A stretch of 34,494 nucleotides of DNA from Halanaerobium salsuginis. GTDB taxonomy: Bacteria > Bacillota > Halanaerobiia > Halanaerobiales > Halanaerobiaceae. The number at the start of each line of letters is the position of its first letter. Position 1 is the first letter of the stretch. Under the pieces are notes generated by a model. That model made no database searches. It was not told the origin of the DNA and saw only the letters and a program-made list of their open reading frames with translations. Positions 1 through 34,494 of the stretch are shown one piece after another. The stretch lies in assembly GCF_900114545.1 (NCBI RefSeq), contig NZ_FOTI01000031.1, positions 1 to 34,494 on the forward strand, read 5' to 3'. Position numbers and translations under genes: made by a program.

Positions 1-189
1 AAACTAGCTGGAGCAAACCATCCAGTTTTTACACCTCAGGCTCTGGAGGCAATTACCTTAAGATCGAGAGGACTGCCCAGATTAATTAACAATATTGCAG
101 TTGATTCACTGCTTTTAGGCTTTCAGCTTAAAGCAGAGCAGATAAACCAGGAAATTGTCTTCAAAGCCTGTGAAAAAGACACTTTTTAA
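1..189 (+). CDS. Transposon-associated AAA+ ATPase (ExeA/TniB/TnsC-like), C-terminal fragment
   Basis: An open frame enters from the left edge and ends at TAA 187-189, giving the last 62 residues. The segment RSRGLPRLINNIAVDSLL (residues 21-38 of the fragment) is the sensor-2 region (G-x-P-R-x-I-N) typical of ExeA-family ATPases that sit next to DDE transposases in Tn7- and Mu-like elements. In that family the ATPase activates the transposase and helps choose the target. The start, Walker A and Walker B lie outside the window. A putative transposon end follows directly, which supports a transposition role rather than general secretion. The family is a confident call; the exact element class is inferred. 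Confidence 0.75.
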   Translation, partial: KLAGANHPVFTPQALEAITLRSRGLPRLINNIAVDSLLLGFQLKAEQINQEIVFKACEKDTF

Positions 190-212
190 AGTGAAAAATA
201 TTTATCAGATTA

Positions 213-235
213 CAGGGGCTTTTTTTAAGTCCCTG
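213..235 (+). other. Hairpin downstream of the ATPase gene
   Basis: CAGGGGCTT (213-221) pairs with AAGTCCCTG (227-235), 9 bp with one G-T wobble, around a TTTTT loop. It lies 23 bp after the ATPase stop codon, where a terminator would be expected. No T-run follows on the + strand, so efficient intrinsic termination is doubtful. It may be a weak terminator or mRNA-end stabiliser. Confidence 0.4.
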
Positions 236-236
236 G

Positions 237-352
237 CTGATTTAATTTGCTAAACTATTTTACTTTTACTAATTTAATGTGAAAATCAAGCTGTATTTTT
301 AGCTATTTTATACTGATTTAAACTGATAAATTTTACTGGATTAAATTGCAAG
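237..352 (+). repeat. Four degenerate 17-bp repeats, putative transposase-binding sites
   Basis: Four related blocks start at 237 (CTGATTTAATTTGCTAA), 269 (CTAATTTAATGTGAAAA), 313 (CTGATTTAAACTGATAA) and 336 (CTGGATTAAATTGCAAG). They share roughly CTGATTTAAnnTGnnAA, all in the same orientation, with steps of 32, 44 and 23 bp towards the presumed transposon tip. Arrays of same-orientation transposase sites are a hallmark of Tn7-like and Mu-like ends. The AT-rich background makes chance similarity possible. Confidence 0.5.
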
Positions 353-358
353 ATGACA

Positions 359-493
359 GTACAACTGCCAAATGTTAGTGTGATGACTGAAATGGTAAAT
401 ATGATTGATGCCAGTCGGGCTTATGAAGCTAATATTCAGGCTATTTCTAATTATAAGAGTATGGCAAGTAGTGCACTTAATATTAGCAGTTAA
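359..493 (+). pseudogene. flgC: flgC, 3' remnant (proximal rod protein) cut by transposon
   Basis: Codons 359-490 give 44 residues beginning VQLPNVSVMTEMVNMI and containing the family signature SRAYEAN, followed by TAA 491-493. This is the conserved C-terminal coiled-coil end of FlgC, the proximal rod subunit. The frame meets TGA at 314-316, so the upstream part of flgC is missing. An ATG at 353 lies in frame but has no Shine-Dalgarno sequence. The remnant lies 17 bp before fliE, the usual flgB-flgC-fliE order. The N-terminal half of FlgC is presumably beyond the element to the left. Confidence 0.88.
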
Positions 494-510
494 GAGGAGG
501 TGAATTAGAA

Positions 511-816
511 ATGGAAATAGATCCAATCCAGTTGCAGACTCAATTTGCTAAATTTGACTTAGAAGATCAAACTCAATCAAACTCTCAACCAGTGGAAAAA
601 CCTTTTGCTGATTTTTTAAAAGAAAAATTAGGGGAAGTAAATAATCTGCAAAAAAATTCAGAAGCGATGACTGCTAGTTTTGCTGCTGGAGAAACAGATA
701 ATATTCATGATGTAATGATCGCTGCTGAAAAAGCCAAAATTGCAGTTAATTTAACAACTGCTGTCCAGAATAAAGTTATTGATGCTTATAATGAAATAAT
801 GCGTTTACAGGTATAG
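511..816 (+). CDS. fliE: Flagellar hook-basal body complex protein FliE
   Basis: FliE links the MS ring to the rod and is among the first substrates of the export gate. At 101 residues it has the family length. The C-terminal half (about residues 66-101, MIAAEKAKIAVNLTTAVQNK then VIDAYNEIMRLQV) is the conserved helical domain; the N-terminal half is variable and polar. The start ATG follows a strong AGAGGAGGTG Shine-Dalgarno (494-503). It is the first intact flagellar gene after the transposon, so its expression and that of everything downstream depends on read-through or a new promoter. Confidence 0.95.
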   Translation: MEIDPIQLQTQFAKFDLEDQTQSNSQPVEKPFADFLKEKLGEVNNLQKNSEAMTASFAAGETDNIHDVMIAAEKAKIAVNLTTAVQNKVIDAYNEIMRLQV

Positions 817-865
817 TATAAAAATATAAGTAAATTAAAATAGTTATTATGAAAGAGGTATAAAG

Positions 866-2407
866 ATGGCCGATTTTTTCATAAAATATCGGGAACAATT
901 ACAAGAAACATGGCAAAAACTAAATAAAAATATTCAAATTCTGATAATAGTTATTACAATTTTAATGGCTGGAGCTTTCGGCTATCTAATTTTCAGGGGA
1001 ACTTCTACAAATTATCAGCCGCTATTCACTAATTTGTCTACTGACGATACAGCTGCAATTGTTGATCGATTAGAAGAAAACAACATTGATTACCAATTAG
1101 CTGGTGAAGGCAATACAATTTTAGTTCCGAAAGATCAGATTTATCGCCTGCGTCTTGATATGGCTTCAGCAGGACTGCCTGACCAGGGAGTAGTCGGTTT
1201 TGAAATATTTGATAATAGTGAATTTGGAACAACTGAATTTGAAAGGAAGGTTAATTATTACCGTGCTCTGGGAGGAGAACTTAGCCGCTCTATTCAGTCA
1301 ATTTCTGGAATTGAGTTTGCCAGAGTACAAATAACTCCACCAGAAGAAAGCCTTTTCCTGGCCGAAGAAAAATCTGCAACAGCTTCTGTGATGGTTAAAC
1401 TGAAACCAGGTTTTAAAATGAATTTGCAGCAAGTTAAAGCTGTCCAGAATTTAGTTGCCAGCGGAGTTCAGGATTTACCATTAGAAGATGTAACAATTGT
1501 TGATACTGCCGGGAATTTGTTATCAGGTGATAAATCAGCTGATAATGATAATTGGACTGATCCAAAAAACTTTGCTTTGCAAAAACAATTTGAAAACTCA
1601 CTTGAAAATGATCTTAATTCCTTATTGTTAAAAGTTCTAGGACCCAATAATTTTGCAGTTCAAGTTAATGCTGAACTAAATTTTGATCAACGGCAGGCAG
1701 AAAATAAAACATATACACCTGTTACTGATGAGAGTGGAATAGTTCGTAGTCAAGAAGTAAGTACTGAAGTACAGCAAGATGGACCAGGAGCTGAAGGAGC
1801 TCCAGGTACAGACACCAATATTCCGCAATACCAGGCTCCAGGTGAAGAAAACAATACTACATACCAAAAAGAACACAGAATTACCAATTATGAAATAAAT
1901 GAGAGAATTGAAAAACAAGTTTATGCACCCGGAAGTGTAAGAAGATTATCTGTTTCAGTCATGGTAGCACAGGATACTGAGGAAGAAGTAGTTAACCAAA
2001 TTAGAGATGCAGTGGGGGCTGCTATTGGATTTGATGCTACCCGAGGAGATGTGCTAAATGTAACTGCAGTTAATTTTGATCGCTCACTTGAAGAAGCCGC
2101 TCAGGCTGCTATGCAGGCTCAGGCAGATGCTGCAAGAAGACGGATGTATATATATGCTGGTTTAATTATTTTAGTTCTTTTATTAACCTCTGCTCTTATT
2201 ATCTATTTATATCGTAAGAAACCTGCTCCAGCTGCAGAAGAAAATATTGATTTTACTGTTGAAGAAGATCAAGAAGAATTAGAATTATTTGAACCTAATC
2301 AAGAACAAAAAATGCAGGCACAGGTTAAAACAGAATTGGAAAATATGATTCATTCTGATCCAGAAAATGCTGCTAAATTAATCCGCAGCTGGCTTGGTGA
2401 TGAATAA
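866..2407 (+). CDS. fliF: Flagellar MS-ring protein FliF
   Basis: FliF forms the MS ring in the cytoplasmic membrane and is the platform for the export gate and the C ring. The 513 residues show the expected plan: a first membrane segment at about 23-44, periplasmic ring-building domains (motif LPDQGVVGFEIFD), a polar low-complexity stretch at about 300-335, a second membrane segment at about 427-448, and a cytoplasmic tail ending LIRSWLGDE, the FliG-binding helix. Start ATG follows GAAAGAGGT. It precedes fliG, its direct partner, by 21 bp. Confidence 0.97.
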   Translation: MADFFIKYREQLQETWQKLNKNIQILIIVITILMAGAFGYLIFRGTSTNYQPLFTNLSTDDTAAIVDRLEENNIDYQLAGEGNTILVPKDQIYRLRLDMASAGLPDQGVVGFEIFDNSEFGTTEFERKVNYYRALGGELSRSIQSISGIEFARVQITPPEESLFLAEEKSATASVMVKLKPGFKMNLQQVKAVQNLVASGVQDLPLEDVTIVDTAGNLLSGDKSADNDNWTDPKNFALQKQFENSLENDLNSLLLKVLGPNNFAVQVNAELNFDQRQAENKTYTPVTDESGIVRSQEVSTEVQQDGPGAEGAPGTDTNIPQYQAPGEENNTTYQKEHRITNYEINERIEKQVYAPGSVRRLSVSVMVAQDTEEEVVNQIRDAVGAAIGFDATRGDVLNVTAVNFDRSLEEAAQAAMQAQADAARRRMYIYAGLIILVLLLTSALIIYLYRKKPAPAAEENIDFTVEEDQEELELFEPNQEQKMQAQVKTELENMIHSDPENAAKLIRSWLGDE

Positions 2408-2428
2408 ATTTTGAAGGGGTTTTAGGAT

Positions 2429-3433
2429 ATGAAAGAAGAATTAACAGGAAAAGAAAAAGCGGCAATTTTGTTAATTTCACTTGGTCCAGATGTTTCTTCT
2501 GATATTTTTAAGCATCTAGATGATGAAGAAGTTGAAAAACTAACTTTAGAAATTGCCAATCAAAATAAAATTGAGCCTGAGTTAAAAAAACAGGTTCAGG
2601 AAGAATTTTTGCAGCTGCAAAAAGCAAATGATTACATTAATTCTGGTGGAATTAGCTATGCCAAAAAAATTCTGGAAAAGTCGTTTGGCAAAGAAAAAAC
2701 TAGAAATATAATTAATCGCTTAACTGCAACTTTACAGGTGCGACCCTTCGACTCAATTCGCAAATCAGATCCAGGTCAATTATTAAATTTTATTCAGGGA
2801 GAACATCCCCAGACAATTGCATTGATCCTGGCTTATGTTAATCCATCACAGGCATCTCAAGTTTTATCATCATTAGCTCCAGAAGTTCAAAGTGAGGTTG
2901 CTAAAAGAATAGCAGTTATGGACCGTACTTCACCTGAAATTATTAAAGAAGTGGAATCAGTACTTGAGAAAAAACTATCTTCAGTTGCTGCCAATGAATA
3001 TGCCAGTGCTGGTGGAGTTCAGGCAATTGTTGATGTATTAAATCAGGTTGATCGGGGAACTGAGAAGAATATACTGGATAAACTGGAAGAAGATGATCCA
3101 GAATTAGTAGAAGAGATTAAGAAAAGGATGTTTGTTTTCGAAGATATTATTCTACTTTCAGATCGGGCAGTTCAGCTTGTTTTACGTCAGGTTGAAACCC
3201 ATGATCTTGCTTTAGCTTTAAAAACTGCTAGTGAAGAAGTTGAACAGTTAATTACTGGGAATATGTCGAGTCGAGCTGCTGAAATGCTGCAGGAAGATAT
3301 TGAGTTTATGGGTCCAGTTAGAATTCGTGAAGTAGAAGATGCTCAGCAGAGAATTGTTAATGTTATTCGCCAGCTGGAAGAAAGTGGAGAAATTATTATT
3401 GCCAGAGGTGGGGAGAGTGAAGTAATTGTCTAG
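2429..3433 (+). CDS. fliG: Flagellar motor switch protein FliG
   Basis: FliG is the rotor protein that contacts MotA and transmits torque. The 334-residue length matches the family. Visible marks are the N-terminal FliF-binding domain starting LTGKEKAAILLISLGPDVSS, the middle-domain EHPQ motif at residues 125-128 (EHPQTIALILAYV), and the C-terminal charged torque helix region (SSRAAEMLQEDIEFMGPVR). The gene overlaps the next one, fliH, by 8 bp, suggesting translational coupling. Confidence 0.97.
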   Translation: MKEELTGKEKAAILLISLGPDVSSDIFKHLDDEEVEKLTLEIANQNKIEPELKKQVQEEFLQLQKANDYINSGGISYAKKILEKSFGKEKTRNIINRLTATLQVRPFDSIRKSDPGQLLNFIQGEHPQTIALILAYVNPSQASQVLSSLAPEVQSEVAKRIAVMDRTSPEIIKEVESVLEKKLSSVAANEYASAGGVQAIVDVLNQVDRGTEKNILDKLEEDDPELVEEIKKRMFVFEDIILLSDRAVQLVLRQVETHDLALALKTASEEVEQLITGNMSSRAAEMLQEDIEFMGPVRIREVEDAQQRIVNVIRQLEESGEIIIARGGESEVIV

Positions 3434-4169
3434 AGTAATCAAAGCTTCCCAGATTACAGGTAAATATAAAATAGAAGCCAGACAATCAACTAAAAAAAAT
3501 AAATCAAAACAGGAAGCTGCTGCAGTTGAGCAAAATGATCTAACTAAAAATAAGAAAAAAATTATTAAAGAAGCAGAGATACAATCAGAGCAGTTAATAA
3601 AAGAGGCAGAAGCTAAGGCTGCCGCAATTATTTCAGAAGCAGAAACTGAAAAAGAAAAATTAGAAGCAGAACAGGCAGAACTGCTGCAGCAATTGCAGAC
3701 AAAGGCTGAGGCAGAAGCTGCTCAAAAACTGGAAGAAGAAATAAATTCAGTTAGAGAAGATTTTCTGCAGACCACAGCTGAGTTCAAAGCAGAGGTTGAA
3801 AAAGAAAAATTAATAGTCAAAAAAAACATAGTTGATCTGGCTGTCAAAATTGCTAGTATAGTAATTGATGTCAAATTGGAAGATGAACCTGAAATTATTA
3901 ATAATATTATTTCTAAAATGCTTAATCAATTGGAAAATAATCAATCTAATATTGTAGTTAGAATTAATCCACAACTATTACCCTATCTCGAAAAAGATGA
4001 TTTTTATCAAAAAATTGATCAAAAAAACCTTGAATTTACGGCTGATTCTGACTTAAAAAAAGGAGATTGTGTAATTGAAAGCAATCTTGGTGGGAAAGAA
4101 GGCAGCCTGGCTCATAAGCTTGATTTAATTAAAAAGGAATTATTGAAAGAGGTAGAAAGTAATGCTTAA
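3426..4169 (+). CDS. fliH: Flagellar assembly protein FliH
   Basis: FliH is the stator-like partner of the export ATPase FliI in the cytoplasm. The N-terminus MSRVIKAS is characteristic. Residues about 38-125 are a long Ala/Glu/Lys-rich coiled coil, and the C-terminal third is the globular FliI-binding domain (NIVVRINPQLLPYLEKDD). The start is a TTG (3426-3428) that overlaps the fliG stop, with a purine-rich GGTGGGGAGAG just upstream inside fliG. The 247 residues are usual for Firmicutes. It overlaps fliI by 8 bp. Confidence 0.92.
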   Translation: MSRVIKASQITGKYKIEARQSTKKNKSKQEAAAVEQNDLTKNKKKIIKEAEIQSEQLIKEAEAKAAAIISEAETEKEKLEAEQAELLQQLQTKAEAEAAQKLEEEINSVREDFLQTTAEFKAEVEKEKLIVKKNIVDLAVKIASIVIDVKLEDEPEIINNIISKMLNQLENNQSNIVVRINPQLLPYLEKDDFYQKIDQKNLEFTADSDLKKGDCVIESNLGGKEGSLAHKLDLIKKELLKEVESNA

Positions 4170-5469
4170 TTTCGATATGGGCAAATTAGAATCAAAACTT
4201 AATGAAATTAATATGACAAGAAATTTTGGCCATATTAATCGGGTTATTGGTCTGGTTATTGAATCGATTGGTCCACAAGCTTCGATTGGAGAACTATGTT
4301 ATATCAAAACCGAAAAGGGTGATATTAAAGCTGAAGTAGTTGGCTTTGATGATAACAAAGTTTTGATGATGCCTATTGGTGAAATGGAAGGTATTAAGCC
4401 AGGTGCTAGAGTTGTTGCTACTGATCAAAAATTAAAAGTTAAAGTAGGTTCTGAACTTTTAGGTAAGATTGTAGACGGTAGTGGGGATGTAATTAATGCT
4501 AATAATTTAACTGGTTTAAGTGAAGTTGAGGTTAATCGCAAACCACCTGATCCACTGACACGGGAGAGAATTAAAGATCCTCTTTCATTAGGAGTCAGAT
4601 GTATTGATGGTTTTTTAACCTGTGGCAAAGGCCAGCGGCTTGGCATTTTTGCTGGTAGTGGAGTAGGTAAATCAACCTTGCTTGGTATGGCTGCTCGTAA
4701 TACTAACGCTGACATTAATGTAATTGCACTGGTAGGAGAGCGGGGACGTGAAGTTCGCGACTTTATTGAAAAAGATCTTGGGCAAGAAGGACTTGCTCGT
4801 TCTATAGTAGTTGTTGCTACTTCTGACCAGCCGGCTTTATTAAGAGTTAAGGCTGCAAATATTGCAACAGCAATTGCTGAGTTCTTTCGCGATCAGGGTG
4901 AAGATGTTTTGCTGATGATGGATTCGGTAACCAGGGTAGCTATGGCCTTAAGAGAAGTAGGATTAGCAATTGGCGAGCCACCTGCAACAAGAGGATATCC
5001 CCCTTCTGTATTTGCTGAATTACCAAAGCTCTTAGAGAGAACAGGTACTAATGATCGTGGTTCAATTACTGCGCTTTACACAGTTTTAGTCGAAGGAGAT
5101 GACTTTAATGAACCAGTTTCTGATACTGTAAGAGGTATTTTAGATGGTCATATTTCTCTTTCAAGAGAATTAGCTGAAGCCAGTCATTATCCAGCTGTAG
5201 ATGTTTTGAGCAGTGTTAGCCGGATAATGGATGATATAGTTAGTGAGGAACATGCTCAGGCAGCTGCTAAGTTGCAGCGATTAATTGCTACTTATAAACA
5301 GTCTGAAGACTTAATTAATATTGGAGCTTATGAAAAAGGCTCAAATCCTGAAGTTGATAAGGCTATTGCAAAGATAGATCAAATAAACAATTTCTTAACT
5401 CAAAGTACAAAAGAAAAAGTAAGTTATCAAGAAACAGTAGCTGAGTTAATACAAATTGCTGAAGCTTAA
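4162..5469 (+). CDS. fliI: Flagellum-specific export ATPase FliI
   Basis: FliI is the hexameric ATPase of the flagellar type III export system and is related to the F1 beta subunit. The 435 residues include Walker A GSGVGKST at about 165-172, the following GERGREVRDFIEKDL, the Walker B region DVLLMMDSVTRVAMALREVG near 248-267, and the family motif GEPPATRGYPPSVFAELP. All catalytic motifs look intact. Start ATG lies inside the end of fliH, implying coupled translation with its regulator. Confidence 0.97.
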   Translation: MLNFDMGKLESKLNEINMTRNFGHINRVIGLVIESIGPQASIGELCYIKTEKGDIKAEVVGFDDNKVLMMPIGEMEGIKPGARVVATDQKLKVKVGSELLGKIVDGSGDVINANNLTGLSEVEVNRKPPDPLTRERIKDPLSLGVRCIDGFLTCGKGQRLGIFAGSGVGKSTLLGMAARNTNADINVIALVGERGREVRDFIEKDLGQEGLARSIVVVATSDQPALLRVKAANIATAIAEFFRDQGEDVLLMMDSVTRVAMALREVGLAIGEPPATRGYPPSVFAELPKLLERTGTNDRGSITALYTVLVEGDDFNEPVSDTVRGILDGHISLSRELAEASHYPAVDVLSSVSRIMDDIVSEEHAQAAAKLQRLIATYKQSEDLINIGAYEKGSNPEVDKAIAKIDQINNFLTQSTKEKVSYQETVAELIQIAEA

Positions 5470-5495
5470 TTTTTATTTAAAGGAATGGTCTATTT

Positions 5496-5936
5496 ATGAA
5501 AGGATATAATTTCAAATTTGAAAAGATATTAAATTTACGGCTCCGGGAAGAAGAACAAGAAGAGGATAAGTATTTGCTTTTGCAAAAAGAGTTAAATGAT
5601 ATCAAAAGTAATATAGAAGAAATTGAAACTAAAAAAGAAAATGTTTTTCTGGAACTGCGTCAAAAAGATACTAAACTTAGTTCAATTATAACTTTGCGGA
5701 AATATTTGCAGAGATTAAGATTAAATAAAGAGCAGTTAATTGCCAGAAAAGAAGAAAAATCTACAGAATTGGCTCAGCAATTAGAAATATTAATGGAAAA
5801 GAAAAAAGAACGTAAAACTCTTGAAAAATTAAAAGAACGAGAAGTAGAAGAATTCATCAAAGAATTCTTAAAAGCTGAGCAGAAAGAACTTGATGAACTA
5901 GGCAGACATTATAGTATGGGTGGTAGATCAATTTGA
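5496..5936 (+). CDS. fliJ: Flagellar export protein FliJ
   Basis: FliJ is the coiled-coil central stalk of the export ATPase ring and a chaperone escort. The 146-residue product is almost wholly charged coiled coil (Glu, Lys, Leu, Gln), begins MKGYNFKFEKILNLRLREEE as in Firmicute FliJ, and has the usual family length. Assignment rests on this start, the length and the position directly after fliI. It overlaps the next gene by 4 bp. Confidence 0.9.
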   Translation: MKGYNFKFEKILNLRLREEEQEEDKYLLLQKELNDIKSNIEEIETKKENVFLELRQKDTKLSSIITLRKYLQRLRLNKEQLIARKEEKSTELAQQLEILMEKKKERKTLEKLKEREVEEFIKEFLKAEQKELDELGRHYSMGGRSI

Positions 5937-6472
5937 TAAAAAAGATTTTGTTTTTTTTAATAATATTCTTGCTTTTATTTGCTATGCTGAGCTGGTCATT
6001 TAATGCGCTTGGAATTATTGATATTAAAGCAACAGCTGTTCAGATTGTTAATCGAATACCTATCTTAAAAAATTATTTAACTACTCAATCAGAATTAACA
6101 GCTTTGCAAAACCAAGTTCAAGCCCTAAATGAGCAAGTAGCGGCTAAAGAGCAAGAAATTGCATCACTACAAACAGAAATTACTACTCTGCAGGAAGAGC
6201 TGCAAAGTAAAGATGACCAAATTGCTAGGCTTCAAAATGATTATGATAATTTAACTGATAATCAAGAGAGTAGAGAAGATAAGTTGACACAGGTAGCTAA
6301 TATATACCGTCAGATGGAAGCAAATTCAGCTGCTGCGGTAATCCAGGAGCTTGACCCTGATTATGCAGTTGAAGTTTTAAGAAGACTAAAAGAAAAAGAA
6401 GCAGCAGCTATTTTACAGGCTATGCCTCAGGATCAGGCTGCAGATTATATCAGCCGCCTGGGTTTAGAATAA
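5933..6472 (+). CDS. ylxF: YlxF/FlbB-like (MotE-type) membrane-anchored flagellar protein with MgtE-N-like C-terminus
   Basis: The 179-residue product has one N-terminal membrane segment (about 4-24), a coiled coil at about 54-115 rich in Gln and Leu, and a C-terminal MgtE-N-like repeat domain (AAAVIQELDPDYAVEVLRRL, then AAAILQAMPQDQAADYISRL). This is the architecture of YlxF of Bacillus, encoded between fliJ and fliK, and of FlbB/MotE chaperones of other phyla. In those relatives the domain sits outside the cytoplasmic membrane and assists stator or rod-hook parts. Start is TTG 5933, overlapping the fliJ stop. Precise function here is inferred. Confidence 0.8.
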   Translation: MIKKILFFLIIFLLLFAMLSWSFNALGIIDIKATAVQIVNRIPILKNYLTTQSELTALQNQVQALNEQVAAKEQEIASLQTEITTLQEELQSKDDQIARLQNDYDNLTDNQESREDKLTQVANIYRQMEANSAAAVIQELDPDYAVEVLRRLKEKEAAAILQAMPQDQAADYISRLGLE

Positions 6473-6508
6473 ATTAGGTAGTAAAATTATGAGAAAGGAG
6501 GTGAAAAA

Positions 6509-8113
6509 ATGGAGACAATGTCGAAAGTTAATATTTTTCAGATGAAGAGTAATTATGTTAAATCAAAAAGCAAAAATTTCTTGCCTGAAGATAAAGCTAA
6601 TTCTTCTTTTCAGTCTGTTTTGCAAGAATTACAAAATAAATCAGTTTCTACAAAAACACAGTTTAAAAATAAATCGAGTAGTAATAAGCTTGATGAGCAA
6701 CAATTTCTAAAAAAACTATCAAAAATATCGCAAAAAGATGAAAAGGAAGCTCCAGCTGAACTACTAGCTTTATTACAGTCTGGTAATCTAAGTTCTGAAC
6801 AAAGAAATTTAGTTGGTAAATTATTATTAAGCTTGCAGAATGGTAATTTAAAATTACAGGATATAAAAGCTGCTTTATTTGCTAATAAAGAGCTAGCTCA
6901 GGAAGCTTTACCAGTTTTTACAACTGGGTTAAATTCTGAAAATGTTGAACCAAAAACTGCTGAGAATGAATTGTTAATTGAATTAGAAAAATTAAATTCT
7001 GCTTTAGCTAACAATAATTTATCAGCGGCAGCTAAAAGCAACTTAGAATCTAAGCTAAAAGAAATTGTGCTTGCTCTAAATGAAAGTGATAGCCAGCAGC
7101 CATTTTTTACTGAGCAGGATTTAAACGCTCTTTTGCAGTCGAATAAACCTTTAGAGCAGATTGAATCACTGCTTGCTCAACTAAAAACTAATTTTTCTGC
7201 TAAGCAAGCTACTGATTATTTAGGTCCTCAATTGGAAAAAGCAGCTAATTTAGCAGCTGAACTAAATAATTCATTATTTAGTGGTCAGCAGCAGGAAGTT
7301 GAATCAACAGCTGAAGCTAGTTCAGCAATACTTGCTCAGCTCAAGGATTTAGTTGATTCTAAAGCTGCAGCTCAATCACCAAGTTCAGATCAGAAAAATA
7401 ATTTAACAGAACTGCTGACAAATAGAGATCTTTTGCAAAATATTAGCAGTGAACAAATGACTGCAAATAACAAACAAGATGCTAAAAGTTCTCTGAATGA
7501 TTTAGCAGCTAGAAATAGTGAATTGATTTTCAATTTTTCAGATTCTAAATCTCAGAGTGGTAATGCTGTTTTAACTGATTTAAAATCTGAACTTAAACAA
7601 CCGGATAATCTACAGCTCAAATCTCAAATTGTTGAGCAGTTTAACGGTCAATATTCTCCTGATAAAAATGAAATTCAGATTCAATTAAAACCGGCTTCAC
7701 TTGGTAAAATTGACATTGCTTTAAGTTATGATAATAACGAATTAACGGGAAAAATGTTAGTTGAGAGTCAGCTAGTTCGCTCTCAATTAGAAAATTCTCT
7801 GCATGACTTGAAAGCTGATTTAGCAAAACAGGGAATTAATATTCAACAGTTTAAAATTGAAACAGCTAAACCTGGACCACAACAGATAGAGAAACAGGAT
7901 CAATTTGCTTTCGAGGGTCAAGATGCAGCTTTTTCAGATTCAGAAACTGGTAGTAATCAGGAATATGAACAGCGGCATATTTTTCAGGGACAGTATTATA
8001 TTCAACAGGTTGGAGCTGGCTTAGATGATTCTGCTGATAATCTATTAATGCAGCAGCAGGAAATAATTAATCGGCTTGCTTTTAGTAATGAGGCAGTTAA
8101 TTTACTGGCTTAA
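6509..8113 (+). CDS. fliK: Flagellar hook-length control protein FliK
   Basis: FliK is a secreted ruler that sets hook length and triggers the export specificity switch through FlhB. The 534 residues consist of a long Ser/Asn/Gln/Ala-rich variable region and a compact C-terminal Flg_hook domain at about 385-450 (QIQLKPASLGKIDIALSYD, then LRSQLENSLHDL-like helix). A short Gln-rich tail follows. The start has a strong GAAAGGAGGTG Shine-Dalgarno. The low-complexity N-terminal part is normal for the family. It sits directly before flgD, its usual neighbour. Confidence 0.92.
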   Translation: METMSKVNIFQMKSNYVKSKSKNFLPEDKANSSFQSVLQELQNKSVSTKTQFKNKSSSNKLDEQQFLKKLSKISQKDEKEAPAELLALLQSGNLSSEQRNLVGKLLLSLQNGNLKLQDIKAALFANKELAQEALPVFTTGLNSENVEPKTAENELLIELEKLNSALANNNLSAAAKSNLESKLKEIVLALNESDSQQPFFTEQDLNALLQSNKPLEQIESLLAQLKTNFSAKQATDYLGPQLEKAANLAAELNNSLFSGQQQEVESTAEASSAILAQLKDLVDSKAAAQSPSSDQKNNLTELLTNRDLLQNISSEQMTANNKQDAKSSLNDLAARNSELIFNFSDSKSQSGNAVLTDLKSELKQPDNLQLKSQIVEQFNGQYSPDKNEIQIQLKPASLGKIDIALSYDNNELTGKMLVESQLVRSQLENSLHDLKADLAKQGINIQQFKIETAKPGPQQIEKQDQFAFEGQDAAFSDSETGSNQEYEQRHIFQGQYYIQQVGAGLDDSADNLLMQQQEIINRLAFSNEAVNLLA

Positions 8114-8131
8114 ACAAGGAGGTGTAAGTTT

Positions 8132-8593
8132 ATGCCCTATAGTAGTGCTGTGAACACAAATCAGGCAGTACAGGCAGCTCAACAGACAACTACTGCTACT
8201 ACAGGAGATAATAATGCGTTGGGACAGGATGCTTTTTTTAAATTATTAATTACCCAGCTGCAAAATCAGGATCCACTCAATCCAATGGAGGATCGAGAGT
8301 TTATTTCCCAGATGGCCCAGTTTACAAATTTAGAAAAAACAGAAAAAATGTATTCTCTACTTGAAGATAAGCTAAGTACTAATCGTGTAATTGACAATAG
8401 TAATTTAATTGGTAAAAAAATTACAGCTAATATTAATGGCATTGATATTAGTGGAACAGTAACAGGAATTAAATCTAATTCTGATGATGTAATTTTGGCT
8501 GTGCTCAAAAATGGTTCCGAAATTGAACTGAAAAATATTAATCAGGTAACTGAAGTTCCGCCTGAAGACCTAGCTGAAGAAAGTAATAGTTAA
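8132..8593 (+). CDS. flgD: Flagellar hook assembly scaffold FlgD
   Basis: FlgD caps the growing hook and is discarded when FlgK arrives. The 153-residue product carries the conserved block [20 protein letters not shown] at about 32-51, followed by [20 protein letters not shown], which defines the family. It has a short C-terminal beta domain (residues 95-145) and lacks the longer FlgD tail of enterobacteria, as is usual in Firmicutes. Start ATG follows AAGGAGGTG. Confidence 0.95.
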
Positions 8594-8607
8594 AGAGGTG
8601 TTAGTTA

Positions 8608-8997
8608 ATGGATAATAGATTAAAGATAAATCAACCCATCCGCCCTCTTCCCCAGCAGCAAAAAAATAAGACTGTTACCGAAAAAAAGAGTTCTGATTCC
8701 TCTTTTAAGGATATTCTGACCAGTAAAATTAAAGGTCAGCCTAAAATTTCTTTTTCGAAGCATGCTCAAAATAGAATTAATTCTCGCTCAATTGCACTTT
8801 CTACAGCAGAGATTAATAAACTACAGCATGGTATAGAAAAAGCTAGAAAAAAAGGAGCTCGTGATTCGCTGGTAATGGTTAATAATGTTGCTTATATAGT
8901 AAGTGTGGAAAATAATACTGTGATTACAGCAGTAGATGAGGAAAACATGGAAGATAATGTTTTTACTAACATTGATAGTGCTGTTTTTATGAAATAA
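8608..8997 (+). CDS. Conserved flagellar operon protein (TIGR02530-type)
   Basis: A 129-residue protein with a Pro/Gln/Lys-rich N-terminus and the conserved core SFSKHAQNRINSRSIALS then KARKKGARDSLVMVNNVAYI and VITAVDEENMEDNVFTNID. I recognise this as the small protein of unknown function found between flgD and flgE in many Firmicute and spirochaete flagellar operons. No signal peptide or membrane segment is visible. Its place beside flgD and flgE suggests a hook-assembly role, which is inference. Its TAA stop overlaps the first base of the predicted RNA structure before flgE. Confidence 0.85.
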   Translation: MDNRLKINQPIRPLPQQQKNKTVTEKKSSDSSFKDILTSKIKGQPKISFSKHAQNRINSRSIALSTAEINKLQHGIEKARKKGARDSLVMVNNVAYIVSVENNTVITAVDEENMEDNVFTNIDSAVFMK

Positions 8998-9063
8998 ATC
9001 GGAATGAGCTGGACCTTTTTCAGGAGGCTCTGTGCTGCTGTCGATAACAGCGGGACTCCGATT
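8997..9063 (+). promoter_or_regulatory. Candidate structured RNA leader before flgE (three-way junction)
   Basis: Three helices can be drawn. P1: AATCGGA (8997-9003) with TCCGATT (9057-9063). P2: GAGCT (9006-9010) with GGCTC (9026-9030, last pair wobble), then an asymmetric internal loop GGA/A and CC(T)/(A)GG. P3: CTGCTGT (9035-9041) with ACAGCGG (9047-9053). P1 closes 25 nt before the flgE ATG, and the Shine-Dalgarno GAAGGAGG follows at 9072-9079. A very similar P2 and a matching P3 occur before flgG (27539-27623). It does not match a riboswitch core I know; function unknown. Confidence 0.5.
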
Positions 9064-9088
9064 AAAAAACTGAAGGAGGAAACTTTAT

Positions 9089-10723
9089 ATGTTAAGATCG
9101 ATGTACGCTGGTGTTTCTGGTTTAAATGCTCACCAGCAGATGATGGATGTAACTGGAAATAATATTTCCAATGTTAATACAGTTGGATTTAAGAGCAGTC
9201 GAGTTACATTTAAGGAAATGTTAAGTCAAACAATTAAGGGAGCATCTGCTCCTCAGGATAACCGGGCAGGTACAAATCCGCAACAGGTTGGTCTGGGAGT
9301 AAGTCTTGGTAGTATTGATACCGATATGAGTTCTGGTAACTTGCAGTCTACTGAGAAGACTTCTGATGCAGCTATTCAGGGTGATGGATTTTTTGTACTG
9401 AGAAATGGTAATAATACAGTTTATACCAGGGCCGGTAACTTTGATTTTGATCGCAATGGCAATCTTTATTCGACTAGTACTGGTTTATTAGTGCAGGGAT
9501 GGCTGGCTGATCAAAACGGTGAATACAGTGATTTTAATGCCCAGAATGTTCAGGATATAGTTTTACAGCAGCAAATTAATGCTACTGCAACTGATCAAGT
9601 AAGTTATGCTAAAAATCTAGATGCTGATGCAACCAATGCATTTTCTATTCTGGAACAGAGCCTTGAACTTGATAATGGAACTGATTCTGATAATCTGGAA
9701 TTTAGTTTAACTCCAGTTGAAGGAATGCATAATGTCTGGGATTATACTCTAACAGCTGATGATAGCTCAACAGTTATTAATAGTGGCACAGATGAGTTAA
9801 CAGGTCAAATTAGGCTTGACAATGATGGTAATTTAGTTGAAATGACCAAAGGAGATCTTACTACAGGAACATCAATCACAGGTGCTAGTGGTATTTCTGT
9901 TGATGTTAAGGGATCAGGTGCAGTTAATTTAGATGTAGCTAGTATCGGTGACAACTTAAATGATGAGTATCTAATTGATGATAGTTCTGTTGCTTCTGGT
10001 ACTCATACTGTTAACATGACTTATGAACAAGATGCTCTGCGGAATATAGCGGTTGATGTTTATGACAGTCAGGGAGGCAAGCATACAGTAGTTGTGCCTC
10101 TGGAAAAAACGGCTAACAATGAGTGGACAATTAGTGATAGTGAAATTTCTGTTGATGGTGTAGTGGCAACACCAGCCCCAACTCTGGGAGGAGACCATGT
10201 AATTACTTTTGATAAAAATGGTAATATTTCTTCTGGTCAGACAGTTGATCTATCATTTACGCCTGCTGGTCCAGATGTGGCTCAGACAATCGAACTTGAC
10301 TTTAGTAATTTAACTCAATTTGCTGGTTCAATGACAGCTAACTTTGATAATGTTAATGGTTATGCTAATGGAAGTTTAGAATCATTTTCTTTCACTGAAA
10401 ATGGTGATATAGTTGGTTCTTATGATAATGGATTAACTAAGGTCCTGGCTAAAATAGCTTTAGCTAAATTTCAGAACCCGGCTGGTTTAACTAGAAAAGA
10501 GGGAGTTTTCCAGACCTCCAGTAACTCCGGTGATCCAGAATTAGGAGCTTCTTCAACTGGTGGATTTGGTACGCTTGCTCCTTCTAAGTTAGAGATGTCA
10601 AATGCTAATCTGGCTCAAGAATTTACTAATATGATTACAGCTCAACGTGGTTTTCAGGCTAATTCAAAATTAATTACTACTTCAGATGAGATGCTGCAGG
10701 AACTTGTTAACTTAAAGAGATAA
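9089..10723 (+). CDS. flgE: Flagellar hook protein FlgE
   Basis: FlgE polymerises into the hook. The 544-residue product has the N-terminal rod/hook motif (NNISNVNTVGFKSSR, about residues 27-41), the FlgE-type GDGFFVL segment, a long variable Asp/Asn/Ser/Thr-rich middle exposed on the hook surface, and the C-terminal coiled-coil (NANLAQEFTNMITAQRGFQA, ending LVNLKR). No cysteine-rich or signal sequence is seen, as expected for a type III exported protein. Acidic composition fits a halophile. Preceded by a putative structured leader and GAAGGAGG. Confidence 0.97.
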   Translation: MLRSMYAGVSGLNAHQQMMDVTGNNISNVNTVGFKSSRVTFKEMLSQTIKGASAPQDNRAGTNPQQVGLGVSLGSIDTDMSSGNLQSTEKTSDAAIQGDGFFVLRNGNNTVYTRAGNFDFDRNGNLYSTSTGLLVQGWLADQNGEYSDFNAQNVQDIVLQQQINATATDQVSYAKNLDADATNAFSILEQSLELDNGTDSDNLEFSLTPVEGMHNVWDYTLTADDSSTVINSGTDELTGQIRLDNDGNLVEMTKGDLTTGTSITGASGISVDVKGSGAVNLDVASIGDNLNDEYLIDDSSVASGTHTVNMTYEQDALRNIAVDVYDSQGGKHTVVVPLEKTANNEWTISDSEISVDGVVATPAPTLGGDHVITFDKNGNISSGQTVDLSFTPAGPDVAQTIELDFSNLTQFAGSMTANFDNVNGYANGSLESFSFTENGDIVGSYDNGLTKVLAKIALAKFQNPAGLTRKEGVFQTSSNSGDPELGASSTGGFGTLAPSKLEMSNANLAQEFTNMITAQRGFQANSKLITTSDEMLQELVNLKR

Positions 10724-10742
10724 TTTGACTTAGAAATGTAAA

Positions 10743-10778
10743 TACCAGGCTGAGCTATAGCTATAGTTTAGCCTGGTA
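10743..10778 (+). other. Long intercistronic hairpin between flgE and flbD
   Basis: TACCAGGCT (10743-10751) pairs with AGCCTGGTA (10770-10778), and the inner bases GAGCTATAG/CTATAGTTT continue the pairing with two wobbles, giving an almost continuous 16-18 bp stem. No T-run follows, and the flbD Shine-Dalgarno begins about 8 nt later. It could protect the abundant flgE mRNA from 3' decay or partly attenuate downstream transcription. The structure is clear; the role is inferred. Confidence 0.55.
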
Positions 10779-10798
10779 ATTAATAAAGGAAGTGTATG

Positions 10799-11008
10799 AT
10801 GATTAAACTGACCAGGATGGACGAACGGGAATTCGTTCTTAATGCTGATTTAATTGAAGAGGTCCAGGAAACTCCTGATACAGTAATAACCTTAACTAAT
10901 GGCAAGAAATTACTTGTTAAAGATTCAGCAGATGATATAATAAATAAAGTAATAGTTTACCGGCGAAAAATAGTGGCTGGAATTTCTAGAACAGGGGAGA
11001 GATCGTAA
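10799..11008 (+). CDS. flbD: Flagellar protein FlbD/SwrD
   Basis: A 69-residue protein starting MIKLTRMDEREFVLNADLIE, the hallmark of FlbD/SwrD, encoded between flgE and motA or fliL in Firmicutes and spirochaetes. In Bacillus the SwrD homologue raises motor torque. An ATG at 10796 directly precedes the chosen one; I prefer 10799 because relatives begin MIKLTR and the AAGGA (10786-10790) is then better spaced. Its stop codon is immediately followed by the motA ATG. Confidence 0.9.
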   Translation: MIKLTRMDEREFVLNADLIEEVQETPDTVITLTNGKKLLVKDSADDIINKVIVYRRKIVAGISRTGERS

Positions 11009-11812
11009 ATGGATATAGCAACTGTTGTAGGTTTTATAGCAGGAGCAATAATTTTTGGCATAGTTGTCCTATTGGGTGGTAATGTAATTATATTTGTTAG
11101 TATACAATCTGCTCTGGTAGTTCTGGGTGGAACCCTGGCCGGTGTAATGATCAGTTATACTTTCGATGATCTAAAGAATATTCCCAATTTATTAAGGGTC
11201 TCATTTCAAAATGACAATGTAGAGTCAGAACATGTTATTGAAACACTGGTTGATTTTGCTGAAAAAGCAAGAAGAGAAGGTCTGCTTGCTTTAGAGGATG
11301 ATGCCAACCAGATGGAAGATGAGTTTTTAAAAAAGGGGATTCAACTTGTTGTTGATGGAACTGATCCAGAATTAGTGAGAAATATTTTAGAAACTAAACT
11401 GACCTTTTTAACAGAAAGGCACACCAAGGGAAGAGGAATTTTTTCCACCATGGGTGAACTTGCACCTGCTTTTGGTATGATTGGTACTTTAATTGGTCTA
11501 ATTCAAATGTTAAGTCAGCTTGACGACCCGGATCAGCTTGGCGGAGGGATGGCTATTGCTTTAATTACTACTCTTTATGGTGCTTTATTAGCTAACTGGA
11601 TTTTTATTCCTTTAACTAAAAATTTAGAAACACAGAGCAATCATGAAATTCATGTTAAAGAGGTAATAATTGAAGGAATTCTTTCTATTCAAGCAGGCGA
11701 AAATCCTAGAATTGTTAAAGAAAAATTACATGCCTTCTTATCGGAGGGAGAAAAACAGCAGGTAGAAGCAAGAACCGGTGGAACGGAGGAGGCGACTGAA
11801 GATGCCTCGTAA
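11009..11812 (+). CDS. motA: Flagellar motor stator protein MotA
   Basis: MotA forms, with MotB, the ion-conducting stator complex in the cytoplasmic membrane. The 267 residues contain two N-terminal membrane segments, a cytoplasmic charged loop (DFAEKARREGLLALEDD, about 85-101) that engages FliG, and two further membrane segments with the conserved GELAPAFGMIGTLIGLIQML. The final segment precedes a charged C-terminus. It starts directly after the flbD stop (TAAATG) and overlaps motB by 11 bp. Confidence 0.95.
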   Translation: MDIATVVGFIAGAIIFGIVVLLGGNVIIFVSIQSALVVLGGTLAGVMISYTFDDLKNIPNLLRVSFQNDNVESEHVIETLVDFAEKARREGLLALEDDANQMEDEFLKKGIQLVVDGTDPELVRNILETKLTFLTERHTKGRGIFSTMGELAPAFGMIGTLIGLIQMLSQLDDPDQLGGGMAIALITTLYGALLANWIFIPLTKNLETQSNHEIHVKEVIIEGILSIQAGENPRIVKEKLHAFLSEGEKQQVEARTGGTEEATEDAS

Positions 11813-12635
11813 GCAAAAAAATAATGGTGGTGGCGATAAAGGCGGAGGTTCTCCTGCCTGGATGACCACTTTTAGTGACTTGATGACACTTTTATTAGTT
11901 TTCTTTGTTTTACTTTATTCATTTTCAGTTATGGATGTAGAAAAATTTGAGGGCTTTATTGCAGCCTTAAAAAATCAACTGGGAGTTTTAGAAGCTGGTA
12001 AAACTATTACTCCTAATCCTAATATTGATGCTGGTACATTGGGGCAGGATTATGCTCAGGCTCCAGAAAATATTAGACAGGTTATGGAAGAATTAAATAA
12101 TTATATAGAAGCTAATAATTTAAGTGATCGAGTGCAAGTTGAACAGAAAAGAAAAGGTCTGGTAATCAGTTTAACTGGTGAAATACTTTATCAATTGGGT
12201 AGAGCTGAGATTAGAGATCAGGGAAAAGAGATTTTGACCAGAATTTCTAATATTTTAACCGAAATACCGAATGATATTATGATTGAAGGTCATACAGATG
12301 ATCTGCCAATCAGAACTAATGAGTTTCCTTCCAATTGGGAATTATCAACAGCAAGAGCGGTTAATGTGATTAAATTTTTAATTGAAGAAAAGAATTTTAA
12401 TCCCGCCCGACTTTCTGCAGCTGGATATTCAGAATACCGACCTGTTGCTGATAATTCTACTGCTGCCGGAAGGGCAGAGAATCGTAGAGTTGAAATAGTT
12501 GTACTAAACTCTCAATATACAGTAAATAATAGCGATAATAATGATAATCAAATTGAAACAGAAAACACAGTAATACAAAGTAACAATTCTAATCAGCAGC
12601 AGTTAACTGCTAATACTGGGGAAGGAGGAAATTAA
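11802..12635 (+). CDS. motB: Flagellar motor stator protein MotB, probably sodium-type
   Basis: MotB anchors the stator to peptidoglycan and holds the ion-binding aspartate. I chose ATG 11802 (277 residues, MPRKQKNNGG) because GGAGGAGG lies 9 nt upstream; a GTG at 11778 would extend it by 8 residues without a good ribosome site. The membrane segment has TTFSDLMTLLLVFFVLLYSF with the ion-binding Asp26, closer to PomB/MotS than to proton-type MotB. The OmpA-like peptidoglycan domain (about 140-240) includes IEGHTDDLPI and NWELSTARAVNVI. A polar Asn/Gln tail follows. Confidence 0.94.
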   Translation: MPRKQKNNGGGDKGGGSPAWMTTFSDLMTLLLVFFVLLYSFSVMDVEKFEGFIAALKNQLGVLEAGKTITPNPNIDAGTLGQDYAQAPENIRQVMEELNNYIEANNLSDRVQVEQKRKGLVISLTGEILYQLGRAEIRDQGKEILTRISNILTEIPNDIMIEGHTDDLPIRTNEFPSNWELSTARAVNVIKFLIEEKNFNPARLSAAGYSEYRPVADNSTAAGRAENRRVEIVVLNSQYTVNNSDNNDNQIETENTVIQSNNSNQQQLTANTGEGGN

Positions 12636-12637
12636 AA

Positions 12638-13093
12638 ATGGCTGAAGAAGGACAAATGAACTATAAAATGCTGGCTTTAATAGTAGTTTTAGTTATAGTT
12701 ATTACAGGAGTTGCCAGCTTTACTTTTTTCACTTATTTTTCAGTTTCCGGGGATAAGGATCAAGAAGAAAAAAAGGTAGAAAGGGTTGAAGATATTCGGC
12801 CTACTTACAATGCAGGCGATTTTACTGTTAATATTACTGAAAACAGTAGAATAAACTTTGTCAGAGCTAGTATTGTTTTTGAAATTGAAAATGAGGATCT
12901 AGTTGAAGAACTTGATAAACGTTCTTCTCAAATTAGAGATCGCATTATTTCAACTTTAAGAGCACAAAATGAATCAATCCTGGAAGAACCTGGAGCTGAC
13001 ACAATTAAAGAGATTGTTAAAACAAAAATAAATGATCTTTTGATTTCAGGGGAAATAACAAATGTCTGGTTTACAGAACTGGTTGTACAGTAG
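12638..13093 (+). CDS. fliL: Flagellar basal body-associated protein FliL
   Basis: FliL is a single-pass membrane protein that rings and stabilises the stator. The 151-residue product has a short cytoplasmic N-terminus, one membrane segment (about 10-34), and an extracytoplasmic stomatin-like domain (AGDFTVNITENSRINFVRAS) ending LISGEITNVWFTELVVQ, the typical FliL C-terminus. It follows motB by 2 bp and precedes fliM, the usual setting. Start ATG has GGGGAAGGAGG upstream. Confidence 0.93.
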   Translation: MAEEGQMNYKMLALIVVLVIVITGVASFTFFTYFSVSGDKDQEEKKVERVEDIRPTYNAGDFTVNITENSRINFVRASIVFEIENEDLVEELDKRSSQIRDRIISTLRAQNESILEEPGADTIKEIVKTKINDLLISGEITNVWFTELVVQ

Positions 13094-13108
13094 GGAGGAC
13101 AAAAAAAG

Positions 13109-14113
13109 ATGGCTGATGTACTAAACCAAAATGAAATAGACTCTCTGCTCTCTGCAATTAGTAATGGTAGTTTAGATGTTGAGGAAGCAAAAGAACAATC
13201 AGAAGAAAAAATAGTTAAAGACTACGATTTTAGGCGACCAGATAAACTTTCTAAAGAGCAGATGCGTACTTTACAGATGATTCATGAAAATTTATCAAGA
13301 CTTTTTACTACGACATTATCGACTAAACTCAGAAGCATGGTTAATTTTGAAGTCGCTTCAATCGAACAACTTTCTTATTCTGAATTTATTAATTCTTTAC
13401 CAGAACCAACTATTATTGGAATTAATAGTCTTGAACCACTTGAAGGTCAATTTATTTTTGAAATTAATCCAGAAATTGGTTTTGCAATTATTGATCGCCT
13501 TTTTGGGGGTTTTGGTAATCCAATCGATGAAATACGTTCTTTTACTGATATAGAGCAGGTAGTTATTAGGAAAGTAATGAACTGGCTTTTAGATGGCTTC
13601 AGTGAGGCCTGGGAGAATATTTCCAGTTTAAAGCCAAAATTGCTAGAACTTGAGTCAAATCCTCAATTTACTCAAATTGTTCCTAATAGTGATATGACAA
13701 TTATAATAACATTATCTGCCCGGATAGGTGGCAGTGAGGGATTAATGAATATCTGTTTGCCATATATAATGCTAGAACCAGTTGTTAGCAATTTAAATGC
13801 TCAATATTGGTTTTCTAGTACTAGAAAAAAACAAACTCCGGAGCATATTGCTAATTTAAAAAGAAGATTAAACGAAGCTCTGGTTGAAGTTTATGCAGTT
13901 CTGGGTAGTACAGAAATTACAGTGGAAGATTTTCTTTATCTACAATCTGGTGATGTGATCAGGCTTGATAAAAAAGTAGAAGATAATGCTGAGCTTAAGA
14001 TTGGTAGTCACCGTAAATATGAAGCAATAGTTGGTAATAAAAATAATCATAAAGCTATCCAAATAGTAGGTGTAGTGGAAAATTTGTTAGAGGAGAGTGA
14101 AGACGATGACTAA
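13109..14113 (+). CDS. fliM: Flagellar motor switch protein FliM
   Basis: FliM forms the middle of the C ring and binds phospho-CheY. The 334-residue product starts with the CheY-binding helix LNQNEIDSLLSAI (residues 5-17), followed by a CheC-like middle domain containing the GINSLEPLEGQFIFEINPEI and DRLFGGFG region, and a C-terminal FliN-like domain (about 250-325, SGDVIRLDKKVEDNAELKIG). The CheY-binding motif is intact although no chemotaxis gene occurs in the window. It overlaps fliY by 8 bp. Confidence 0.96.
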   Translation: MADVLNQNEIDSLLSAISNGSLDVEEAKEQSEEKIVKDYDFRRPDKLSKEQMRTLQMIHENLSRLFTTTLSTKLRSMVNFEVASIEQLSYSEFINSLPEPTIIGINSLEPLEGQFIFEINPEIGFAIIDRLFGGFGNPIDEIRSFTDIEQVVIRKVMNWLLDGFSEAWENISSLKPKLLELESNPQFTQIVPNSDMTIIITLSARIGGSEGLMNICLPYIMLEPVVSNLNAQYWFSSTRKKQTPEHIANLKRRLNEALVEVYAVLGSTEITVEDFLYLQSGDVIRLDKKVEDNAELKIGSHRKYEAIVGNKNNHKAIQIVGVVENLLEESEDDD

Positions 14114-15347
14114 TGACGGCAACTTTTTATCACAGGATGAAATAGATGCTTTGATGACTGATCAGGAAGGTGAAGAACCTGCTGAAAATGATACTAATAA
14201 CGAGTCAGCAGCTCAAAATGGTAAAACACCTGATGCTGGTGACTTAAATGATGAGGAAATTGATGTAATTGGAGAAGTTAATAATATTGCAATGGGTTCT
14301 TCCGCTACAGCTCTTTCTACCCTGCTTGATGAAAAAGTAGAGATCACTACACCAGAAGTTGAAGTGATGTCTTTTCAGAAAGTTATCGAACAATATGATA
14401 AACCTTGTGTATTGGTTAAGGTAGAATATGTAGAAGGAATTGAAGGGCTAAGTTTATTGGTAATTGATACAGAAGATGCAGCGGTAATTGCTGATTTAAT
14501 GATGGGGGGCGATGGTCTAGAAGGTATGGATCAGGAAATGCTAAATGAGATTTCAATTAGTGCAGTAGGAGAAGCAATGAACCAGATGATGGGAGCAGCT
14601 TCAACTGCTATGTCAAATATTCTAGATGAATTGGTAAATATTTCACCTCCAACTGCTGAGTTTATTGACCTAGATGATGTAATTCAAGAAGGTAGAGACT
14701 GGTTCAATCCTGAAGAAAAAATAGTAGTAACTTCTTTTAAGCTGAAAGTTGGTACTCTAATTGACAGCAGTTTTAAACAGTTATCTTCTTATAAATTTGT
14801 TAAGGGAATGGCTAATTCATTGCTGCATGGAGGAACTGGACTGGTTGATAATACAATTGATGAAGAACAATTAAAATCAGAAATCAAATCTGAAGTTGAT
14901 ACTTCAGTTAAAGAAGAGTTTGAAAAACCAGCAGCTGGTTCAAACAATTCCGCTCAAGGAGCAGCCCAGTCAGCGCCAAATAGACAGGCACCGCGTCATT
15001 CTCAAAATAGAAATATTGAAAATGAATCTGCAGTAAATGTACAGGAAGCACAATTTCCTCAATTTAGTCAAGCTCAAACTCAGCCTTTACCAAATAATAT
15101 GGAATTAATTAAGGATGTTCCACTTGAAGTTACTGTTAGGCTAGGTAAAACAGTAATGAAAATTAGAGATATTCTTGATCTAGGAGATGGATCAATTATT
15201 GAACTTGATAAACTTGCTGGTGAGCCCGTGGATTTGCTAGTTAACGGAAAATTAGTTGCAAAAGGTGAAGTAGTTGTAATTGATGAAAACTTTGGTTTTA
15301 GAGTTAAAGATATTATTAGTCCAGCTGAACGTTTAACTAAAATTTAG
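14106..15347 (+). CDS. fliY: Flagellar motor switch phosphatase FliY
   Basis: FliY combines a CheC-like CheY-P phosphatase with a FliN-type C-ring domain. I start at ATG 14106 (413 residues) because AGGAGAG lies 8 nt upstream; GTG 14097 would overlap that site. A CheY-binding motif FLSQDEIDALM lies at about 6-16. Two phosphatase centres are visible: E57/N60 (GEVNNIAMGSS) and E156/N159 (GEAMNQMMGA). A Gln/Asn/Ala-rich linker (about 265-325) leads to the FliN domain (VPLEVTVRLGKTVMKIRDIL). This replaces fliN, as in Bacillus and Thermotoga. Confidence 0.95.
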   Translation: MTNDGNFLSQDEIDALMTDQEGEEPAENDTNNESAAQNGKTPDAGDLNDEEIDVIGEVNNIAMGSSATALSTLLDEKVEITTPEVEVMSFQKVIEQYDKPCVLVKVEYVEGIEGLSLLVIDTEDAAVIADLMMGGDGLEGMDQEMLNEISISAVGEAMNQMMGAASTAMSNILDELVNISPPTAEFIDLDDVIQEGRDWFNPEEKIVVTSFKLKVGTLIDSSFKQLSSYKFVKGMANSLLHGGTGLVDNTIDEEQLKSEIKSEVDTSVKEEFEKPAAGSNNSAQGAAQSAPNRQAPRHSQNRNIENESAVNVQEAQFPQFSQAQTQPLPNNMELIKDVPLEVTVRLGKTVMKIRDILDLGDGSIIELDKLAGEPVDLLVNGKLVAKGEVVVIDENFGFRVKDIISPAERLTKI

Positions 15348-15359
15348 ATAGGTGATAGA

Positions 15360-15758
15360 ATGAATTATATCTGGGAAACATTTAAAATTGCCTTTTTTCT
15401 GGTCTTAATAATTGCCTTTATCCTGGCAATTTATTATTTAGTGAAAAATAAATTTTCCCTTAATACATCTAAAAAAATGGAAATTATCGATAGTATGCGT
15501 CTTGCAAATGGTGAAATGATATATTTGGTTAAGTTATTTGACGAAGTAATAATGCTTGGCGGAACAAAAGAAGAAGTATCATTTTTAAAAAGTTGGCCCC
15601 AGGCAGAAGTTGATTTAACTACTGATAAGGAGAATAGTAATTTAAACTTTAAAAATACTTTTAATAAATTTTTAGCAAAAAAAGGTGTAGAGAAGAAAAA
15701 TTCAAAATCTGAATTTAATGATAAGCAATTGGATGACAGCAGTGATAAAAATGTCTAA
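15360..15758 (+). CDS. fliO: Flagellar biosynthesis protein FliO
   Basis: FliO is a small membrane scaffold needed for FliP ring assembly in the export gate. The 132-residue product has one membrane segment (about 8-29) followed by a FliO-like cytoplasmic domain (KKMEIIDSMRLANGEMIYLV, then EVIMLGGTKEEVSFL) and a polar Lys/Asn/Ser tail. The family is poorly conserved; position directly before fliP and the domain pattern support the call. Its end overlaps the start of fliP by 8 bp. Confidence 0.85.
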   Translation: MNYIWETFKIAFFLVLIIAFILAIYYLVKNKFSLNTSKKMEIIDSMRLANGEMIYLVKLFDEVIMLGGTKEEVSFLKSWPQAEVDLTTDKENSNLNFKNTFNKFLAKKGVEKKNSKSEFNDKQLDDSSDKNV

Positions 15759-16515
15759 AAAAATTATCTGTCTTGGATTAATGCTGATTTTCATTTTTTC
15801 ACTACAGGCTAATGTAATGGCACAAGGTTTTAGCCTGCCAAATATTTCTTTACAAGTGGGAGATGGACAATCTGATAATCCAGGTGATGATCTTGTTTTG
15901 TCACTGCGAATCTTATTATTGTTAACGATACTTTCTCTTGCTCCAGCGATTGTAATTTTATTTACTTCTTTTACCCGTATAATAATTGTTTTTTCAATTT
16001 TAAAGAAAGCACTTGCTTTAAATAATATGCCTCCCAACCAAATTTTAATTGGGATTGCTATATTTTTAACAATTTTTATTATGGCTCCTGTCTGGCAGGG
16101 GATTAATCAAAATGCTTTACAGCCTTATTTAGCAGAAGATATATCGCTTGAAACTGCTTATCAAAATACGATTACTCCTCTCAGAGATTTTATGTTTAAA
16201 CAAGTTGATGAAGAATCATTAGCTTTATTTACTAATTTAACTGAGATAGAGCGACCGGAGACAAGGGCTGATATTCCAACTTATGTTTTAATTCCCGCTT
16301 TTTTAGTTAATGAAATTAAGATTGCTTTTCAAATAGGTTTTATCTTATACATACCATTTTTAATGATAGATATGATTGTAGCAAGTATTCTAATGTCAAT
16401 GGGAATGATGATGTTACCACCTGTTATTATTTCACTCCCTTTTAAGATATTACTTTTTGTACTAGCTGATGGCTGGCATCTTTTAATTGGTTCTCTGGTT
16501 CAAACTTTTAATTAG
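15751..16515 (+). CDS. fliP: Flagellar export gate protein FliP
   Basis: FliP forms, with FliQ and FliR, the helical export gate in the membrane. I chose ATG 15751 (254 residues), which begins MSKKIICLGLMLIFIF, a cleavable signal-like segment ending near AQ. In-frame starts at 15718, 15733 and 15742 exist, and none has a strong ribosome site. Core motifs are LAPAIVILFTSFTRIIIVFS, NNMPPNQILIGIAIFLTIFI, YVLIPAFLVNEIKIAFQIGF and SMGMMMLPPVIISLPFKI, all highly conserved in the family. Confidence 0.95.
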   Translation: MSKKIICLGLMLIFIFSLQANVMAQGFSLPNISLQVGDGQSDNPGDDLVLSLRILLLLTILSLAPAIVILFTSFTRIIIVFSILKKALALNNMPPNQILIGIAIFLTIFIMAPVWQGINQNALQPYLAEDISLETAYQNTITPLRDFMFKQVDEESLALFTNLTEIERPETRADIPTYVLIPAFLVNEIKIAFQIGFILYIPFLMIDMIVASILMSMGMMMLPPVIISLPFKILLFVLADGWHLLIGSLVQTFN

Positions 16516-16536
16516 TAAGTTAAAGGAAGTGAAAAA

Positions 16537-16812
16537 ATGATGGATCCAGCAGTAGTTCTAGATATTGGTAGACAGGCCTTATATACAGTTATTTTAGTGA
16601 TTTCACCTGTGTTGGGAGCTGGTTTAATTACCGGTCTGCTTGTTGCTATTTTTCAGGCAACAACTCAAATTCAGGAGCAAACACTAGCCTTTGTACCAAA
16701 AATATTTGCTGTTTTAGGTGCAATAGCTTTTTTTGGACCCTGGATTATGACAACTCTAGTGGAATTTGTGCAGAGGCTCCTGGAAAACATACCTCTTTAT
16801 CTGGGAAGGTGA
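16537..16812 (+). CDS. fliQ: Flagellar export gate protein FliQ
   Basis: A 91-residue protein with two membrane helices, as usual for FliQ, which wraps around the FliP-FliR gate. The family segment GAGLITGLLVAIFQATTQIQ (about 26-45) followed by EQTLAFVPKIFAV is clear. Start ATG at 16537 (a second ATG codon follows at once) has AAAGGAAGTG upstream. It lies between fliP and fliR with short gaps. Confidence 0.96.
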   Translation: MMDPAVVLDIGRQALYTVILVISPVLGAGLITGLLVAIFQATTQIQEQTLAFVPKIFAVLGAIAFFGPWIMTTLVEFVQRLLENIPLYLGR

Positions 16813-16818
16813 TAGCAT

Positions 16819-17604
16819 TTGTCTGGAGATGCCCTTGTTTATGGTCATATTTTTATGTTTTTTCTAATTTTAAGTCGCTATATTGGAATGATGCTTTTAA
16901 CACCTATTTTTAATAGTAGAGTTATTTTTTATCAGGCTAAAATTTATCTTGCACTTTCCCTGGCGATTATTACTTTTCCATTAGTTAATAATCTCTATCA
17001 ACCAATTTATCCGGCCAGCAATCTTCAGGTAGTTATTTCTTTAATTAGCGAAGCCAGTATTGGATTATTTATGGGGTTAACAGTTTTTATTGTTTTTGCA
17101 GCTATTCAGCTGGGTGGTCAGATAATTGATATGCGGATGGGCTTTAGGATTGCTAATGTTGTCGATCCTTTTAGTGGAGCAGATTCTCCTGTTATTGGTC
17201 AACTGAAGAATATATTTGTAACTTTATTGTTTCTGTCTTTAAATGGTCATTTATATTTAATTCGCCACCTTTATGATTCATTTAAAATAATACCACCGGC
17301 TCAGGCTGTTTTTTCGAATCAAATTTGGGAATATTTTTTTCGTCGCAGTGCAGATATGTTTGCTCTGGCAATTCAGGTTGCTTTACCAATTGCAGGGGCT
17401 GTTTTTCTGATTGATATTATTCTGGCTTTTCTGGCTAGATCAGTGCCCCAGATGAATCTATTTGTAATTGGTTTACCAGTTAAAATCATGGCTGGCTTAA
17501 TTTTATTGTTTGTTCTGCTACCTATCTTGAATAATTTTTATAGCCAGGTTATCCGGGATATCATAAGTGAAGTTCCGAAAATGTTCAGGTTGTTGGCACC
17601 ATAA
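16819..17604 (+). CDS. fliR: Flagellar export gate protein FliR
   Basis: FliR completes the FliPQR export gate. The 261-residue product is hydrophobic with about six membrane stretches. The conserved parts include FLILSRYIGMMLLTPIFNSR near the N-terminus, MRMGFRIANVVDPFSGADSP in the middle, and VPQMNLFVIGLPVKIMAGL near residues 213-231. Start is TTG 16819, with GGAAGGTGAT upstream, 6 bp after the fliQ stop. Length and order match the family. Confidence 0.94.
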   Translation: MSGDALVYGHIFMFFLILSRYIGMMLLTPIFNSRVIFYQAKIYLALSLAIITFPLVNNLYQPIYPASNLQVVISLISEASIGLFMGLTVFIVFAAIQLGGQIIDMRMGFRIANVVDPFSGADSPVIGQLKNIFVTLLFLSLNGHLYLIRHLYDSFKIIPPAQAVFSNQIWEYFFRRSADMFALAIQVALPIAGAVFLIDIILAFLARSVPQMNLFVIGLPVKIMAGLILLFVLLPILNNFYSQVIRDIISEVPKMFRLLAP

Positions 17605-17608
17605 ATAA

Positions 17609-17647
17609 AATTTGACTTTTATTGAGCTGGCTAGTAAAAAGTAAATT
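17609..17647 (+). other. Hairpin in the fliR-flhB gap
   Basis: AATTT-G-ACTTTT (17609-17620) pairs with AAAAGT-AAATT (17637-17647), 11 AT-rich pairs with one bulged G and a 16-nt loop, in the 75-bp gap between fliR and flhB. There is no T-run after it. It may be an RNA processing or stability element; in such AT-rich sequence it could also be chance. Confidence 0.3.
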
Positions 17648-17679
17648 CAATTTGCTTTTGACTTAAAGGAGTGAACTAA

Positions 17680-18741
17680 ATGGCTGATGGTGGAACAGGT
17701 GAAAAAACAGAACAGCCTACGCAAAAGCGGCGAAGAGAGGCCAGAGAAAAAGGTAATGTAGCTAAAGGTAAGGAAATTGGACAAGCTTTTACTTTATTAG
17801 CAAGCTTTTTACTGCTCTATATTTTGATGCATCAGATTGTAGGAGCAGTTTTAAATAATTTTCATTTTTACTTTACTGAACTTATTACTGAACCCTTTGA
17901 TGTGGATATTGCTTTTAATATTCTTTTAACTGCCTTTCTTTCAGTAATTAAAATTATTTATCCTATTTTGATTGTTACAGCGGTGGCAGGAGTTTTAATA
18001 AACTTTTTGCAAATTGGAGCTCTTTTTACTACTAAACCTTTAATACCTGATCTTAAAAAAATAGATCCGCTCAAAGGTCTAAAAAATATTTTTTCTATGC
18101 GGGGCCTGGTAGAATTATTTAAATCATTTTTTAAATTGGGTGTCATTGCTCTGGTTGCTTATAGATTTTTAGCAGCTAATTTAGATATTTTTCAAAAAAG
18201 TATTAATCAAGGATTAAATGAATCATTGGCAGCTATTGGAGTATTAATTAGTAAAATGGCTTTTGCTATTATTGCAGCCTTAATAGTTTTAGGAGTTCTT
18301 GATTTATTATATCAGCGCTGGCAGCATACTAAAGATCTTAAAATGTCAAAATATGAAGTAAAACAGGAAAGAAAAGAGATGGAAGGAGATCCGATGATTA
18401 AACAACACCGGCGCCAGAGACAGCGGCGGATGAGTATGAATAGAATGATGTCTGCTGTAAAAGATGCTGATGTTGTAATTACCAACCCGACTCATATTGC
18501 AGTTGCTTTACAATATGACTTAGATGAAATGGCAGCACCAGTCGTAGTTGCTAAGGGTGAAGATTATGTGGCACAAAAAATCAAGGAAAAAGCCAGAGAA
18601 GCTGAAATTAAAATAGTAGAGAATAAACCTCTGGCAAGATCATTAAATAAATTAACAGAAATTGGGGACCAGGTTCCGGTAGAATTATATCAAGCAGTTG
18701 CTGAAATTTTGGCAGCTATTTTTCGAGAACGAGAAATTTAA
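17680..18741 (+). CDS. flhB: Flagellar export switch protein FlhB
   Basis: FlhB controls the change from hook to filament export. The 353 residues start with the family motif GEKTEQPTQKRRREAREKG, continue with four membrane segments between about 30 and 215, and end with a cytoplasmic domain holding the self-cleavage site NPTH at residues 269-272 (VVITNPTHIAVAL). The cleavage site is intact. Start ATG follows AAAGGAGTG. Partner FliK is encoded in the same cluster. Confidence 0.97.
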   Translation: MADGGTGEKTEQPTQKRRREAREKGNVAKGKEIGQAFTLLASFLLLYILMHQIVGAVLNNFHFYFTELITEPFDVDIAFNILLTAFLSVIKIIYPILIVTAVAGVLINFLQIGALFTTKPLIPDLKKIDPLKGLKNIFSMRGLVELFKSFFKLGVIALVAYRFLAANLDIFQKSINQGLNESLAAIGVLISKMAFAIIAALIVLGVLDLLYQRWQHTKDLKMSKYEVKQERKEMEGDPMIKQHRRQRQRRMSMNRMMSAVKDADVVITNPTHIAVALQYDLDEMAAPVVVAKGEDYVAQKIKEKAREAEIKIVENKPLARSLNKLTEIGDQVPVELYQAVAEILAAIFREREI

Positions 18742-18745
18742 ATTA

Positions 18746-18806
18746 GACTCAGTTTATTTTGCTATTATACCGTTTTGTTTTAATTTTGTCTGAGTCCTGA
18801 TATAAT
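18746..18806 (+). promoter_or_regulatory. Possible extended -10 promoter and inverted repeat before flhA
   Basis: The 118-bp gap between flhB and flhA holds TGATATAAT (18798-18806), a perfect extended -10 element. The -35 region is weak (TTTTAA at 18778-18783, 17-bp spacing). Just upstream GACTCAG (18746-18752) is repeated inverted as CTGAGTC (18790-18796) around a 37-bp AT-rich spacer, which could be a protein site or an mRNA hairpin. This may give a second transcription start for the flhA-flhF-flhG-fliA part. Confidence 0.45.
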
Positions 18807-18859
18807 GAGTATAAATCTGGTAAATATTTTAAGACTAAATTGGAGGTCAATATTTTATA

Positions 18860-20929
18860 GTGGATAATACTGCAGCCTTTTCCAGAATAACAAAAAATAC
18901 AGATATTATCTTTGCGTTAATGGTTGTAGGAGTAATTGTTATGTTTATTATTCCTTTACCAACTGTTTTGCTTGATATGCTGCTTGCTGCCAATATTACT
19001 TTTTCAATGGTAGTTATTTTAGTAAGTATTTATACAACAGAACCATTGGACTTGTCAGTTTTTCCTTCTTTACTGCTTTTTGCTACTTTATTTAGATTAG
19101 GTTTAAATGTCTCTACAACTCGTTTAATTCTAGGGCAGGGTTATGCTGGTGAAATTATTATGAGTTTTGGCGAGTTCGTAGTTGGTGGTAATTATGTAGT
19201 TGGTCTTATTATCTTTTTAATCTTAATCATTATTCAATTTGTAGTTATTACCAAAGGTGCAGAAAGAGTTGCAGAAGTAGCAGCTCGGTTCACTCTAGAT
19301 GCTATGCCAGGTAAACAGATGAGTATTGATGCAGATTTAAATGCAGGAATTATTGATGATAAAGAAGCTAAACGAGAACGAGAAAAAATTAGACAGGAAG
19401 CAGATTTTTATGGAGCGATGGATGGAGCTAGTAAGTTTGTTAAGGGAGATGCAATTGCTGGAATTATAATTACCTTTATTAATATTTTAGGTGGTCTAGT
19501 AATTGGGATGTTACAGCAAAATATGGGTTTTGCTCAGGCAGCACAAAATTATATTTTACTTTCAGTTGGAGATGGACTTGTTTCACAGATTCCGGCTTTA
19601 TTAATTTCAACTGCAACTGGTATGGTTGTTACAAGAGCTGCTTCTGAAAATAATATGGGAAATGAAATGACCCAACAGCTGCTTAGACAGCCAAAAGCAC
19701 TTTTAATTGCAGCAGGAGTATTATTAGTGCTGGGCTTTGTACCGGGTTTGCCAACTATTCCGTTTGTTATGCTGGCTATTTTTATTGGGTCAATGGCTTA
19801 TCTAATTCTTAGAACAGCCGAACCAGAAAAACCAGCCCGGGAAAGAAAGCAAAAACCAGAATTGAGTCCACAAGAAAAGCAGGAAATGAAAGAAAGAGAA
19901 ATCAAAGAATTAATTAAAGTTGATAAATTAGAAATTGAAGTTGGCTATAATTTGATTTCACTTGTTTTACCAGAACAGGGTGGAGATTTTCTGGATAGGG
20001 TAGCTAATATTCGAAAACAAATTGCTATGGATTTAGGAATAATTTTACCGCCAGTGAGAATAGTTGATAATCTTCAGCTGCAGCCAAATACTTATCGAAT
20101 CAAACTGCAGGGAGTAGAAATTAGTCAATATCAACTTTATGCTGATAAATTTTTAGCAATGGATCCTGGTGATACATTTGAAAAAATTGAAGGAACTGAT
20201 ACCCAGGAACCAGCCTTTGGAACACCAGCAATCTGGATTGAAGCTGAGCAAAGGGAAAGAGCAGAAATGGCAAATTATACAGTTGTTGATCCTGGTTCAG
20301 TTATGGCAACTCATTTAACAGAAATAATTAGATCACATGCTCACGAATTACTTGGTAGAGCAGAAGTTAAAAAACTAATTGATAATATTAAAGAAGAAAA
20401 TCAGGCTGTAATTGATGAGCTATTACCGGACTTAATGAATCTAGGTGAAATTCAGAAGATATTACAGAATCTTCTCTGGGAAAATATTCCAATTAAAAAC
20501 TTAGTTTTAATTCTTGAGACTTTAGCAGATCATGCTGCTAGAACAAAAGATCGGACAATTCTGACTGAATATGTGAGACAGGGTTTATCAAGGCAAATTA
20601 GCAACCAATTTGTAGATGAAGAGAATACTTTACATGTTTTTACAATTGATCCACAGCAAGAAGAAAATCTGGTTAATTCTTTAGAACAATCTGACCAGGG
20701 AAATTATCTTTCTTTACAACCTGCTCAAGCTAATAATTTAATTAATAAAATTGTTGAACAGGCAAAAGGTTTTCTGGAGCAGGGAAAAAGTCCTATTTTA
20801 TTAACATCTCCAATGATTAGAAGACCAATTAAAGAATTAGTCCACCGTACTTTTTCCGATTTAACAGTTCTTTCATTTAATGAACTGGAAGCAGATGTTA
20901 ATTTAGAGGTGCAGGGGGTTATCAATTAA
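18860..20929 (+). CDS. flhA: Flagellar export gate protein FlhA
   Basis: FlhA forms the nonameric export gate and docking ring. The 689 residues have about eight membrane helices in the first 320 residues, the FHIPEP-family signature region near 147-175 (FTLDAMPGKQMSIDADLNAG), and a large cytoplasmic domain from about 345 that binds substrates and chaperones. Length matches the family. Start is GTG 18860; the GGAGGT at 18842-18847 is 12 nt upstream, a little far. FlhF starts immediately after its stop. Confidence 0.97.
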   Translation: MDNTAAFSRITKNTDIIFALMVVGVIVMFIIPLPTVLLDMLLAANITFSMVVILVSIYTTEPLDLSVFPSLLLFATLFRLGLNVSTTRLILGQGYAGEIIMSFGEFVVGGNYVVGLIIFLILIIIQFVVITKGAERVAEVAARFTLDAMPGKQMSIDADLNAGIIDDKEAKREREKIRQEADFYGAMDGASKFVKGDAIAGIIITFINILGGLVIGMLQQNMGFAQAAQNYILLSVGDGLVSQIPALLISTATGMVVTRAASENNMGNEMTQQLLRQPKALLIAAGVLLVLGFVPGLPTIPFVMLAIFIGSMAYLILRTAEPEKPARERKQKPELSPQEKQEMKEREIKELIKVDKLEIEVGYNLISLVLPEQGGDFLDRVANIRKQIAMDLGIILPPVRIVDNLQLQPNTYRIKLQGVEISQYQLYADKFLAMDPGDTFEKIEGTDTQEPAFGTPAIWIEAEQRERAEMANYTVVDPGSVMATHLTEIIRSHAHELLGRAEVKKLIDNIKEENQAVIDELLPDLMNLGEIQKILQNLLWENIPIKNLVLILETLADHAARTKDRTILTEYVRQGLSRQISNQFVDEENTLHVFTIDPQQEENLVNSLEQSDQGNYLSLQPAQANNLINKIVEQAKGFLEQGKSPILLTSPMIRRPIKELVHRTFSDLTVLSFNELEADVNLEVQGVIN

Positions 20930-22363
20930 ATGAAAGTAAAAAAATATACAGGCGAAACTATGCAGGATGTTATTTTTCAGGTTAAAGCAGATCTTGGTCA
21001 GGAAGCAGTAATTGTTGATAAAAGAAAAGTAAAAAAAGGTGGTATTTTAGGTTTTTTTACTAAAACTAAGGTTGAAGTGGTAGCTGCACTTGAAGACAGT
21101 ACAACTAAAAATTCTGCCGAAAAATCTGTTGATGGGAAAAATATTACAAGTGCTAATGATGAAAGAGATAGTATAGATATTTCTAACTATCGTTCCCGGA
21201 GCAGAAGTTCACAAATTCCAGAAACTGCTAGTAAAAATCCAGCTGAAAAAAATGCAATCAAAGAATTTATTGATGATCTGAAATATGAAGATAACTCAAT
21301 TATTAAAAGAGCAGGTCAAGAAGTAAAAAATATTGCTAAATTTAATCAGGATAAACTTAAACAGGCTGTTAATAAATATCAAGCCCGAAAAACTCAATCA
21401 GCTCCTAATAAACAGCCCGAAAATAAAATTGCAGCTACAGTTAAAGCTGAACCTGACAGCAGTGCTAATACCGTAAAAGAAGAGCTGTCATTTGAACAGG
21501 AAAACTTAACTGCTGCTCAACGTTTGCAGTCAAGACTAAATGGTAAAACGGGCACCAGTAAAAATAATAATAAAATATTTAATGATAATCAACTTTATAA
21601 TTATTTGCTTGACCAGGGAGTTGAAAGTAGAAATTTAAATTTATTTCTCAATAAGATAAATAGTGAGATTGAACTTGTTGAAGCAGATGAAACTGTTTAT
21701 AAAGATCAGCTCAATCAATTTTTCAACAGTTATTTTGCAGCAAATTCAGGAATTGATTTATCTAAACAGCAGACTGTTATTTCTTTTGTTGGTCCAACTG
21801 GGGTTGGGAAAACTACTACAATGGCCAAAATAGCAGCTCACTTTGCAATTGAGGAGAACAAAAAAGTTGCTTTAGTAACAGCTGATACTTATCGGATAGC
21901 TGCTGTTGAACAATTGCAGACTTATAGTAAAATTATTGATATTCCCTTTGCAGTTTGTTATAGCAGTGCCAAACTGGAAAACTTAATTACGGAAAAATTT
22001 GCTGATCGTGATTTGGTATTAATAGATACTCCTGGCAGCAGCTGGCAGGATAGGTCACAGCTAAGTAGATTAACTGATTATACTGAACGTGATTTTATAG
22101 ATGAAGTTCAGTTATTGCTAAGTTTAAATACTAAAAGCAGTGATTTGCGTAGTATAATCACTAAATTTTCTATCTTAAATCCAGATAAAATATTATTGAC
22201 AAAACTTGATGAAACCTCTACTTATGGTGATATAATTAATATTAAAGAAAGTTATGATTATCCATTTTCTTATTTAACTTTTGGTCAGGATGTTCCTGAT
22301 GATATTGAAACAGCCAGTGCTAATGTGCTTTTTAAATATGTTTTTGGTGATTTTTATGCATAG
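20930..22363 (+). CDS. flhF: Flagellar placement GTPase FlhF (SRP family)
   Basis: FlhF is an SRP-type GTPase that marks where flagella form and works with FlhG. The 477-residue product has the B domain at the N-terminus (MKVKKYTGETMQDVIFQVKA), a long polar Asn/Lys linker (about 60-230), and the NG domain with P-loop GPTGVGKTTT near 288-297, the motif TADTYRIAAVEQL, and DTPG near 366 in place of the more usual DTAG. The C-terminal TKLDET guanine-specificity motif is present. Its 3' end overlaps flhG by 8 bp. Confidence 0.95.
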   Translation: MKVKKYTGETMQDVIFQVKADLGQEAVIVDKRKVKKGGILGFFTKTKVEVVAALEDSTTKNSAEKSVDGKNITSANDERDSIDISNYRSRSRSSQIPETASKNPAEKNAIKEFIDDLKYEDNSIIKRAGQEVKNIAKFNQDKLKQAVNKYQARKTQSAPNKQPENKIAATVKAEPDSSANTVKEELSFEQENLTAAQRLQSRLNGKTGTSKNNNKIFNDNQLYNYLLDQGVESRNLNLFLNKINSEIELVEADETVYKDQLNQFFNSYFAANSGIDLSKQQTVISFVGPTGVGKTTTMAKIAAHFAIEENKKVALVTADTYRIAAVEQLQTYSKIIDIPFAVCYSSAKLENLITEKFADRDLVLIDTPGSSWQDRSQLSRLTDYTERDFIDEVQLLLSLNTKSSDLRSIITKFSILNPDKILLTKLDETSTYGDIINIKESYDYPFSYLTFGQDVPDDIETASANVLFKYVFGDFYA

Positions 22364-23243
22364 TCAAGCTGCTAAATTAAAAGAAATTATGGCTGAGAAA
22401 CGTGCAGCAGTCCAGGAGCAGCTGGCAAATGTTAATACGCGAATTATAGCTATTGCAAGTGGTAAAGGGGGAGTTGGAAAATCTACTTTTACAGTTAATT
22501 TTGCTTATAATTTAAGTAAATTAGATAAAAAAGTTTTAATTATTGATAATGATATTGGAATGGCTAATCTTGATATCATGCTTGGAGTTCAACCGCGATT
22601 TGATTTAGGTCATCTGCTGCGCGGCAACTGTACTTTACAGCAAGCTGTTACTGAAGGTCCAGCCGGGATTAAGCTTTTGAGCGGGATAACAGGTGATGAT
22701 ACATTCATTGATATTAATAATGACTTAATGCACAAGTTGGGAGAACTTGGCTCTGAACTGGAAAATGAATATGATTTTCTTTTAATAGATCTTGGAGCAG
22801 GGGCTGGCAACAGTATTGTTAGTACTATTCTAGCTGCTGAAGAATTAATTCTAGTTTTGACTCCTGAACCAACAGCTGTTATGGATAGTTATAGTTTGAT
22901 TAAAATTTTAGCCAAACATAATTATCATCAATCAATAAAAATGATTATCAATCAATCTGATAATAAAAAAGAAGCTAAACAAACAGCAGAAAGAATTATT
23001 AAAACAGTAAAAAAATATCTTGAACTTGAAATTAGTTTGTTTGGAACAGTTAGTTATGACCGCAAAATAAGTTCTGCTTTAAGAAAACAAAAACCTTTTG
23101 CAGAAATCTTTTCTGGACGCCCTGCTGCTCGTGATTTTGCTGAAATAACTCGTAAAATCACAGGTGAAGAAGATCCCAGGTCTGGGGGAGTAAAAAGTTA
23201 TTTTTACAAGATGGTAGGGTTTTTCAATAAACATGTTAAATAG
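22356..23243 (+). CDS. flhG: Flagellar number regulator FlhG/YlxH (MinD-like ATPase)
   Basis: FlhG is a MinD-type ATPase that limits flagellar number and stimulates FlhF. I chose ATG 22356 (295 residues, MHSQAAKLKEIMAEKRA) because GGTGA lies just upstream and this gives the family's N-terminal FlhF-activating helix; a longer frame from 22281 is only flhF read out of frame. The deviant Walker A SGKGGVGKST is at 35-44, followed by DNDIGMANLDIMLG and the switch region LIDLGAGAG, where the usual DTGAG is altered. The C-terminus lacks a clear long amphipathic helix. Confidence 0.93.
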   Translation: MHSQAAKLKEIMAEKRAAVQEQLANVNTRIIAIASGKGGVGKSTFTVNFAYNLSKLDKKVLIIDNDIGMANLDIMLGVQPRFDLGHLLRGNCTLQQAVTEGPAGIKLLSGITGDDTFIDINNDLMHKLGELGSELENEYDFLLIDLGAGAGNSIVSTILAAEELILVLTPEPTAVMDSYSLIKILAKHNYHQSIKMIINQSDNKKEAKQTAERIIKTVKKYLELEISLFGTVSYDRKISSALRKQKPFAEIFSGRPAARDFAEITRKITGEEDPRSGGVKSYFYKMVGFFNKHVK

Positions 23244-23260
23244 CTGATGGAGTTGAGATT

Positions 23261-23902
23261 ATGAGAGAACTAGAAATAAATCAAAAAATAGAAATAGAAA
23301 TTTTATCTGGTTTTTATCAGGGTAATTATTTAAGCAAAGTAGCTGATTTTTTAGATGATAATATTTTAGTAACTGGTCTTTATCGGGAGGGATCACCATT
23401 ACCGGTTAGATTGGGACAACAGGTCAGTGTTTATTACACAACAGATAGAGCTGCTTTTAAATTTGAAACAGAGGTTTTAAAAAGAACTAATGAACCAATT
23501 CCTTTACTTCTACTTGCACCACCAGATTCAACTCAGCGTATTCAGCGGCGTGATTATTTTAGACTTGATGCTACTGGAATTGTCTATTTATATAAAAATC
23601 CAACTGAGGTTGATTATCCAGTTAAAATAGCTAAAGCAAGAATGCTTGATATAAGTGGTGGGGGAGTTAAAGTTGAATTAGAAAGGGATTTAAAAGAAGG
23701 AGATGAGTTTTTAGTTACTTTAAAAGATATTTTACCTAAAAAGACTTTTATATCTGCTAAAATTGTAAGGAAAGATAAAGTTAACGATAGTCTTTATAAT
23801 TATGGAGTTGAATTTACTGATCTTAAAGATGAGCAGCGAGAAGAAATTATTCAGTGGATTTTTACTTATCAGCGTAAAAGCAGAAAAAAAGGTTTGAGAT
23901 AA
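23261..23902 (+). CDS. PilZ-domain c-di-GMP receptor (YcgR/MotI-like)
   Basis: The 213-residue product has an N-terminal YcgR-N-like domain (about 1-90) and a C-terminal PilZ domain. Both c-di-GMP contacts are intact: RxxxR at R97-R101 (within QRRDYFR) and DxSxxG at D130-G135 (DISGGG). Relatives (YcgR in enterics, MotI/DgrA in Bacillus) bind the stator or rotor when c-di-GMP is high and slow the motor. Here the gene sits 17 bp after flhG, where Bacillus has chemotaxis genes. A brake or clutch role is inferred. Confidence 0.9.
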   Translation: MRELEINQKIEIEILSGFYQGNYLSKVADFLDDNILVTGLYREGSPLPVRLGQQVSVYYTTDRAAFKFETEVLKRTNEPIPLLLLAPPDSTQRIQRRDYFRLDATGIVYLYKNPTEVDYPVKIAKARMLDISGGGVKVELERDLKEGDEFLVTLKDILPKKTFISAKIVRKDKVNDSLYNYGVEFTDLKDEQREEIIQWIFTYQRKSRKKGLR

Positions 23903-24310
23903 ATGGTTTTTAATTCATTACTAATTGCTCTCATCTCATATGTACTAACTATTATCTACAATTTATTAATGCAGAGAAATTTAGAAAGTGTTTTTTTTCA
24001 GGCTATTAGATTAATGGGTTTGATTTTTTTGACTGCTTTATTTTTACAGCTTGCAATTTATTTAATCCGTGATTTTAGAGATGAAGATTCGGCTTCTGAA
24101 ACCGCTGAAACTAAATCAAAACAATCTGGAAATACTGCAAGTTCAGATTCTTCTCATCAGGAAGAAGAGCCTAATGAAGCAAAAACTGTTGCTGATTATG
24201 AGGCTGAAATGGAGGCTGATGACCAGGCAGAAATAGAAAATGAATTTGAAGCAGCTGATTCAGGTAGTTTTTCCGCTCTTAATCCAGAAGAATTAGATTA
24301 TCAAGAGTAA
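23903..24310 (+). CDS. Small membrane protein of unknown function, acidic C-terminus
   Basis: A 135-residue protein not recognised. It begins immediately after the PilZ gene stop (TAAATG) with little separate ribosome site, so translation is probably coupled. It has two membrane stretches (about 4-22 and 33-55), then a hydrophilic tail of about 80 residues, strongly acidic and Ser/Glu/Ala-rich. Position between the PilZ gene and fliA is a place where Firmicutes often keep lineage-specific flagellar genes, for example the membrane protein SwrB beside sigD, but no sequence match to SwrB is apparent. Confidence 0.7.
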   Translation: MVFNSLLIALISYVLTIIYNLLMQRNLESVFFQAIRLMGLIFLTALFLQLAIYLIRDFRDEDSASETAETKSKQSGNTASSDSSHQEEEPNEAKTVADYEAEMEADDQAEIENEFEAADSGSFSALNPEELDYQE

Positions 24311-24340
24311 CTTAATTATCTTAATTAGAGGGAGATTAAG

Positions 24341-25087
24341 ATGGCACTAGATATGGATTTATGGAAAGATTACAAAAAATATAATAATCAACAAGCTAGA
24401 GAAGAAATAATCCTTGCTAATCTTGGATTGGTAAAATACGCAGCTGGTAGAATAATAATTATGCTGCCTGACCATATCGAGCAGGGAGACTTAGAAAGTT
24501 ATGGAATTATTGGTCTGATTGAAGCGGTTGAAAAATTTGATTATCAAAGAGGAATTGAATTTTCAACTTTTGCTTTACCAAGAATTAAAGGAGAAATTTA
24601 TGATTATTTAAGAAAAAAAGACTGGCTGCCTGATAATATGAGAAGAGAATTGAAACAGGTTGAAAATGCCAGAGATAAATATCATGCGCAAACAGGAGAA
24701 AATCCTGACTATAATACCATTGCAGATTTAACTGGTATTTCTGAAGCCAGATTACATGTAATTGAAAGGCATAGACAAATGTCGAATTGGATATCTTTAT
24801 CTCATGATTTTGATGGGGTTGATTTAATTAATCTTGTAGCAGCTGATTTAGAAAATGCGACTGATAAACTGAGCAAAGAGGAAGCGGTTAATTTATTAGC
24901 AGAAAAAATTGACCTTTTATCTGAGCGAGAAAAACTTTTGCTTTCTTTATATTACTATGAGGAATTAACTCAAGCTGAAATTGCTGAAGTTTTAGAGCTA
25001 ACTCCAGCTAGAGTTTCTCAAATACATAGCCAGGCTATTAGACGGCTGCGAGGAATGTTAAGCAAATTTAAAGAGTATTTCTATTAG
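24341..25087 (+). CDS. fliA: Flagellar sigma factor sigma-28 (FliA/SigD)
   Basis: This sigma-70 family factor directs RNA polymerase to late flagellar genes. The 248 residues fit FliA/SigD. Region 2 is clear (QGDLESYGIIGLIEAVEKFD and FSTFALPRIKGEIYDYLR), region 3 lies at about 105-150, and region 4 has the helix-turn-helix LTQAEIAEVLELTPARVSQI followed by HSQAIRRLRGML. Start ATG follows AGAGGGAGAT. No anti-sigma factor gene (flgM) is present in the window, and no filament gene is either, so its targets lie elsewhere. Confidence 0.95.
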   Translation: MALDMDLWKDYKKYNNQQAREEIILANLGLVKYAAGRIIIMLPDHIEQGDLESYGIIGLIEAVEKFDYQRGIEFSTFALPRIKGEIYDYLRKKDWLPDNMRRELKQVENARDKYHAQTGENPDYNTIADLTGISEARLHVIERHRQMSNWISLSHDFDGVDLINLVAADLENATDKLSKEEAVNLLAEKIDLLSEREKLLLSLYYYEELTQAEIAEVLELTPARVSQIHSQAIRRLRGMLSKFKEYFY

Positions 25088-25104
25088 TGAGAGGTGGAGT
25101 GAAA

Positions 25105-26700
25105 TTGACAACTGAGCAGATTGCTAGAAAAGACAAAAATTGTCTGCTAAAATTTACTAAAGATGATGTGCTGTTAAAACTAAGATTAGATAATAATCCA
25201 GATTTAGTAGAGATAGAAGAATTTTTAGAAAAAAATAGTATTATGGAAGCAGATTATGATATAATAAAAAATAAGTTAGAAGAGGAAGATGAGGGTTGGT
25301 TTAAAATAGCTCCTAATCTTGACCTTCCAGTTGAAGATGATAAAGTTTCACTTAAAGTTACTAAAGATAAGCTGCAGGCTTTATTAACTTTTGTGCCAGG
25401 CAGAGATGGCAAACAGTTACAATTAGCAGATGTGAAAGATTTATTAGCTGCCGAAAATATTACTTACGGAATAAATCAGGAAAAAATAAAGCAAATTTTA
25501 AAACATAGAAATCCAGTCGAAAACTCTATTGTTGCCGAAGGTAAAGCGGCAGAGCCTGGACAAAATGCTTATTTAATTTATCATTTTGAAGAGAAGAAAA
25601 AACAGGCTGGTACTTTAAGAGAAGATGGAACAATGGATTTTCATTCTCTTGACTTGATTAATAATGTTCGCAAGGGAGAAAAAATTGTTACTAAAGTTGA
25701 TCCTGTATCTGGTAAACCAGGGATTGATGTATATGGTAATGAGATTACTCCTCCTCAGCCTAAAGATGTTAAACTCCCCCGGGCCAAAAACACCGTACAT
25801 AAAGAGAACGATCTCTATGCAGTTAAAGATGGTCAGATAGTTAGAGAGCGAGATAAAATTGTAATTAAGCCTGTATATCAAATCAGGGGAGATGTTGATT
25901 TAAGCACTGGAAATATTGATTTTGTCGGCAGTGTTAAAATCGGTGGAAATGTGCGAGAAGGTTTTGAAATTAAAGCAGCTGGAGATGTTGAAATTAATGG
26001 CAATGTTGGAGCAGCTAGAATAGAAGCGACCGGCAATGTGTTAATAAAAAAAGGATTTTTAGGTAGAAGTAAGGGAGAAATTTCTGCTGAAGGTGATGTG
26101 AATGCTCGTTTTGTTGAAAATGCTAATATAAAAGCTAATAATGTTCGAGTTCACGAAGCAATTATGCACAGTAAAGTAACTGCTAAAGATAGTGTTATTG
26201 TTACTGGAGGGAAAGGTCTAATTGTAGGGGGAAGAATAATTGCCCAAAATTTGGTTGAGGCTAATTTAATTGGTTCTAGCCTGGCCACTAAAACTTTTAT
26301 TGAAATTGGACTTGAGCCTGAACTTAAAAAACGTTATACAGACTTAAAATCAGAGTTAACTAATTTAGAAAATAATCTTGATAAAGTTGAAAAAAGTATT
26401 GATTTATTAAAATCAATTCAGCAAAGTGGTAAAAAATTACCAGCTAATAAAGAAGAAATGTTTTTTAAATTGAAAAAAACAAAATTAGAATTAAAAAACA
26501 ATCAAGTTGAGTTAACAAGGGAGTTTGAACAATTAAAAGAGGCTTTAACAGCTTCTGAAAAAGCTGTTATTAAAGTTAATGAAAGTATTTTCCCAGGGGT
26601 TCAACTTTTAAGCAGCAAAGATAAAATGATTATTCGAAATAAAATTTCGCAGGCTGCTTTTAGTGAAATTAATAAAGAATTAAGACAGACAACTATTTAA
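25105..26700 (+). CDS. FapA/DUF342 family polymerising protein
   Basis: The 531-residue product (start TTG 25105, chosen because GAGGTGG lies 7 nt upstream; GTG 25087 would overlap that site) has an N-terminal FapA-like domain and a central right-handed beta-helix rich in short Gly/Ile/Val repeats (DVEINGNVGAARIEATGNVL, about 300-400), then a coiled coil (about 420-480). This is the DUF342/FapA family, present after sigD in many Firmicute flagellar clusters. Relatives include polar or membrane-organising proteins. Role in flagella is inferred from location only. Confidence 0.85.
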   Translation: MTTEQIARKDKNCLLKFTKDDVLLKLRLDNNPDLVEIEEFLEKNSIMEADYDIIKNKLEEEDEGWFKIAPNLDLPVEDDKVSLKVTKDKLQALLTFVPGRDGKQLQLADVKDLLAAENITYGINQEKIKQILKHRNPVENSIVAEGKAAEPGQNAYLIYHFEEKKKQAGTLREDGTMDFHSLDLINNVRKGEKIVTKVDPVSGKPGIDVYGNEITPPQPKDVKLPRAKNTVHKENDLYAVKDGQIVRERDKIVIKPVYQIRGDVDLSTGNIDFVGSVKIGGNVREGFEIKAAGDVEINGNVGAARIEATGNVLIKKGFLGRSKGEISAEGDVNARFVENANIKANNVRVHEAIMHSKVTAKDSVIVTGGKGLIVGGRIIAQNLVEANLIGSSLATKTFIEIGLEPELKKRYTDLKSELTNLENNLDKVEKSIDLLKSIQQSGKKLPANKEEMFFKLKKTKLELKNNQVELTREFEQLKEALTASEKAVIKVNESIFPGVQLLSSKDKMIIRNKISQAAFSEINKELRQTTI

Positions 26701-26722
26701 TTTAAATAAGGGGGTGATTTGA

Positions 26723-27472
26723 TTGTTAAGAGGATTATATACTGCTGCTGCTTCTATGAATGTTTTAGAGAAAAAGAGTGATATTAGAGCTAATAATATT
26801 GCTAATGCTAATACTAATGGTTTTAAAAAAGAGGGTACAATTACAGCAGCTTTTCCAGAAATGATGTTAGAAAAAATTGAAGCAGGAAAAAGAAATCAAG
26901 AAATTGGCAGCTTAGAGACTGGTTCTTATCTGGAAAGAAGTTGGCAGAATTTTTCACAAGGATCTGTCCAACACACTAATAATAAACTTGATTTTGCTGT
27001 GCAGGGACCAGGCTTTTTTAGTATTGCAACCGCAAATGGAACTGCTTACACTAGAGATGGTAATTTTACTTTAAATTCTAATTCAGAATTAGTGACCCAG
27101 ACAGGAAATCAGGTGCTTGATGTGAATGGGGATCCGGTTCAATTAATTCCCGGCCAGGACTTTGCTGTTAGTGGCAATGGACAAATTGTATTTAATAATG
27201 GACTGCAGGGTGCTCAGATTGCCCTGGTAGATTTTGCTGAAGATGAAGTAGAGCAACTGGGAGATAATTTATATCAACCAGCTGCTGGAGTAGAACCTGC
27301 TGAAATAGATTCTACCATTCTGCAGGGATATCTAGAAAATTCAAATGTTAAAATTGTTGAAGAAATGGCTAAAATGATCAAAACAACGCGTCAATATGAG
27401 TCAAATCAAAAAGTAATTACCACTCTTGATGACAGTCTGAATAAAGTTATTAACGAAGTTGGTAAAGCTTAA
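26723..27472 (+). CDS. flgF: Flagellar rod protein FlgF-like (FlhO type)
   Basis: A 249-residue rod/hook family protein with the N-terminal motif NNIANANTNGFKKEG and the C-terminal helix VKIVEEMAKMIKTTRQYESN. It is the first of two adjacent rod genes and lacks the FlgG-type C-terminal details, so FlgF (FlhO in Bacillus) is the likely identity. It starts with TTG 26723 after a strong AGGGGGTGAT. Exported through the type III gate to form the proximal rod. The exact paralogue is less certain than the family. Confidence 0.8.
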   Translation: MLRGLYTAAASMNVLEKKSDIRANNIANANTNGFKKEGTITAAFPEMMLEKIEAGKRNQEIGSLETGSYLERSWQNFSQGSVQHTNNKLDFAVQGPGFFSIATANGTAYTRDGNFTLNSNSELVTQTGNQVLDVNGDPVQLIPGQDFAVSGNGQIVFNNGLQGAQIALVDFAEDEVEQLGDNLYQPAAGVEPAEIDSTILQGYLENSNVKIVEEMAKMIKTTRQYESNQKVITTLDDSLNKVINEVGKA

Positions 27473-27538
27473 ATTAATAAAATTGCTTAATTTTGGGGAT
27501 TAAATAGTTTTTTGAGTTAATAAATTAAAAGTTAATCG

Positions 27539-27623
27539 CAGCTTGTTAACTTTACTCAGGCTGGACCTTAATGGAAGCCTGTTACTGTTGACTGATAGAT
27601 ACAGTAATTATTTAGGGAAGCTG
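27539..27623 (+). promoter_or_regulatory. Candidate structured RNA leader before flgG, similar to the flgE leader
   Basis: The flgF-flgG gap (27473-27650) contains three possible helices. P1: CAGCTT (27539-27544) with AAGCTG (27618-27623). P2: CAGGCT (27557-27562) with AGCCTG (27576-27581), then internal loop GGA/A and CC/GG around TTAAT. P3: TTACTGT (27582-27588) with ACAGTAA (27601-27607). P1 closes 27 nt before the flgG ATG, nearly the same offset as the flgE leader (25 nt). The P2 apical part GGACC...GGA is the same in both while the flanking stems differ by compensating pairs. Confidence 0.5.
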
Positions 27624-27650
27624 ACAAAAAATATGAGGTGAAATATATTT

Positions 27651-28433
27651 ATGATAAGTGCACTCTGGACATCTGCTACTGGGATGAATTCTCAGCAGAC
27701 AAATATTGATGTTATTTCTAATAACCTGGCAAATGTAAATACAAATGGTTTTAAAAAGGCAAAAGTTAATTTTGCAGATCTAATCTATACTACCATGCGT
27801 GAAGCTGGTACTCCAAATGCTCAAGGAGCGGAAGTTCCAACTGGAATTGAAATTGGGCATGGCTCAAAAATTAATAGTACTCAAAAAATATTTACTCAGG
27901 GAGATATTCGGAATACTGATAGTCCACTTGATATTTTAATTGAAGGAGACGGTTTTTTCCGGGTTCAATTGCCCGACGGTAATTTTGCTTACACTAGAGA
28001 TGGATCTTTTAGTCAAGATAGTACCGGCCAGGTAACTACTTCTGATGGTTATCCGCTTGATCCACCTATAACAGTTGATCAGGAAGCAACTGAAATTTCT
28101 ATTACTTCAGATGGTATGGTTAATTTAACTGTTGATGGTGAAAATGTTCAGGCTGGTCAGATTCAGTTATATCGTTTCTCTAATCCAGCTGGTCTAGATA
28201 GTGAAGGACGTAATCTTTATGGGGAAACTATTGCTTCTGGAGAAGCTATGGCTGGAACTCCTGGTCAGCAGGGCTTTGGTACAGTTGTGCAAAATTTTCT
28301 GGAAATGTCAAATGTTAAGGTAGTAGAAGAAATGGTTAATATGATCGCAGCTCAAAGAGCTTATGAAACTAATTCTAAGTCAATTCAGGCTTCTGATGAG
28401 ATGTTACAGACTGCTAATCAACTTAAGCGTTAA
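27651..28433 (+). CDS. flgG: Flagellar distal rod protein FlgG
   Basis: FlgG builds the distal rod. The 260 residues (the usual length) have the N-terminal motif SNNLANVNTNGFKKAKVNF, the middle GDGFFRVQLPDGNFAYTRDG typical of FlgG, and the C-terminal segment FLEMSNVKVVEEMVNMIAAQ then RAYETNSKSIQASDEMLQ. No signal peptide is present, as expected. The ATG follows TGAGGTG. Proteins for the rings that surround this rod (flgH, flgI) are encoded just downstream. Confidence 0.97.
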   Translation: MISALWTSATGMNSQQTNIDVISNNLANVNTNGFKKAKVNFADLIYTTMREAGTPNAQGAEVPTGIEIGHGSKINSTQKIFTQGDIRNTDSPLDILIEGDGFFRVQLPDGNFAYTRDGSFSQDSTGQVTTSDGYPLDPPITVDQEATEISITSDGMVNLTVDGENVQAGQIQLYRFSNPAGLDSEGRNLYGETIASGEAMAGTPGQQGFGTVVQNFLEMSNVKVVEEMVNMIAAQRAYETNSKSIQASDEMLQTANQLKR

Positions 28434-28460
28434 TTAGTATAAATTGAGGTGTTTTTTAGT

Positions 28461-29426
28461 TTGAAGAAAATACTGTTATTTTTATTGATATTAGTAACTT
28501 TGACGGGGAATGCATTAGCTTTAGAAATTATAATTCCAGAGAAAGTTTTAGTTGAATCAGATCAAATATTGCTTAGCAGTATAGCTGATTTTAATGAGTT
28601 TAATCTGAATGAAGAAACTGCTGTTAAGTTACAAAAACTTGATTTTGGTGATTCTCCTAAAATTGGCTATCAGAAGCGGATTAGTCATGTTCTAGTTGAT
28701 CTTTCTCTCCAAAATATTGGCCTTAACAAAACTGATTATCAGCTTGTTATGCCCAAGTATGTTACTATAAGCAGAAAAAGTAGAGTGATTAATCCGGCTG
28801 AAATAAAAGCAAGAGTTGAAGCTTATTTAAAAAATAATCTTGATTATAAATTAGCTAACTTAGTTATTAAATCTACCCGTAAGCTTAAAGCAATAGAGAT
28901 TGCAGACCAACCTTATCAAATTAAGATAGCCAGCAGTTATAATTTGAAGTTTAGTAATAATAGTTTACCTATTGAAATAACTCAAGCTGGTAAGTCTGTT
29001 AAACGGATTTATTATCCTTTTAAGCTGGGGGTTAAAGAAAAATTTTGGGTTGCTAATCACGATCTTGCTTATGGTAGTAATTTGGAAAAAAATGATTTTA
29101 CTTTTAAAGTTAAAACAGTTTTTGCTGATCCAGCCGATTATGTTAAGGATTGGGAAAAAAATAATATTAGACAGCAAAACTTGGCTATCTCTTTAAGAGA
29201 AGGTGATGTTTTAAGTTTTAAAGATTTAAAAAAATCGCTTGCTGTTAAGTGGGGAGATAAACTAAGACTGAAGCTGAAAGTTAATAGTGTTATTTTAACA
29301 ACCACTGTTATTGCTAGAGGTAGAGGTGGAATTGGTGACCAAATTACAGTTGAAAATATTAAAAGTGGTTATAGATTTAAAGCTAAAATAATATCAGCAA
29401 CTGAAGTGAGGATGGTCTCAAATTAA
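28461..29426 (+). CDS. flgA: P-ring assembly chaperone FlgA
   Basis: FlgA is the periplasmic chaperone that helps FlgI form the P ring. I start at TTG 28461 (321 residues, MKKILLFLLILVTLTGNALA), since GAGGTG (28446-28451) lies 9 nt upstream; GTG 28449 is part of that site. The N-terminus is a Sec signal peptide. The C-terminal SAF-type domain is seen in WVANHDLAYGSNLEKNDF, LREGDVLSFKDLKKSLAVKW and VIARGRGGIGDQITVENI. At over 300 residues it is longer than enteric FlgA (about 220), as in other Firmicutes and spirochaetes. Confidence 0.9.
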   Translation: MKKILLFLLILVTLTGNALALEIIIPEKVLVESDQILLSSIADFNEFNLNEETAVKLQKLDFGDSPKIGYQKRISHVLVDLSLQNIGLNKTDYQLVMPKYVTISRKSRVINPAEIKARVEAYLKNNLDYKLANLVIKSTRKLKAIEIADQPYQIKIASSYNLKFSNNSLPIEITQAGKSVKRIYYPFKLGVKEKFWVANHDLAYGSNLEKNDFTFKVKTVFADPADYVKDWEKNNIRQQNLAISLREGDVLSFKDLKKSLAVKWGDKLRLKLKVNSVILTTTVIARGRGGIGDQITVENIKSGYRFKAKIISATEVRMVSN

Positions 29427-29442
29427 ATGAGGTGTAAGTATA

Positions 29443-30027
29443 ATGATTTCAATTAAAAAAACATTATTATTATTATTATTGGCTATGCTAGTGCTTATTA
29501 GTCCGGTTATTTTAGCAGAATCACTCTGGAACGAAAATTCTGCTGATCTTTACCATGATTATCCAGAATATGAAGTTGGTGACATTATTACTGTAGTAAT
29601 TGAAGAAGATGCTAGTGCAATTCAGAGTGCTAATTCTGATACAAGTCAAAATAGCAGTTATAATGCTGAAGAAGGTACCGGATTCTTAGATTTTATACCA
29701 TTTTTTGATTTCAACTACTCAGATTCAGAAACTGCTGATGGTGAAACACAACGCAGCGGTACTCTGGAAGCGGATATTACTACACAGGTAGCAGAAATTA
29801 CAGCTAATGGTAATTTAAAAATTCGCGGAACTAAAAAAGTTAAAATAAATGGTGAAATTCAGACTATAGTTCTGGCAGGAACGATTCGACCAAAAGATAT
29901 TAATTTTGATAATGAAGTTTCTTCTAAGCGCGTTAGTAATGCTAACATTGAATATGAAGGAGAAGGAACTGTTGGAGATAAACAACAGCCTGGCGTATTA
30001 ACAAGACTGTTTAATTTTATATTTTAA
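29443..30027 (+). CDS. flgH: Flagellar L-ring protein FlgH without lipobox
   Basis: FlgH forms the L ring, the bushing in the outer membrane. The 194-residue product has a Sec signal peptide (MISIKKTLLLLLLAMLVLIS, cleavage near LA-E) and the FlgH core: SLWNENSADLYHDYPEYEVG, DIITVVIEEDASA, LKIRGTKKVKINGEIQTIVL and GTIRPKDINFDNEVSS. Enteric FlgH is a lipoprotein; here there is no cysteine in the whole protein, so lipidation is impossible. The gene indicates a diderm cell envelope. Confidence 0.94.
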   Translation: MISIKKTLLLLLLAMLVLISPVILAESLWNENSADLYHDYPEYEVGDIITVVIEEDASAIQSANSDTSQNSSYNAEEGTGFLDFIPFFDFNYSDSETADGETQRSGTLEADITTQVAEITANGNLKIRGTKKVKINGEIQTIVLAGTIRPKDINFDNEVSSKRVSNANIEYEGEGTVGDKQQPGVLTRLFNFIF

Positions 30028-30038
30028 TTACGGATGGG

Positions 30039-30056
30039 GTTGATTTAACAATCAAC
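30039..30056 (+). other. Short hairpin between flgH and flgI
   Basis: GTTGATT (30039-30045) pairs perfectly with AATCAAC (30050-30056) around the loop TAAC, 18 nt before the flgI TTG start. No T-run follows. It could tune translation or stability at the junction of the two ring genes. Confidence 0.4.
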
Positions 30057-30073
30057 TTGAAAGAAGGGATAGT

Positions 30074-31210
30074 TTGCTGAAATTGAAAACTAATACAATT
30101 TTAATAACGGTTATTATTTTAATTATGATATCTATTTTATCAGGGACAGTATTTGCTGCCGTTAATAATGATCCAGAAGTAATGATCGGTAATATTACTA
30201 GAATTTCAAGTCTGCGGGTTAATCAATTGATTGGTTACGGTATTGTGGTTGGTCTTAATGGAACAGGTGACTCTAATAGTTCTCAAGCTACAGTACAAAG
30301 TGTAGCCAATATGCTGCAAAATTTTGGAGTAAATGTTACTGATGATCAGGTAACAAGTGATAATATTGCTGCTGTTATGGTAACTGCAGAACTACCACCA
30401 GTTGTTCATAATGGTGATCAGCTCGATATAACTGTTAATTCAATTGGTGATGCTGATAGTCTTCAGGGAGGAACTTTACTTTTAACTCCACTGCAAGCCC
30501 CTAATGGTCAGGTCTTTGCTTCAGCTCAGGGGCCAATCTCTATTGGGGGATTTAATGTAGGTGGGGGTGGCAATCAGGTGCAGCAAAACCATCCTACTGT
30601 TGGTAGTGTACCGGGAGGAGCTTTAGTAGAAAGAGAGCTGCGTGCTAATTTAGATAATCAGCAGCTTACTTATGTATTAGCTAATCCTAATTTTAAGACT
30701 GCCAGTGAAATTGCAACTGCAATTAATAATAATTTTGGCTTTGGAGTGGCTAAAGCTGCTGATGCTGCTACAGTAAATATCTCTATTCCAGATAATTTTG
30801 CTGATAACACAGTTGATTTTATTGCAGCTGTTAATGATTTAAAGGTAAGACCAGCCTTAGAAGCTAAAGTTGTGATTGATGAAAAAACCGGAACAGTTGT
30901 TTTCAGTCATAATGTACAGATCTCTACAGTTGCAGTTGCTCATGGTAATTTATCTGTAAGAATCACTACAAGTGAAGATGTTTCACAGCCGCTTCCTTTT
31001 AGTGATGGTGAAACTACTACAACGCAAGATGTTCAAATCCAGGTAGATCAAGGACAGGAAAGTAATATGGTGGTTGTCAATCAGTCTAATACAATTGAAG
31101 ATCTAGTTAGTGCTCTTAATGCAATTGGCGCAACACCACGTGATATTATTTCTATTATACAAAAAATTGATGCTGCTGGTGCTTTACATGCTAAATTAGA
31201 ATTACGTTAA
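30074..31210 (+). CDS. flgI: Flagellar P-ring protein FlgI
   Basis: FlgI forms the P ring around the distal rod. The 378 residues start with a Sec signal peptide (about 1-29, ending VFAA) and contain the family-defining ITRISSLRVNQLIGYGIVVG and LNGTGDSN, then the block GGTLLLTPLQAPNGQVFASA and the C-terminal TIEDLVSALNAIGATPRDII. Start is TTG 30074 after AGAAGGGATAG. It follows its chaperone FlgA and FlgH, giving a complete P/L ring set. Confidence 0.96.
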   Translation: MLKLKTNTILITVIILIMISILSGTVFAAVNNDPEVMIGNITRISSLRVNQLIGYGIVVGLNGTGDSNSSQATVQSVANMLQNFGVNVTDDQVTSDNIAAVMVTAELPPVVHNGDQLDITVNSIGDADSLQGGTLLLTPLQAPNGQVFASAQGPISIGGFNVGGGGNQVQQNHPTVGSVPGGALVERELRANLDNQQLTYVLANPNFKTASEIATAINNNFGFGVAKAADAATVNISIPDNFADNTVDFIAAVNDLKVRPALEAKVVIDEKTGTVVFSHNVQISTVAVAHGNLSVRITTSEDVSQPLPFSDGETTTTQDVQIQVDQGQESNMVVVNQSNTIEDLVSALNAIGATPRDIISIIQKIDAAGALHAKLELR

Positions 31211-31294
31211 TAATGAGTAGATTTTATAATAAAATTTAGAATTAGAAAATTAAGCTGTTAAATAAAAGTTAGCTGTATTTGAGGTGATATTAAC

Positions 31295-31624
31295 ATGGAT
31301 CAAATAAATAACTATCAGGCTTTGACTCAATTTAATTTACAAAAACAAATTGATTTAAAGGCAGAAAAAGCTACTGCTGATGTAGATAAAAATGAACAGA
31401 AGTTAAATAAAATAGCTGAAGATTTTTCAGCTATTTTTATAGGGAAAATGTTATCAGCAATGAAGAAAACTTTGCCTGATAAAAAAATGATTGATGGTGG
31501 ATTTGCAGAAGATATTTTTTCAGATATGATGTATCAGGAATATAGTAAAATGGCAGCTAAGCAAGGTCTAATGTCTAACTTAAATCAGGCTTTAGTAGAA
31601 CAGTTAAAAAAACAGCAGTCTTGA
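31295..31624 (+). CDS. flgJ: Rod-binding protein FlgJ (N-terminal domain only)
   Basis: The 109-residue product matches the rod-binding domain of FlgJ: LNKIAEDFSAIFIGKMLSAM, then MIDGGFAEDIFSDMMYQEYS and MAAKQGLMSNLNQALVEQL. The muramidase domain of enteric FlgJ is absent, so peptidoglycan cutting must come from a separate enzyme, a common state outside enterobacteria. FlgJ acts as a rod cap. The ATG follows TTGAGGTGAT. Its last codons form one arm of a palindrome shared with the convergent gene. Confidence 0.92.
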   Translation: MDQINNYQALTQFNLQKQIDLKAEKATADVDKNEQKLNKIAEDFSAIFIGKMLSAMKKTLPDKKMIDGGFAEDIFSDMMYQEYSKMAAKQGLMSNLNQALVEQLKKQQS

Positions 31625-31641
31625 TCAAGACTGCTGTTTTT
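31608..31641. terminator. Bidirectional terminator, perfect 34-bp palindrome over both stop codons
   Basis: AAAAACAGCAGTCTTGA (31608-31624) is the exact reverse complement of TCAAGACTGCTGTTTTT (31625-31641). It gives a GC-containing stem with an A-run before and a T-run after in each direction, the form of a two-way intrinsic terminator. The flgJ stop (31622-31624) and the stop of the minus-strand gene (31625-31627) form its centre, leaving no intergenic base. Confidence 0.85.
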
Positions 31642-32551
31642 GTGCAATAAAGGTAACTGCTGAGCCACTGACTAAGAGAATGATTCCAATAATAGTTGTT
31701 GGAACTATTGCTTCCTTTAAGATAGTTAAAGCTAATACAGGTGCTAGAGCAGGTTTAAGATAAAAAACTAATGATGCTGTTGCAGCAGAACTTTGTTCAA
31801 TGGCTAGAAAATAAAATGTATAGCCAAGACCTGTTACAAAAATACTAATATAAATTAAAGCTGGTAAGCTGCTTAAATGAATACCTGTAATAATTGGTAC
31901 TCTAACTAAATCAGTTAAGCCAAGTGAGTTAAGCCAATTTGCAATTGGTTTAAGATGAGTTAGTTCAATTAAGATAAATAACTCCAGACTACCAAAAAGA
32001 AAGGAAAGACAGGTATGGGTTATACCACCATAGCGGTCTTTTTTTGTTTTGCTTATAATACCATAAAAAGCAAAACTTATTGCTGAAATTAAAGTTAATA
32101 TTACTCCAAGCTTGCTGCTGGCCATTTGAAAAGGATTCATTATAAATATAATACCGATTAAACTTAAAGTCAGGGTCAGCAGATGGTGATGATAAATTTC
32201 TTCTTTTAAAATAAAATAGGCAAATAGAATTAGAAAAACAGGGTTAGAACTAAATAAGACTGCTACAGTAGAAGCTTTACCACTATTTACAGCTAGCTGA
32301 AAACAGCTCATACTTATGACAACACAGATAAATCCCTGGAGAAGGAAAAACTTAACATCTGAACTATTTAAGCTTAATTTTTTAGCTTTAATATTTTTTA
32401 AAGCAAGCGGGAGTAAAATTAGTCCCCCAATGAAAAATCTGAGAAAGTTTAGTTGATGTGGATTATACTGAGCACCAGCCATTTTTAGTGCTATTTCCAT
32501 AGTGCTAAAAAGAATAGTTGCCAATATAATATAAAGATATTTTTGACGCAT
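31625..32551 (-). CDS. EamA/DMT-family transporter
   Basis: The 308-residue product is hydrophobic with about ten membrane helices in two related halves (EamA repeats). Typical pieces are the N-terminal YIILATILFSTMEIALKMAG and the second-half LVFYLKPALAPVLALTILKE. DMT family members export or import metabolites such as amino acids; the substrate cannot be told from sequence. ATG lies at 32549-32551, with AGGAAGTGA upstream on the minus strand. It converges on flgJ and is not part of the flagellar system. Confidence 0.88.
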   Translation of the reverse strand: MRQKYLYIILATILFSTMEIALKMAGAQYNPHQLNFLRFFIGGLILLPLALKNIKAKKLSLNSSDVKFFLLQGFICVVISMSCFQLAVNSGKASTVAVLFSSNPVFLILFAYFILKEEIYHHHLLTLTLSLIGIIFIMNPFQMASSKLGVILTLISAISFAFYGIISKTKKDRYGGITHTCLSFLFGSLELFILIELTHLKPIANWLNSLGLTDLVRVPIITGIHLSSLPALIYISIFVTGLGYTFYFLAIEQSSAATASLVFYLKPALAPVLALTILKEAIVPTTIIGIILLVSGSAVTFIAQKQQS

Positions 32552-32623
32552 TATTAATTGGTCACTTCCTTAAATAAAGTTAGGTTTAAAAATTATTTAA
32601 TCCTGGTTTATTAACAACTATAA

Positions 32624-32652
32624 AGTATAGTACAATCATTAGTAAATGTCTA
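32624..32652 (-). promoter_or_regulatory. Promoter of the EamA-family gene
   Basis: On the minus strand TAGACA (32647-32652) and TATACT (32624-32629) are separated by 17 bp, each one base off the sigma-A consensus. They lie about 75 bp upstream of the start codon. The 32552-32865 gap thus holds divergent promoters for this gene and for the first trpP gene. Confidence 0.6.
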
Positions 32653-32729
32653 GTTTAATTGTAAATTATATTAGCTATACTTCTCTCATCAGCTAGTTAA
32701 CTGTAATCATTATAAAAAGTATCAATGTT

Positions 32730-32758
32730 TTGACTATTGAATTGATTTAGTGTATAAT
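32730..32758 (+). promoter_or_regulatory. Sigma-A promoter of the first trpP gene
   Basis: TTGACT (32730-32735) and TATAAT (32753-32758) with a 17-bp spacer make a near-consensus promoter. Transcription would start near 32765, giving a leader of about 100 nt before the ATG at 32866. That is long enough for leader control. Confidence 0.85.
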
Positions 32759-32765
32759 ATTATAC

Positions 32766-32799
32766 AATTAAACAATCAGTTTAATTTATTTGTTTAATT
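32766..32799 (+). promoter_or_regulatory. 5' stem-loop at the start of the first trpP leader
   Basis: AATTAAACAA (32766-32775) pairs perfectly with TTGTTTAATT (32790-32799). It would form at the very 5' end of the transcript, directly before the NAG triplets that begin at 32800. In the Bacillus subtilis trp operon a 5' stem-loop next to the triplets aids TRAP binding; a similar role here is inference. The stem is AT-rich. Confidence 0.45.
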
Positions 32800-32893
32800 A
32801 AGCCAAGCAGAGTTATTAGATAGGTGAGAAGTTTAGCAAAAAACAAAAAGGAGAGATGAGTTGAGATGAGAACAAAAGATTTAGCTCAGGCAG
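32800..32893 (+). promoter_or_regulatory. TRAP-like NAG triplet array over the ribosome site and start of the first trpP
   Basis: GAG triplets start at 32853, 32858, 32863 and 32868, exactly 5 nt apart, covering the Shine-Dalgarno and the ATG at 32866. They continue as AAG 32876, TAG 32882, CAG 32887 and CAG 32891 inside the gene. More NAG triplets occur upstream (for example 32808, 32817, 32821, 32826, 32834). Eleven or so G/UAG triplets with 2-3 nt spacers are the known binding site of TRAP, which represses trpP translation in Bacillus. Confidence 0.65.
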
Positions 32894-33393
32894 CTTTATT
32901 AGTAGCGATTGGATTTATTTTACATGCTTTTTTCCCGCCAATTGTGTTGGGAATGAAGCCTGATTTTGCATTAGCCATGATGTTTATTTTACTTATTATC
33001 AAACAGGATTTTAAATTAGGCTTTTTAGTTGCAGTAGTAACAGGGATTTTTACAGCTTTAACTACTGGTTTTCCTGGCGGACAGATTGCAAATATGATAG
33101 ATAAGCTGGTTACTTTTTTAATTATTTATCCATTAATACCTTTAATTCTAAGGCTGAATTCCAAAAAGGTAGCAGTAGGAATTATAACTGCTTTTGGCAC
33201 AATTTTAAGTGGCACTATTTTTCTCGGATCTGCTGCATTCATCGTTGGGTTACCAGGACCTTTTGCAGTTCTATTTACCACAGTGGTTTTACCAGCAGCT
33301 GTTATAAATACAGTTACAGCTGTAATTGTGTTTAGTGTAGTTCATTTTGCAATTGGTGTAGAAAAAGTAGGCGAAAGCAGTTCGCAAATTTAA
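32866..33393 (+). CDS. trpP: Tryptophan transporter TrpP-like (ECF-type S component), copy 1
   Basis: A 175-residue hydrophobic protein with about five or six membrane helices. The start MRTKDLAQAALLVAIGFILH, the motif LGMKPDFALAMMF and TGIFTALTTGFPGGQIANMI (about 63-82) match TrpP (YhaG) of Bacillus, the tryptophan uptake protein. ATG 32866 lies within the GAG triplets; AAAGGAGAGAT is the ribosome site. A second, very similar gene follows 137 bp later. Substrate is inferred from family and from the TRAP-like leader. Confidence 0.85.
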   Translation: MRTKDLAQAALLVAIGFILHAFFPPIVLGMKPDFALAMMFILLIIKQDFKLGFLVAVVTGIFTALTTGFPGGQIANMIDKLVTFLIIYPLIPLILRLNSKKVAVGIITAFGTILSGTIFLGSAAFIVGLPGPFAVLFTTVVLPAAVINTVTAVIVFSVVHFAIGVEKVGESSSQI

Positions 33394-33412
33394 TTAGCAA
33401 AGTATATTTTTA

Positions 33413-33439
33413 CAGGTTCTATTAAATAGAACCTGTTTT
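33413..33439 (+). terminator. Intrinsic terminator after the first trpP
   Basis: CAGGTTCTAT (33413-33422) pairs perfectly with ATAGAACCTG (33426-33435) around TAA and is followed by TTTT. The T-run is shared with the -35 box of the next promoter, an unusually tight junction. Confidence 0.8.
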
Positions 33440-33466
33440 GACATTTTAGCAGCTCTGAGATATAAT
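33438..33466 (+). promoter_or_regulatory. Perfect consensus sigma-A promoter of the second trpP gene
   Basis: TTGACA (33438-33443) and TATAAT (33461-33466) with exactly 17 bp between match the full consensus. Transcription would begin near 33473, a few bases before the first NAG triplet of the second leader. Strong constitutive initiation with leader control is the expected logic. Confidence 0.9.
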
Positions 33467-33475
33467 AATAACAAT

Positions 33476-33557
33476 TAGATTAGTATTTAGTTGAGATGAG
33501 AAAAAAATATGAGGGAGAGATGAGTTGAGATGAGAACAAAAGATTTAGCCCAGGCAG
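33476..33557 (+). promoter_or_regulatory. TRAP-like NAG triplet array on the second trpP leader
   Basis: TAG or GAG triplets start at 33476, 33481, 33488, 33493 and 33498, then 33511, 33515/33517, 33522, 33527 and 33532, then AAG 33540, TAG 33546, CAG 33551 and CAG 33555. The step is mostly 5 nt. The downstream half repeats the pattern of the first gene's leader base for base from the Shine-Dalgarno to the seventh codon. The ATG (33530) lies within it, so bound TRAP would block ribosome entry. Confidence 0.68.
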
Positions 33558-34060
33558 CACTGTTAGTAGCAATTGCGATGATTTTAAGGACTTTGACACC
33601 ACCAATACTTTTAGGGATGAAACCAGACGTTACTTTAGCTATGATGTTTATTATCTTGATTATTAAAAAAGATTTTAAATTAGGCTTTTTAGTTGCGCTG
33701 GCGACAGGTATTTTTACAGCTTTAACTACTACCTTTCCTGGTGGCCAAGTAGCAAATATAGTTGATAAATTGCTGACTTTTCTGATAGTCTTTAATTTAA
33801 TTCCGCTTTTTGCTAAATTTTTAACTAACAAGTTATTAGCTGCAGTAACTACAGCAATTGGAACTATGATTAGTGGAACTTTATTTTTAACGGTAGCTTC
33901 TTTGATAGTTGCTTTACCAGCTCCATTTACAATTTTATTTACCACTGTTGTGTTACCGGCAGCAGTAGTTAATACTGTTACAGCTGTAGTTATTTTTAGT
34001 GTGGTTAGTTTTGCAATGGATGTTGAGTATGGGAGTAGTAGAGAAAAAGAAGCTTTATAA
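33530..34060 (+). CDS. trpP: Tryptophan transporter TrpP-like, copy 2
   Basis: A 176-residue paralogue of the preceding gene: same start MRTKDLAQAALLVAI, same LGMKPDVTLAMMF and the same TGIFTALTTTFPGGQVANIV region, with changes spread along the protein and a different C-terminus (EYGSSREKEAL). It has its own promoter and triplet leader, so it is independently expressed. The pair looks like a tandem duplication including the leader. Ribosome site is GGGAGAGAT. Confidence 0.85.
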   Translation: MRTKDLAQAALLVAIAMILRTLTPPILLGMKPDVTLAMMFIILIIKKDFKLGFLVALATGIFTALTTTFPGGQVANIVDKLLTFLIVFNLIPLFAKFLTNKLLAAVTTAIGTMISGTLFLTVASLIVALPAPFTILFTTVVLPAAVVNTVTAVVIFSVVSFAMDVEYGSSREKEAL

Positions 34061-34069
34061 CTTTTAATG

Positions 34070-34097
34070 AACCTCCTCATTTGACTGGGGAGGTTTT
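34070..34097 (+). terminator. Intrinsic terminator after the second trpP
   Basis: AACCTCCTC (34070-34078) pairs with GGGGAGGTT (34087-34095), one wobble, 8-nt loop, followed by TT then CCC. It starts 9 bp after the stop codon. The T-run is short but the stem is strong. Confidence 0.75.
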
Positions 34098-34139
34098 CCC
34101 TTGTTAATTTTAAATAAAAAAACTAAGTAATTTTTTATC

Positions 34140-34165
34140 AATTTAGTTGCAATTGCAACTAAATT
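34140..34165. repeat. Perfect 26-bp palindrome between trpP copy 2 and the IS1182-like element
   Basis: AATTTAGTTGCAA (34140-34152) is the exact reverse complement of TTGCAACTAAATT (34153-34165), with no spacer. It has no flanking T-run suited to termination. It might be an operator or a target/end feature of the insertion element. Nothing else clear is seen between 34098 and 34290. Confidence 0.6.
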
Positions 34166-34290
34166 ATGCTATGGTTTGCCCCCAAAAAGACTAAATAAAT
34201 TTCATTAATAACCAAATAATAACAATAAGTTTTTCTTTTATCATCCTCAAATTAATCAGATTAATCTCTCATAACCCTTTAGATGACGGG

Positions 34291-34328
34291 CTTTCTTTGA
34301 TATAATTAACTTAAGGAATCAAAGAAAG
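34291..34328 (+). promoter_or_regulatory. Transposase promoter with flanking inverted repeat
   Basis: TGATATAAT (34298-34306) is an extended -10 element; the -35 TTTAGA (34278-34283) is weak. CTTTCTTTGAT (34291-34301) and ATCAAAGAAAG (34318-34328) are perfect 11-bp inverted repeats. The right arm runs into the transposase Shine-Dalgarno AAAGGA (34325-34330). Starting near 34313, the native mRNA lacks the left arm; read-through mRNA would have both and could hide the ribosome site. Confidence 0.6.
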
Positions 34329-34337
34329 GATGATAGA

Positions 34338-34494
34338 ATGTTTGTTCCCAACAGTCACCAGCAGTTAAGTCTTTACGATTCATTTAAAGATTTGCCCAAA
34401 TATCTACAGGAATATCTTTTAGATTCCTGGGCTGATACTTTTCAGGAAATTATCTTTCCTGCAATTGATGAAGAACGCTTTGCCGTACTCTACA
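34338..34494 (+). CDS. IS1182-family transposase, N-terminal fragment
   Basis: From ATG 34338 an open frame runs off the right edge, giving 52 residues: MFVPNSHQQLSLYDSFKDLP then KYLQEYLLDSWADTFQEIIF and PAIDEERFAVLY. This is the characteristic N-terminus of IS1182-family DDE transposases. AAAGGA lies 7 nt upstream. The catalytic domain and the right end are outside the window, so whether the element is intact cannot be told. The left terminal repeat was not located. Confidence 0.82.
   Translation, partial: MFVPNSHQQLSLYDSFKDLPKYLQEYLLDSWADTFQEIIFPAIDEERFAVLY

What the first reader, a model, noticed from the sequence alone, without database searches (positions are those of the whole stretch)
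32800..33557. TRAP-like triplet arrays control two tandem trpP genes
Both trpP leaders have NAG triplets, mostly 5 nt apart, running through the Shine-Dalgarno and into the first codons. This is how TRAP represses trpP in Bacillus. Finding it twice in tandem in a diderm firmicute suggests duplicated tryptophan-responsive uptake.
Basis: partly seen in the sequence, partly recalled or inferred. Interest (0 to 1): 0.72.

Follow-up and report, generated by a model that had tools for sequence, protein, structure and literature searches.

The report
Tryptophan-sensor sites on twin transporter genes
Two neighbouring tryptophan-uptake genes in a salt-loving Halanaerobium each begin with an RNA docking site for TRAP, the tryptophan-sensing ring protein known from Bacillus, so uptake is very probably shut off when tryptophan is plentiful; the mechanism is known, and the news is only its presence in this group and on two old gene copies.

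Summary
Both ORFs (32866-33393, 33530-34060) are TrpP (PF17099). Both leaders carry GAG/UAG triplet arrays running through the Shine-Dalgarno and start codon; four triplets with exact 2-nt spacers occur at both sites, against 0.08 expected per window in shuffles. The genome encodes TRAP (MtrB, E 2e-37). The strict pattern hits five regions of the 3-Mb genome: both trpP leaders, the trpE-operon leader, trpS, and one stray. Every trpP in the genus has an array. Across relatives, 37 of 41 trpP leaders in TRAP-bearing genomes are significant against 0 of 6 in TRAP-less ones (Fisher p 2e-5, related genomes); five of those six carry a T-box instead, with a UGG (Trp) specifier in the four printed alignments. 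The two copies are old paralogues (66% identical), retained, lost or reordered across the genus while keeping the site; here each seems to have its own promoter. Best explanation: tryptophan-bound TRAP blocks translation initiation, as at B. subtilis trpP. Binding, direction and tryptophan dependence are inferred, not measured. New member of a known kind. The trpS array is not conserved in relatives.

The parts
32730..32758 (+). putative promoter of trpP copy 1 (TTGACT-17-TATAAT, 11 of 12 consensus)
   Evidence: consensus scan; consensus match only
32810..32836 (+). upstream half of TRAP-type array 1: five GAG/UAG triplets
   Evidence: coordinates; the bipartite layout (upstream block, A-rich gap, core) recurs in most leaders of the genus
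32850..32884 (+). core of array 1: SD GGAG, then GAG triplets through the start codon (ATGAG), plus in-frame TAG at 32882
   Evidence: the core is nearly invariant in 18 leaders of genus and family
32866..33393 (+). trpP copy 1 (paralogue A), 175 aa
   Evidence: PF17099 E 1.4e-47; groups with the A-type copies in the tree
33412..33439 (+). terminator-like hairpin after trpP copy 1: 11-bp stem then UUUU
   Evidence: fold -13.8 kcal/mol, z -5.0
33438..33466 (+). putative promoter of trpP copy 2 (TTGACA-17-TATAAT, perfect consensus)
   Evidence: consensus match only
33476..33513 (+). upstream part of array 2: TAG, TAG, TAG, GAG, GAG, gap, GAG
33515..33548 (+). core of array 2 over SD and start codon, plus in-frame TAG at 33546
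33530..34060 (+). trpP copy 2 (paralogue B), 176 aa, 66% identical to copy 1
   Evidence: PF17099 E 3e-47; clade B, bootstrap 100 / SH-aLRT 100

Best explanation
Both leaders are binding sites for the tryptophan-activated ring protein TRAP (MtrB), encoded elsewhere in this genome. When tryptophan is plentiful, TRAP with bound tryptophan winds the GAG/UAG triplets around its rim, covers the Shine-Dalgarno and start codon, and stops ribosomes from starting trpP translation; when tryptophan is scarce TRAP does not bind and both transporters are made. Shown here: the triplets, their overlap with SD and start, a TRAP gene with its RNA-contact residues, conservation, and co-occurrence with TRAP. Inferred: binding, tryptophan dependence, direction of the effect, and transport of tryptophan by both paralogues. 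The two copies are old paralogues that share this control; in this species each seems to have its own promoter, with a terminator-like hairpin between them.
For: TRAP gene in the genome, E 2.1e-37. It aligns without gaps to crystallised Bacillus TRAP over residues 3-72, E 1e-28; the residues matching the B. subtilis RNA contacts K37, K56, R58 (named from memory) are conserved. Strict array pattern in the whole genome: six hits, two of them the trpP leaders, two overlapping in the trpE leader, one at trpS, one stray. Arrays significant at all 16 trpP genes of the genus. TRAP+ genomes 37/41 significant, TRAP- 0/6, Fisher p 2e-5; ATGAG at or near the start 35/41 against 0/6, p 9e-5. The same layout in 23 Bacillaceae trpP leaders, the family in which this control was demonstrated (Yakhnin et al. 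2004, title as cited in PMC8058203). T-boxes upstream of trpP in TRAP-less genomes and none upstream of trpP in the TRAP+ loci scanned. 26 of 27 trpE upstream regions in this and related genomes carry significant arrays.
Against: No binding, expression or transport data. Each leader alone is only p 0.004-0.006 against shuffles. Array 1 has a 14-nt gap, so fewer of its triplets are ideally spaced than in most trpE leaders. The GGAG-to-ATG distance is 12 nt, rather long. Four TRAP+ leaders (G019, G035, G085, G096) miss the 0.02 threshold. Relatives are not independent samples, so the Fisher p-values overstate significance, and the exclusion of distant family members was made after seeing scores.
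Confidence: 0.93

Rival explanations
1. The triplets are a by-product of purine-rich ribosome-binding sites and conserved coding sequence (ATGAGA = Met-Arg), without TRAP binding.
For: GAG is part of an SD, and the genus is closely related, so conservation is partly ancestry.
Against: Arrays extend 40-60 nt upstream of the start; trpP leaders in TRAP-less genomes lack them (0/6); the second codon changes between Arg (AGA) and Ser (AGT) while ATGAG stays; within the core the changes seen in the triplets around the SD and before the start are mostly G to T at the first position, which keeps a TRAP triplet.
Confidence: 0.03
2. TRAP acts at these leaders by transcription attenuation rather than by blocking ribosomes.
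For: TRAP attenuates the B. subtilis trp operon; the trpE leader here has an array followed by a terminator.
Against: No terminator-like site was found between array and start codon at either trpP; the array overlaps SD and start; the leader folds are not clearly more stable than shuffles (z -0.8 and -1.8).
Confidence: 0.03
3. Only copy A is a tryptophan transporter; paralogue B has shifted to another aromatic compound but kept tryptophan-responsive control (compatible with the best explanation for the leaders).
For: Clade B has a consistent N-terminal signature (AMILRxLTPP in place of GFILHAFFPP) and full support.
Against: Two species keep B alone, with a TRAP array (G007, G011), as expected if B can do the job; no functional data.
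Confidence: 0.2

Closest known systems
Bacillus subtilis trpP (yhaG) translational control by TRAP (Yakhnin et al. 2004)
   Same: TrpP family gene; GAG/UAG triplets overlapping SD and start; TRAP encoded in the genome; the Bacillaceae leaders examined here have the same layout.
   Different: Two tandem paralogues, each with a site; bipartite array with a 14-nt gap in copy 1; no anti-TRAP match in this genome; nothing tested at the bench.
TRAP-controlled trp operon leader (trpEDCFBA)
   Same: TRAP target with GAG/UAG triplets; present in this genome upstream of trpE and followed by a terminator.
   Different: Attenuation geometry, whereas the trpP sites sit on the ribosome-binding site.
Trp-specific T-box leader (RF00230) on trpP
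   Same: Senses tryptophan supply for the same gene in TRAP-less relatives.
   Different: RNA-only, reads tRNA charging; absent upstream of both genes here.

Membership tests
TRAP (MtrB) translational target | TRAP gene in the same genome | tested here: met
   PF02081 match E 2.1e-37, C21:64293-64496
TRAP (MtrB) translational target | about 9-11 GAG/UAG triplets separated by short spacers, 2-3 nt preferred | tested here: met
   10-11 non-overlapping triplets per leader; four-triplet core with exact 2-nt spacers in both; upstream spacers less regular, with one 14-nt gap in copy 1
TRAP (MtrB) translational target | array overlaps the Shine-Dalgarno or start codon | tested here: met
   GAG within GGAGAG and within ATGAG
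TRAP (MtrB) translational target | site occurs with TRAP and is missing without it | tested here: met
   37/41 against 0/6 leaders; T-box instead in five of the six
TRAP (MtrB) translational target | tryptophan-dependent TRAP binding and repression | not testable with these tools
   needs binding and reporter assays
TrpP tryptophan transporter family | PF17099 match above the curated cut-off | tested here: met
   162 and 161 bits against cut-off 27.2
TrpP tryptophan transporter family | tryptophan uptake by the encoded protein | not testable with these tools
   needs an uptake assay, for copy B above all
T-box leader | RF00230 match upstream of the gene | tested here: not met
   no Rfam match in the window or around either trpP

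The most novel reading that the evidence does not exclude
In Halanaerobium TRAP governs a wider set than in Bacillus: two diverged TrpP paralogues, one possibly with a new substrate, and, in this species alone, the tryptophanyl-tRNA synthetase gene trpS, newly brought under TRAP by an array gained just upstream of its ribosome-binding site.
Probability: 0.25. Interest if true: 0.5.

Novelty: new member of a known kind. Interest (0 to 1): 0.36.

Why it matters
It places a well-studied Bacillus RNA regulator in halophilic anaerobes, with sequence evidence that the same transporter gene is governed either by TRAP or by a tryptophan T-box according to which the genome carries. The duplicated gene, whose paralogues diverge in protein yet keep the RNA site, gives a natural test of how an RNA-protein site constrains the start of a coding region.

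Tried and rejected
TRAP control of trpS as a conserved trait: the array at trpS (C89:14663-14680) is strong in this genome (p 0.001) but no other trpS leader of the genus that was examined has one, so it is a recent gain or chance. T-box on these trpP genes: none. Anti-TRAP: no match in this genome; nearly all matches in relatives lie in frames of about 340-400 aa, which I take to be DnaJ zinc fingers (not annotated here). Loose triplet pattern with 2-4 nt spacers: 36 hits against 52 for the reversed control, so uninformative genome-wide. One Rfam T-box in a TRAP+ locus (L029) lies downstream of trpP and does not count. The first leader listing had some loci on the wrong strand, put right. The primary paper on B. 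subtilis trpP is not held. No paper on TRAP in Halanaerobium turned up in the open library, which lacks most subscription journals, so the novelty of the occurrence is not established.

Full report
What is there. The window is a contig of a Halanaerobium-like genome (nearest named relatives by TrpP are Halanaerobium). It ends with two tandem ORFs, 32866-33393 and 33530-34060. Both are TrpP, Pfam PF17099, 162 and 161 bits against a cut-off of 27, the only two in the genome. Their leaders hold GAG/UAG triplets: eleven marks at 32810-32884 and twelve at 33476-33548, one pair overlapping in each. The core GAGatGAGttGAGatGAG is identical in both, has an exact 5-nt period, and covers the end of the SD and the start codon. 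An in-frame TGA at 32857-32859, read directly from the sequence, leaves ATG 32866 as the start.

Chance. The strict four-triplet pattern occurs twice in the window, 0.08 expected. In the whole 3-Mb genome it has six hits: the two trpP leaders, two overlapping hits in the trpE leader, one before trpS, and one stray on the antisense strand of an ORF. The pattern read backwards has eight hits in the genome, so the count alone is unremarkable; what is not chance is that five of six fall just upstream of trp genes. A looser pattern is uninformative. Shuffle p-values for the two leaders are 0.004 and 0.006.

The regulator. The genome encodes TRAP, 73 aa, aligning gap-free to crystallised Bacillus TRAP. 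From my knowledge of the B. subtilis protein, the RNA contacts K37, K56 and R58 correspond to K35, K54 and R56 here and are conserved.

Comparative test. TRAP was sought in 101 genomes (68 positive) and trpP in the same set (49 positive). After leaving out distant PF17099 members (the second copies in G039 and G042, and G033, G081, G100), 37 of 41 leaders in TRAP+ genomes have a significant array against 0 of 6 in TRAP- genomes. I made these exclusions after seeing the scores. G033 and the two second copies would have counted as TRAP+ without a significant array, G100 as TRAP+ with one, and G081 as TRAP- without one, so the contrast stands. The genomes are related, so p = 2e-5 is a guide only. 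23 Bacillaceae leaders show the same layout, and a Clostridium and an uncultured clostridial trpP lack arrays.

Regulator exchange. T-box leaders precede trpP in TRAP-less G018, G024, G059, G084 and G095, and in Clostridium sartagoforme and an uncultured clostridial contig. In the six alignments printed the codon at the specifier position reads UGG, that is Trp (my reading of the alignments; that of G059 was not printed). G079 and G081 had neither an array nor a T-box in the stretch held. No T-box lies upstream of trpP in the TRAP+ loci scanned. A T-box study of 2008 already marked Firmicutes with TRAP in its table of T-box use (PMC2494555), so the principle of the two as alternatives is not new.

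The duplication. A protein tree separates a B clade with full support from the A-type copies. A alone is found in G001, G003, G005, G006, G008 and G010; B alone in G007 and G011; both in tandem here and in G002 (A then B) and in G004 and G009 (B then A). G003 is an incomplete genome, so absence there is weak. All keep arrays. In this species a stable hairpin with a U-run and a perfect sigma-70 consensus lie between the genes, suggesting separate transcription.

Mechanism. TRAP on the SD and start codon is expected to block ribosomes, as shown for B. subtilis trpP (Yakhnin et al. 2004, title as cited in PMC8058203; review PMC4347634). No terminator-like site lies between array and start, so attenuation is less likely. 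Binding, direction and tryptophan dependence are inferred.

Wider regulon. The trpE leader carries an array followed, some 180 nt on, by a terminator hairpin (fold -19.1 kcal/mol, z -5.0). 26 of 27 trpE upstream regions in this and related genomes have significant arrays, the exception being a second TrpE-like gene in G007. In relatives, arrays also precede trpB, trpD and a DAHP synthase-trpE cluster next to mtrB (trpB, trpD and trpE named from Pfam domain and sequence).

Verdict. It is a new instance of a known mechanism in a modestly interesting evolutionary setting.

Noticed in passing
L008:1495-1525 (own genome C89, upstream of trpS): A six-triplet array (TAGttgTAGttGAGttGAGtaTAGaaatTAG) lies just before the ribosome-binding site of trpS in this genome only; no other genus member examined has it.
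   Followed up: partly
trpE leaders of the genus, e.g. L170, L173, L175: After the array come two terminator-like hairpins, the second preceded by a conserved stretch (CTCTTACTAATAACTACGGTCAGG); the window's species seems to keep only the second.
   Followed up: no
L034, L035, L031 (trpP of G057, G053, G058): The array runs into the coding region, so that the protein's first residues (MRRVELRRVIES in G057) are spelled largely by GAG triplets.
   Followed up: partly
L238 (G012 C5): A trpE-type array precedes a 4Fe-4S protein and an aldehyde:ferredoxin oxidoreductase in a relative in which no trpE was found.
   Followed up: partly
L246 and L247 (G025): Two copies of a gene pair (an ORF resembling a SAM methyltransferase by eye but without a Pfam match, and a tautomerase) start with a dense GAG/UAG array over the start codon; a possible unusual TRAP target.
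   Followed up: partly
L236:286-323 (G007): Array-like triplets ahead of nadA (quinolinate synthase) in one species; may be chance.
   Followed up: no
L078 (own genome C84): A second, diverged trpS copy without an array or an Rfam T-box nearby.
   Followed up: partly
window 34339-34494: An ORF running off the contig end after trpP copy 2 looks like the start of a transposase (from reading the sequence, not searched).
   Followed up: no
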